A DNA stretch of 47,148 nt. Source: Propionibacteriaceae bacterium. GTDB taxonomy: Bacteria > Actinomycetota > Actinomycetes > Propionibacteriales > Propionibacteriaceae. The stretch covers positions 1-47,148 of the forward strand of contig JAOPXN010000016.1 in the NCBI GenBank assembly GCA_025965155.1, given 5' to 3'. This document shows, piece after piece, positions 1 through 47,148 of the stretch. A program made the translations under genes and the position numbers. Position 1 is the first letter of the stretch, and every line of letters begins with the position of its first letter. The notes under the pieces are model-generated. The model did no database searches. It was given only the letters and a program-made list of their open reading frames with translations, and was not told where the DNA came from.

Positions 1-209
1 AGCAGATAGCAGCCGCGGCAGGTGCACATCAGCGCCCGGCTTTCGAGGTTCACCACGTGCTGGTGCGGTTCGCCGATCGGCTCTGCACACATCTCACAGC
101 GTTCGCCCACCATCGGCGCCGGCCGAGCCGCGGTGACACGCCGCAGTACCGACAGGGGCGTGCCGCCGCCCAAACCCGGTGGTGAGCTCGAGCTGTTTAT
201 CGGGGTCAC
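1..209 (-). CDS. DUF5947-family protein, N-terminal part (runs off window)
   Basis: The first 69 codons of a gene transcribed leftward; the rest lies outside the window. The start is taken as the GTG at 209, six bases past the stop of the preceding gene (215), which suggests coupled translation. The visible peptide has a Pro/Gly-rich lead and then a cysteine cluster, GERCEMCAEPIG, HQHVVNL, MCTCRGCYLL. This ERCExC...CxCxxC arrangement resembles the start of DUF5947 proteins that accompany group 2a hydrogenases, and the position directly after the NifU/Rieske-like gene fits. The cysteines could hold zinc or an Fe-S centre. The family call rests on motif recall and context from a short fragment. 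Confidence 0.6.
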   Translation of the reverse strand, partial: MTPINSSSSPPGLGGGTPLSVLRRVTAARPAPMVGERCEMCAEPIGEPHQHVVNLESRALMCTCRGCYL

Positions 210-214
210 CGGTC

Positions 215-1204
215 TCACACCGCTATCGCGGCTGGTACGGCGACCGACACGACGCCGGAGCTGACCAGCAGTGGCAGCGGATCGAGGTGCAGCCCCGGCT
301 CCTCAGAGCAGGCCCCCGCCCGTCGGAGCGTGTAGTGCGCCCGACAGGTCGGGCAGCGCAGCACGGCATCCCCGGCGACACCGCCGAGTCGGCGAGCCAG
401 AGTCGCACCGGCCATCGTGGTGTCGCAGCGCGGGCACCGGTCCAGGAACGCAAACAGCTCGGAGCCGACCCGGCACACCATGATCGGGATCCCCGCGAGC
501 AACGAGCCGCCCACGCCACCGTCGGCAAACTCCTCCACCTCACCAAGCGGCTGCCAGGACGACCGAGGGTCACCGGCATCCGGACCCGAGAAAGTGCCCG
601 AGCTCGACGAGTCGATCCGGGACCGCAGCGACCCGATCGAGATCAGTCCGCGGCCGCCGGCCGGCGACGCCGCATCGGCAGGCGTCTCCACCTCGATGGT
701 GGTGACCTCCGGCGCGGCCGCCTCGATGGCGCCCTCAACCGCCAGCTTCAGCGTTACCGATGACGACGGGCACCCGTCACAGCTACCGAGGAGTCGCAAC
801 CGGACGGCCCCGTCCGGACTCACCTCCAGCAGCTCCACATCTCCGCCGTGGCTTCCGAGGTACGGCCGTACCTGGTCCAACGCCTGCTCCACCCGCGTCG
901 TGGTGTCATAGGGATGAAGATCGTGTACCAGCAGCAGGCCGGCGACCAGGTCATCGGCCGCCAGGGCCGCGGCCACCTCGTCGTCCAGGTGGCCGGCGTC
1001 ATCCAGGATGCTCAGGATCCGTTCCAGCCCGGCACCGTAGAGGTCCGCGACCAGCCGTACCAGCTCCTCGGCGCGCTCCCGCGCCACCACTCCGCCGGAC
1101 GCACTCGCGTTCAGCAGGGCGTCGATCCGGTCGCCAGCTGCCCGAAGCTGGTCGGTCCCGCTGACGGATGCTTCGGTAGCCCCAGACGTTGCGGCATGGG
1201 GCAT
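215..1204 (-). CDS. NifU C-terminal domain plus Rieske-like protein of the Huc hydrogenase operon
   Basis: A 329-residue soluble protein, starting 3 bases after the hucL stop, so part of the same transcript. The middle (about residues 95-165) is a NifU C-terminal-type Fe-S scaffold domain with the signature SCDGCPSSSVTLKLAVEGAIE, including the CxxC that carries a cluster. The C-terminal third looks like a Rieske ferredoxin fold (VCRVGSELFAFLDRCPRC ... LRCPTCRAHYTL). The usual Rieske C-x-H / C-x2-H ligands are replaced by CPRC and CPTC, so a rubredoxin-like or zinc site is also possible. Similar proteins occur downstream of group 2a hydrogenase genes in actinobacteria. A role in cluster assembly or electron transfer for the hydrogenase is inferred from position and domains. 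Confidence 0.8.
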   Translation of the reverse strand: MPHAATSGATEASVSGTDQLRAAGDRIDALLNASASGGVVARERAEELVRLVADLYGAGLERILSILDDAGHLDDEVAAALAADDLVAGLLLVHDLHPYDTTTRVEQALDQVRPYLGSHGGDVELLEVSPDGAVRLRLLGSCDGCPSSSVTLKLAVEGAIEAAAPEVTTIEVETPADAASPAGGRGLISIGSLRSRIDSSSSGTFSGPDAGDPRSSWQPLGEVEEFADGGVGGSLLAGIPIMVCRVGSELFAFLDRCPRCDTTMAGATLARRLGGVAGDAVLRCPTCRAHYTLRRAGACSEEPGLHLDPLPLLVSSGVVSVAVPAAIAV

Positions 1205-1207
1205 CGG

Positions 1208-3007
1208 CTACTGCTCTCCCGTCAGTGACTGGGTCGGGGAGTGCATCAGCTCGAGCTTCTTGCCGTCGCCGAGATACAGGTGCACCCCACAGGGCAGGCA
1301 AGGGTCGAAACTACGGACGGTGCGCATGATGTCGATGCCTTTGAAGTGCTCGCGGTCGTTCTCCTCGAAGATCGGCTGCCCCTGGACCGCGTCCTCATAC
1401 GGGCCCGGCGTCCCGTAGGAGTCCCGGGGGCTGGCGTTCCACGGCGTCGGCGGGTACGGGTGATAGTTGGCGATCTTGCCCTCGCGGATCACCATGTGGT
1501 GGCTCAGCACGCCGCGGTCCGCCTCGGTGAAGCCGCAGCCGATGGCTTCCTCGGGGACGTCGAACTTCGTCCAGGTCTTGGTGCGGCCGGCCTGGATCTC
1601 GATCAGCGCCTTCTCGGCGAAGTGCAGCGCGGCTGCCGCGGCGTACGCCTGGAAGTAGGTACGGGCCCGGTTCCGCTCGATGGTGTTGCTCCACTGCGGA
1701 ATCTTCCACTCCAGCTCCACCGGGCCTTTGAGAGCGGTCTTCGGCAGGTTGAGCTTGACGCTGTGGCCGGTCGCCTTGATGTAGCCGATGTCGACCAGGT
1801 TCGCCAGGGAGGTGGCCCACAGTCGCGCCAGCGGGCCGCCGCCGGTGTCGAGCGCCAGGTAGTCCTTCCCGTCAAACCAGCGTGGTGACATCACCCAGCT
1901 GTACTTGTCGTCGAAGTCGCGCTTCTGCGGCTGTGGCGTGGTGTGCTGGTTCCAGGGGTGCCGCCGGTCCACCGGGTTGCCGAGCGGATCGGTAGTCACG
2001 AACATCTCCTGTGACTCCCAGTCCTGGTAGTAGGAGGAGCCCAGCAGGATCCGGATGCCGAGGTTGATCTCGACCAGATCGGTCGTGATCAGCTTGCCGT
2101 CGACGACGATGCCGGGTGTGACATACATCTTGCGGCCCCACTGGGTCATGTCCTTGTACTCGAAGTTGCAGTACTCGGGATCCTGGAACGATCCCCAGCA
2201 GCCGAGCAAGATGCGGCGGTTCCCTACCTGTTCGTAGCCGGGCAGCGCCTGGTAGATGAAGTCGAAGAGATCGTCATGCATCGGCACGACCTTCTTCATG
2301 AACTCGACGTAACGCATCAGCCGGGTCAGGTAGTCCGTCATCAGCTGGATGGTGGCAACGGTTCCGACACCCCCCGGGTACAGCGTGGACGGGTGGACGT
2401 GGCGGCCCTCCATCAGACAGAACATCTCCCGCGTCATCCGGCTGACCTGCAGGGCCTCGCGGTAGAACTCGCCGGTGAACGGGTTCAGCGAGCGCATGAT
2501 GTCGCCGATGGTGGCGTAGCCGTGATCTCCCGCGTGCGGGGCCTCGGTTCGGTTCGCCTGCTCGAGGACTCCGGGGTTGGTCTCCGCGACCATCTTCTCG
2601 CAGTAGTCGACCCCGACCAGGTTCTCCTGAAAGATGTTGTGGTCGAACATGTACTCGGCCGCCTCGCCGAGGTTGACGATCCACTCACCGAGGTGCGGTG
2701 GTTTGACCTGGTAGGCCATGTTCTGGGTGTAGCAGGAGCAGGTTGCGTGGTTGTCGCCGCAGATGCCGCAGATGCGGCTGGTGATGAAGTGAGCGTCGCG
2801 CGGATCCTTGCCCTTCATGAAGATCGAATAGCCGCGGAAGATTGAGGAGGTGCTGTGGCACTCGACGACTTCCTTCTTCGCGAAGTCGATCTTGGTGTAG
2901 ATCCCGAGGCTGCCGACGATGCGCGTAATGGGGTCCCACGCCATCTCCACCACGTTTCCGGAGGAGTCCTCTGACTTGCTGCTTGGTCTGGGAATCGTGG
3001 ACGTCAT
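1208..3007 (-). CDS. hucL: Group 2a [NiFe]-hydrogenase large subunit (HucL type)
   Basis: A 599-residue catalytic subunit that holds the NiFe(CN)2CO centre and oxidises H2, feeding electrons through the small subunit towards the quinone pool. The two active-site cysteine pairs are visible: RICGICG (C80, C83) near the N terminus and DPCLPCGVH (C570, C573) near the C terminus. The motif RICGICGDNHATCS followed by NMAYQVKPPHLGEW is characteristic of group 2a (HucL/HupL) enzymes rather than group 1h (HhyL). The ATG at 3007 is preferred over upstream in-frame codons because those would overlap hucS and add a non-homologous lead. After the last active-site motif there are 23 residues; whether they are removed by an endopeptidase cannot be told. 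The gene begins 26 bases after hucS ends. Confidence 0.93.
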   Translation of the reverse strand: MTSTIPRPSSKSEDSSGNVVEMAWDPITRIVGSLGIYTKIDFAKKEVVECHSTSSIFRGYSIFMKGKDPRDAHFITSRICGICGDNHATCSCYTQNMAYQVKPPHLGEWIVNLGEAAEYMFDHNIFQENLVGVDYCEKMVAETNPGVLEQANRTEAPHAGDHGYATIGDIMRSLNPFTGEFYREALQVSRMTREMFCLMEGRHVHPSTLYPGGVGTVATIQLMTDYLTRLMRYVEFMKKVVPMHDDLFDFIYQALPGYEQVGNRRILLGCWGSFQDPEYCNFEYKDMTQWGRKMYVTPGIVVDGKLITTDLVEINLGIRILLGSSYYQDWESQEMFVTTDPLGNPVDRRHPWNQHTTPQPQKRDFDDKYSWVMSPRWFDGKDYLALDTGGGPLARLWATSLANLVDIGYIKATGHSVKLNLPKTALKGPVELEWKIPQWSNTIERNRARTYFQAYAAAAALHFAEKALIEIQAGRTKTWTKFDVPEEAIGCGFTEADRGVLSHHMVIREGKIANYHPYPPTPWNASPRDSYGTPGPYEDAVQGQPIFEENDREHFKGIDIMRTVRSFDPCLPCGVHLYLGDGKKLELMHSPTQSLTGEQ

Positions 3008-3033
3008 GATGGTGCCTTCGGTGAGACGTGGGA

Positions 3034-4089
3034 CTACCAGGTGCGGGTTGCACCAGTGCTGAGCTTGGGACCGGGCTTGCGCCATTTCGGTTCTTGATCA
3101 AGGGTGTGCGTGGTGATGCTGCGCAGTCGCCGGAGGGTGGCTCCCCAGGCGGTCACCACGGTGGTGGACAGCTTGCTGCCCGGGGGCTCATCCATGAACG
3201 GCATGAACTTGTCGGGGAAGCCCGGCATCGTGCAGCCGATGCAGATACCACCGACGTTGGGACAGCCGCCCAGCCCGTTCATCCAGCCCCGCTTGGGCAC
3301 GTTGCACTTGACCACCGGACCCCAGCAACCGAGCTTGACAATGCACTTCGGTGAGCCGTACTCCGTGGCGAAGTCAGCCTGCTCGTAGTAGCCGGCCCGA
3401 TCGCAGCCCTCGTGGACGGTCTTCCCGAACAGCCAGGTAGGGCGCAGCGCGTCGTCCAGCGGGATCATCGGCGCCTGGTCGGTGGCCATGTACAGCAGGT
3501 AGGTCAGCGTCTCCGACAGGTTGTCGGGCTGAATGGGACAGCCGGGAACGCAGACGATCGGTATGCCGGCCTTCGACCTCCAGTTCCAGCCCAGGTAGTC
3601 GGGCACACCCATTGCTCCGGTCGGGTTCCCAGCCATCGCGTGGATGCCCCCGTACGTCGCGCAGGTGCCGGCGGCGACGATCGCGGTTGCCTTGGGTGCA
3701 AGCCGGTCCAGCCACTCACTGGTCGTCATCGGCTGCCCGGTCGCCGGGTTGTTGCCGAACCCGCACCAGTACCCCTCGTCGTGCAGCTGCTCGTTCGGGA
3801 TCGACCCTTCAACCACCAGCACGAACGGCTCCAGCTCGCCCCGATCGGCCTTGAAGAACCACTCAAGGAAGTCGTCGGCGCCGCCGTTGGGGCCGCACTC
3901 GAAGTCGATCAGCGGCCAGTGCACCGCGATCTGGGGCAGCCCCGGCAGGGCACCCAGGGCGATCTCCTCGATGCTCGGCTGGGTTGCCGCCGTCAGCGCG
4001 ACCGAGTCTCCGTCGCAGCTGAGTCCGGCGTTGATCCACAGCACATGGATCAGGGTCTGCTCAGCCTTGGTTGCGGCAGGTGTGGGCAT
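3034..4089 (-). CDS. hucS: Group 2a [NiFe]-hydrogenase small subunit (HucS type)
   Basis: A 351-residue electron-transfer subunit that wires the NiFe centre to the electron acceptor. The opening WINAGLSCDGDSV, then TAATQPSIEEIALG, LPQIAVHWPLIDFECGP, GTCATYGGIHAM, VPGCPIQPDN and a cysteine-rich end (GCWGPVVKCN, GGCPNVGGICIGCTMPGFPDKF) supply the Fe-S ligands and match the group 2a small subunit of Mycobacterium smegmatis Huc closely as I recall it. There is no Tat signal, consistent with a cytoplasm-facing enzyme. In M. smegmatis the scaffold gene hucM precedes hucS; here only 138 bases separate hucS from hypB and they contain no such gene. The gene leads the leftward operon. Confidence 0.93.
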   Translation of the reverse strand: MPTPAATKAEQTLIHVLWINAGLSCDGDSVALTAATQPSIEEIALGALPGLPQIAVHWPLIDFECGPNGGADDFLEWFFKADRGELEPFVLVVEGSIPNEQLHDEGYWCGFGNNPATGQPMTTSEWLDRLAPKATAIVAAGTCATYGGIHAMAGNPTGAMGVPDYLGWNWRSKAGIPIVCVPGCPIQPDNLSETLTYLLYMATDQAPMIPLDDALRPTWLFGKTVHEGCDRAGYYEQADFATEYGSPKCIVKLGCWGPVVKCNVPKRGWMNGLGGCPNVGGICIGCTMPGFPDKFMPFMDEPPGSKLSTTVVTAWGATLRRLRSITTHTLDQEPKWRKPGPKLSTGATRTW

Positions 4090-4168
4090 CTTTACCCCCT
4101 CGATCCCGGCTGAGTCAGCGGGACGTCGTTGCCGGGGCCGGCCATCGGCCTACTTGCGCAACATTCTT

Positions 4169-4197
4169 TGTGTAACACTGGCCCTCAGCCGTGTCAA
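4169..4197 (-). promoter_or_regulatory. Likely sigma-70-type promoter of the huc operon
   Basis: On the minus strand the gap between hypB and hucS holds TTGACA (4197-4192), a 17-base spacer and TACACA (4174-4169). The -35 is a perfect consensus and the -10 matches at the key first positions. It would give a leader of about 70-75 bases before the hucS start at 4089. This suggests the structural genes can be transcribed separately from hypAB. No obvious operator is seen. Confidence 0.5.
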
Positions 4198-4227
4198 TGA
4201 CTGAGGCGACCGCGGTACCGCACACTT

Positions 4228-5100
4228 TCAGCGGCGGCTCAACCACTCGTACCAGGCTGTCATATTGGTGCCGTCGCGCACCGACAGGGCGATGATCGAC
4301 ACCCCAGGGTTCAGGCTGCGGGACTGCTCGGCGAACCTCTCCAGATCAAAGTCCACGTAGGGCAACAGGTCGGTCTTGTTGATCACCACAAGGTCGGCGG
4401 CGCTGAACATCTGCGGGTACTTCAGCGGCTTGTCGTCCCCTTCGGTGACCGAGATGACCACCACCTTGGCGCGCTCGCCGATGTCGAACAGGGCCGGGCA
4501 GACGAGGTTGCCGACGTTCTCCACGAACAGCAGGGCGCCCGGCCTTGGGTCCAGCATCTCGATCGCCCGCTGCACCATCGGCGCGTCCAGGTGACAGCCG
4601 GCGCCGGTGTTCACCTGTACCGCCCGAGCGCCCGCTCTCCTGATCCGTTCCGCGTCGAAGACGGTCTCCTGGTCGCCCTCGATGACGCAGACCTCGGACC
4701 AGCCGGCGTGGTCGAACTGAGCGTGCTCGGTGATGGTCCGCTCGAGCAACGAGGTCTTGCCCGAGCCCGGTGAGCTCATCAGATTGACCGCGACGATGTT
4801 GTGCCCGGCCAGCCAGTTCCGGTTGTGTTCGGCGAGGTGGTCGTTCTTGGCGAGCAGGCTGACTCCCAGCTCGATCCGTTCCAGGTCGGCTGGGTGGTGC
4901 AGCCGGGCATGCTGATCTTGGTCGGATCCCGGTCCGCGGTCATGGTGATGGTTGTGCTGGTGCGGGTGGTGGTGATCATGGTGCTGTGCCGGCGCGGCAG
5001 TGGCCGCAGGTCCGGACTCGGCGGGGTCGAGGCCGGCGGGCCGGTCGATCGTTGTCACCCGCACGTTCTCCTCGTCGCCGCAGCCACAGGTCAGGCACAT
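4228..5100 (-). CDS. hypB: Hydrogenase nickel-incorporation GTPase HypB
   Basis: A 290-residue nickel-delivery GTPase that works with HypA during NiFe-centre assembly. The start at 5100 gives the N-terminal high-affinity nickel motif CLTCGCG. Residues about 40-69 form a histidine-rich stretch typical of nickel-storing HypB variants. GTPase motifs follow: the P-loop SSPGSGKTS (about 109-117), VIEGDQET, and NKTDLLPY as the guanine-specificity motif. An upstream in-frame ATG at 5220 is rejected because it lies inside hypA and precedes the conserved MCLTCGC start. It overlaps hypA by 10 bases, so the two are translationally coupled, as expected for partners. Confidence 0.95.
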   Translation of the reverse strand: MCLTCGCGDEENVRVTTIDRPAGLDPAESGPAATAAPAQHHDHHHPHQHNHHHDRGPGSDQDQHARLHHPADLERIELGVSLLAKNDHLAEHNRNWLAGHNIVAVNLMSSPGSGKTSLLERTITEHAQFDHAGWSEVCVIEGDQETVFDAERIRRAGARAVQVNTGAGCHLDAPMVQRAIEMLDPRPGALLFVENVGNLVCPALFDIGERAKVVVISVTEGDDKPLKYPQMFSAADLVVINKTDLLPYVDFDLERFAEQSRSLNPGVSIIALSVRDGTNMTAWYEWLSRR

Positions 5101-5435
5101 GACTTCGCCTCCACTTCCACGGCAGTCACCAGCAGCTCGCGGCCGGCGGTGATCCGTACGTCGGCGCTGCCGCAGGGGCAGAGCAGGATCAGGTCGTCGA
5201 CGCCGAAGTCCTGCCCGCACGTTCGACAGGCCGCCCGGCCGGGGACCGGGTCGATCTGGAGCGTGGCACCGTCCAGCGCGGTGCCCGCGGTGGCGATCTC
5301 AAAGCAGAACAGCATGGCGTCGGCGACCACCCCGGACAGCTGACCGACCTGGAGGTGCACGGTGGCCACCCGCCGGCCGGCCGTGCGTTCCACGACCATG
5401 TCGACGACGCCGGAGATGATCGCAAGCTCATGCAT
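5091..5435 (-). CDS. hypA: Hydrogenase maturation nickel metallochaperone HypA
   Basis: A 114-residue metallochaperone that passes Ni2+ to HypB and the hydrogenase large subunit. The start is fixed at 5435 because the mature protein must begin MHELAI: the first Met and His2 bind nickel. An alternative start three codons upstream would destroy this site. The zinc site is CRTCG followed by LLCPCGS; the second pair is C-x-C rather than the more common C-x2-C, a variant to check against other actinobacterial HypA. The protein ends inside the hypB start. It is transcribed away from crtYc, with about 160 bases between. Confidence 0.92.
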   Translation of the reverse strand: MHELAIISGVVDMVVERTAGRRVATVHLQVGQLSGVVADAMLFCFEIATAGTALDGATLQIDPVPGRAACRTCGQDFGVDDLILLCPCGSADVRITAGRELLVTAVEVEAKSCA

Positions 5436-5627
5436 CCATGCCACCTACGGCCCACAGTACGACCAGGCTCGGCGTTACGCATCAGAACCGGCGAACCGCC
5501 TTGAACCGGGTTCTCCGACGTGGCCTGGATGGCGCAGATAAGGTTGCCTGCAGATCCACTGACCTGACCGGGTTCGCCGACGACGAGGGGAGGGCACGTC
5601 ATCGACAGCTATCAGTACCTCGCGCTG

Positions 5628-5969
5628 ATGGGGCTGTGCCTGCTGATGACCCTGCCGTTGGAGTTCGTGCTGCGGGCCCGGGTGTACCGCCGGATCCGCA
5701 CGCTGCTGTTGGCTCTGGCCCCGGTCGTAGTCATCTTCTCCATCTGGGACATCGCGGGCATCGTGCGTGAGCACTGGAGCTACAGCCCGCGGTACACGAC
5801 CGGCATCCTGCTGATCTTCGACATGCCGCTGGAGGAGCTGGTCTTCTTCATCGTCATCCCCATCTGTGGTCTGCTGACCTACGAAGCGGTGGGCACAGTG
5901 TGGGGGTGGCTGCGCGGCGGCTCGACGCAGCCGAGCGATTCGCGGAGCGAGGAGGGCGTGGATGCCTGA
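5628..5969 (+). CDS. crtYc: Lycopene beta-cyclase subunit CrtYc
   Basis: A small membrane protein, one half of the heterodimeric lycopene cyclase of actinobacteria, which closes ionone rings on lycopene together with CrtYd. Three hydrophobic segments and the conserved WSYSPRYTTGI and MPLEELVFF motifs are visible. The listed ATG gives 113 residues but trims the usual start: homologues begin with a short ...YQYL lead, and codons for VIDSYQYLAL lie in frame from 5598. These follow a GGGGAGGG ribosome-binding sequence but open with GTC rather than GTG, so the true start is uncertain. It overlaps crtYd by 8 bases. Confidence 0.88.
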   Translation: MGLCLLMTLPLEFVLRARVYRRIRTLLLALAPVVVIFSIWDIAGIVREHWSYSPRYTTGILLIFDMPLEELVFFIVIPICGLLTYEAVGTVWGWLRGGSTQPSDSRSEEGVDA

Positions 5970-6300
5970 GTACACGGTGCTGACCGTGGTTGCGGTGGTC
6001 GCCGTTGTCGCCGTGGAGCTGCTCTGGCTGCGCACCGGCATCTTTGCCACCGCTCAGTACTGGCTCTCCATGTTGATCGTGTTCGCCTTCCAGGTCCTGG
6101 TTGACGGTTGGCTGACGAAGCTGTCCGACCCCATCGTGATCTACAACCCGGACCAGATGCTCGGCATCCGTGTCCCCTGGGATATCCCGATTGAGGACTA
6201 TGGCTTCGGCTTCGCGATGGTGACCCTCACCCTGCTGGTCTGGCGCAAGTTGCTGGACCGAGGCGCCGCCCGTAGGACCGCACACCACGAGGAGCTGTGA
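5962..6300 (+). CDS. crtYd: Lycopene beta-cyclase subunit CrtYd
   Basis: A 112-residue membrane protein, second half of the heterodimeric lycopene cyclase. Hydrophobic helices at about residues 5-25, 32-50 and 85-104 and the motif DPIVIYNPDQMLGIRVPWDIPIEDYGF are characteristic; the PxED acidic pair is probably catalytic. It starts inside the end of crtYc and its stop overlaps the crtT start (TGATG), a tightly coupled operon. Product: cyclised carotene, the substrate of CrtU further along. Confidence 0.92.
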   Translation: MPEYTVLTVVAVVAVVAVELLWLRTGIFATAQYWLSMLIVFAFQVLVDGWLTKLSDPIVIYNPDQMLGIRVPWDIPIEDYGFGFAMVTLTLLVWRKLLDRGAARRTAHHEEL

Positions 6301-7067
6301 TGACCACCGATACGACCCTTCGAACCGAGGACGTCCCGCAGGCCTTCGACCGGGCCGCGGGTCGCTACGACCTGATGGTCGCGCTGAACCCGGGATACCA
6401 CCGGCACCTGCGTTCTGCGGCGGCCGCGCTGGTGGAGCGGCTCGCCCCGGGTCGCTCGACCACCCGGGTGTTGGACCTCGGTTGTGGCTCGGGTGCCTCC
6501 AGCCTCGCTTTGCTGGAGCAGCTGGCCACGGAGCCGGGCCTGAAGGTGGTCGGTGTGGACGCGTCCGAGGGCATGCTCGAGCAGGCCCGCCGCAAGCCGT
6601 GGCCGGGCACGATCTCGTTCCACCACGGGCTCGCGGAGGATCTGGCGGGCTGCCGGGACGACTGGGAGCTTGGCGGTCCGGTCGACGGCGTCTTCGCCGC
6701 CTACCTGTTCCGCAACGTCACTGAACGCGACAAGGTGCTGGCCTCGGTACATGACCTGCTGAACGACGGCGGGGTGTTGGTGGCTCAGGAGTACTCAGTC
6801 GCGGGTTCGCCGCGGGCGCAGGTGGTCTGGTCGCTGGTCTGCTGGAGTGTCGTCATCCCGCTGAGCTTCTTCACCCGAGGGGAGACCCGGCTGTACCGGT
6901 ACCTGTGGCGCAGCGTCCGGGCGTTTGACTCGGTGCAGACCTTCACCGACCGGCTGCAGGCGGCGGGGTTCATCGACGTCGAGGTGCGGACGGTGCCCGG
7001 ATGGCAGCGCGGCATCTTGCATACGTTCCGTGCCCGTAAACCCGGCGAAACGACGATGCTGCCGTGA
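6300..7067 (+). CDS. crtT: SAM-dependent methyltransferase of the carotenoid cluster (CrtT-like)
   Basis: A 255-residue class I methyltransferase of the UbiE/MenG type. The SAM-binding motif I is VLDLGCGSGASS (about residues 59-70), followed by GVDASEGMLEQAR and the post-motif AYLFRNVTERD. The start is the ATG at 6300 overlapping the crtYd stop; a GTG at 6297 is an alternative. A methyltransferase between the cyclase and crtU genes matches the crtY-crtT-crtU order of Streptomyces. In that cluster, as I recall, crtT is not needed for isorenieratene formation, so the substrate is open; demethylmenaquinone-type quinones or a carotenoid end group are both possible. Confidence 0.8.
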   Translation: MTTDTTLRTEDVPQAFDRAAGRYDLMVALNPGYHRHLRSAAAALVERLAPGRSTTRVLDLGCGSGASSLALLEQLATEPGLKVVGVDASEGMLEQARRKPWPGTISFHHGLAEDLAGCRDDWELGGPVDGVFAAYLFRNVTERDKVLASVHDLLNDGGVLVAQEYSVAGSPRAQVVWSLVCWSVVIPLSFFTRGETRLYRYLWRSVRAFDSVQTFTDRLQAAGFIDVEVRTVPGWQRGILHTFRARKPGETTMLP

Positions 7068-7086
7068 CGGGACCGACGGGACCGCG

Positions 7087-8658
7087 ATGAGTCCGTGGCG
7101 GCCGACGAAGGGCTGGCTCCCGGGCCGGGACCGGCGCGCTGTCCGGCACCCCGGCGCGGCGGGTGCGCTCCGGTCCACCGCCCCGGCACGTCGGGTGCTG
7201 GTCGCCGGAGGTGGTATCGCCGGCATCGCGGCTGCCGTGGGACTGGTGGATCGCGGCGTCGACGTGGTGCTGGTGGAGAAACACCTGCAGCTGGGTGGTC
7301 GGGTGCGGTCGTGGCCGGTCCACCGCAACGGCAGCTCGGTGACCATGAGCCGGGGCTTCCACGCGTTCTTCCGCCAGTACTACAACCTGCGCGCCCTGCT
7401 GCGGCGGGTCGACCCGGCACTGGATCGGTTGGTGGCACTGGACGACTATCCGCTGGTGCTGGCCGGCGGCCACGCCGACTCCTTCGCCCGGATCCCGCGC
7501 ACCCCGCCGCTCAACCTGGCCGCCTTCGTCGCGCGAAGCCCCAGCTTCACCGCTCGTGACCTGACCAAGGTGGACATCGGCGCCGCGTTGGAGCTGTTGG
7601 ACGTGGACTTCCCCGAGACCTTCTCCGCCTACGACGGTGAGAGCGCAGCGGAGTTCCTGGACCGGCTGCAGTTCCCGGACCGGGCCCGTCACCTCGCACT
7701 GGAGGTCTTCGCCCGAAGCTTCTTCGCCCACCCGAGCGAGTTCGCGGCTGGGGAGCTGGTGGCCATGTTCCATGCCTACTTCGTCGGGTCGTCGGAGGGG
7801 CTGCTGTTCGACGTACCGATCGACGACTACGGCACCGCGTACTGGGCGCCGCTGCGGGAGTACCTGGTCGATCGCGGGGCCCGGGTGCTGGTCAGCGAGA
7901 CCGTCGAAGGCATCGACCTGGACGCGGCTGCCGGGGTGCGGGTGACACTGGGTTCGGGCGCCGCCATCGACGTGGACGCAGTCGTGATCGCCACCGACCC
8001 GGCCACCACCCGCCGCCTGGTGGCGCAGACCGAAGGGCTGGGCGACCCGTCCTGGCGGGAGCGGGTCGAGCGGACCCGCAACGCTCCACCCTTCGCCGTC
8101 TGGCGGGTCTGGCTGGACCGTCTGGTCGACGCGGCACGGCCGCCGTTCCTGGGGACCAGTGGGTACGGACCACTGGACAACATCACCGTTCTGGAACGCT
8201 TCGAGGCGGGCGCTCGGCGCTGGTCGGTCACGCATGGCGGATCGGTGCTGGAGCTGCACGCGTATGCACTGCCCTTCGGCGAGCCCGAGCAGGTGAACGC
8301 CGAGTCGGTCCAGGCCGAGCTCTGGTCAGAGCTGAACCGGGTCTACGAGGAGACCGCCGGGGCGCGGGTGGTTGCCTCGGAGTGGCTGGTGGAGGCGGAC
8401 TGCCCGTTGGTCGACACCAGTCCGTGGAAGCTACGTCCGGAGGTGACCACGCCCGACCCGCGGGTGATGCTGGCGGGAGACCAGATCCGCTGTGACTTCC
8501 CGGTGGCGCTGATGGAACGCGCCGCCACCACCGGATGGCAGGCGGCGAACGCCCTGCTGACCCCATGGGGGTTGGCCGGGCACGACCTGTGGACCGTACC
8601 GATGGCGGCTCGTCACCGAATGTTCGGCGCTGTCCGGCGGGCCATGGCCAAGCCTTAA
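7087..8658 (+). CDS. crtU: Beta-carotene desaturase/methylase, isorenieratene synthase (CrtU family)
   Basis: A 523-residue FAD-dependent oxidoreductase of the phytoene-desaturase superfamily. The dinucleotide-binding motif VLVAGGGIAGIAAAVGL lies at about residues 37-53, and GGRVRSW plus GFHAFFRQYYNLRALLRRVDP is the signature I associate with CrtU/CruE aromatising enzymes; the C-terminal FAD motif is VMLAGDQIRCDFPVALMERAATTG. These enzymes turn the beta-rings of beta-carotene into aromatic rings with a methyl shift, giving isorenieratene. The start at 7087 lies 19 bases after crtT; an upstream in-frame start would overlap crtT and is rejected. Last gene of the crtYcYdTU operon. Confidence 0.85.
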   Translation: MSPWRPTKGWLPGRDRRAVRHPGAAGALRSTAPARRVLVAGGGIAGIAAAVGLVDRGVDVVLVEKHLQLGGRVRSWPVHRNGSSVTMSRGFHAFFRQYYNLRALLRRVDPALDRLVALDDYPLVLAGGHADSFARIPRTPPLNLAAFVARSPSFTARDLTKVDIGAALELLDVDFPETFSAYDGESAAEFLDRLQFPDRARHLALEVFARSFFAHPSEFAAGELVAMFHAYFVGSSEGLLFDVPIDDYGTAYWAPLREYLVDRGARVLVSETVEGIDLDAAAGVRVTLGSGAAIDVDAVVIATDPATTRRLVAQTEGLGDPSWRERVERTRNAPPFAVWRVWLDRLVDAARPPFLGTSGYGPLDNITVLERFEAGARRWSVTHGGSVLELHAYALPFGEPEQVNAESVQAELWSELNRVYEETAGARVVASEWLVEADCPLVDTSPWKLRPEVTTPDPRVMLAGDQIRCDFPVALMERAATTGWQAANALLTPWGLAGHDLWTVPMAARHRMFGAVRRAMAKP

Positions 8659-8685
8659 GGGCTGTCGGTTAAGCGGGAGCTCAGA

Positions 8686-9708
8686 TCAAGGTGAGGGGAA
8701 CTCACCCCGCGCGCGGAGTTCGTAGCGGCGCTCGGCGTAGAGCAGGTCGTCCACCCAGAGCCGCCGGGCGGTCTTGCGGATGCTGGGTCTCAGCAGCGGC
8801 GCCATCCAGCGCGCTATGGCGAAGCCAGGCCGCCCCGAGTGGGCAATGGTGGCTTCGGTGACCATGGTCAGGGGTTGGCCGCGCTCGTCGGTTCCCAGCG
8901 GTGTCGCATGGGTCTCCACCACGCTCCCCACGCCTTCTCCCTCGGTAATGCGCATCACGATCGTGCGCGCGTCCGGGCAGCTGAACTCGGCCCGAACCGG
9001 CACTCCCCAGGTACGGCTGAGCCTGAAGGTGACGTCAACGGTGAGAGTCTTGTCGTCGCTGGCGTTGTCGTCGACGGTGAGATGGCTGAAGGAGTACGGG
9101 TGGAACCACGCACCGTGCCAGGGGTCCAGCCGGTTGGCGATCACATCCTGCGGTTCGCAGACGCCGAGCTCGGTCATCACCGCGAACACCGACTGGTCCA
9201 GCGAGGTCCGGGCCGGAAGCGCCGGGCGCGGAGTGGCGGGCTCGCCGGGGACGGGCAGACCGACCCACAGCAGCACGCCGTCGTCGAACGCCCGGTACGG
9301 GCTCCAGCTGCGGTCGCCCTGCTCGTCCAGGGCCAGCCCGTGCCAGCGGCAGTAGAGAGTGCCGTCGACGACGGAGCACTTGTCCAGCAGTGCACCAAGA
9401 TGGGGGCAGGCTCCCGGTCCGGCCACCAGCCCGCCGGTCCGGTTGCGCCACAGGACGACCTCGCGACCGGCGATGGTCCGGGTCACCGACGTTGTCCGGC
9501 CAACGTCACCGCTGGCGCCGGCGACGAACCAACCGCCGGAGTTCTGCGCCTGCGACACCTCCAGGGCCTTCGCGATCCGGGCCGGCTTGGCCTGTCGCCA
9601 GGTCGACCTCATCCGGTCCTGGCTCGGCTGCGGGACGCGGGTGATCGGGATCCGCCGGCGCAGGCTGGCTGTCTTTGATGGCAGGTCAGTGCGTGTCCTG
9701 AGTGACAT
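8686..9708 (-). CDS. Rieske [2Fe-2S] protein with DUF5914-type C-terminal domain, carotenoid cluster
   Basis: A 340-residue protein resembling ring-hydroxylating oxygenase components. The Rieske site is clear: CPHLGALLDKC and LYCRWHGLAL give C-x-H and C-x2-H ligands. The C-terminal domain (HGAWFHPYSFSHLTV ... MVTEATIAHSGRPGFAIARWMAPLLR) resembles DUF5914, often found near carotenoid genes. The start at 9708 is the first ATG with a plausible ribosome site and lies inside crtB by 23 bases, so the gene is coupled to crtB. Its last stop is 27 bases from the convergent crtU. The likely role is oxidation of a carotenoid or electron supply to CrtU; both are inferred from position. Confidence 0.75.
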   Translation of the reverse strand: MSLRTRTDLPSKTASLRRRIPITRVPQPSQDRMRSTWRQAKPARIAKALEVSQAQNSGGWFVAGASGDVGRTTSVTRTIAGREVVLWRNRTGGLVAGPGACPHLGALLDKCSVVDGTLYCRWHGLALDEQGDRSWSPYRAFDDGVLLWVGLPVPGEPATPRPALPARTSLDQSVFAVMTELGVCEPQDVIANRLDPWHGAWFHPYSFSHLTVDDNASDDKTLTVDVTFRLSRTWGVPVRAEFSCPDARTIVMRITEGEGVGSVVETHATPLGTDERGQPLTMVTEATIAHSGRPGFAIARWMAPLLRPSIRKTARRLWVDDLLYAERRYELRARGEFPSP

Positions 9709-10645
9709 GTGGAGCCCCTTCCAGAGATCGTGCCGACTGCGTGGAGCCGGCCCGGGTGCGCGCCGGGCCGAGCACCATGATCCGCCCAGCGGTGGCTGCC
9801 TTGCGCCAGGTGGGTACCCGGACCCGCTCCGCGAAGACGTCATAGTCGGCCTTCTCGATCCGGTCCAGGATCTGGGCGTACAGCACCCGGGCTGCTCCGA
9901 CGCATCGGGCCGAGCGGGCCGGGAGCATCGGGATGCCGGTGTCGGCTATCCGGTACAGCTCACGGTTGCGCTCGAGCTCGAACGCCATCAGCGCCCGCCA
10001 CTCGCTCGTCACCTGCCGATCGTTGATATCCACCCCGAACCGCCTCAGGTCTGCCTGCGGTAGGTAGACCCGTCCCCGCTCGAGGTCCTCGGCGACATCA
10101 CGCAGGAAGTTTGTCAGCTGGAACGCCAGCCCGAGGCAGCGGGCGGGTCGCCGGGCGGCCCGGTCCATCGGCTCCAGCACGGGCAGCATCATTTCCCCGA
10201 TCACCGCGGCCGACCCCTCCATGTAGCCGCACAGGTCGTCCCATGTCTGGTACGAGGTGGTGGTCAGATCCATCGCCATCGCATTGAAGAAGCGGTCGAA
10301 GCACTCAGGGTCGATATCGGTGGCACGTACCGTGTCGATCACCGCAGCCATGACCGGGTCGCTGCTTGCCCCGTCGGTGAGGCCGGTGCGGAACGACGCC
10401 GCGAACGCCTGCAGGCGAGCCGCCAGGTCCGCCGCCGTGGAGTGTGCGATCGCGTCCGGGTCGTCGACGATGTCGTCGGCGAGCCGACAGAGCGCGTAGA
10501 TGGCATAGACGTGCCGGCGGCGGGACTTCGGCAGCAGCAGGGCACCCCAGTAGTAGGTGGTGCCGAACCGGCGCGTCAGCTCGGCACAGCGGCGGTAGCC
10601 CTCCCGCAGCAGCGGATCGCGTACTTCCGAGGTGCGCGCTGCCAT
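9686..10645 (-). CDS. crtB: Phytoene synthase
   Basis: A 319-residue head-to-head prenyl synthase that joins two GGPP molecules to phytoene. The two aspartate-rich motifs that bind Mg-diphosphate are present: DDIVDD (residues 57-62) and DVAEDLERGRVYLP. Supporting signatures are GTTYYWGALLLPKSRRRHVYAIYALCR and LGLAFQLTNFLRD. The start at 10645 overlaps the last base of the crtI stop; longer in-frame extensions are inside crtI and rejected. Second enzyme of the leftward crtEIB operon. Confidence 0.93.
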   Translation of the reverse strand: MAARTSEVRDPLLREGYRRCAELTRRFGTTYYWGALLLPKSRRRHVYAIYALCRLADDIVDDPDAIAHSTAADLAARLQAFAASFRTGLTDGASSDPVMAAVIDTVRATDIDPECFDRFFNAMAMDLTTTSYQTWDDLCGYMEGSAAVIGEMMLPVLEPMDRAARRPARCLGLAFQLTNFLRDVAEDLERGRVYLPQADLRRFGVDINDRQVTSEWRALMAFELERNRELYRIADTGIPMLPARSARCVGAARVLYAQILDRIEKADYDVFAERVRVPTWRKAATAGRIMVLGPARTRAGSTQSARSLEGAPHVTQDTH

Positions 10646-12126
10646 CAGCGGCCAATCGGCAGGTAGCGCCCGACCCGATCGGCGGCGAGCTTGCCGGAGA
10701 TCAGCACCATGGGTACCCCCACGCCCGGGACAGTCCCGGACCCGGCGAACACCAGACCCGGCACCGACCTTTCGACGTTCGGCGGTCGGAACGGTCCGGT
10801 CTGGGCGAAGGTGTGCGCCAGTGCAAACGGGGTGCCGGCCTTCATCCCCTGGCGTTCCCAGTCCAGCGGAGTCACGATCTGCTCGGTGACCACGTCGTCG
10901 GGGTAGCCCTGCGTCGCCAGGAACTGGTGCAGCCGGTCCCGCATCGGCGCTGTCTCGGTCCGCCAGTCGACCTGGCCGGACAGGTTCGGGACGGGTTCGA
11001 GGACGAAAAGGGTCGAGCATCCTTGGGGTGCTGCGTCCGCTTGGTCCAGCGACGGGATGGTCACCAGCCGCGACGGGTCTGGCATCAGCCGCCCTTGCTT
11101 CAGCAGCGCGTCGAAGGCGGTGCCCCACTCCGCTCCGAAGTGGATGTTGTGGTGTGCCACTTCGGGCCCGGGCAGGCCGCGGACTCCGACGTGCCAGACA
11201 ACGGCCGAGGGGGAGTAGTCGCCGTCCGCCGCACCTCGCGGCGGCTTCAGGTCCGGCAGCAGCTTGTCGTAGGCGACCGGCAGGTCAAGGGTGCAGACGA
11301 CTGCATCGGCCTGCAGCTGCTCGCCGTCGACCAGCCGTACCCCGGCCACCCCGGCGGTGTCGGACCGGCGCACGATCGCCTCGACCTCGGCGCCGTACCG
11401 GAACTGAGCGCCCGCCTTCTCGCACGCCTGCGCCAGTGCGACCGGCATCGCGTTCATGCCGCCGTCGGGAAACCAGACACCTTCAATGCTGTCCATGTAC
11501 GTGATCACGGCGTACAGCGCGAGCGCAGAGTCCGGCGCCAGTCCGGCGTACATCGCCTGGAAGCTGAACAGCCGATGCAGCCGCGGATCGCGGAAGCGGC
11601 GGCGGACCGCGTTGCCGAGCTTGCCGAAGGCGCCCAGCCGGAGCAGTTCGGCGGCGGCCCGGGGAGAGGAGAGCAGCCCCAGCGGGGAGTCGAAGTTGCG
11701 GTCGATGAAGTTCGGCATCTCGACCACGTACAGCTTGCGCAGCCAGTCCACGAAGCCGTCGAAGGCGGCGGCGTCCACGCTGCCACAGGTGTTGGCGATC
11801 TCATCCCGCATCGCCTCGTGGCCGTAGCGGACGTGGATCGTGCTGCCGTCGGCGAAAGTGGCGCGGTAGGCCGGGTCCAGCCGGCGCATCGGCAGCGCCT
11901 CCGCCAGCTCCGCGCCGACGGCCCGTAACGCATCGGCGACCAGGTCCCGCATGGTCAGGACGGTCGGACCGGTGTCAAAGGTGAAACCGTCTTTGACCAG
12001 CTGGCCGGATCGACCGCCCGGAATGTTCTCTCGCTCGACCACGGTGACGTCGTAGCCGCGCCCGGTCAGGTGGCAGGCGGCTGCCAGGCCAGCCAGTCCC
12101 GCCCCGACCACGATGACGCGGCTCAC
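10645..12126 (-). CDS. crtI: Phytoene desaturase
   Basis: A 493-residue FAD enzyme that desaturates phytoene stepwise to lycopene. N-terminal FAD motif VIVVGAGLAGLAAACHL, then ERENIPGGRSG; the region FDTGPTVLTM is the conserved stretch after it; the C-terminal bacterial-type desaturase signature NVERSVPGLVFAGSGTVPGVGVPMVLISGKLAAD is present. It overlaps the crtE stop by 4 bases (ATGA type) and the crtB start by 1 base. Length is typical of CrtI. Confidence 0.94.
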   Translation of the reverse strand: MSRVIVVGAGLAGLAAACHLTGRGYDVTVVERENIPGGRSGQLVKDGFTFDTGPTVLTMRDLVADALRAVGAELAEALPMRRLDPAYRATFADGSTIHVRYGHEAMRDEIANTCGSVDAAAFDGFVDWLRKLYVVEMPNFIDRNFDSPLGLLSSPRAAAELLRLGAFGKLGNAVRRRFRDPRLHRLFSFQAMYAGLAPDSALALYAVITYMDSIEGVWFPDGGMNAMPVALAQACEKAGAQFRYGAEVEAIVRRSDTAGVAGVRLVDGEQLQADAVVCTLDLPVAYDKLLPDLKPPRGAADGDYSPSAVVWHVGVRGLPGPEVAHHNIHFGAEWGTAFDALLKQGRLMPDPSRLVTIPSLDQADAAPQGCSTLFVLEPVPNLSGQVDWRTETAPMRDRLHQFLATQGYPDDVVTEQIVTPLDWERQGMKAGTPFALAHTFAQTGPFRPPNVERSVPGLVFAGSGTVPGVGVPMVLISGKLAADRVGRYLPIGR

Positions 12127-13301
12127 CGGTCCCGCCAGGCGATCTGGTGCGCCATCTGGGTCAGCTGCGTCACGCCTGCCGGGTCGAGGGAGGAGTCCGC
12201 GACGGCATCGAGGGCGGCGGCGACATGGCCGGAGATGAGCTCCTCGACGGCGGCGACCACACCTTCACTCTGCAGCGCATCCTGGAGCACGGCGACGTCG
12301 GAGCGCGCCAGCTGGGGTGACCCGACCCGCCGCAGAGCGTCCCGGGCAGCGGGGCTGCGCAGCCGCTGGTGCGCCAGCGACATGATAACGGTCGGCTTGC
12401 CGGAGATCAGGTCGTCACCTGCCGGCTTCCCGGTCCGTGCCGGGTCGCCCCAGACGCCGAGCAGGTCGTCTCGCAGCGCGAAAGCCTCGCCGACCTCGCG
12501 TCCGTACCGGGTCAGACAGTCGGTGACGACGCTGGATCCGCCGGCCGCCGCGGCGCCCAGCTGAAGCGGCCGTTCGACCGTGTAGGCGCCGGACTTCATT
12601 CGCGCCACCTGGCGGGCGTGCTGGAGGTCGCGGCGCCCGGCCGCGCCGCCGGTCAGGTCACGACGCTGGCCGCAGACGAGCTCAACCACCAGCAGCCGCC
12701 AGAGCCGGCGCATCGGGGCTGGCAGGTCCGCTACTAGATGGTCCGCCTCGGCGTGCGCCAGATCGCCGAGCAGGATGGCGATACTCTCGCCGAACCGCTG
12801 AGCCGAGCCCAGCGCATCCCGCTCCAGGTGCAGGCGGGCCGTCAGGGTATGAACGGTCGGCTGACCGCGCCGGGAGTCCGACTCGTCCATCACGTCGTCG
12901 TGGATCAGCGCGAACAGGTGCAGCAGTTCGAGCGCCGCACCGACGCGGATGACCTCCGCGCGCCCGACCCCAAGGCTGTGGCCCCCGGCGCTCAACCAGC
13001 CGAGATAGGACATCACCGGTCGGATCCGCTTGCCGCCGGTGGCGATCAGCTGGTCCAGCAGCTGGGGCAGGTCCGCGTCGGCCAGGATGTCGACCGCCCC
13101 CGCGTCGTCCAGCTCGGTCGTCCAGAGCATGGTCAGTTCCGCGACAGCGGACGACAGCAGCCCGTCCACCTGGGTCAGAAAATCGGCTATCCCGGGTTGA
13201 GCCGCCTGGCCCGGAAGAGCGACCACCCAGCCATGCGGCTGCCCAGGGGCCCAGACCGATTCGGTGACCTCAGAACTGTCGGACGTACGAGCTGTGCTCA
13301 C
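12123..13301 (-). CDS. crtE: Geranylgeranyl diphosphate synthase
   Basis: A 392-residue all-trans polyprenyl diphosphate synthase, first gene of the leftward carotenoid operon. The first aspartate-rich motif is HDDVMDESDSRRG (DDxxD) preceded by GGKRIRPV; the second is DDLLGVWGD (DDxxG rather than DDxxD, common in actinobacterial enzymes). The 70-residue N-terminal lead before the catalytic core is longer than usual, so a later start is possible, but the first ATG leaves a sensible 39-base gap to idi. The product feeds CrtB; chain length C20 is inferred from the operon. Confidence 0.88.
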   Translation of the reverse strand: MSTARTSDSSEVTESVWAPGQPHGWVVALPGQAAQPGIADFLTQVDGLLSSAVAELTMLWTTELDDAGAVDILADADLPQLLDQLIATGGKRIRPVMSYLGWLSAGGHSLGVGRAEVIRVGAALELLHLFALIHDDVMDESDSRRGQPTVHTLTARLHLERDALGSAQRFGESIAILLGDLAHAEADHLVADLPAPMRRLWRLLVVELVCGQRRDLTGGAAGRRDLQHARQVARMKSGAYTVERPLQLGAAAAGGSSVVTDCLTRYGREVGEAFALRDDLLGVWGDPARTGKPAGDDLISGKPTVIMSLAHQRLRSPAARDALRRVGSPQLARSDVAVLQDALQSEGVVAAVEELISGHVAAALDAVADSSLDPAGVTQLTQMAHQIAWRDR

Positions 13302-13340
13302 GGACTACCCCATCTCCGATCGTCGTTCGGCCCTGGTCCG

Positions 13341-13883
13341 TCACCGAGCAGCCGGCCCCGTCAGCTGGCGGACCTGGCAAACTGCCCAAGGGCTGAAGGC
13401 GAACGGTGTGGCTGCCATCGCCGTCACCACATCGCGCCAGTCCACCCACGCCCAGTCCATGACCTCGTCCTCATTCGGCGCCGGGACCACGTTTGGATGC
13501 ACCGCGCTGCCCACAAATACCGGACAGATCTCGTTCTCCCGAATTCCACTGGCGTCCAGGGCGGTGTACGCAAAGTCCGGCAGGGCACAGCTGAGATCCT
13601 CGACAGCAAGCCCGAGCTCGGTGTCGAGGCGTCGGCGGACCGCATCGGCCAGGGGTTCGTCTGGTCGCGGATGACCACAGCAGCTGTTGGTCCAGACGCC
13701 GGGCCAGGTGCGCTTTGACAACGCTCGGCGGGTCAGCAGCAGCTGGCCGGCCGCATTGAACAGGTAGAGCGAGAAGGCCAGGTGCAGCGGTGTCGTGGCG
13801 GTGTGCACCGCTGACTTGAGCTGCTGGCCGATCGGTTCGCCGTGTGCGTTGACCAGCACTACCGGGTCGTCGACGACAGTCAT
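13341..13883 (-). CDS. idi: Isopentenyl-diphosphate delta-isomerase, type I
   Basis: A 180-residue Nudix-fold enzyme that interconverts IPP and DMAPP, supplying the primer for CrtE. Key residues: cysteine in TNSCCGHPRP (C68/C69), the metal and catalytic glutamates in ENEICPVF (E116, E118), and WVDWRDV near the end. The ATG at 13883 opens the conserved lead MTVVDDPVVLVNAHGEPIG; longer reading upstream has no recognisable homology. Same strand and direction as crtE, 39 bases ahead of it, so probably co-transcribed. Confidence 0.93.
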   Translation of the reverse strand: MTVVDDPVVLVNAHGEPIGQQLKSAVHTATTPLHLAFSLYLFNAAGQLLLTRRALSKRTWPGVWTNSCCGHPRPDEPLADAVRRRLDTELGLAVEDLSCALPDFAYTALDASGIRENEICPVFVGSAVHPNVVPAPNEDEVMDWAWVDWRDVVTAMAATPFAFSPWAVCQVRQLTGPAAR

Positions 13884-14026
13884 CGGCGTCCGACGACGGT
13901 GGCACTGGTCCGCATCATGGTCGAAACGATACCCATCGGGGAGGAAACGGTTCGCAGGTTGAGGACGATTGCCGGTGCTGCTTCGGCGCGGCAGCGCTAG
14001 CCAGTTGTCAGCCATGGCGAGTAGAA

Positions 14027-14042
14027 TCGAACGCATGTTCGA
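14027..14042. promoter_or_regulatory. Perfect LexA/SOS box
   Basis: TCGAACGCATGTTCGA is a perfect 16-base palindrome matching the mycobacterial/actinobacterial LexA operator TCGAAC-N4-GTTCGA in all twelve fixed positions. It ends 12 bases before the ATG of the small rightward gene at 14055, overlapping where a promoter should sit, and about 144 bases from the divergent idi start. Repression of the small gene until DNA damage is inferred; the box itself is directly visible. Confidence 0.85.
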
Positions 14043-14054
14043 TAGAAGACATCC

Positions 14055-14429
14055 ATGACTACGCCGGGGTACCTGCCGCCGGGCTGGCCGGAACGGGTCC
14101 ACCCGCCCGGATCCGTTGACTGGGAGCAGACCGCCACCGCGTACCTGCTCGACTGCTGCCCTCCGGACTTTCGCAGCTATCCCGTACTTCGGCGCCACCC
14201 CGTGGTGCTCGCCCGGTTCGCCGCCCAGTTCGTCGAGGGCCAGCTGAGCAGTGCCCAGGCAGGGCTGGCCGGGAGCCGGGTGAGCCTTGCCCGCTACGTC
14301 AGCGCCGAGGTGTTGCAGTCCGCAGCCGAGGCGTGGCTGGAACAGAGTGCCCGACTGGCCCGGACCAGGCGTGCAGTCGGGCTGGTCGAGGAGGCACTCC
14401 GTGGGAAGGTGTTCGTCCGTCCGCTCTGA
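14055..14429 (+). CDS. Small conserved actinobacterial protein under a LexA box
   Basis: A 124-residue protein with no signal peptide or membrane segment. It opens MTTPGYLPPGWPERVHPPGS, has a Trp/Tyr/Cys-rich stretch (TATAYLLDCCPPDFRSYPVLRRHPVVLARF) and then two long Ala/Arg-rich amphipathic helices ending RTRRAVGLVEEALRGKVFV. I recall similar proteins in many actinobacteria but know of no assigned function. The SOS box 12 bases upstream makes a role in the DNA-damage response likely. It stands alone between idi and the DedA gene. Confidence 0.75.
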   Translation: MTTPGYLPPGWPERVHPPGSVDWEQTATAYLLDCCPPDFRSYPVLRRHPVVLARFAAQFVEGQLSSAQAGLAGSRVSLARYVSAEVLQSAAEAWLEQSARLARTRRAVGLVEEALRGKVFVRPL

Positions 14430-14469
14430 GGGGCTCGCCAGTGCCGTGCTGGACAGGTTCCCTACCCTG

Positions 14470-15171
14470 GTGAGCGTGCCGACCCTTCTGCTGCCGGTTC
14501 ACGCCGCGGTGCCGCTCCACCTCCTACCTTTGGCGAGCCCAGTGCAAGCAGTCAGCGACTGGGCGGTCAAGCTGATGGACACCCTCGGCGGCGCCGGCGC
14601 CGGTATCGCCATTGCCCTGGAGAACTTCTTTCCGCCCATACCCAGCGAGGCGATCCTGCCGCTGGCGGGGTTCGCCGCCAGCCAGGGCACCATCACCTTG
14701 GTCGAAGCGCTGATCTGGACCACCGCCGGATCTGTCGTGGGCGCCCTCGGGTTGTACGCCCTCGGCGCCCTGCTGGGACGGCGACGGACACGGGGGCTGC
14801 TGGGCAAGATCCCACTGGTCAAGGTTTCCGACATCGACCGCGGCCAGGAGTGGTTCGAGCGACACGGCAGCAAGGCGGTCTTCTTCGGTCGGATGGTGCC
14901 GGTCGTCCGAAGCTTCATCTCCATCCCAGCCGGCATCGAGCGCATGCCGGTGCTCCGGTTCGCGCTGCTTACCAGCGCAGGCAGTGCCATCTGGAACACG
15001 CTCTTTGTCGTCGCGGGATACCAGCTCGGGGAGAACTGGCACGTGGTCGAGCGGTACGCCGGAATCTTCGAGAAGGTCGTGCTGGCGGCCGTGGTGGTGG
15101 CCATCGCTGTCGTTGTGGTCAGGCGGGTCCGGGAGCACCGCAGGACCCAGGCTGAGGACTCCACCTCGTGA
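14470..15171 (+). CDS. DedA-family membrane protein
   Basis: About 233 residues. After a short hydrophobic lead the DedA/SNARE-associated core begins: ENFFPPIPSEAILPLAGF, then GALLGRRRTRGLL, the conserved FFGRMVPVVRSFISIPAGIERMP, and GSAIWNTLFVVAGYQLGENW, with four to five membrane helices and a basic C-terminal tail. DedA proteins act in membrane homeostasis and lipid-carrier recycling. The start is uncertain: in-frame GTG codons occur at 14470 and 14476, and an upstream extension would run into the SOS gene. GTG 14470 is chosen. Confidence 0.8.
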   Translation: MSVPTLLLPVHAAVPLHLLPLASPVQAVSDWAVKLMDTLGGAGAGIAIALENFFPPIPSEAILPLAGFAASQGTITLVEALIWTTAGSVVGALGLYALGALLGRRRTRGLLGKIPLVKVSDIDRGQEWFERHGSKAVFFGRMVPVVRSFISIPAGIERMPVLRFALLTSAGSAIWNTLFVVAGYQLGENWHVVERYAGIFEKVVLAAVVVAIAVVVVRRVREHRRTQAEDSTS

Positions 15172-15260
15172 CCGTAGAACTGCGACGACCAGCCCGGCTG
15201 CTCGGCGGCGGAGCTGTGTGGCCTACCGCACACCTGCCCGGCGTCCACTCCAACTACACG

Positions 15261-15266
15261 TAAACT
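15261..15266 (+). promoter_or_regulatory. -10 element for a probable leaderless dxs transcript
   Basis: TAAACT lies 7 bases before the dxs ATG at 15274, which places transcription start on or next to the A of the ATG. No ribosome-binding sequence precedes the ATG. Leaderless mRNAs are common in actinobacteria. No clear -35 is seen. Confidence 0.45.
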
Positions 15267-15273
15267 CGCACCC

Positions 15274-17196
15274 ATGCCCCCCGTGCCGCGCCGACTGCTC
15301 GAGTCCATCCGCAGCCCTCAGGACCTGCGATCGCTCTCGACCGATGAGCTGAACCAGCTCAGCGCAGAGATCCGGTCGTTCCTGATCCATCACGTGAGCC
15401 AGACCGGCGGGCACCTGGGTCCGAACCTGGGCGTTGTGGAGCTGACCGTGGCGCTGCACCGGGTCTTCGACTCACCTCGCGACCCGATCATCTTCGACAC
15501 CGGGCACCAGAGCTACGTCCACAAGATGCTGACCGGCCGTCAGCAGGGCTTCCCGGGACTGCGTCAGCGCGGTGGGCTGTCGGGCTACCCGAGCCGGGCC
15601 GAGTCCGAGCACGACTGGGTGGAGAACTCTCATGCCTCGACGTCGCTGTCGTACGCCGACGGGATGGCGAAGGCATTGCGGCAGCAGGGCCGCTCGGGCA
15701 CGGTGGTCGCCTTTATCGGCGACGGCGCGCTGACCGGCGGGATGGCGTGGGAGGCGCTGAACAACATCGCCGCCGAGGAGGACCTGCCGCTGGTGATCGT
15801 GGTCAACGACAACGGCCGTTCCTACACGCCCACCGTGGGCGGCCTGGCCAAGCACCTGTCCGGGCTGCGCACCAACCCGCGGTACGAGCAGATCCTGGAT
15901 CTGGTGAAGCGCAACGTCAGCCGGGCGCCGCTGCTGGGCAGCGCTGCGTACGACATCCTGCACGGAATCAAGATCGGGCTCAAGGACGTACTTGCTCCGC
16001 AGGGGATGTTCTCCGACCTTGGCCTGAAGTATCTCGGCCCGGTCGACGGGCATGACGTTGTCGCCGTGGAGCGTGCACTGCATCAGGCGAAGCAGTACGG
16101 CGGGCCGGTGCTGGTGCACTGCCTGACCCGCAAGGGCAACGGGTTCAAGGCCGCCGAGAACCATGAGGAGGACCGGTTCCACGCGGTCGGCAAGATCGAC
16201 GAGCTGACCGGTGAGGCGCTCGCGGGCACCGTGGCCAAGACCTGGACCGACGTTTTCTCCGAGGAGCTGGTCGAGCTCGGCAGCACCGATCCGCGGATCG
16301 TGGCGATCACGGCGGCCATGATGTATCCCACCGGGCTGGCCCGGTTCGCCAACGCCTTCCCCGACCGGTTCTTCGACGTCGGCATCGCCGAGCAGCACGC
16401 GGTCACCTCGGCCGCAGGAATGGCCATGGGCGGACTACACCCCGTCGTCGCCGTCTACGCCACATTCTTGAACCGGGCGTTCGACCAGCTGTTGATGGAC
16501 GTCGCGCTGCACCGCTGCGGCGTCACCTTCGTCCTGGACCGCGCCGGTGTCACCGGCACCGACGGCGCGAGCCACAACGGCATGTGGGACATGTCCATCC
16601 TCCAGCTCGTGCCCGGCCTGCATCTGAGCGCGCCGCGCGATGGCACCCGGCTCCGCCAGGCGCTGGCTGCTGCGGTCGCCATCGACGACGCCCCGAGTGT
16701 CGTCAGGTACTCCAAGGAAACAGTGCCCGACGACATCGAGGCGATCGACACTCTTGACGGCGTCGACGTGCTGCTCCGGACCGAGAACCCCCGGGTCCTG
16801 GTCGTCGCGTACGGCCAGATGGTCGGTACCGGGCTAGCCGTCGGGCAGCGGCTGTCCGACCAGGGCATCGGCGTCACCGTGGTCGACCCCGTCTGGGCGC
16901 TGCCGCTCAACCCGGCCCTGGTGAAGCTGAGCGCCGGGCATGATCTGGTGATCAGCATCGAGGACAGCGGAGTTGTCGGTGGCTGCGGCGCCCGGCTGGC
17001 GCAGGAGATGCGCCTCGCTGACGTGCTGACGCCGCTTCGGGAGTTCGGCATTCCGCAGGAGTTCCTGCCGCACGGCGGCCGCGGTGAGCTGCTGGAGGAG
17101 CTTGGTCTCACGCCGCAGGCCATCGCGCGGTATGCGGTCGAGGCCATCGTGCGGGACGACTCGACGCTGACCGAAGGCGCGCTGAAGCAGGGCTGA
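15274..17196 (+). CDS. dxs: 1-deoxy-D-xylulose-5-phosphate synthase
   Basis: A 640-residue thiamine-diphosphate enzyme, first step of the MEP pathway: pyruvate plus glyceraldehyde-3-phosphate to DXP. N-terminal signature [24 protein letters not shown] and [18 protein letters not shown]; ThDP/Mg motif [18 protein letters not shown] ... VVNDN; the transketolase pyrimidine-binding domain has [17 protein letters not shown]; the C-terminal domain follows. Length is standard. With idi and crtE nearby it supplies precursors for carotenoids as well as for quinones and lipid carriers. Confidence 0.96.
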
Positions 17197-17264
17197 CGCT
17201 CCTCCGGTTTAGGGTGGGTTCGTCGAGCCTCACGGTGAGGCCGCTTCCACGGAGGTGAGTGGGT

Positions 17265-18755
17265 ATGGGCATTTTTCGAACCAAGGGCATCGAGCAGTCC
17301 ATTGCTGACACCGACGAACCGGAGTACCAGCTCAAGAAGAACCTGACCGCGCTCGACCTCACCGTCTTCGGCGTGGGCGTGATCATCGGCGCCGGTATCT
17401 TCACCCTGACCGGGCGGGCGGCTGCCACCATCGCCGGCCCTGCAATCGTGCTCAGCTTCGTCGTGTCGGCGTTGTGCTGCGCCCTGGCGGCGCTCTGCTA
17501 CGCCGAGTTCGCTTCCACCGTGCCCGTCTCTGGGTCGGCGTATACCTTCGCCTACGCCAGCCTGGGCGAGATCATCGCCTGGATCATCGGCTGGGATTTG
17601 CTGCTCGAGCTGATGCTCGGTGCGAGTGTGGTGGCCCAGGGCTGGAGCACCTACGCGGTGGTGCTGCTGGAGAACCTGGGGATCGGCTGGCCGGCAGCGC
17701 TGGGCCCGGGCGGAACGGTGGACGTGCTGGCGATGCTGCTGGTAGCGCTGCTGGCGACCTTGATCACGATCGGGATCAAGGAGTCGATGCGGGTGAATCT
17801 GGTGCTGGTGGCGGTCAAGGTCTTCATCGTCTTGTTCGTGATCATCGCCGGTATCGGCTTCATCAACCCGGCCAACTACTCACCGTTCATCCCACCGCCC
17901 GTGCCTGGCGCGAGTGCAGTGGAGCACTGGTATCAGCAGCCGTTGCTCCAGGCCGCGCTGGGTCTGGAGCCGACCGCCTTTGGAGTGTCCGGAATCTTCG
18001 TTGGTGCAGCGCTGGTGTTCTTTGCCTACATCGGTTTCGACGTCGTAGCCACCACTGCGGAGGAGGCTCGTAATCCACAGCGCGACCTGCCGATCGGCAT
18101 CCTGGCGTCGCTGCTGATCTGCACTGTCCTCTATGCCGCGGTGGCGTTGGTGATCACCGGCATGGTCAAGTACGACCAGATCGATCCGAAAGCGGCGCTG
18201 GCATCGGCATTCACCTCCCTCGGCAAGACCAACTACGCCACCTTGATCTCAGCCGGAGCGGTGGCGGGCCTCACCACGGTCGTGTTGACGTTGCTGATCG
18301 GCGCCTCGCGGGTAGTGTTCGCCATGTCGCGGGACCACCTGCTGCCACCGGTGCTGAGCAAGGTCCATCCGCGGTTCCAGACGCCGTACGTGATCACCGT
18401 GGTGATCGGCGTGGTCACCATGCTGGTGGCGGGCCTGACCCCGATCGGCAAGCTCGAGGAGATGGTGAACATCGGCACGCTGACCGCGTTCATCGTGGTG
18501 TCGATCGGCATCGTCGTACTTCGCCGGACCCGGCCGGACCTGCCGCGGGCCTTTCGAGTTCCGTTCTCGCCGGCTCTGCCCATCGCCTCCGCGGCCATCT
18601 GCGTTTTCCTGACGCTGAACCTGTCGATCGAGACCTGGCTGCGGTTCGTGATCTGGATGGTTCTCGGCTTCGCGCTGTACGCCGCCTACGGGTACCGAAG
18701 GTCCCGGCTGGCCACCGGCGAGACCCTGGCCGAGATGGGGCACGCCCACCGCTGA
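17265..18755 (+). CDS. Amino-acid permease, APC superfamily, cationic amino-acid transporter type
   Basis: A 496-residue integral membrane protein with about twelve hydrophobic segments. The first helix contains GVGVIIGAGIFTLTGR, the Gly-rich substrate motif of APC transporters, and FAYIGFDVVATTAEEARNPQRDLPIGI is the conserved TM6-loop signature of the CAT/YfnA subfamily. The ATG at 17265 is preferred because GGAGG lies at 17251-17255; a GTG at 17259 would be only 3 bases from it. Substrate is probably a basic or branched amino acid; the sequence does not settle which. Confidence 0.87.
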   Translation: MGIFRTKGIEQSIADTDEPEYQLKKNLTALDLTVFGVGVIIGAGIFTLTGRAAATIAGPAIVLSFVVSALCCALAALCYAEFASTVPVSGSAYTFAYASLGEIIAWIIGWDLLLELMLGASVVAQGWSTYAVVLLENLGIGWPAALGPGGTVDVLAMLLVALLATLITIGIKESMRVNLVLVAVKVFIVLFVIIAGIGFINPANYSPFIPPPVPGASAVEHWYQQPLLQAALGLEPTAFGVSGIFVGAALVFFAYIGFDVVATTAEEARNPQRDLPIGILASLLICTVLYAAVALVITGMVKYDQIDPKAALASAFTSLGKTNYATLISAGAVAGLTTVVLTLLIGASRVVFAMSRDHLLPPVLSKVHPRFQTPYVITVVIGVVTMLVAGLTPIGKLEEMVNIGTLTAFIVVSIGIVVLRRTRPDLPRAFRVPFSPALPIASAAICVFLTLNLSIETWLRFVIWMVLGFALYAAYGYRRSRLATGETLAEMGHAHR

Positions 18756-18793
18756 GCGCACCGCCCGACGCCGCCTGTTTCCCGGCCGCCGAG

Positions 18794-18842
18794 GCGTCAG
18801 CTCCGCCGCAACACGCCGCCCAGAACGCGGAGGAGCTGACGC
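18794..18842. terminator. Bidirectional hairpin between the convergent permease and fadB genes
   Basis: GCGTCAGCTCC at 18794 pairs with GGAGCTGACGC ending at 18842, extended by GCC-GC pairs with a small bulge, leaving a loop of about 20 bases. It sits between two convergent stops (18755 and 18856). There is no U-run, as is usual for actinobacterial hairpin terminators. Confidence 0.65.
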
Positions 18843-18855
18843 GTCGGCGAAGGGG

Positions 18856-20988
18856 TTAGGCGAGGCTGGCGACGCCGGGAGGTAGGAAGGTGCGGCCGAC
18901 GACTTTCTCCGAAATTCCCTCGCGGTCCAGGTAGGGGGTGATGCCGCCCAGATGGAAGGGCCAGCCGGCGCCGAGGATCATGCACAGGTCGATGTCCATC
19001 GGCGCTGCGACCACCCCTTCGGCCAGCATCAGGCCGATCTCCTCGGCCAGCGCCGACAGGACCCGGAGCCGTACCTCCTCGCGGGTACTCGGCTGGTCGC
19101 CGGTGACGAACAGCTGTTGGGTCTGCTCCGACACGTACGGCTTGCCTTCGGAGGTCCAGTCGTAGATGCCGGGGCGCTTGGCCGCCACCAGGGCCTTGAG
19201 GTTCGGCGACACGGTGAACCGGTCACCGAAGGCGGCCTGCAGCGTCTCGGCCACGTGCAGCCCGATCGCCGGCCCGACCAGCTGGAGCAGCACGAACGGC
19301 GGCAGCGGCAACCCGAGGGATCGCAGCGCCGAGTCGGCCACCGCGATGGGAGTGCCCTCGTCGACCGCCCGGCTGACCTCGCCGATCCACCGGGTCAGCA
19401 GTCGGTTGACGACAAAGGCGGGAGCGTCCTTGACCAGCACCGCGTTCTTCCGTAGCGCCTTGGCCACCGCCAGTGCCGTGGCCACGGAGGCGTCGTCGGT
19501 GCTTTCTCCGCGGACCAGCTCCAGCAGCGGCAGCACCGCCACCGGGTTGAAGAAGTGGAAACCGAGAACCCGCTCGGGATGCCGCAAGTCGGCGGCCATG
19601 GCGGTGACTGACAGCGACGAGGTGTTGGTGGCCAGCACACAGGTGTCGCTGACATGCTGCTCGATCGCGGCGAACACCTGCTTCTTCGTCTCCAGCTCCT
19701 CAAACACCGCTTCGAGGACGAAGTCGCAGCCGGCGAAGTCCTGGTGGCTGGTGGTGCCCGACACCAGCCCCTTCCACCGGTGAGCCTGATCCGCTGAGAT
19801 GCGGCCGCGGCCCAGCAGCGAGTCGATCTCGGCGTGGACATAGCCCAGGCCGCGCTGCACCCGGTCAGTGTCGAGGTCGGACATGATCACCGGAACCTGC
19901 AGCTGCCGGACAAACAGCAGCGCCAGCTGGCCGGCCATCAGGCCGGCACCGACGATGCCGACCCGGGTGACCGGTCGGGCCAGGGCTCCCTCCGGCGCCC
20001 CGGCGGGTCGACGGGCCCGCTTCTGCACCAGGTCGAAGGCGTACAGAGTGGACCGCAGCTCGGGGCTGACCAGCAGGTCCGCCAGTGCGGCGTCTTCGGC
20101 GGCGAAGGCGTCGGCGCGCTCGGCAGTCCGGGCGGCGCTGATCAGCTCCAGTGCCCGGTACGGTCCCGGGGCGGCGCCGGAGACCTTCTGGTCAACGAAC
20201 TCCTTTCCGCGGGCCACTGCCGCGTCCCACGCCTCGCCTCGGTCGATCTCTCGTCGCTGGACGGTGAGAGTCCCGGCAACGACCTGGCCGGCCCAGTCCA
20301 GCGACCGCTCCAGGAAGTCGGCGCCATCGAAAAGGGCGTCGGCGACGCCGAGGGCGAACGCCTGCGGGCCGGTCAACATCCGGTTCTGGTTCAGCGGGTT
20401 CTCGATGATCACCGTGACGGCCGCGTCCGGGCCGATCAGGTTCGGCAGCAGGTACGCGCCGCCCCAGCCGGGCAGCATGCCGAGGAAGCATTCGGGCAAC
20501 CCGATCCCGGCCGCAGCCGCGGAGACGGTCCGGTAGTGGCAGTGCAGAGCGAGCTCCAGCCCGCCACCGAGGGCGAGGCCGTTGATGAAGGCGAACGTCG
20601 GCACCGGTGCGCTGTGCAGCTTGTCGAAGACCGCGTGCCCGATTCGGGCGATAGTCTCGCCCTGGGAGCGCTCGGTGATCTTGGGAACACCGGTCAAATC
20701 CGCGCCGGCCGCCAGGATGAACGGTTTGCCGGTGACGGCGATCGCCGCGACGTCGTCCCGCAGCAATGCCGCATCGACCGCCGCGTTCAGCGCGGCGAGG
20801 CTGCGAGGGCCGAGGACGTTGGGCTTGGCGTGGTCATGGCCGTTGTCCAGGGTGATCAGTACAGCGGTGGAACCGGTGTGCGGAAGCAGAACGTCCCGGC
20901 TGAGGGCGCGGGTCACCATCTCCGACTCGGTCAAGGCCGAGGCCTGGGTGATCAACATCTCTAGATCGCTGTCGGTCATCGTGGTCAC
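18856..20988 (-). CDS. fadB: Fatty-acid oxidation multifunctional enzyme: enoyl-CoA hydratase / 3-hydroxyacyl-CoA dehydrogenase
   Basis: A 710-residue two-domain enzyme. The crotonase domain (about residues 20-300) has AGADLTGVP, NGLALGGGLELALHC and GLPECFLGMLPGWGG with the two catalytic glutamates. The dehydrogenase domain begins RVGIVGAGLMAG (NAD-binding) and continues with HFFNPVAVLPLLELVRGE, containing the catalytic histidine, and NRLLTRWIGEVSRAVDEG. The GTG at 20988 is chosen because it overlaps the thiolase stop by 4 bases and has GGGAGG 6 bases upstream; ATG 20979 is the alternative. It hydrates and oxidises acyl-CoA intermediates, handing 3-ketoacyl-CoA to the upstream thiolase. Confidence 0.92.
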   Translation of the reverse strand: MTTMTDSDLEMLITQASALTESEMVTRALSRDVLLPHTGSTAVLITLDNGHDHAKPNVLGPRSLAALNAAVDAALLRDDVAAIAVTGKPFILAAGADLTGVPKITERSQGETIARIGHAVFDKLHSAPVPTFAFINGLALGGGLELALHCHYRTVSAAAAGIGLPECFLGMLPGWGGAYLLPNLIGPDAAVTVIIENPLNQNRMLTGPQAFALGVADALFDGADFLERSLDWAGQVVAGTLTVQRREIDRGEAWDAAVARGKEFVDQKVSGAAPGPYRALELISAARTAERADAFAAEDAALADLLVSPELRSTLYAFDLVQKRARRPAGAPEGALARPVTRVGIVGAGLMAGQLALLFVRQLQVPVIMSDLDTDRVQRGLGYVHAEIDSLLGRGRISADQAHRWKGLVSGTTSHQDFAGCDFVLEAVFEELETKKQVFAAIEQHVSDTCVLATNTSSLSVTAMAADLRHPERVLGFHFFNPVAVLPLLELVRGESTDDASVATALAVAKALRKNAVLVKDAPAFVVNRLLTRWIGEVSRAVDEGTPIAVADSALRSLGLPLPPFVLLQLVGPAIGLHVAETLQAAFGDRFTVSPNLKALVAAKRPGIYDWTSEGKPYVSEQTQQLFVTGDQPSTREEVRLRVLSALAEEIGLMLAEGVVAAPMDIDLCMILGAGWPFHLGGITPYLDREGISEKVVGRTFLPPGVASLA

Positions 20989-22229
20989 TGTGCGCCTCCC
21001 TTCGGCTGGACCGGGAGAGCCGAGGGGACCGGCGAGCCGGCGTCGCGGTGGTGCGGGTTCTCCCAGATCACCGAGCCGCCCATGCCTAGTCCGATACACA
21101 TGGTGGTCAGGCCGTAGCGGACTTCTGGATGCTCCCGGAACGTACGAGCCAGGTGGATCATCAGACGGACTCCGGAGCTGGCCAGCGGATGACCCAGCGC
21201 AATCGCGCCACCGTACGGGTTGACCCGACCGTCGGAGTCGTCAATCCCGAAATGATCAAGGAAGGCAAGCACCTGGACTGCGAAAGCCTCGTTGATCTCG
21301 AAGGCACCAAGATCATCAACGCTGAGTCCGGCCAACCGCAGAGCCCGCTCGGTGGCCGGGATCGGGCCGACGCCCATCACCTCGGGATCCACACCAGCGA
21401 AGGCAAAAGAGACCAGCCGCATGGCGGCGGGCAGTCCCAGTTCGGCGGCCGTGTCCTCCGCCGCCACCAGCGCCGCGGTGGCGCCGTCGTTCAGCCCGGC
21501 CGCATTTCCGGGGGTGACCCGACCGTGCGGACGGAACGGTGTCTTGAGGGAAGCCAGTGCCTCCTTGGTGGTGCCTGGTCGGGGTGGCTCGTCGGCGGTG
21601 GCCAGTCCCCAGCCCAGCTCGGCGCTTCTGGTGGCCACAGTCACCAGTGACTCCTGGATGACGCCGTGCCGGTACGCCGCCGCCACCCGCTGCTGGCTGA
21701 GTACGGCGAAGGCGTCGGCCCGGTCTCGGGTGATCGCGGGGAAGCGGTCATGGAGGTTCTCCGCCGTCGAGCCCATCACCAGGGCCGATGGGTCGACGAG
21801 CTTCTCGGCGACAATTCTCGGGTTCGGGTCGACCGCCTCACCCATTGGATGTCGTCCCATGTGCTCGACCCCGCCGGCGATGGCGACGTCGTAAGCGCCG
21901 AAGGCTATGCCCGAGGCAACGCTGGTGACCGCGGTCATCGCCCCGGCGCACATCCGGTCGATCGAGTAGCCGGGGACGGAGCGTGGCAGACCGGCCAACA
22001 GGGCGGCGGTCCGGCCGATGGTCAGGCCTTGGTCCCCGATTTGGGTAGTGGCCGCGATCGCCACTTCGTCGATCCGCTCGGCCGGCAGCTGCGGGTGCCG
22101 CCGCATCAGCTCACGGATGCAGTTGACCACCAGGTCGTCGGCGCGGGTCTCGGCGTACAGCGAGCCGGCCTTGCCGAAGGGTGTGCGTACGCCGTCGACA
22201 AAGACGACCTCACGGGATTCACGAGCCAT
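20985..22229 (-). CDS. fadA: Acetyl-CoA C-acyltransferase (3-ketoacyl-CoA thiolase)
   Basis: A 414-residue thiolase. Nucleophilic cysteine C94 in DRMCAGAM, histidine H347 in GHPLASSG, and second cysteine C378 in MCIGLGMGG form the catalytic set; GGVEHMGRHPMG and NEAFAVQ are further family motifs. It cleaves 3-ketoacyl-CoA in the last step of beta-oxidation. It is the first gene of the leftward fadA-fadB operon, and a palindrome 10 bases upstream of the start looks like its operator. The C-terminal tail after NPHHRD is an extra 20 or so residues. Confidence 0.93.
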   Translation of the reverse strand: MARESREVVFVDGVRTPFGKAGSLYAETRADDLVVNCIRELMRRHPQLPAERIDEVAIAATTQIGDQGLTIGRTAALLAGLPRSVPGYSIDRMCAGAMTAVTSVASGIAFGAYDVAIAGGVEHMGRHPMGEAVDPNPRIVAEKLVDPSALVMGSTAENLHDRFPAITRDRADAFAVLSQQRVAAAYRHGVIQESLVTVATRSAELGWGLATADEPPRPGTTKEALASLKTPFRPHGRVTPGNAAGLNDGATAALVAAEDTAAELGLPAAMRLVSFAFAGVDPEVMGVGPIPATERALRLAGLSVDDLGAFEINEAFAVQVLAFLDHFGIDDSDGRVNPYGGAIALGHPLASSGVRLMIHLARTFREHPEVRYGLTTMCIGLGMGGSVIWENPHHRDAGSPVPSALPVQPKGGAQ

Positions 22230-22238
22230 GCGTTTATA

Positions 22239-22252
22239 TTACTCACGAGTAA
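22239..22252. promoter_or_regulatory. Palindromic operator candidate in front of fadA-fadB
   Basis: TTACTCACGAGTAA (6-base arms TTACTC and GAGTAA, 2-base centre) lies 10 bases upstream of the fadA ATG at 22229, within an AT-rich spot in otherwise very GC-rich DNA. Size and symmetry resemble operators of TetR-family regulators that control beta-oxidation in actinobacteria. No regulator gene for it is in the window. Confidence 0.5.
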
Positions 22253-22282
22253 CAACGGCTGGCAGGAGTTCACCGATCTTGC

Positions 22283-23578
22283 TCAGGCCAGGAGCTGGGC
22301 GGTGATCAGTGCCACGGTCTGCTTGAGCTGCCATGGCCGGGCGCCCATCTCGGCTAGTGCCGCCTCCACTGACTCCTCCGTCACCGGCGTGGGGGGACGC
22401 CAGGCCAGCCGGCGCACGTACTCGGGGGTCAGCAGGTTCTCGATCGGCAGGTTCAGCTCCGCGGCTCGGGCGGACAACGCCTCGCGGACCCGGGCCAGCC
22501 GCTGCGCCGCGACCGGGTCCTTGCCGGCCCACATCCGCGCCTGCGGTGGCCCCTCGTTGGGAATGTGCATGGGCGGCAGCTCTGACTCCGGGAGCACATT
22601 CGTGGCCTCGATTGCCACCATCCACTCGGACTCGAAGCGACGGGCCTGTCGGCGCGCGAACAGCGGAATCTTTCGCATGGCGGCCCGATCCGGCTTCGGG
22701 CAGGCGGCCAGCTCGGTGATGGCTGCGTCGCCGAGGATCTTGCCGGGAGCGCGGTCCAGCCGGGCGGCGATCTCGTCCCGGGCCCGCCACAAGGCGGCGA
22801 CGTAGGCCAGTCCGCGCCGGGATCTGACCTTGTGCATCCCGGAGGTTCGTCGCCACGGGTCCTGCCGTGGCTCTGGGACCACGCCGACGCCCTGGACCAG
22901 CGCGGCGAACTCCTGGTGGGCCCACTCAAGCTTGCCGCTGTCATGCAGCTCCGCGGCCAGCTTGTCCCGCAGCTCGATCAACAGCTCGACGTCGAGCGCT
23001 GCGTAGTTCAGCCATTCGTGCGGCAGTGGCCGGCTCGACCAGTCAGCGGCGGAATGCTCCTTGAGCAGCCGGACCGCGAAGTGTTCCTCGATCAAGGTGC
23101 CGAGCGCGACGCGAGGATAGCCGAGCAGCCGGCCGGCCAGCTCAGTGTCGAAGAGCCTCCGCGGAACCAGGCCGACCTCGTACAGACAGCTCAGGTCCTG
23201 GCTCGCCGCGTGGATGATCCACTCCGCGTCCGCGATGGCCTCGCCGAGCCGGCTGAGGTCCGCTGGCTGACCGAACGCGATCGGGTCGATCAGGTGGGTG
23301 CCCGAGCCGGCGCGGCGGAGCTGGATCAGGTACGCGCGCTGGCTGTAGCGAAAGCCGTGCGCCCGCTCGGCGTCAACGGCCACTGGACCGGTGCCGGCCA
23401 GCAGGCTCTCGATGGTCGCAGTCAGCGCTGCCTCGGTGGTGGCGACCGGTGGAACGCCGCCGGACGGCTCAGTCAGAAGCTCCACTGGCTGTTCGACCGG
23501 ATCGACCCGGCTCCGATCGAGCTTGCTCGGATCGAGCTGCGTCTGGTCCGGCTGGTGCGGTGGAAGTGTGTCGCTCAA
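22283..23578 (-). CDS. rnd: Ribonuclease D family 3'-5' exoribonuclease
   Basis: About 431 residues. The DEDD exonuclease domain shows VAVDAERAHGFRYSQRAYLIQL (motif I DxE, D69 and E71), HAASQDLSCL (motif II) and NYAALDVELLIELRDKL (motif III). An HRDC-like helical domain (about 210-290: VRSRRGLAYVAALWRARDEIAARLDRAPGKIL) and a C-terminal HRDC-type domain follow. It trims 3' ends of structured RNA. The start is taken as the TTG at 23578, which overlaps the DUF3000 stop as TTGA and has GGAG just upstream; an ATG at 23668 would overlap DUF3000 by 94 bases. An intrinsically disordered Pro/Asp/Gln lead precedes the domain. Confidence 0.88.
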   Translation of the reverse strand: MSDTLPPHQPDQTQLDPSKLDRSRVDPVEQPVELLTEPSGGVPPVATTEAALTATIESLLAGTGPVAVDAERAHGFRYSQRAYLIQLRRAGSGTHLIDPIAFGQPADLSRLGEAIADAEWIIHAASQDLSCLYEVGLVPRRLFDTELAGRLLGYPRVALGTLIEEHFAVRLLKEHSAADWSSRPLPHEWLNYAALDVELLIELRDKLAAELHDSGKLEWAHQEFAALVQGVGVVPEPRQDPWRRTSGMHKVRSRRGLAYVAALWRARDEIAARLDRAPGKILGDAAITELAACPKPDRAAMRKIPLFARRQARRFESEWMVAIEATNVLPESELPPMHIPNEGPPQARMWAGKDPVAAQRLARVREALSARAAELNLPIENLLTPEYVRRLAWRPPTPVTEESVEAALAEMGARPWQLKQTVALITAQLLA

Positions 23579-24174
23579 CGTCTCCGGGGATTTCGGTTCG
23601 ATGGTTGACGCCGTGATGGCATCGCAACCACGCCGGCGGGGAGCGGCGGAAGACCCGCCGTGGTACACAGTAGTTCACCCCAGGCCTCCAGATGTGCGGC
23701 CAGCCCTGCACCGTCGGTGAGCTGGGGAGTCCAGGAGGCCCGGACCTCGACCTCCGCTCGAGGCGGGTCCTCGGCCATTCCACCGAAAGACTCGCTCGAC
23801 ACCGAGGTGACAGTGCCGCTCGGCGCCAGGTACTCGGCAGCGTGCGCTGCCAACGCGTCGACCAGCCAGGACCAGCCGACGCTGGCCAACAACGGGTCGG
23901 TGACCATCTCCGGATCGATGTCGGCTCGGGCGAAGGTCACACAGCGGAAGGTTCCTTCCCACGAGGCGTTGCCGGCGGGGTCGTGCAGCAGCACCAGCCG
24001 TCCGCTTCCGACGTCCTCACCGCCGACCACCACGTCAGCGGTGATCGCAGCCGAGAACGGGGCAATGCGCTGGGGCGCGGGGATCTCCTCAACCAGCAGC
24101 TCCGGCCGCCAGGAGGCCGTCAGGAGGTCCTTGGCGGCGCGGCGGAACGCGTCCGGTGCCGGTAACGGATCCAT
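23575..24174 (-). CDS. DUF3000 family protein
   Basis: A 199-residue protein of unknown function conserved in actinobacteria beside rnd and hemE. Features: opening MDPLPAPDAFRRAAKDLLTASWRPELLVEEIPAPQRIAPFSAAI, then GSGRLVLLHDPAGNASWEGTFRCVTFARADIDPEM, SVGWSWLVDALAAHAA and VEVRASWTPQLTDG. No signal peptide or membrane helix. The ATG at 24174 is chosen; a GTG four codons upstream is possible. Its stop overlaps the rnd start. It is divergent from hemE, with 88 bases between. Confidence 0.88.
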   Translation of the reverse strand: MDPLPAPDAFRRAAKDLLTASWRPELLVEEIPAPQRIAPFSAAITADVVVGGEDVGSGRLVLLHDPAGNASWEGTFRCVTFARADIDPEMVTDPLLASVGWSWLVDALAAHAAEYLAPSGTVTSVSSESFGGMAEDPPRAEVEVRASWTPQLTDGAGLAAHLEAWGELLCTTAGLPPLPAGVVAMPSRRQPSNRNPRRR

Positions 24175-24262
24175 CTTTGCTCCCACCGTGGCAGCGTATG
24201 CGTCGGGCCGCAGCCGGACCGCTCGACGCGCCGGAATTGGCGGGTCGTGAAAAGATTCCCGC

Positions 24263-25333
24263 GTGCCTGTTCCCGACTCCGTTTTCCTGGCTGCGTGCCG
24301 GCGTGCCCATCTCGACGACCGGCTACCTGTGTGGTTCATGCGGCAGGCAGGGCGGTCGTTGCCGGAGTACCGCGATGTGCGGCGAGGTGTTGGCATGCTG
24401 GAGAGCTGCGCGCGACCGGACCTCGTCACCGAGATCACGCTCCAGCCGGTCCGCCGGTACGGCGTGGACGCTGCCATCTTCTACTCCGACATCATGGTGC
24501 CGCTGAAGGCGATCGGGGTTGACCTCGACATCGTCGCCGGCACCGGCCCGGTGATCGCGCACCCGGTCCGCGACCAGCGGGACCTGAGCCAGCTTCGAAC
24601 GCTCGAGCCGACCGATGTCGAGTACGTCACCGAGGCGGTCAAGCACCTGGTCGCCGAGCTGGGGGACCGGCCGCTGATCGGCTTCGCCGGCGCGCCGTTC
24701 ACGTTGGCCAGCTATCTGGTGGAGGGTGGTCCGAGCAAGGACTACGCCAGGACCAAGTCGATGATGGTCTCCGCGCCGGACCTGTGGGACGGGCTGTGTT
24801 CACGGTTGGCCGACATCTCCGCCGCCTTCTTGACGGTGCAGGTCCAGGCCGGCGCGGCGGCGGTGCAGCTGTTCGACTCCTGGGCCGGCAGCCTCAGCGC
24901 CGCCGACTACGCCCGCTACGTGCAGCCGTACTCGGCCCAGGTGTTGGAGCGGGTCGGTGCCCTGGGCGTGCCGCGGATCCATTTCGGCGTCGGCACCTCC
25001 GAGCTGCTGCCTGCGATGGGTGCGGCGGGCGCCGATGTGGTCGGCGTGGACTGGCGGGTGCCACTGGCTGCGGCCAGCCAGCGGATCGGGCCGTCGTACG
25101 CCGTGCAGGGGAACCTTGACCCGGCCTTGCTGACCGCGCCCTGGCCGGTCCTGGCCGACCGGGTCCGGGACGTGGTCCGCTCCGGTGCGCTCGCCCCCGG
25201 CCACATCTTCAATCTCGGTCACGGGGTGCCGCCCACCACCGACCCTGACGTCCTCGCCCGCATCGTTGACCTGGTGCACACCGAAGCGCCTCAGCTCCGC
25301 GCGGCGGCCCGCGCCGAAGCCGGGATCGGATGA
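24263..25333 (+). CDS. hemE: Uroporphyrinogen decarboxylase
   Basis: A 356-residue TIM-barrel enzyme converting uroporphyrinogen III to coproporphyrinogen III. Signature near the N terminus [30 protein letters not shown] contains the catalytic aspartate; [17 protein letters not shown] is the second family signature; [13 protein letters not shown] lies near the C terminus. GTG start at 24263. First gene of hemE-hemY-hemQ; the stop overlaps the hemY start by 4 bases. Confidence 0.95.
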
Positions 25334-26805
25334 GCATGCGGGTGGCGGTGGTCGGTGCCGGGATCGCGGGTCTCAGCGCGGCCCGCGAGCTCGCCGTCGG
25401 TGGCGCCGACGTGGTCCTGCTGGAAGCAGGCCCCCGCTGCGGCGGCAAGCTTGACTCCGTCATCCTGGACGGCGTCAGGCTGGACTGCGGCGCAGAGTCG
25501 GTGCTGGCGAGGCGTCCGGAAGCGGTGGCGTTGATGGCCGACCTCGGCCTCGGTGCGCAGGTCGTGCACCCCACCTCAGCGAAGGCGCAGGTGTATCTGG
25601 GCGGCGAGGTCCGGTCGCTGCCACCGCAGGCCATGGGTGTCCCGGTCGACCTCGACTCCCTCGAGGGTTTCCTGAGCCAGCAGGGGCTGGACCGGGCACG
25701 CCAGGAGCCCTCGCTGCCCGCACCGCCGCTCGCCGGCGACGTCGGGATCGGCGCCTACGTCGACGCACGGTTCGGATTAGAGGTGACCGACCGGCTGCTG
25801 GAGCCGCTGCTCGGCGGTGTCTACGCGGGGCAGGCCCGCGCCCTCTCCTTCGAGGCGGTGTCCCCACGGTTGTTCGAGCTGGCCCGCGCCGGTGGTTCGC
25901 TGCTGGAGCACGCGCGCGCGATGACCCCGACCCAGGCCAGCGGCCCGGTGTTCGCCGGTCTGGTCGGCGGGATCGGTCGGTTGGTAGATGTGCTGTTGGC
26001 CGACCTGGCCGTCCGCGGCGTGCAGGTCCGTACCGGGGTGACGGTACGGGCGGTCGACCGCCGCCGGGGCGGTGGCTTCCGGCTCACCACCGGGCCCGTC
26101 CCGGATCCGCAGGCGCTCGAGGTGGACGCCGTGGTCCTGGCGACCCCGGCCGCGGCTACAAGCCGGTTGCTGGGCCCGTTCTTGCCGGGGGTTGCTGCCG
26201 AGGTGGCCGCGATCCCGTACGCCTCAATGGCGGTCGTCACCCTGGTCGTGAGGCACGCATCGCTGGCTGGTTCGGGCTTGCTGGTGCCGCCCGGGCAGCT
26301 GCCGACCATCAAGGCCCTGACCCATTCGAGCGCAAAGTGGCAGTGGGTCGCCGATCAGGCGTCGGCCGCCTGGGGTGAGGACGTGTCCGTGGTTCGGGCC
26401 AGCGTCGGACGGCTCGGCGAGGCTGAGCTCCTTCAGGTCGATGACGCCACCTTGTTGGCACGTACTCTGGCGGAGGCCCGCACCCTGCCGGGATGGGACC
26501 GGGCCGAGCTGGTGACCAGCCAGGTCCGGCGCTGGGGCGGCGCCCTGCCGCAGTACCTGGTGGGTCATCGGGCCGTGGTGGCGCGGCTGCGTGCCGCCGT
26601 GGCAGGGGTTCCAGGGCTGGAGGTCTGTGGTGCGGCGCTGGACGGCCTCGGGATCGCCGCGACCATCGGCACCGCCACCGGTGCGGCGCGGAACATACTG
26701 ACCGCAGGCGGGGACACCCCGAGCCCCGAACGCCCCAACGCAGAATGCCCCGAATCAGAATGCCCGGACTCAGAACGCCAGTACGACGAAAGGAACGCCC
26801 GATGA
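25330..26805 (+). CDS. hemY: Coproporphyrinogen III / protoporphyrinogen oxidase HemY type
   Basis: A 491-residue FAD enzyme. N-terminal [25 protein letters not shown], and the amine-oxidase core with [31 protein letters not shown]-terminal FAD segment [24 protein letters not shown]. Next to hemQ in an actinobacterium, it most likely oxidises coproporphyrinogen III to coproporphyrin III in the coproporphyrin-dependent haem route. The start ATG overlaps the hemE stop. The last 25 codons are a tandem five-residue repeat (see repeat entry) absent from the folded family core. The stop overlaps the hemQ start. Confidence 0.92.
26728..26802 (+). repeat. Five 15-base tandem repeats encoding the HemY tail
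   Basis: Five consecutive 15-base units each begin GAA: GAACGCCCCAACGCA (26728), GAATGCCCCGAATCA, GAATGCCCGGACTCA, GAACGCCAGTACGAC and GAAAGGAACGCCCGA (ending 26802). They encode [25 protein letters not shown]. The last unit also supplies the hemQ ribosome-binding sequence GAAAGG, so unit number affects the HemY tail but keeps the frame. Confidence 0.8.
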
Positions 26806-27482
26806 AGGCGCGCGATATCAACAGCACCATCCGGTACACGATGTGGTCGGTCTATCGCCGGGTGGACGCGCTCGACCGTACCCCGGCCGAGACCGCGGCG
26901 TCGGCGCAGCAGGAGATCGCCGACGCGACTACGGACGCCGACGTGGTCATCCGCGGCTGGTACGACGTGGCAGGGCTCCGCGCGGACGCGGACCTGATGG
27001 TGTGGTGGCACGCTCCCACCTCCGAGGCACTGCAGGACGCGTACCACGCGCTTCGCCGCTCGGACCTGGGCAGGCACCTGGACCCGGTGTGGTCGCAGAT
27101 GGCGCTGCACCGCCCCGCCGAGTTCAACAAGGGGCACGTGCCAGCCTTCATGCAGGACGAAGAACCCAAGGCGCACCTGTGTGTGTACCCGTTCGTCCGT
27201 TCCTACGAGTGGTATCTGCTGCCGGAGGAGGAGCGGCGGGCCATGCTGATGGAGCACGGCATGATGGCCCGGCCGTATCCCGACGTCCGGGCCAACACGG
27301 TGTCCTCGTTCGCGCTCGGGGACTACGAGTGGATGCTGGCGTTCGAGGCCGACGAGCTGCACCGGATCGTGGACCTGATGCGTGAGCTACGCGCAGCCGC
27401 CGCCCGCCGGCACACCCGGGAGGAGGTGCCGTTCTACACCGGGCGACGCCGTGAGCTGGAGGAGATCCTCAGCACCTGGTGA
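26802..27482 (+). CDS. hemQ: Coproheme decarboxylase HemQ (chlorite-dismutase family)
   Basis: A 226-residue enzyme that decarboxylates coproheme to haem b, the last step of the coproporphyrin route. Family features: N-terminal [54 protein letters not shown] with the catalytic tyrosine equivalent (about Y135), and [16 protein letters not shown] with the probable proximal haem ligand H152. ATG at 26802 overlaps the hemY stop (ATGA); a much longer in-frame reading upstream is inside hemY and rejected. A hairpin terminator follows. Confidence 0.95.
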
Positions 27483-27507
27483 GCCTCGGCCAGCCCCACC
27501 GCCGAGT

Positions 27508-27554
27508 AGTCACCTTCTCCGCCCTCTCGCCGGCGTGTTGCGGCGGAGATGACT
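27508..27554. terminator. Hairpin between convergent hemQ and msrB
   Basis: AGTCACCTTCTCCGCC at 27508 pairs imperfectly with GGCGGAGATGACT ending at 27554, with a loop of about 18 bases. It sits between the two convergent stop codons (27482 and 27583). Confidence 0.55.
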
Positions 27555-27582
27555 GGTCGGCGGAGTGGGCGATGCTGGTCGG

Positions 27583-28017
27583 TCAGCTCTCGTTCGGCTC
27601 CAGGGTCAGGCTGACCGAGTTGATGCAGTAGCGCAGGTCGGTCGGAGTGTCGTACCCCTCGCCCTCGAAGACATGGCCGAGGTGGGAGTCGCAGGTCGCG
27701 CACCGGACCTCCACGCGCTTCATGAACATCGAGGTGTCTTCGATGTAGACGACCCGGTCCTCGGCCAGCGGCGTGAAGAACGACGGCCAGCCGCAGTGCG
27801 ACTCAAACTTGGAGTCGCTGCGGAAGAGCTCGGCGTTGCATGCCTTGCAGCGATAGATGCCCTCGGTCTTGGCGTCGGTGTACTCGCCGGTGAACGGACG
27901 TTCGGTGCCGGCCTCACGAAGCACCTTGTACTCCATCGGGGTGAGCTGCGCCCGCCATTCCTGCTCGGACTTGATGACCTTGCCGACGCTGGCAGCGGCG
28001 TTGGATTGTTCACTCAT
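27583..28017 (-). CDS. msrB: Peptide-methionine (R)-S-oxide reductase MsrB
   Basis: A 144-residue repair enzyme that reduces methionine-R-sulfoxide. Zinc cysteines C57/C60 (YRCKAC) and C106/C109 (RCATCDSHLGHVF), and active cysteine C131 in RYCINSVSL. Other family motifs are ERPFTGEY and FESHCGWPSF. The ATG at 28017 gives the standard length and has a purine-rich site upstream; a longer in-frame extension is unlike the family. Stand-alone gene. Confidence 0.95.
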   Translation of the reverse strand: MSEQSNAAASVGKVIKSEQEWRAQLTPMEYKVLREAGTERPFTGEYTDAKTEGIYRCKACNAELFRSDSKFESHCGWPSFFTPLAEDRVVYIEDTSMFMKRVEVRCATCDSHLGHVFEGEGYDTPTDLRYCINSVSLTLEPNES

Positions 28018-28354
28018 GGTGTCTCCTTCTCCGGGGTGCGATCCCGGCAGGGCACGCCGGTGAATGGCGTGGCTTCCCGAGTCTGAAACCCGATTCCGAC
28101 CAAGCCTATTCCTCGCCGGAGGTCGGCTCGGGCACTGCACTCCATGAACCTGACCCTCGTCGCCGAAGCGCACCGCGATATCCGGCGTGTCGGCCGTCGG
28201 GCGATGATGAGGGGTCGCTTTCTGGAATGCGCCCCTTCACTCGCTGGCGTCGGCCCGCGCGCGACCTGCACCTGACGCCAGCTGGAGGCTGGGACCTGCG
28301 TCGGCTTGAAAGGAGGACGACCATGCCTCCGGGCGCGTCACTATGCTGTCCGGC
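28018..28354. other. Divergent intergenic region msrB / LigD-like polymerase gene
   Basis: 337 bases without a convincing protein gene. Its right part has a strong ribosome site AGGAGG (28311-28316) followed 6 bases later by ATG 28323, which opens a 40-codon reading frame out of frame with the downstream gene. CACTAT just upstream of ATG 28355 could be a -10 for a leaderless message. No tRNA or repeat seen. Confidence 0.5.
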
Positions 28355-29401
28355 ATGGCCGCCCGCGCAGTGGAGCTTGACGTCCGTGGTCGCCTCGTTC
28401 GGGTGTCCAGCCCCGACAAGGTGTACTTCCCCGAGATCGGCCTGACGAAGCTCGATGTCGTCGAGTACGTGGTCGCTGTCGGTGACGGCATCCTGGCTGC
28501 GCTGAGAGACCGACCCGTCACCATGGAACGCTGGCCCGGTGGCTACTCGCCGGACGCGAAGCTGGTGAGCCGGGATGACCCGCATGGCGATGCGTTCTAC
28601 CAGAAGCGGGCGCCGAAGAACACGCCGGAGTGGGTGGAGACGGCTCTGGTGACCTTCCCGTCCGGGCGGACCGCGGTTCAGGCGTGTCCGACCGAGCTTG
28701 CGGCGGTGGTCTGGATGGCGAACCTCGGCACCCTGCGCTACCACCCCTGGCCGGTGACCAAGGCGGACACCGAGCTGGTCGACCAGCTGCGAATCGACCT
28801 CGACCCGCAACCCGGCACGGCGTTCTCCGACGCGGTAACCGCCGCACATGAGCTGCGCTCGGTGCTGGCCGACGCTGGACTGACCGGATATCCCAAGACC
28901 AGCGGCGGCCGCGGCGTGCACGTCTTCGTGCCCGTCGAGCCCCGGTACGGCTTCATCGAGGCGCGGCACGCGGTGATTGCGCTAGGGCGCGAGCTGGCTC
29001 GTCGGATGCCCGAACGCGTGACGGTGAACTGGTGGAAGGAGGAACGAGGGGAGCGGATCTTTGTCGACTTCAACCAGATGGCCCGGGACCGCACGATCGC
29101 ATCGGCCTACTCGATTCGACCTACCCCTCGAGCGCAGGTCTCGGCCCCACTGAGCTGGGACGAGCTGTCGGACGTGTCGCCGGAGGACTTCACGGTCACC
29201 TCCATGCTGGAGCGATTCGCCGACGTCGGCGACGTCTGGGAGTCGTTCTACACCGACCGGGCAGGCAGTCTCGATCTGGCACTGGAGATGTACGCGCGCG
29301 ACGAACGTGATCATGGTGCGGGTGAGATGCCGTATCCGCCGGAGTATCCAAAGATGCCGGGCGAGCCGGCTAGGGTCCAACCATCGCGGAAACGCAACTA
29401 G
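28355..29401 (+). CDS. Stand-alone LigD-type polymerase/primase domain protein
   Basis: A 348-residue protein of the archaeo-eukaryotic primase superfamily, LigD polymerase-domain family. Features in order: RVSSPDKVYFPEIGLTK, MERWPGGYSPDAKL, FYQKRAPKNTPEWVET, RIDLDPQPG with the catalytic aspartates D148 and D150, YPKTSGGRGVHVFVPV, and DFNQMARDRTIASAYSIRPTPRAQVSAPLSWDEL. Such proteins add ribonucleotides during end joining and gap filling. No ligase or nuclease domain is fused and no ku gene is in the window. ATG 28355 is chosen over 28343. Confidence 0.88.
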   Translation: MAARAVELDVRGRLVRVSSPDKVYFPEIGLTKLDVVEYVVAVGDGILAALRDRPVTMERWPGGYSPDAKLVSRDDPHGDAFYQKRAPKNTPEWVETALVTFPSGRTAVQACPTELAAVVWMANLGTLRYHPWPVTKADTELVDQLRIDLDPQPGTAFSDAVTAAHELRSVLADAGLTGYPKTSGGRGVHVFVPVEPRYGFIEARHAVIALGRELARRMPERVTVNWWKEERGERIFVDFNQMARDRTIASAYSIRPTPRAQVSAPLSWDELSDVSPEDFTVTSMLERFADVGDVWESFYTDRAGSLDLALEMYARDERDHGAGEMPYPPEYPKMPGEPARVQPSRKRN

Positions 29402-29475
29402 ACAAGGGAAAACCGGAGATTTCGAGTACTGCGGCGGTTAGCACAGCGCAAAACTCTCCTGATAGCAGCGCAGAC

Positions 29476-30368
29476 GTGTCGAGCCGATTGCAGGACCTCC
29501 ACCGCTCCTTCGAGCGCCACCTGAAGGCTGAAGGGCGTGCCGGTGGGACGCTCCGGCTGTACGGGCAGAGCGTCCGTTTCTTCTCCGAGTGGCTCGCCGC
29601 CCAGGGGCGAGAGGCCACCCTTGACGAGTTGACCCGGCCGGCGATCCGCGAATGGCTCGCCCAGCTCTCTGACACCCATGAGCCCAGCACGGTGAAGACC
29701 GGTTCCGCGGGCTGTTCCGGTTCTGCTCCTGGCTGGTGGACGAAGGGGAGATTGATGTCAATCCGATGAAGACCATCTCGCCGCCGACCCTCCGCGACAA
29801 GCCGGTCCCGGTTGTAACCGATGATCAGCTGACCTCGCTGTTGAAGGTGTGCGCCGGAAAGGACTTCCAAGACCGGCGCGACGAGGCGATCATCAGGTTG
29901 CTGCTGGATTGCGGCCTCCGCGTTAGCGAGCTGTGCGGTCTGACCGTGGACGGCCTCGACCTGGACAACGGGATGGCGCTGGTCAAAGGCAAGGGCAACA
30001 AGATCCGGCCGGTGTACTTCAGTGCGCGAACCGTGAGGGCTGTTGACCGATACATGCGGATGAGAGCCCAACATAGATGGGCCCACCTTGACGCCCTATT
30101 TCCTGACCCAACGCGCGCACTCTCCACTGACGGCGCCCGGGAGCGAATGAACGTACGGGCCGAACAGGCAGGCATCGACCACCTACATCCCCACCAGTTC
30201 CGACACACCTTCGCCCAGGACTTCCTGATGGCTGGCGGCCAGGAACGTGATCTGAAGCGGCTAGCCGGGTGGACCTCCGACACGATGCTGGAACGGTATG
30301 GCGCAAGTGCTGCCGATGCTCGCGCCAAGGCAGCAGCTCCGCGACTGAAGCGAGGCGACCGAGTGTGA
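29476..30368 (+). pseudogene. Tyrosine recombinase (XerC/D-like integrase), frameshifted
   Basis: Two adjoining frames make one integrase of about 300 residues. The first (29476 onward) is the SAM-like DNA-binding domain (RLQDLHRSFERHLKAEG ... TLRLYGQSVRFFSEWLAAQG). After STVKT at about 29700 the reading switches frame to FRFCSWLVDEGEIDVNPMKT and the catalytic domain. Loss of one C in ACCCGG explains the break. Catalytic residues are otherwise present: R in GLRVSELCGL, K in LVKGKGNK, HPHQFRHTFA and the tyrosine in LERYGAS; the second His is Trp (AGW), seen in some relatives. It marks the left edge of the accessory island. Confidence 0.8.
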
Positions 30369-30544
30369 CCGAGGACGAGAAGGCTGTGGCCCTGTGGGCG
30401 AAGCAGTTGTCGAACGAGATATCGCGAGAGAGCCATCCGCGAGAAGCGCAGCAGCTCAAGCCAGTCAGCGTGGCGCTCGAGCGCAATCGGGAGATCCGCG
30501 TGGACGAGATGAAGGCAGGTATGACCTCCTGCGCCGCTGTCTAG
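30365..30544 (+). CDS. Small hypothetical protein coupled to the integrase
   Basis: A 59-residue hydrophilic peptide (GTG start) overlapping the integrase stop by 4 bases (GTGTGA context). It is mostly helix-forming (EDEKAVALWAKQLSNEI, VALERNREIRVDEMKAGM) with no recognised domain. The coupling suggests an accessory gene of the recombinase, but it could be a truncated remnant. Confidence 0.4.
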   Translation: MTEDEKAVALWAKQLSNEISRESHPREAQQLKPVSVALERNREIRVDEMKAGMTSCAAV

Positions 30545-30673
30545 ACCCGCGGGAGCCTCGGCGGTTCAAGGGACGGGTGTCGCTCACGGTCCGCCGCGCC
30601 ACCCAGAGGACATGTGCTCGCGTATGTCTATCCGACATCCACCTTTTCCGTCTTCGTCCCGACCGTATCGGCG

Positions 30674-30914
30674 ATGCCAATCGGACGCAATAGCGAGAAG
30701 TTGCGTCGGGCGGAACAGAAGCAACAGTCCCGTAGGAATGAATACCTCAACTACGTGCTGTTGCTGGTGGACGGAGCTGATCGCGCCGGCGCAAGTCGGC
30801 GCGCCCGCGAGATGAACCCTAACCGGCGCGATCCTTGGATTGAGGTGTACGGCCGGGTAAAAGATCATGAGACGGTACACATCCGGTGGCTAGTTAAGCC
30901 GCGAAGGCCTTCAG
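30674..30914 (+). other. Possible truncated hypothetical gene before the leuS remnant
   Basis: An open frame starting at ATG 30674 reads MPIGRNSEKLRRAEQKQQSR, then EYLNYVLLLVDGADRAGASRR and WIEVYGRVKDHETVHIRWLVKP, which looks protein-like. It then runs on antisense to the leuS fragment, where composition turns Arg/Pro/Ser-rich. I infer the original gene was cut at about 30910 when the leuS fragment arrived. No family recognised. Confidence 0.3.
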
Positions 30915-32043
30915 TTAGGCGGGATCCAGCGCCGCGGAGCGGAAGTCGGGCAGGTCCGGCAGCTCAACGGGAAGCTGGTCGGCGGGCACGACCCGCGGTT
31001 GGCCGTCTTCGTCGTAGACGATGGGGAAGGGCTCACCCCAGTAGCGCTGCCGGGAGAACAGCCAGTCCCGCACCTTGTAGGTCACCGTCGGCTCACTGGC
31101 GCCGTGCCCGTTCAGCCAGCCGGTGATCGCCTGCCGAGCCGCCGCGATGTCGAGCCCGTCGAGGAAGCCGGAGTTGATCGCCGGCCCGTCTCCGGTGTAC
31201 GCCCGCCCCTCGAAGCCGTCCGGCGGCTATACCGTCCGGACGATGGCACGTCGAACGCCTCCGCGAACTCCCAGTCCCGCTCCTCCTGGCCGGGCACCCC
31301 CATGATCGCCCCTGTGCCGTAGCCCATCAGCACGTAATCGGCGACGAACACGGGGATCGAGGCGCCGGTGGGGTTGGTGGCTACCGCGCCGACGGCCACA
31401 CCCGTCTTTACCCGGCTCTCCTGGCGCTCCCGGTCGGTCTTCGATGCGGCGGCGTGCCGGTAGCCGGCAACCGCCTCACTCGGGCTGCCGGCCCCTCCGC
31501 GCCAACTATGCGGGACGCCGTCCGGCCAGTTGGGCGGCACCAGCGCGTCGAGCAGTGGGTGCTCCGGCGCGACCACCAAAAACGTTGCGCCAAACCGGTG
31601 TCGGGTCGGGTTGTGAAGACCTCGATGGGGCCCGCGGATGTCGAGAACCGCATTGTGGCGCCCTCGCTGCGCCCGATCCAGTTGCGTTGCATTGCCTTGA
31701 TCGACTCCGGCCACGCAAAGGCGTCGAGGTCGTCCAGGAGCCGGTCGACGTACGCCGTGATCCGCAGCATCCACTGGCGCATCGTGCGGCGGAAGACGGG
31801 GAAGTTGCCGATGTCGCTGCGCCAGTCGGCGGTGACGTCCTCATTGGCAAGCCCCGGGCACAAGTTGCCCGGGCCGTCGGGCAAATATGCGAGCCGACGG
31901 CCATCGACGACCGCCTGCTGCTCCGCCGCCGACAATTCAGCCCATGCGCGGCCGTAGCGCGAGATGCCGTCCGTATTCCCGGGCGACCTCGCTCTTGGAA
32001 CGTCCTTCTTCACCGCGGTGATCAAGAGCCGGGCCATCGGCAT
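30915..32043 (-). pseudogene. leuS: Leucyl-tRNA synthetase fragment, multiply broken
   Basis: A minus-strand remnant spanning the editing (CP1) region and part of the catalytic core. One frame gives [34 protein letters not shown] and FTTRPDTG; a second gives [19 protein letters not shown] and [20 protein letters not shown]; a third gives [20 protein letters not shown] and VRDWLFSRQRYWGEPFPIVYDEDGQPR, ending after a LPDLPDF stretch at a stop at 30915. So there are at least two frameshifts, an in-frame TAG (VRTV-stop-PPDGF), and a small deletion where NWCPG..VLANE is expected. The HIGH-containing start and the KMSKS end are missing. It cannot be the cell's working LeuS. Confidence 0.85.
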
Positions 32044-32326
32044 GGCGCACCTCCATCGTCTGAGGTGCCAACTACGTCTCGGGACATCTGCCAAGTCTGT
32101 CGTGCACCCGGTCACGTTCGGTGACCCAGCGAATCGGATCGAGAGCTGAGTGCTGATGTGAGTGCATTGAGACCTATGCATCGCTTATGAATGCACCGTG
32201 TGCGGGCGCCGAGGCTACGCGCACGTCGAAAGGCACAACAAGATCCTCGCGTCGTCGCGCGCACCCAAGTTTGGATCTGGAGCCGCAGTGCAAGGCCGGG
32301 GGCGCTCTCCTGCGCTGAGCGACAAT

Positions 32327-32625
32327 CTACTTGGTTGATCGAGATCTCACCGAATGCACAGGGAAAGGCTGCGGATCGGGCTGGGTGGGGGACTCCTCGC
32401 CGGTGATCCGTTTCAGTAGTGGCGTGAGGATGTCGTTGCGGAAAAGCTGCCAGTGCTCCTCAGACTCCCAAACCTCCGTAACGCGGTAACCGCCCTCAGT
32501 CGGGCTCATGACGTGGACGATGCAGCCCTCCGGCAGCCGTGGGTGACGTCCTCGAGCAGCGGCAAGATCTGGTCGTAAGACTCTGGATCCGCACCGGTCA
32601 CATCGAACGTTGCTCCCCAAGCCAT
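32327..32625 (-). pseudogene. Small antibiotic-biosynthesis-monooxygenase-like protein, frameshifted
   Basis: An ATG at 32625 with GGAGG upstream opens MAWGATFDVTGADPESYDQI and LPLLEDVTHG; after about 32540 the homology continues in another frame as LPEGCIVHVMSPTEGGYRVT, EVWESEEHWQLFRNDILTPL. Together they give about 98 residues of ferredoxin-like ABM/dimeric alpha-beta barrel character. A single missing base in CACGG-CTG joins them. Function is unknown; such proteins act as small monooxygenases or ligand-binding dimers. Confidence 0.6.
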
Positions 32626-32836
32626 GATTGCCTCCAGGTCAACGAAAGCCTCTCTGTCTCACTCTCGATTCGCGTTTGCAGGTGGTCAACCCTGGTGGCC
32701 CCCGACAACGTCCTCGAGCTGCGGCGTCGCTCGTTGATTCTTGTGCCGGTTGGGCCCGTGGATCGGGCCCCTCGCCGTGACTGACCGAGGACAGAGCGCG
32801 GCACATCCGTACCTGCCCGTCGCACGCTGCTCGCGC

Positions 32837-33310
32837 TCACAGATAGGTGTCCGGCACCGGTCCGAGCACGTCCAGGTTGTTTCTGGCGGCGATTGTGCCC
32901 AACAGCTCCGGTGTCGCTTGGCCGGCCGCTTCGGCCGCGGCCAGGTCCTCGAAGAATCGCACCATCGCTGCCGGCGAGAAGAGGTTCAGTTTCCTCCCGG
33001 GCCCGTCGGAAACCACCTTGAAGGTGTGGGGTGTGCCGCGGGGCACGTACACGAAGGCGCCGGGGGGACAGAGCTCCTGGCGATCCTCGATGTACATGAG
33101 GTACTGGCCCTCCAGCACGTAGAACGCCTCGGCTGCGTCACGGTGCAGGTGTAGCGGCGGCCCGAAGTCCGGGGGTTCCTTCTCGAGCTGCAACAGCGTG
33201 AACTCACCGGACGTCTGAGCAGCGGTGGCGAGGACAACCGCCTCGAAGTTGCCCAGATCCAGACGCCGTCCCTGCCCCGGCTGGACTACGAACGCCTCGC
33301 TCATGACCAT
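32837..33310 (-). CDS. Cupin-domain protein
   Basis: A 157-residue single-domain cupin. Metal motif 1 is PPLHLHRDAAEAFYVLEG (HxH...E), motif 2 is PPGAFVYVPRGTPHTFKV with the second histidine. The C-terminal helix region is FEDLAAAEAAGQATPELLGTIAARNNLDVLG. It has the look of quercetinase-like or small-molecule-binding cupins; substrate unknown. ATG 33310 is preferred because GAGG lies 6 bases upstream; ATG 33304 is possible. It is intact although its neighbours are broken. Confidence 0.8.
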   Translation of the reverse strand: MVMSEAFVVQPGQGRRLDLGNFEAVVLATAAQTSGEFTLLQLEKEPPDFGPPLHLHRDAAEAFYVLEGQYLMYIEDRQELCPPGAFVYVPRGTPHTFKVVSDGPGRKLNLFSPAAMVRFFEDLAAAEAAGQATPELLGTIAARNNLDVLGPVPDTYL

Positions 33311-33557
33311 GAGTTTCCTCGGACCCGAACCGCGTGCGCAAGGGCCGCCATCAGACTTCGTTCGCCCGGCCACCCCGAAGTGGTCAATCGCGTCCCCGCC
33401 CGAGCTTGGACGAGGACGCGGCTCAGTGCGCCCGCGCTCGCCATGGGGGGACGTGGACATGATCTCGGCGCCGTTGTCCGGTGCGTCCTGGTCGGCCAGC
33501 GACAACGCCCTCGCGCGGGCCGCGACGCGGGCGGTGTCGATCGCCTTCAACACTGCG

Positions 33558-33722
33558 GGCGTCCAGCGGCCCAGCAACGAGAACACGAATGGCTCACTGC
33601 GCCAGTATCTGCCGAAAGGAACCGACCTCAGCGGTTGGACCGCCGACCAGCTCCACTTCATCGAGGCCATGCAACGATGGGCACGCCACCAGAGGCCACC
33701 GATGATTCGCGACGTTCACTAG
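33558..33722 (+). pseudogene. IS30-family transposase C-terminal remnant
   Basis: Within a longer open frame, the stretch QRPSNENTNGSLRQYLPKGT followed by DLSGWTADQLHFIEAM matches the conserved end of IS30-family transposases (QRPTNENTNGLLRQYFPKGTDLS pattern), after which the sequence departs. The DDE catalytic core is absent. A further peptide in the next 50 bases (YAAVFLDAIII, about 33735-33770) recalls the start of an IS256 catalytic domain, but is too short to call. Confidence 0.65.
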
Positions 33723-33945
33723 AAACTGCCGCGTCTACGCCGCGGTGTTTCTCGACGCGATCATAATCAACGCGCCCGGGTCCTGGCCCTGACGCATCGG
33801 TCGGCTCGTTCACATCCGAGTGTGGACGAAACGAAGGCGGTCATCACAACAGCGACAACATGGTCACCCTGCCGGGTCAACCAGGCGCCGCCCAACACTT
33901 CCACGAGTACGCAGGCAACATCTCCACCCACGCCCGCTCAACAGA

Positions 33946-36900
33946 TCAAACCCTGGCGGCAGGGGAAACTAGCACGCGGATGGACGTGGGGGCCATCGCG
34001 ACCCCGTGCAGCGCGCCGTCGGTGACCAGGTAGGCGACGCTTGGGTCAACCACGTCGCTCCAGAACCGGCCCTCTTCCTCGCCGCGTAGCTGCAGGTCCA
34101 CCGCGTGTGGAGTTGGATCGATGTTGACGATGGTTATGACGTGATGAAGGTCGCCGCGGTAGCGGTAGGAGATCACACCGGGGTCGCCGGTTTGGGGTTG
34201 GTATTGCTGCTGCCCGTACACGAGAGCATCTTTGAGGTGTTGACGCGCGGTCACGAGGTCGCGGATGTGCGCTGCTTCCGCGAGCATTGAGGCGGCGTGG
34301 CCGCGGGCATCGTCGGGCCACTGCCGGTTCAGTGCCAGTCCGTGTCCGGCTGCGAACACCTGATGCAGACCGTTCAGGTCGCGACCGTTGGAGAACATCG
34401 TGACGTGTGGGTACGCGGCCCGCACAGGTGAGCCGAGCAAGGGCAGGTCGGCGCTGGGCGAGGTGTCCTTTAATTCGTGGGAGAAGTCGGCGGCGAGGCC
34501 GCCGTCCCAGTGCGCCGCGATGGGTCCGGCGGTTGTTTCCCCGATTACAACGGCATGCGGTTTGATGGCCCGCACGGCCACGCGGACCCGGTCCACAAGC
34601 GCGAGCATTGCGGCCGAGTACTCCAGCGACGTTGTGGGCCGCCGTCCAGGCTCACCCCGGAGACCGCAGTGAAAGTTCATCCGCCAGGCCACGGAGTCGA
34701 GGAACACTCCGTCGAAGCCGTAGTGACCGACGAGCCGCTCGGCCGTGGCCACGACGTGCTCGACCCAGGGCCCGAATGAGGGGAGCATCGCCGGGCTTCG
34801 GAAGAACGGGACAAAGGCGGTGGGTGGCGTACCGTCGATGGTGGCCGTCCACGATCCGCCGGTGCGCTGTGCGATCATCGACTTGTCGTAGATGATGAAC
34901 GGTTCCAGATAGGCCAGCACCCACCCGCCGGCGTCGTGGATAGCCCGGATGCCGTCGATCAGGGCCGGTGCACCGCCCAGCGCGCCGCGAGGGATGTAGT
35001 CACCCTTGTTCCAGTAGGCGGGGTCGACCGACTCCGGCGCCGCCTCCCAGTAGTCCCACAGATAGACGACGCTGGTTCCGAATCGGCGAGCCTCCTCAAG
35101 CAGGCGCGGCAAATCGCGGAACGAGCCCAACCGGCCGGGCCGGATTGCGAACACGTCAAGCTGCTCCGCCGACTGGGCGGCTGCCGTGACATACGCGCCC
35201 GGCACGGCAAAGTACGGCGGTGTGATCTGCACGGGGGTTCCGCGACCGTTCCGCCCATCCTGCCAACCCTGCTGGCTTTCCTGCCACGTTGCCCACATGC
35301 CGCCGTCGTGTCCAACCCAAAGCACCTCAAGCTCGCTGTCGGCCTTGACCGCGGTAGCCAGCCGCGCCCCGGCGGGTGCCAACCCGCTGGGCGTAACCGG
35401 CACTGGCATGGCTCGCCCGGACCTCCCGTCGGTCCACCCGCCAGCCCCGGACACCCAACTGGTCCAGATCGCGCCGTCGGCGTGGACCCAAAACACATTG
35501 AGCTGATCTGCTGTCTGCCGAGCGGCAACCAGATGTGAGGCGGCGGGGACAGAGCCGGACGGTGTGATCGGCTGGGGTAGGCCGCGCCCGTCCAGACCGT
35601 CGGTCCACAGCTGCAGTCCGGATGACCACGTGACCCAGATCGCGCCGTCATGGATCCAGAACACGTCCAGCTGGTCCGCGGTCTGCGCCTCCGCGGCGAG
35701 GAAGCCACCCGGGGTAGCGAATCCCGCCGGTGTGACAGGCGCCGGCGGGGGCCGTCCCTCGGCTCCGTCGGTCCAGGCCGTGTGCCGTCCCGCCCACGTC
35801 ACCCACACTGCCCCGCTGTGCCCAATCCAGAACACATCGAGTTGGTCCTCGGCCTGCCGCGCAGCGGCTAATGGAGCTCCCGGCAGGCCATACCCCTCGG
35901 GAGTGACCCGCGCTGGACGTCCGCGACCGTCCACCCCGTCCCGCCAGCCTCCACCGGCCGTCTCCCAACTGACCCACACTGCGCCGTCCTCACCAATCCA
36001 GAACACGTCGAGCTGATCCGGAGCCTGTCGAGCCGCGACGACATGTGCACCCGGTCGCGCGTAGCCGGGCGGAGTGATCCGTTCGGGCCCATGGCCGTCG
36101 AGCCCGTCTCGCCACCTGCCCTGCCCGGTCTCCCACGTGACCCAGACAGCACCGTCGTCGCCAACCCAGAACACGTCAAGCTGCCCGTCGTCTTGCGTCG
36201 CGGCTGCGATCGGCGCCAGCGGGTCAGCTGCACCCCCGCGCGACACCGCGACCGGATACAGGTCTCTTCCGCCCTCGTACTGGTGCCACGGGACCCGGCC
36301 CGGCTGGCGTGTCACCCAAATTGCGCGATCGACGATTTCAGTGCCCGGCTGGTCGAGGTAGATCGAACCGGCTCCGCCGCCGGCGAACGTATAGATGGCA
36401 CCCTCCTCCCGCAACCATGCGGGGGATTCGGCAACCGGGGGCCGCGCCGGGTGCAGCGAGGCATAGACGTCTGCGGCGGCGTGCCAGTCGCCGTCGTGGA
36501 CCCCGATCGCCAGGCCGGGTGCCGTGACCGACGCTCCCGGAGAGAGGCCACACGTCCAGAACGCCGCCACCTCGTCGCCAGTCATCCGAAACTGCAGCGG
36601 CGACACCCCCGAGTCCAGGTCGCCATCCACGTCGGCGAAGAAAACTCCACCGTTCCCGCCGGCGTCGTAGACGTCGGCGAACTCCATCGCGTTGAACGAG
36701 GCGGGCAGCCCCAGCGACAGGTCCAGCGGCATACCGATCGGGATGCCGCTGCTGGCCGGGCAGGTCACGCCCATCTCGGCCGGAACCGTCCGCAGGGCGC
36801 GGTCCCGCCCGCCCTTGGGAGTGATGCCGTGGACTCGTGGCAGCACGGTGCGCAGTAACGAGATGTGCTCCGCGCCGGTGTTAGTGAACGTCACGCGGAT

Positions 36901-37209
36901 GATCAGCGCGGCCGGATGCGACGACACGGCGATCGACACAGCGAGATGCTCGGCGGGATTCAAGGTCGACTCTGCCGTCGTGTGGGCCATAATTCGTAAC
37001 GTCGACCCGTCAGCGGCTCGAGCGATGCCATCAACGCGCAGGCCAGCGTCGCTGCCGTATGCTGTGCGGTTGTTCACCGCGAACAGGAAGAGCATCGAGG
37101 GGTCTGGCAGCATGTTGTATCCGGTCCGCTCGTCCCGTATGGCGACCAGCGACACACCGGGCCCGTCGGCGAATTCCAGCGACGTCCGCCCGTTGCTCAC
37201 CGCTGGCAT
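33946..37209 (-). CDS. Predicted glycoside hydrolase (DUF6259-like) with an inserted seven-bladed beta-propeller
   Basis: A 1087-residue protein with no signal peptide. The ATG at 37209 has GGGGAGG 5 bases upstream; longer extensions lack this. Domains: residues 1-270, beta-sandwich of the galactose-mutarotase-like kind found in front of GH barrels; 271-285, LREEGAIYTFAGGGAGSIYL, the usual lead to the barrel; about 283-690, an insertion of seven propeller blades; 691 onward, the barrel resumes with RPGRLGSFRDLPRLLEEA, VVYLWDYWEAAP, AYWNKGDYIPRGALGG, LAYLEPFIIYD, GFDGVFLDS (D838) and VVIGETTAG (E891), the best catalytic candidates; about 1000-1087, C-terminal beta domain. It probably acts on a complex glycan, the propeller binding sugar. 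Substrate is unknown. It is divergent from the HTH/hydrolase pair. Confidence 0.75.
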   Translation of the reverse strand: MPAVSNGRTSLEFADGPGVSLVAIRDERTGYNMLPDPSMLFLFAVNNRTAYGSDAGLRVDGIARAADGSTLRIMAHTTAESTLNPAEHLAVSIAVSSHPAALIIRVTFTNTGAEHISLLRTVLPRVHGITPKGGRDRALRTVPAEMGVTCPASSGIPIGMPLDLSLGLPASFNAMEFADVYDAGGNGGVFFADVDGDLDSGVSPLQFRMTGDEVAAFWTCGLSPGASVTAPGLAIGVHDGDWHAAADVYASLHPARPPVAESPAWLREEGAIYTFAGGGAGSIYLDQPGTEIVDRAIWVTRQPGRVPWHQYEGGRDLYPVAVSRGGAADPLAPIAAATQDDGQLDVFWVGDDGAVWVTWETGQGRWRDGLDGHGPERITPPGYARPGAHVVAARQAPDQLDVFWIGEDGAVWVSWETAGGGWRDGVDGRGRPARVTPEGYGLPGAPLAAARQAEDQLDVFWIGHSGAVWVTWAGRHTAWTDGAEGRPPPAPVTPAGFATPGGFLAAEAQTADQLDVFWIHDGAIWVTWSSGLQLWTDGLDGRGLPQPITPSGSVPAASHLVAARQTADQLNVFWVHADGAIWTSWVSGAGGWTDGRSGRAMPVPVTPSGLAPAGARLATAVKADSELEVLWVGHDGGMWATWQESQQGWQDGRNGRGTPVQITPPYFAVPGAYVTAAAQSAEQLDVFAIRPGRLGSFRDLPRLLEEARRFGTSVVYLWDYWEAAPESVDPAYWNKGDYIPRGALGGAPALIDGIRAIHDAGGWVLAYLEPFIIYDKSMIAQRTGGSWTATIDGTPPTAFVPFFRSPAMLPSFGPWVEHVVATAERLVGHYGFDGVFLDSVAWRMNFHCGLRGEPGRRPTTSLEYSAAMLALVDRVRVAVRAIKPHAVVIGETTAGPIAAHWDGGLAADFSHELKDTSPSADLPLLGSPVRAAYPHVTMFSNGRDLNGLHQVFAAGHGLALNRQWPDDARGHAASMLAEAAHIRDLVTARQHLKDALVYGQQQYQPQTGDPGVISYRYRGDLHHVITIVNIDPTPHAVDLQLRGEEEGRFWSDVVDPSVAYLVTDGALHGVAMAPTSIRVLVSPAARV
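35140..36363 (-). repeat. Coding repeats for a seven-bladed PLL/DUF346-like propeller
   Basis: Within the large hydrolase, the strand motif QLDVFW-(I/V)G-x-DGA-(V/I)-W-x-(S/T)-W recurs at residues 344, 400, 457, 514, 570, 627 and 684, spacing 56-57 residues (168-171 bases). Each unit continues W-x-DG-x-GR-x2-P-x2-(V/I)TP-x-G and ends A-x-(R/A)Q. The first blade starts with RAIWVT at 295 and lacks the QLDVFW strand, while the last copy (EQLDVFAI, 682-689) is only that strand, so the ends can close the ring velcro-fashion. Similar repeats form sugar-binding propellers in Photorhabdus-type lectins. Confidence 0.8.
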
Positions 37210-37557
37210 CGCTGCCTCCCCAGTCGAAATGGCTATCCTCGCACCAAACCACATAGGACGGTAAGCACACATGCCGATCCGCCGCTGACGCGTCGGCCAA
37301 CGAATCATCAGTCGGGTACGGGATCCGTCGAACCAATGCGCGAGACCGCGTCGCAGGGGAGTCTCGGCATCCAATCCCGTGGTTCCCTGTGGCGCCGATG
37401 CTGCCGGCACACCGCCACTCCCGCTGTGTTGTCTGAACTAGGTGGGCCCCTTCAACTGACGAACAACTTGGAGGGTCATATGCGTCGGTAAATTCGCTAT
37501 CCAACTCATTAGAAACACCATTAAAGTTGTATTGAAGTTGTTCACGGTTGGATTGAG
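37210..37557. other. Divergent intergenic region, hydrolase versus HTH gene
   Basis: 348 bases. The left half carries the ribosome site of the large hydrolase gene and no other gene. The right end (37490-37560) is markedly AT-rich for this genome and holds the direct repeats listed separately. Promoters for both directions probably lie here; no convincing -35/-10 pair could be fixed. Confidence 0.5.
37524..37551. promoter_or_regulatory. Phased direct repeats before the HTH gene
   Basis: AAGTTGT at 37524 and again at 37535, then GGTTGG at 37546: the GTTG core recurs every 10-11 bases, one helical turn, in an AT-rich tract ending 6 bases before the HTH start. Head-to-tail sites at one-turn spacing suit MerR/BldC-type winged-helix proteins of the kind encoded downstream. 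Autoregulation is inferred. Confidence 0.4.
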
Positions 37558-38006
37558 ATGATCGCTGTGGATGCACAAGAACTGCTCTCAGCCGAACAGG
37601 TGCCGATCAACTGGGGCTGCACGTGCGTACCGTCCGCAACTACGTACGCAGCGGCCGTCTCAAAGCTGTGCGCATCGGCAAGCAGTACCGCATCACCCGC
37701 GCCGACCTGGACCAGCTCACCGGACGTGCCCAGCCAGGCACCAATCCGAAGCCGGCCTGCGGCCGCTACCAGGTGGAGGGATCCAGCATCGTGCAGATTG
37801 ACGGGATTGACCCGGCAGGGGCCGACCGTGTCAGCACGATGCTGATAGCTGCTACCGCCGGCCCACGAAACAGCGGGAAACCCCTACGGGTCGACACCGT
37901 CTACGACGTGACGAGCGCCCGGATGAAGATCATCGTGCTCGGCAATCCCGCCGACACCGCTGAGCTACTACGACTCCTGGACACGATCACTGGGGCCGAC
38001 TCATGA
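37558..38006 (+). pseudogene. Excisionase/MerR-type helix-turn-helix regulator, one-base deletion
   Basis: The frame from 37558 reads MIAVDAQELLSAEQV, the start of an HTH_17 domain, then is lost at 37602/37603. The other frame continues LHVRTVRNYVRSGRLKAVRI and GKQYRITRADLDQL. GTGCCGATCAACTGGGG would read VADQLGLHVRT if one G were restored (GTGGCC), so a single deletion explains the break. The C-terminal half (residues about 55-145) is an alpha/beta domain with LRVDTVYDVTSARMKIIVLG. A shortened protein could start at GTG 37623. Its stop overlaps the alpha/beta hydrolase start by 4 bases. Confidence 0.7.
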
Positions 38007-38902
38007 CCCCCCACAAACCGATCTACCGCTCCCCGGCCGGGGAAGAGGAGGTGAAACAACGCTACCGCCAGCTACTCAACCTATGGCCCGCGCCCAGCCG
38101 TCAGCTCACCGTGCCCACTCGGGAAGGCGACACCTTCGTTGTCGCCTACGGACCCGAGGACGGCCCGCCGGTGCTGGTCCTGCACGGCTCCGGCGGCAAC
38201 GCGGCACGGTGGCTCTCCCATGCTTATGTCTGGGCCCAACATCTCCGCATCTACGCCGTCGACGTGATCGGAGAGCCAGGGCTCAGCGCGCCCTCACGCC
38301 CACCCCTGACCACTGACGCACACGCACTGTGGCTCGACGACGTGACCAACGCCCTCGGACTCAGCCACGCCGCCATGATGGGCGAATCGACCGGCGCGCG
38401 GCTAGCACTCGACTACGCCCTCCGTCGACCCCACTTCGCCACCCGGCTGGTCTTGCTGACCCCAAGCGGTATCGGCCGCCGAAAGCTGATCGTCCTGCTC
38501 GTTTATGCCGTACTCCGGCCCCTCGGCGAATGGGGCCTTCAGCGCACTATGAACTTCGCTCTAGGCCCCGCCAACGTACCAGCAAGCGCACCGGCGGAGA
38601 CGACGGCGAGGGACGCGGCTCTGGTCGACTTCGCGCTTGTCATCTTCAAAAACTTTAAACCACGCATGCATCCAATACCGATGTTCACAGACGACCAGCT
38701 AAGACAAGTCACCATCCCGCTGCTGACCATCGTTGGCGGCCGCGACACCATGCTCGACTCACACCACACAAAACGACGCCTCAAGCACGCCGTGCCGCAC
38801 GCAACGATCCACTTACTCCCCGACGCCGGCCACCTCCTACCCGACCCCACCAGCACGATCCTCGAGTTCCTCACAGACCCCAGCACCACGACCGCGCCCT
38901 AA
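38003..38902 (+). CDS. Alpha/beta hydrolase
   Basis: A 299-residue esterase/lipase-like enzyme. Oxyanion-hole motif HGSGG (61-65), nucleophile elbow MGESTGA (S129), acid D248 in VGGRDTMLD and base H277 in AGHLLPD make a complete triad; a lid domain with a hydrophobic helix lies at about 160-190. No signal peptide. It overlaps the HTH regulator by ATGA, an arrangement of regulator plus hydrolase that recurs in actinobacteria. Substrate unknown; possibly a small ester or lactone sensed by the regulator. Confidence 0.85.
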   Translation: MTPHKPIYRSPAGEEEVKQRYRQLLNLWPAPSRQLTVPTREGDTFVVAYGPEDGPPVLVLHGSGGNAARWLSHAYVWAQHLRIYAVDVIGEPGLSAPSRPPLTTDAHALWLDDVTNALGLSHAAMMGESTGARLALDYALRRPHFATRLVLLTPSGIGRRKLIVLLVYAVLRPLGEWGLQRTMNFALGPANVPASAPAETTARDAALVDFALVIFKNFKPRMHPIPMFTDDQLRQVTIPLLTIVGGRDTMLDSHHTKRRLKHAVPHATIHLLPDAGHLLPDPTSTILEFLTDPSTTTAP

Positions 38903-39299
38903 AGCCGTAAAGATTACGTACCGCCGTGTTCGCTTCGGCGGGTTGGAATGCTCGCTCGGGACCACCTGTCACATCGATGCAGACATGTTCGCGGACGTTT
39001 GTCACGCGATCGTGAAAACGGGAGACAGGCCTAGGCCTTCGACAATGCCGGATGCCCGGCACCCCATCGATCAGATTATGTTCCCGGAGGCCACCGCCCT
39101 GCCCGCTGATCAGGCTCGGCCTAGAGCCTCACCACTGTTCCAGTTGAGGTTCGGCTTACCCGACAACGTTAGGATCTCGGCTTCGCGCATCGGTTAGACA
39201 CCGAACCTCGATTGACTCACGATCATAGCTAGGCAGACTTCCTCGATGGGGGAACACCCATTCTCTACCTTCCGATTGCGGGCCAAACTCCCCGCTTAG
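38903..39299. other. Non-coding stretch after the alpha/beta hydrolase
   Basis: About 400 bases with no convincing gene in any frame. There is a 12-base palindrome AGGCCTAGGCCT near 39028 and no hairpin with terminator character. Base composition is lower in GC than regions 1-3, in keeping with acquired, decaying DNA. Confidence 0.5.
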
Positions 39300-39557
39300 T
39301 CAGTCAGGCGAAGTTTCGTCCCGCGGAGGGTTGCAGATCCACCCGACTTCGCAATCTGGTCCAAGTTCAGCTTGCAGACGGTCCACTAGCCGCCAGCCGG
39401 ATTGTTCCCACGCGGTCCAACTTGGATCCTCAGCGGTGTCTGCGTCGACCTCGTCATAGTCGTCGTCATCGTCGTCACGATCGAATGGGAAGCGCTCTTC
39501 CCACCCTTCCTGGAACGCCTCGAGGTCGCGGGCGGGGCCAGCGCTGATCCCCAACAT
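39300..39557 (-). CDS. Acidic hypothetical protein, probably the 3' part of a frameshifted gene
   Basis: 85 residues with an Asp run (FDRDDDDDDYDEVDADTAED) and a Trp-rich end (SWTAWEQSGWRLVDRLQAEL, VGWICNPPRDE). Just upstream another frame from ATG 39669 reads MTLSMTAGKVHVRLSPDYLV and GLPVEVAVAGHPGYVANHVG, which looks like the start of the same protein; a one-base change in a GGGG run near 39548 would fuse them to about 125 residues. No family recognised. Confidence 0.4.
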   Translation of the reverse strand: MLGISAGPARDLEAFQEGWEERFPFDRDDDDDDYDEVDADTAEDPSWTAWEQSGWRLVDRLQAELGPDCEVGWICNPPRDETSPD

Positions 39558-39870
39558 GGTTGGCTACATAGCCAGGGTGCCCGGCCACCGCGACCTCGAC
39601 GGGTAAGCCGACGAGATAATCGGGGCTAAGCCGAACATGCACCTTCCCCGCAGTCATGGATAACGTCACAGACGAGGTCTGAACAGGGAAGACCTCGTAA
39701 CCTCGTCTGACGCGTTCTGCCGCGGCGTGGTCGCGTTGCTGTCAAGGGTTGCTGTCAACGCACCTCGTGCTTGCAAAGGGGACGGGAGGAGCCGCAGTCC
39801 GTCGTTCGCGGGCGGAGAAGTACTCCAGATGCGGCCATCAGCGGGAGGCTGGGTGAGACAGCCTGATCTA

Positions 39871-40086
39871 GCCACTCGGGTGGTGGTGTCGAACCCGTCG
39901 AAGACCAGGGCGATCGCGGAGGCGAAGGTGAAGACCGACAAGGTTGACGCCCGGATCCTGGCGCAGCTGTTGGCGGCGGACTTCCTGCCGCCGGTGTGGC
40001 TGCCCGATGATCGGACCCGGGCGTTACGTCGACAGGTCACCCGACGTGCGCGTCTGGTCCGGCAGCGGACCAGGATTAAGAACCAG
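39871..40086 (+). pseudogene. IS110-family transposase N-terminal remnant
   Basis: The peptide VVVSNPSKTRAIAEAKVKTD, KVDARILAQLLAADFLPPVW, LPDDRTRALRRQVTRRARLV matches the DEDD domain of IS110-family transposases, including the conserved KTDKVDA. Both the first acidic motif and the serine-containing C-terminal domain are missing. It passes directly into an IS256-type remnant. Confidence 0.75.
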
Positions 40087-40196
40087 AACGGCCTGCCCAA
40101 ACGTGTTCCCCGAGGAGCCCCCGTTCCGGACGGTCACACCGTATGCCCAGCGACAGACGCCGAGCCAGCAGAACAACAAACGGACCCTCGCCTCTT

Positions 40197-40430
40197 TTCA
40201 TACCGGATACGGATGCGATCGAGTCGCTGCACGCCCGCTACCGGCGAGCGGTCCGAGCCCGGCGACACTTCCCCAACGAGCAATCCGCCCTGAAGACCCT
40301 GTATCTGGTCACCCGATCACTGGATCCCAAAGGCACCGGTCAGACACGATGGGCGGTGCGGTGGAAGCCCGCTCTCAACGCCTTCGCCATCACGTTCGCC
40401 GACCGCATGCCCGCAGCCGAAAACCACTGA
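40197..40430 (+). pseudogene. IS256 (mutator)-family transposase C-terminal remnant
   Basis: The end of a mutator-type transposase: DTDAIESLHARYRRAVRARR, HFPNEQSALKTLYLVTRSLD, PKGTGQTRWAVRWKPALNAF, ending at a stop at 40430. TNAIES-N-RxRRxxxxRGHFPNE is the conserved IS256 ending. The catalytic DDE part is gone. The next 60 bases (ACCGTTCGTCGGACGGTCCC) look like an element end. Confidence 0.75.
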
Positions 40431-40598
40431 AATGAAAACCGCCACTTACACCGTTCGTCGGACGGTCCCTGACATAGGAGAGAGGGGACTCACACGTGGT
40501 GTGAGGCTCCAATGCTGGTAATGCGTGGACGCGTCTGAAAGCGGATTCCTTTGCGGCTTGCCGGTGAATGGTGATCCGAATACCCAAGTGAACGTATG

Positions 40599-40633
40599 AG
40601 CGGCCCGCCCGGAGATAATCCGGGCGGGCCGCT
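40599..40633. terminator. Strong perfect hairpin terminator
   Basis: AGCGGCCCGCCCGGA and TCCGGGCGGGCCGCT pair perfectly over 15 bases with a 5-base loop. It lies 11 bases past the stop of the leftward secreted-protein gene at 40644. No U-run follows, typical of high-GC terminators. Confidence 0.85.
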
Positions 40634-40643
40634 TCGTCGGTTG

Positions 40644-42839
40644 CTAAGTCGTCACGTTGACAGGAGCTGCCAACAATACACCTCCCAGTTTGGACTCAAC
40701 GCTGACGGTGCGTGTGGCGTCCGGCGCGATGGCCGAGGTCACTTTGAGCGTCCAGGCGCCCGTGGCGGGGTCGACGGGAGCGGTGCCGATGACCGCTCCA
40801 GTCAGCGTGGGCCCGTTGTGGATGGTGACGGTGTTGGCTGGGCTGAGCAACGTTGCTGTGCCCGTGATGATCCACTGCTTACCGCCTGTGCGGTACCGGG
40901 CAGTGACTGTCAGCGGGTCGGGTTTGGGTGCCACAGACACTGTGTCGGTGGCCGATCCACCAGGCCCGGTGACGGTGAGCGTGAAGGTCAGCGGTTTGGC
41001 AGAGGCAGGGAATGTGAAGGACGGGGTGGCCGTGTCAGCACCCGTGATGGTTACGGCGGGGTCGCCCGCCGCCTGGGTCCATTGGTAGCTGGCTGCTCCC
41101 GTGCTGGCGCTCCCGCTGAGCTTGACGAGCGTCCCGCGGACGACGGTCTGGTCAGGACCTGCGTCAGCGGTCGGGGCCGTGACATCGGCAACGGTCAACG
41201 TCACGGTGGCACTGGAGGGGCCGCCCGGGCCGGTCACGGTGAGCTTGAAGCTCAGCGCGCCCGGTGTGGACGGAGCAGTGAAGGACGCCTTCGCCGTGTC
41301 GGCTCCACTCAAGGTCACGTTCGCCCCCGTGAGCTGAGTCCAAGCGTAGCTGGCCACGTCACCCGTGGAGGCGGACCCGTCGAGCGTGATCTTCTGGCCC
41401 TGCTGAATCGTCGAGTCGGCACCCGCGAACGCCTGCACGGAGATCGGCGTCATAGCCGCACCGCTCCCCCGCACACCGTCCGTATCAGTTCCGCCCAGTG
41501 ACGAGCTCACTGTGACGGTGGCCGGAGCCGCCGTGACGTTGTTGAAGACCGTGGTGGCTGCCGTCAGCGGTCCGTACCCGACAGCGGTGAGGGTCGGCGG
41601 CGTCGCACTGTCACTCGATGTGGCCTTAATTGTAAGTGTCTGCGCTGTCGTGTCATACACAGCCGACGTGATGTCGACCGCGTCCACCACGGGAGTCGTC
41701 TTCACGGTGGCAGGCTTGTCGCCCGAGTTGGTGACCGTGACGGTTTTCGGTGGCGATCCGGTGAAGTTGACCCGTCCGTAGTAGTTCTTACCGTCGCCGA
41801 CCATGGTCGTCCGGTCCAACCCGGCACCGCTCACGTCTATTCCCTGCTCAGGTCCGGAAGTGGCGTAGACGTCGAGTGTTCCGCCGCCGGTGTCGCTGCG
41901 TGAGTACGTGGCGGCCGTGGGATCGACCCCCGCGTTTGTGGCGAGCTTGCCCAGCAGGCTGAACTGGTCGGTGCTCACCGAGTTGATGCCCGGGCCGCCG
42001 ATGTCCGGACCGTCGACCTTCAAATAGTTCTGCGGCGCCCCGGCCTCGTCGACGAACGGGCTGCCGGTGACGGCATGGTTGACCGTCGGGTCGCCGATGT
42101 AGCCGGCTGGCGCTCCAGCATTCCACTTCAGGAATGGACCGATGCGGCTCCCGAGGGCGGTCGTGAAGATCCCAGGGGTCAGCCCCTTGTCTTGAGTGAC
42201 GAAAACGAGCCCGGCGTCGTCTGCCTTCACCACGTCCTTGCCATAGGGATGCGTCACGGTGTAAGTGGCGTTCGGCACCGCGTTCGTGATTTTGATGCGG
42301 AAACGGCCGAAGGCGATTTGGTCACCGGCGGTGACGGATCCGTTACTGAACGCGCCCTCCAAGTTGTCGTCGAGCGTCGCTTTGCCACCGTTCCCTGTCG
42401 TGATCACCGCTGAAGCGCGCTGGTAAAAGAACTCCTGCGGGAAGTTGTCTGGGAAGGACGTGGGTTTCGCCGGGTCGTAAGTGGAATCGGCGGCGAGCGT
42501 GCACAGTGCATCAGCGCCGTCCAGGCAGCCCTCGAGTCGAACCCCAGAAGCATCGCCGTACGTCACAGGGAAGCCGTTCTCGCCGCTGATCGGGCCGACG
42601 GACACCGGATGGTTCACCGCGCCAGGAGCCAATGTCGCACTCTGGGCAGCGCCCAGCATTAGAGCGTTAGTCGCGGCAGTCAGTAGCAGGGCTGTGGTCG
42701 TCACCTGGGCGAAGAGCCGCATGTTGCGTCGCCGCCGCACTTTCGGTTCGATGCTGCGACTGGGGGAAGGGTCACGTGGACGTTGTCGCGTTGGCCCGTC
42801 CTCTGCAGGGACGCTGATCCGCCCGTTCAGGTTGCTCAT
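40644..42839 (-). CDS. Secreted surface protein with two PKD/Ig-like domains
   Basis: 731 residues. A long basic N-terminal lead with RRRR precedes a signal peptide core (MRLFAQVTTTALLLTAATNA), with likely cleavage after GAAQSA (about residue 68). The N-terminal domain (about 70-300: GENGFPVTYGDASGVRLEGC, LDGADALC, FPDNFPQEFFYQRA) is of a type seen in actinobacterial exported proteins. Two PKD-like repeats follow (about 465-550 and 552-640; ADAGPDQTVVRGTLVKLSGS, ASYQWTQ), then a C-terminal Ig-like domain. No LPXTG or membrane anchor, so it is released or loosely bound. The start at 42839 has GGGAG upstream; ATG 42722 would give a conventional signal peptide. A role in adhesion or glycan binding is inferred. 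Confidence 0.75.
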   Translation of the reverse strand: MSNLNGRISVPAEDGPTRQRPRDPSPSRSIEPKVRRRRNMRLFAQVTTTALLLTAATNALMLGAAQSATLAPGAVNHPVSVGPISGENGFPVTYGDASGVRLEGCLDGADALCTLAADSTYDPAKPTSFPDNFPQEFFYQRASAVITTGNGGKATLDDNLEGAFSNGSVTAGDQIAFGRFRIKITNAVPNATYTVTHPYGKDVVKADDAGLVFVTQDKGLTPGIFTTALGSRIGPFLKWNAGAPAGYIGDPTVNHAVTGSPFVDEAGAPQNYLKVDGPDIGGPGINSVSTDQFSLLGKLATNAGVDPTAATYSRSDTGGGTLDVYATSGPEQGIDVSGAGLDRTTMVGDGKNYYGRVNFTGSPPKTVTVTNSGDKPATVKTTPVVDAVDITSAVYDTTAQTLTIKATSSDSATPPTLTAVGYGPLTAATTVFNNVTAAPATVTVSSSLGGTDTDGVRGSGAAMTPISVQAFAGADSTIQQGQKITLDGSASTGDVASYAWTQLTGANVTLSGADTAKASFTAPSTPGALSFKLTVTGPGGPSSATVTLTVADVTAPTADAGPDQTVVRGTLVKLSGSASTGAASYQWTQAAGDPAVTITGADTATPSFTFPASAKPLTFTLTVTGPGGSATDTVSVAPKPDPLTVTARYRTGGKQWIITGTATLLSPANTVTIHNGPTLTGAVIGTAPVDPATGAWTLKVTSAIAPDATRTVSVESKLGGVLLAAPVNVTT

Positions 42840-42906
42840 AAGGTACTCCCGGTTCGGGTCTCTCCACTCCCGGATGGTGCGGAGCGTGCATACTTAGCCT
42901 CGCTCA

Positions 42907-43595
42907 CTAAACACCTACAGGGCAGCCCTCACTGCGGGGTTGAAGCACCCCTAATTCTAAGGGGACAGGATGTCCGTGGCCATGAAAAAGTCCCCACTGG
43001 TGTCCAGTTGAGGTCCCCATTGGTGGCCGTTTGAAAGTCCCCACTGAAGCGGCCGTTTCGGTCGTCATAGGTTTGTGAGTGGCGGGTCCGGGAAGTGACT
43101 TGTCCGAAGTGCTGGTCGTCGGGGTTGGGTCAGCTACGCTGCACTGCAGAGTCGTCCCCAGGTGTCCTCCCGGGCCTGTCGCGCGCCGTTCGTCGTCGAT
43201 CATGACGCGCCAGATGTGGTCCGCGAGGCGTCTCTTCAAGCATCGGGCTGCTTCGCGTGGGGTCTTCCCTTCTGCGAGTTTGGTCTCGTAGTAGCGATGC
43301 CCCGAACTGCTGGTCATCCGGATGAGTGATGGCGATGGTGTGTAAGGCGGAGTTGAGCTGGCGGTCCCCATGCCGGGCAAGGCGGTGGCGGCTCTTGTCA
43401 GCACTGGCGATCTCGACCGGTGCAGCGCCGGCGTAGTTGGCGAAGGCCGACGGGGCGGGGAAGCGGATGGCCCGTCCGGTACTGCTGATCAGCCGGCCCG
43501 CCATGATCGGCCCGATCCCGACGGTCCGGGTCAACGTGCTGCCGGCCGCGTCGACGAGTTCCGCGATAGCCCGAGCGTTCAGCTTCGCTGAGCGC
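42907..43595 (-). pseudogene. IS110-family transposase C-terminal remnant, frameshifted
   Basis: Minus-strand frame 1 reads LTRTVGIGPIMAGRLISSTG, RFPAPSAFANYAGAAPVEIA and SADKSRHRLARHGDRQLNSA, the conserved C-terminal domain with the GDRQLN signature. At about 43330 the homology moves to another frame: IRMTSSSGHRYYETKLAEGK, TPREAARCLKRRLADHIW. One base is missing in ATCACTCA-ATCCGG. The N-terminal half is absent; the left part of the frame runs through the IS21-like repeats, so the true end is before 42907. Confidence 0.75.
42986..43052. repeat. Repeated ends resembling an IS21-family terminus
   Basis: Three related units in 67 bases: AAAAGTCCCCACTGG (42986), GAGGTCCCCATTGGTGGCCG (43010) and GAAAGTCCCCACTGAAGCGG (43033), spaced about 23-24 bases. 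IS21-family elements have such multiple terminal repeats, and the GTCCCCACTG core is familiar from actinobacterial members. No istA or istB gene remains. Confidence 0.5.
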
Positions 43596-43598
43596 CCA

Positions 43599-44234
43599 GC
43601 GCTGAGCGTGGCCCAGGTCTACGAGCTGGTTGAGATGGTACCCGAGCGTTGGAAGGCCTTCATGCTGCTCAAGACGTTCGCTTCTCTTCGGTGGGGCGAA
43701 ATTACTGCGCTGAGGCGGCGGGACGTCGACCTGCGAAAGCGGACTGTACAGGTGTCCAGACAGTTTGTAAGCCCGCCTGGTGGCTTGCAGGTGGGACCGC
43801 CGAAGTCGCTGGCCGGGGTTCGGATGGTGTCTTTCCCGGCCGCGATCATGCCTGAGTTGGTGCACCATCTTGAGCGGTTCGCCGTCCCCGGCGATGATGG
43901 CCTGATCTTCCCCAATGAGCACGGGCAGCCGTTCCTTAGGGGCAACTTCGCAAAGGCTGTGCCGTGGCAGCAGATCCGTGATCAGCTGGGCGTCCCCGAA
44001 CTTGATCTGCATGATCTGCGGCACACAGGCAACACGTTGGCAGCGCAATCCGGCGCCAGCCCCCGTGACCTGATGGTTCGAATGGGCCATGACTCCCCGG
44101 CGGCCGCACTGATCTATCAGCACGCCAATCGGGCGGCGGATGAGGGCCATCGCTGCAGCCATGGATCTGCAACTCAACGGACGCGTGCGGTCGGATCCGA
44201 GGCAAAGTCAGAACAGTTCCGGGGCCCCGCGTGA
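43599..44234 (+). pseudogene. Phage-type tyrosine integrase, N-terminally truncated at the IS110 remnant
   Basis: The catalytic domain of a site-specific integrase: ALSVAQVYELVEMVPERWKA, ASLRWGEITALRRRDVDLRK, PKSLAGVRMVSFPAAIMPEL, LDLHDLRHTGNTLAAQSGAS and MGHDSPAAALIYQHANRAAD. The full catalytic set R, K, HxxR, H and Y is present. The N-terminal arm and core-binding domains are missing; the frame to the left runs antisense into the IS110 remnant, so the gene was cut at about 43597. The protein may still be expressed from a chance start but would lack DNA-binding parts. Confidence 0.75.
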
Positions 44235-44359
44235 GGCCCAATTCGAGCCAAAGCGGCACTGCTGGAACTCTTGAATCGCCCTGACTAGACATCCCACGAT
44301 CGCAACGAGTCAATGGGGGTCGGCCGGTTCCTCCACGTTTGATGGTGCGCCGGCGCTCC

Positions 44360-44413
44360 CCGCGGTCAAGCCTGCGCGGTGGTGACGGGGGCGTGTTGAT
44401 GGGTTGACCGCGG
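44360..44413. repeat. Inverted repeat downstream of the amber IS110 transposase
   Basis: CCGCGGTCAAGCC (44360-44372) faces GGGTTGACCGCGG (44401-44413) with one mismatch and a 28-base loop. It lies about 95 bases past the transposase stop at 44509 on its downstream side, in a 270-base gap with no gene. It may mark the right end of the element or form an RNA hairpin. Confidence 0.45.
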
Positions 44414-44508
44414 CTGCGCTCCGGCGGGGATTGGCTGGTCATGGAGGAACGCGGGCAGTGCGAGGTCGCCCAGATCGAGAGTCGATCTTGGGGCAGTCGG
44501 CCGAGGGG

Positions 44509-45762
44509 TCAGGCGGCTGCGGTGAGCTTCTCCTCGGTGTGCCAGGCGCGGGTCTCGTCGTAGAGCGTGTGGTGTCGCAGGCACCCGTGGAGGATGCCGA
44601 CCAGCCGATTGGCGAGGGCACGCAAGGCTTGGTAGTGCGTGGAGCCGCGGGCACGTTGCCGGTCGTAGAACGCCCGGGCGCCTGGCGAGGCGCGGAGGGC
44701 GCTATACGCCTGCAGGAAGAGCGCGTCGCCGAGACGCCGGTTCCGGGCGTAGCGTGCAAGCACCACCCTCTTGGTGCCGGAGGCTCTCGTGATCGCAGAC
44801 ATGCCGGAGTAGTTCTTCCGCGCTTTGGCATCGGCATAGCGATTGGGGTCGTCGCCGAACTCGGCCAGCACCCGGGCGCCGAGGATCATCCCGAGGCCGG
44901 GTTGGCTTCGGTAGATCTCAGCGTCCGGGTGCCGGCCAAAACCCTGCTCCACCTGCCTAGCCAGCACCTCGGTCTGGGCCACCATCGCCGTCAGGACCGC
45001 GACCAGTGCCGACGCGGACGCGGCGTAGGCCGGGATTACCCCGGGCCCGGCCGACAGCTGCTCGGACTGTAAGCCGGCCCGGATCTTGGCTGCGGCGGCG
45101 GGCAGGTTGCGCTGCCGGCCGGCCCTGCGCAGGACGGTTTCGATCCGGGCCTGGGAAAGCCGTCGGCCCTGGTCCGGCGACGGGGCGATGGCCAGCACCG
45201 CCAACGCGTCCCGGTCGTCGAGGTCGTTGCCGAACGCGGCCAGCGCTGCCGGGTAGTACTCCCGCAGCAGCGACCGCAACACGTTCACCTGCCGTACCCG
45301 CGACCAGATCATCGTCTGATGAGCCCGGGCAGCGACCTTGACATGCTCAGCGATGTCGGAATCCCCAGCGACGGGTCGATGATGAGGCCGATCCAGACGG
45401 ACGATCTCGGCCAGCAGATGCGCATCCGCGGTGTCGGACTTAGCCCCCTAGGTTGAGTGCCGCTCCCGGTAGCGGGCCACCTGCATCGGGTTGACCGCAT
45501 ACACGGTGTAGCCGGCGGCGAGCAGGGCCTGCACCCACGGCCCGCGCTCGGTTTTGATCCCGACCAGCACCTGGTCTGGCTCGCCGGCCGAGTCCAGATG
45601 CTCAGCAACCAACCCATGCAGAGCCGTGATCCCGGCCATCCCATCGGCCAGCCGCCTCCGGACCAACACCGTCCCGGAGTCGTCCTCGATCTCAACGTCG
45701 TGATGGGCCTCAGCCCAGTCGTCGCCGATAAACAACATCCCACCCTCCTCGCGTTGACCCAT
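44509..45762 (-). pseudogene. IS110-family transposase interrupted by an in-frame TAG
   Basis: Read through one stop, this is a complete 417-residue IS110-type transposase: FIGDDWAEAHHDVEIEDDSG (DEDD motif start), VGIKTERGPWVQALLAAGYT, MQVARYRERHST, stop at 45448-45450, then GAKSDTADAHLLAEIVRLDR, PGLGMILGARVLAEFGDDPN, RKNYSGMSAITRASGTKR with the serine region, and LANRLVGILHGCLRHHTLYD. The stop stands where relatives read a serine (TCG to TAG), and both parts are in the same frame. Without readthrough the product lacks most catalytic residues. Confidence 0.85.
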
Positions 45763-45804
45763 CCTCGAGCCTCGGAGAAGACCTGCTACGACCTAATGAC
45801 GCTC

Positions 45805-46884
45805 CTATGTCGTGTCAACCCCTGCCAGGGCTTTTGTCGGTGTCGTGTCGAGCCGGCTCAGGCGGCGGTAGAGGTGCCGGGCGAGGTAGCGCTTGATGCA
45901 GCGGCGGATCTCCTTATCGGTCTTGCCGGCGCCTCGGCGACGTTCCATGTAGGCCACGGTCTCAGGATGGTGTCGCATACGGTTGGTGGCGACGATGTGC
46001 AACGCCCGGTTGAGCTGGCGGTCACCGAGCCGGTTCAGCCGGTATCGGTCCGTCCGTCCTGAGGACACGGGCACCGGCGCGGTGCCTGACAGCATGCCGA
46101 ATGCGGCTTCGCTGTTGATCCGGCCTGCGTGGGACCACGACAGCAGGATCTGCGCCAGGCTGAGAGCACCCAGACCAGGCTCGTCAGCGACCATGCCGGG
46201 CGCGAGCTCTTCGACGATCGCGGAGATCTCCGCCTCTAGCTCGTCGATCTCTGCGGTGAGATCCAGGATCCGTTGACCGAGCCGGGCCAAGCTGTGATGA
46301 AGCACCCGGGTCGGGCGGTCGGCGTCTTCGGGGCAGTGCAGCTGCGCGCACGCTCGCGGGCGACGGCTGCGTGTCAATCCGCGGAGCTGTTCGCGCAACT
46401 CGGTTGGTGCGGTCACGATCAGCGAGGTCAGCACCGCCCGTGCCGACCGGGCACACCCAACGGCGTGGTCGCGGTCGACCATCAACACCCGCAACGCCTC
46501 ACGGTCGCCGTCGGCGCGCATCTCGGCCGGGTTCGGGTGGGCCAGGAACTCCTTCGCCGCCCGGACCGCGTCGATCGGGTCACTCTTACCCGCCCGACGC
46601 TTCCCGACATGGCGGCTACGGTCGATCTCGACCACCCGCTGGCCCTGGCTGGCCAAGAACCGGGATAGCCCGAGCCCGTAGTGGCGGGTTCCTTCGACCG
46701 CCCATACCACCGGGGTATCGCCAGCTGCAGCGTGGGCCCACGCTGCCATCTCCGCATACCCCGCCGGGGTGGTCTGCACCCGACGCTCAGCCAACGGCCG
46801 GCCGCGGACGTCGCACAATGCGGCGGTGTGGGTGTCGACGTGCGTATCGACCCCGACCACTAACTGCACGTCATCAACGATCAC
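45805..46884 (-). CDS. IS110-family transposase (intact)
   Basis: A 359-residue DEDD/serine recombinase of an IS110-family insertion sequence. N-terminal RuvC-like domain: VVGVDTHVDTHTAAL, VWAVEGTRHYGLGLSRFL and RAGKSDPIDAVRAAKEFL carry the acidic residues. A coiled-coil-like linker (AEIDELEAEISAIVEEL) precedes the C-terminal Tnp domain: LLSWSHAGRINSEAAFGMLS, GTAPVPVSSG (catalytic serine candidate), YRLNRLGDRQLNRALHIVA. GTG start at 46884 with a purine-rich site upstream. Such enzymes act with a bridge RNA made from the element's own end. It lies 42 bases from the neighbouring amber-containing transposase. Confidence 0.9.
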   Translation of the reverse strand: MIVDDVQLVVGVDTHVDTHTAALCDVRGRPLAERRVQTTPAGYAEMAAWAHAAAGDTPVVWAVEGTRHYGLGLSRFLASQGQRVVEIDRSRHVGKRRAGKSDPIDAVRAAKEFLAHPNPAEMRADGDREALRVLMVDRDHAVGCARSARAVLTSLIVTAPTELREQLRGLTRSRRPRACAQLHCPEDADRPTRVLHHSLARLGQRILDLTAEIDELEAEISAIVEELAPGMVADEPGLGALSLAQILLSWSHAGRINSEAAFGMLSGTAPVPVSSGRTDRYRLNRLGDRQLNRALHIVATNRMRHHPETVAYMERRRGAGKTDKEIRRCIKRYLARHLYRRLSRLDTTPTKALAGVDTT

Positions 46885-46919
46885 TTGACGGTTCCTTCCT
46901 CAACGATGCTGAATGGAAT

Positions 46920-47020
46920 GCACCGGCCTGGAGGGAAACTCCCGCGGCAATCCTGTGATGAGTCACGACCGATGTCGGACAAGCTCCTGATCGGGCCAAC
47001 GAGGGTAACCAGGCCGGTGC
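46920..47020 (-). ncRNA. Candidate bridge-RNA region upstream of the intact IS110 transposase
   Basis: The 264 bases upstream of the transposase start contain no gene but a marked structure: GCACCGGCCTGG (46920-46931) pairs perfectly over 12 bases with CCAGGCCGGTGC (47009-47020), enclosing 77 bases that contain smaller hairpins (GGGA-AAC-TCCC at 46933-46943). IS110-group elements encode a guide (bridge) RNA between their left end and the transposase gene, with a stem and internal loops that read donor and target DNA. Position and folding fit, but the loops have not been matched to target sequences. The element end may be beyond the window. Confidence 0.4.
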
Positions 47021-47148
47021 CAGCAACCTCGAGGACAAGTCATTAGCAAGACACGCCCTGTGAGAGACGGTCGGGATCAGTGAGAGTCACTCGCAGTCAC
47101 CAGCACCAGCCTGACAGCCCCGCCAGACGGCACTCCAAGACTCACAGG

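Follow-up and report, generated by a model that had tools for sequence, protein, structure and literature searches.

The analysed window (a 47,148-nucleotide stretch of contig JAOPXN010000016.1 from a Propionibacteriaceae bacterium) holds a single uninterrupted frame for a putative carbohydrate-active enzyme of the DUF6259 kind, in which the beta1-alpha1 loop of a glycosidase-like barrel appears to be interrupted by a complete seven-bladed beta-propeller of the BP39L/PLL lectin type (Table 1). Residues are numbered from the GTG at 37410, and subtracting 67 gives the numbering from the likely alternative start (the ATG at 37209, with GGGGAGG five bases upstream). We consider it probable that the ring serves a retaining glycosidase as a nested module for multivalent glycan binding.

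Table 1. Features of the propeller-bearing frame, with positions in the window
Feature	Position	Strand	Basis or remark
Whole open frame	33946..37410	-	1154 aa from GTG 37410; ATG 37209 likely alternative (1087 aa)
N-terminal domain, residues 68-337	36400..37209	-	38% identity to the Litorilinea relative (101/264 aligned positions)
Barrel strand beta1 and loop start, residues 338-363, AIYTFAGGGAGSIYLDQPG...	36322..36399	-	aligns with beta1 of ring-free relatives; putative strand
Nested propeller with seven blades (BP39L/PLL lectin type), residues 364-756	35143..36321	-	sequence, profile and predicted fold
Blade unit 1, irregular, opens the ring	36163..36321	-	blade profile
Blade unit 2	35995..36162	-	blade profile
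Blade unit 3	35824..35994	-	blade profile
Blade unit 4	35653..35823	-	blade profile
Blade unit 5	35485..35652	-	blade profile
Blade unit 6	35314..35484	-	blade profile
Blade unit 7, ends QLDVFAI immediately before the barrel resumes	35143..35313	-	blade profile
DUF6259 barrel after the ring, helix alpha1 onwards, residues 757-1060 (C-terminal limit approximate)	34231..35142	-	DUF6259 match, residues 769-916, E 3.2e-8
D905 codon, putative nucleophile (GVFLDS)	34696..34698	-	invariant in 13/13 aligned barrels; presumed role
E958 codon, putative acid/base (VIGETT)	34537..34539	-	invariant in 13/13 aligned barrels; presumed role
C-terminal segment, residues 1061-1154 (boundary approximate)	33949..34230	-	end of family profile weakly matches C-terminal parts of amylase-type enzymes

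The propeller and the loop that carries it

A preliminary description of this DNA had proposed a complete seven-bladed propeller within a glycosidase-like fold, and the peptides that it quoted are all present in frame (IYTFAGGGAGSIYL at residue 339, RPGRLGSFRDLPRLLEEA at 757 and VVYLWDYWEAAP at 781). The blade motif recurs seven times (at residues 410, 466, 523, 580, 636, 693 and 750), and the ring is made up of six units of 56-57 residues together with an irregular first one of 53-54. A profile built from 14 blades (those of the window protein and of its relative L024, see below) returned seven domains in the window protein (i-Evalues 2e-18 to 3e-24, self-matching by construction). Among PDB sequences the BP39L lectin (6gxr) was matched at E 4.7e-28 and, with residues 360-756 alone, at E 1.4e-30. 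The NCBIfam model beta_propeller_lectin (NF052348; cut-off 200 bits) scored 187.5 bits on the window protein (E 3.5e-55) and 217.5 bits, marked above the cut-off, with frame neighbours in a six-frame search; for L024 the corresponding scores were 250.6 and 242.8 bits. The equivalog model of the BP39L family (NF052349) gave 199 bits for the window protein, below its threshold of 400, and the ring appears to be a relative of BP39L and not its orthologue. No Pfam family was accepted for it (FG-GAP_3, 21.9 bits, cut-off 26.9; PapC_C, 13.1 bits, cut-off 27).

In the AlphaFold model of the ring (two-row alignment, pTM 0.75) the repeats close, as the preliminary description had anticipated: Foldseek superposed the predicted ring on BP39L at an rmsd of 2.3 A (TM 0.78 by target, 0.63 by query), with an alignment of 358 columns, gaps included, against a chain of 360 residues. 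Sequence and predicted seven-bladed fold together place the ring with the BP39L/PLL-type beta-propeller lectins. It differs from these in context and in detail: the solved BP39L, PLL and PHL structures are of lectin chains 369-381 residues long, whereas the window ring is nested in an enzyme and seems to start at a different blade strand, and most of its blades have one loop that is longer by about six or seven residues.

The DUF6259 family (PF19773) was matched at 33.5 bits by the whole protein (cut-off 28.7) and at 28.9 bits by residues 757-1154 alone; the match covers only profile positions 66-211 and begins right after the ring, a pattern that a domain split by the ring would be expected to give. 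Two ring-free relatives, with barrels 34-35% identical to that of the window, read A[LI]..ALYGVGGIGGGGAYLAYGPG...[SA]SFDELP where the window protein reads AIYTFAGGGAGSIYLDQPG-ring-RLGSFRDLP. The conserved loop continues past IYL to LDxPG, the ring opens a few residues later, and its end directly adjoins the next barrel helix, with short linkers on both sides. Set against these two relatives, the ring appears to interrupt the beta1-alpha1 loop and to be internal instead of terminal, in agreement with the earlier proposal; the limits given there (283-690) shift on the same numbering to about 297-689. The full-length AlphaFold model (two rows; mean pLDDT 45.9) was poor outside the ring, with no usable barrel and with pLDDT below 50 in the N-terminal domain. 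For this kind of enzyme a beta-sandwich would be expected at the N-terminus.

Barrel family and relatives

Both D905 and E958 are shared by all rows of an alignment of chosen barrels (the window and 12 others; L067, which we took to be an ordinary amylase, was left out, and other barrel-profile matches were unused), and this Asp/Glu pair would suit a retaining glycosidase. At E 0.01, 12 of the 13 members matched DUF6259; the genome of L024 gave no match to it at E 1e-3, which puts the pair formed by the window protein and L024 at the edge of the family. Compared with the PDB, the barrel family profile weakly retrieved mostly amylase-type and CITase/dextranase-type enzymes, along with Cwp19 and one alpha-galactosidase chain (E 1.7e-4 to 0.0065), which makes a relation to retaining glycoside hydrolases of the GH13/GH66 type a candidate one. 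Several of the matches are limited to the C-terminal end, and profile positions 316-425 weakly match 1ea9. Glyco_hydro_66 was matched by three of the 13 barrels (best E 7e-4). A fucosidase (6tvk) was matched at E 1e-4 by a three-row profile, but the match weakened to E 0.25 once the profile had thirteen rows, and we do not claim a fucosidase link. We know of no activity or binding for any family member encountered here.

The same ring in the same place was found in L024, a protein from a Litorilinea MAG (Chloroflexota), which is identical to the window protein in 395 of 1109 columns (36%): 31% in the ring, 44% in the barrel and 38% in the N-terminal part, with 16 of 26 positions shared in the beta1 and loop-start segment. 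Across 55 further loci that match either DUF6259 or the barrel profile, no blades were detected (the window's own row excluded; at least four pairs represent one gene twice, leaving at most 51 distinct genes; some loci lie under the family cut-off, and L029, L053 and L066, at 1821-2066 bases, may miss the insertion site). In the longer frames (823-1336 residues) of L017, L021 and L056-L059 the blade profile had no significant match, all E values being above 2; for L021, 939 of the frame's 1242 residues lie in the locus. On these loci the ring as a general trait of the family is rejected, and so is the possibility, raised at the outset, that the propeller is a common part of it. One ring-free relative adjoins solute-binding and ABC-permease genes; around the window frame, a scan of 20 frames of the window recognised no carbohydrate-metabolism gene.

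No barrel match was seen in the other 197 of the 198 genomes searched from the window's family. The rarity of the pairing of ring and barrel holds within capped genome samples and, for the contig scan, which used a single-protein query, among close relatives. Searches of viral contigs for further homologues (sought to deepen the alignment) found nothing, and phage records gave no match. The best place in each of five plasmid records was on the ring only, and the L024 ring likewise retrieved five records. An assembly or annotation artefact fusing two genes is a highly improbable account of the frame: the assembly is a draft (134 contigs, 2.28% contamination) and the barrel lacks matches in those 197 genomes, but the frame is uninterrupted, its G+C content is uneven by codon position (0.71/0.54/0.80), and an independent genome, that of L024, contradicts a fusion by carrying the same architecture.

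The arrangement had been called rare and without described example. Its rarity stands in the 55 loci, and our searches found no literature mentioning DUF6259, BP39L by name, or CAZymes with a propeller; an enzyme with a lectin propeller inside its barrel is likewise absent from the accessible part of a CASP15 survey. The novelty has to be narrowed, since nested sugar-binding domains and nested propellers are already described. In SusG (GH13, CBM58) and Xyn10C/Pm25 (GH10, CBM4) a sugar-binding domain is nested in the catalytic barrel (PMC7848910), and in prolyl oligopeptidase and oligopeptidase B a seven-bladed propeller is nested in the catalytic domain via two linker peptides (PMC8533160). 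The inserts of SusG and Xyn10C belong to CBM families 58 and 4, and their sites are the B domain or the connection from beta3 to alpha3. The catalytic domain of prolyl oligopeptidase is an alpha/beta-hydrolase peptidase; its propeller limits access, and the accessible text of that account (PMC8533160) does not present this propeller as a lectin. The variant here is a lectin propeller in the beta1-alpha1 loop.

Origin of the two rings

Because blades are closer within each protein (47% and 45% identity) than between the two (30%), and show no positional match (the in-register score of 492 ranks 2403 of 5040 permutations, and cyclic shifts by 2, 4 and 6 blades outscore it at 526, 525 and 500), each ring appears to have been homogenised, or acquired, separately. 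The same figures would fit two independent events in which a lectin propeller was inserted, or replaced, in one loop. A third propeller protein, the 944-residue frame of a Paraburkholderia plasmid, points the same way, in that the two rings do not score clearly higher with each other than with it. By best single domain the window ring scored 72.5 bits with L024 and 58.3 with the Paraburkholderia frame, and the L024 ring scored 61.5 bits with the window and 77.5 with that frame; over whole sequences the Paraburkholderia frame scores higher with either query (215.9 against 152.7, and 159.7 against 111.5), although its extra copies may inflate these values. Against separate insertions, both rings open and close at the same blade point and the same loop point (QxDVFA, then xxGR[LI]xSFxDLP), for which one ancestral insertion followed by blade re-amplification is a simple account. 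We hold repeated insertion or replacement to be a tentative possibility, one which concerns origin only and is compatible with any function.

Candidate sugar sites and the role of the ring

In the PHL lectin, Trp199 stacks fucose and Trp202 stacks galactose, forming a W-x-x-W pair (PMC5584973). Judged by spacing, the first Trp of this pair recurs in all seven window blades and the second in six of them; in L024 the first is kept in four of seven blades and the second position is Phe in all seven. For Trp214, the second Trp of the PHL fucose pocket, which follows at a distance of 15 residues, spacing points to no clear counterpart; in the window blades the third Trp follows at 10 residues. With its different Trp pattern, L024 may bind other ligands or may have lost sites. 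We infer that the window ring binds carbohydrate.

In the reading that we favour, the few-residue junctions after LDxPG and before the helix would fix the ring rigidly on the barrel's catalytic side. There it would grip a glycan, branched or decorated, during cleavage by the barrel, the two parts cooperating. Alternatively, the ring could be a scaffold, structural or for protein interaction, that folds independently, is tolerated in the loop and has no carbohydrate role. It is the least conserved part of the protein relative to L024, in which part of the Trp pattern is missing; yet a whole seven-bladed ring with aromatic residues at most stacking positions occurs in two distantly related proteins, and we regard a scaffold as unlikely.

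The glycan-binding reading meets an awkward point in the N-terminus. No signal-like hydrophobic segment was seen with either start (hydropathy, residues 1-120), unlike in L024, whose N-terminus is signal-like; the window protein would thus fit poorly as an enzyme gripping large outside glycans, and the earlier suggestion of a surface-tethered enzyme is not borne out. Alternatively, the ring might mainly cover the active site as a lid or a size filter, with sugar binding secondary or lost. The N-terminus would suit this reading, in which the enzyme would be cytosolic and would work on small sugars after import. The short linkers on both sides and the position in a beta-to-alpha loop agree with a lid, as does the nested propeller of the prolyl oligopeptidase family, which keeps large substrates out (PMC8533160); the Foldseek matches listed for the ring include prolyl endopeptidase 2bkl (rank 39, E 1.4e-9). 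The close relatives of the ring are nevertheless lectins, and site-like aromatic residues recur in seven of seven blades, so that we give the lid a minor chance, slightly above that of the scaffold. About as doubtful as the scaffold is a combined arrangement, a propeller-gated and lectin-selected glycosidase, in which the ring would stand over the barrel mouth, a glycan would be bound by or pass the ring before cleavage, and each lineage would re-amplify blades, thereby altering which glycans the ring admits. If true, it would combine in one polypeptide the gate of prolyl oligopeptidase and a multivalent lectin.

Taken as a nested glycan-binding module, the propeller offers a natural case in which a catalytic barrel incorporates an entire multivalent lectin ring, and having been kept in two distantly related genomes it is probably useful. 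The architecture would provide a test case for the effect of a nested glycan-binding domain on a glycosidase, with the ring-free relatives L030 and L061 as natural controls, and a functional handle on DUF6259. Moreover, the separate blade make-up of each ring suggests that the ring's preference for ligands may be reshaped in situ.

Fold and placement of the inserted ring

The seven-bladed lectin-like ring that had been proposed in the preliminary description is borne out by the motif [QE]L[DEN]V[FL], which recurs seven times in the window protein (at residues 410, 466, 523, 580, 636, 693 and 750, counted from the GTG at 37410), by sequence matches to BP39L and the PLL lectins, and by a predicted fold that falls on BP39L. 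By sequence, BP39L is the best solved relative of the window protein (E 4.7e-28; E 1.4e-30 with residues 360-756 alone), and is followed in the ranking of residues 360-756 by the PLL, PLL3, PLL4, PHL, PLL2 and PLL5 chains. The NCBIfam beta propeller lectin entry matches the ring at E 3.5e-55 and 187.5 bits (cut-off 200; 217.5 bits with frame neighbours), while identity as a BP39L orthologue was ruled out (199 bits vs an NCBIfam cut-off of 400). An AlphaFold model of the ring, built from a two-row input (the window segment and that of L024, a Litorilinea relative with a ring at the same place), reached a pTM of 0.75, with mean pLDDT of 60-86 in 34 of 40 ten-residue blocks across the ring and uncertain flanks. 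Foldseek ranked BP39L first for this model (358 columns, gaps included, vs a 360-residue chain; TM 0.78 by target, 0.63 by query, rmsd 2.3 A), with PLL-family chains below it among the matches listed (TM 0.52-0.75 by target), and again for the whole-protein model (TM 0.81 by target, rmsd 4.6 A). On this predicted fold, the repeats are taken as a closed seven-bladed ring. Judging by strand order, its sequence opens with a blade's outer half and closes with the inner half, so that both ends would exit from one blade, which is what loop insertion requires.

That the ring sits at an internal loop, as previously claimed, was upheld by alignment of the window protein and L024 with L030, and then L061, two relatives without ring (whose barrels share 35% and 34% identity with that of the window protein). 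The single DUF6259 match of L030 spans profile positions 7-260, whereas that of the window protein (residues 769-916) covers positions 66-211 only. In the alignment, barrel strand 1 and the conserved loop that goes with it precede the ring: the order in the window protein is AIYTFAGGGAGSIYLDQPG, ring, GRLGSFRDLPRLLEEA, and that of L030 is ALYGVGGIGGGGAYLAYGPG, approximately 16 residues, SSFDELPTLLRKA. On the strength of this alignment, the ring occupies the strand 1-helix 1 loop (strand numbers following the family pattern), to which it is joined by short linkers. In such barrels this loop lies on the catalytic side.

The frame (1154 residues open from the GTG) contains all three peptides quoted in the preliminary description, at residues 339, 757 and 781. 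The ATG at 37209, there used as the start, is plausible, with GGGGAGG five bases upstream; the GTG is likewise preceded by GGGAG at five bases. A hydrophobic N-terminus, sought by hydropathy for both starts in residues 1-120, was not found (best 17-residue mean 0.88, vs 2.59 in residues 1-60 of L024), and the surface tethering suggested earlier is thus not supported for the window protein, which shows no signal-like N-terminus. That of L024 is signal-like by hydropathy, consistent with a secreted enzyme.

Coordinates of the ring enzyme, its neighbours and compared features
Feature	Sequence	Position	Strand	Remark
Ring-enzyme frame	window	33946-37410	minus	
Ring	window	35143-36321		
Ring	L024	2999-4066		
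HTH_17 gene	window	37623-38006		
IS110-family transposase match	window	44509-45312	minus	~7 kb from ring-enzyme gene
IS110-family transposase match	window	45805-46884	minus	~7 kb from ring-enzyme gene
Frame with editing-domain match	window	31408-32181	minus	possibly a gene fragment
NifU/Rieske protein and hydrogenase subunit	window	215-1204 and 1208-3085	minus	adjoining
PKD-domain protein	window	40644-42839	minus	731 residues
URO-D superfamily genes	L072	6286-7413, 11658-12857, 12960-14036, 15189-16292		
Invariant residues	13 aligned barrels	D149, E202, W126, G3, G72		barrel numbering

Distribution and history of the ring

A barrel scan of genome contigs, whose single protein query reaches close relatives only, yielded 16 pattern matches and a single relative: L024, carried by a MAG of Litorilinea aerophila (Chloroflexota). 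It is a single 1105-residue frame (395 of 1109 columns identical to the window protein), with seven blades and identical ring entry and exit points. Of other genes in the window genome, the thiolase has its best matches in Nonomuraea and Streptomyces records (77% and 75%, the next at 42%), and for the DXP synthase the top nine of twelve rows listed come from Streptomyces, Nonomuraea and Tsukamurella. The window host is accordingly probably an actinobacterium, and the two hosts appear to belong to different phyla. When a two-protein barrel profile was run on 400 genomes of the L024 phylum and on 198 of the window genome's family, each set gave one match, the protein's own genome. With the whole window protein, matches were found in 2 of 96 genomes of relatives (its own and a propeller fragment) and in 4 of 394 of the class (its own, one over the barrel and two over the propeller). 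Among 55 other loci matching DUF6259 or a three-row barrel profile (no more than 51 separate genes, with three of the loci short), blades were detected in none at E 0.01, and tblastn with either ring gave no match at E 0.001. Since none of the 55 carries blades, the ring is not a usual component of the DUF6259-type family; the possibility that it is a common part, raised at the outset, did not hold. This patchy distribution suggests horizontal transfer. The IS110-family transposases and the HTH_17 gene may represent a mobile neighbourhood. Elsewhere in the window, a NifU/Rieske protein adjoins a nickel-dependent hydrogenase large subunit, a frame matches the leucyl-tRNA synthetase editing domain profile at positions 1-33 of 185 only, and a protein with PKD domains (K319L-like) is possibly extracellular.

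Between the window protein and L024, identity amounts to 44% in the barrel (170/383), 38% in the N-terminal domain (101/264), 62% in the loop (16/26) and 31% in the ring (109/347). Mean blade identity is 47% and 45% within the window and L024 rings, vs 30% between them, and blade-to-blade correspondence is no better than chance across all 5040 permutations (in-register score 492 vs a mean of 489.6, rank 2403; three cyclic shifts score higher). Either the blades of a single old ring were re-amplified separately in the two lineages, which the coinciding points of entry and exit favour, or this loop gained or exchanged its ring independently in each. With either ring, a 944-residue frame from Paraburkholderia, also a propeller protein, scores about as well as the two rings score against one another (best single domain 58.3 vs 72.5 bits for L024 with the window ring as query, and 77.5 vs 61.5 bits for the window with that of L024).

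The barrel and the putative role of the ring

D905 and E958 (putative nucleophile and acid/base), W882 and two glycines are invariant in 13 aligned barrels chosen from among profile matches, of which 12 match DUF6259 at E 0.01. An Asp/Glu pair of this kind is established for the retaining glycosidases of GH13 and GH66. In the PDB, the matches of the family profile (E 1.7e-4 to 0.0065) are to Cwp19, an alpha-galactosidase, and chains of the amylase and CITase/dextranase types; in several cases, among them the best-scoring one, the match falls mainly on the C-terminal end. A fucosidase link, tempting beside a fucose-binding lectin family, was dropped because the match weakened from E 1e-4 with three rows to E 0.25 with thirteen.

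Near a ring-free DUF6259 relative (L072) we observed four URO-D superfamily genes, together with two solute-binding proteins and an ABC permease. As URO-D relatives include methyltransferases, O-methylated sugars are a possible substrate. Such sugars are partners of the PLL and PHL lectins, according to an excerpt of PMC6943638.

We consider it fairly probable that the enzyme is a retaining glycosidase whose nested ring would bind glycans next to the active site. Excerpted descriptions offer precedents in GH10 Xyn10C-like enzymes (tandem CBM4 nested between beta3 and alpha3) and SusG (CBM58 nested in the B domain; both PMC7848910). The pairing of a glycosidase barrel with a nested lectin propeller was not found in the literature searched, which covers few subscription papers. 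The main rival is that the ring could be a gate, by analogy with prolyl oligopeptidases, in which access is limited by a nested propeller of seven blades, attached through two linkers (excerpt of PMC8533160); the missing signal in the window protein would suit a gate, or a cytosolic enzyme.

For the glycan-binding reading, the blades offer candidate sites. In PHL, Trp199 stacks fucose and Trp202 galactose (excerpt of PMC5584973), and by spacing the blade Trp positions would be equivalent: the first Trp of W-x-x-W is present in 7/7 window blades and the second in 6/7 (R in the first blade), followed by a third Trp in 7/7, while PHL Trp214, the second fucose-pocket residue, has no clear counterpart by spacing in these blades. 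Corresponding positions in L024 hold W in 4/7 blades, F in 7/7, and then W in 5/7 or F in 2/7. Sugar binding by the window ring is plausible at these predicted sites, and the two rings may differ in the sugars that they bind.
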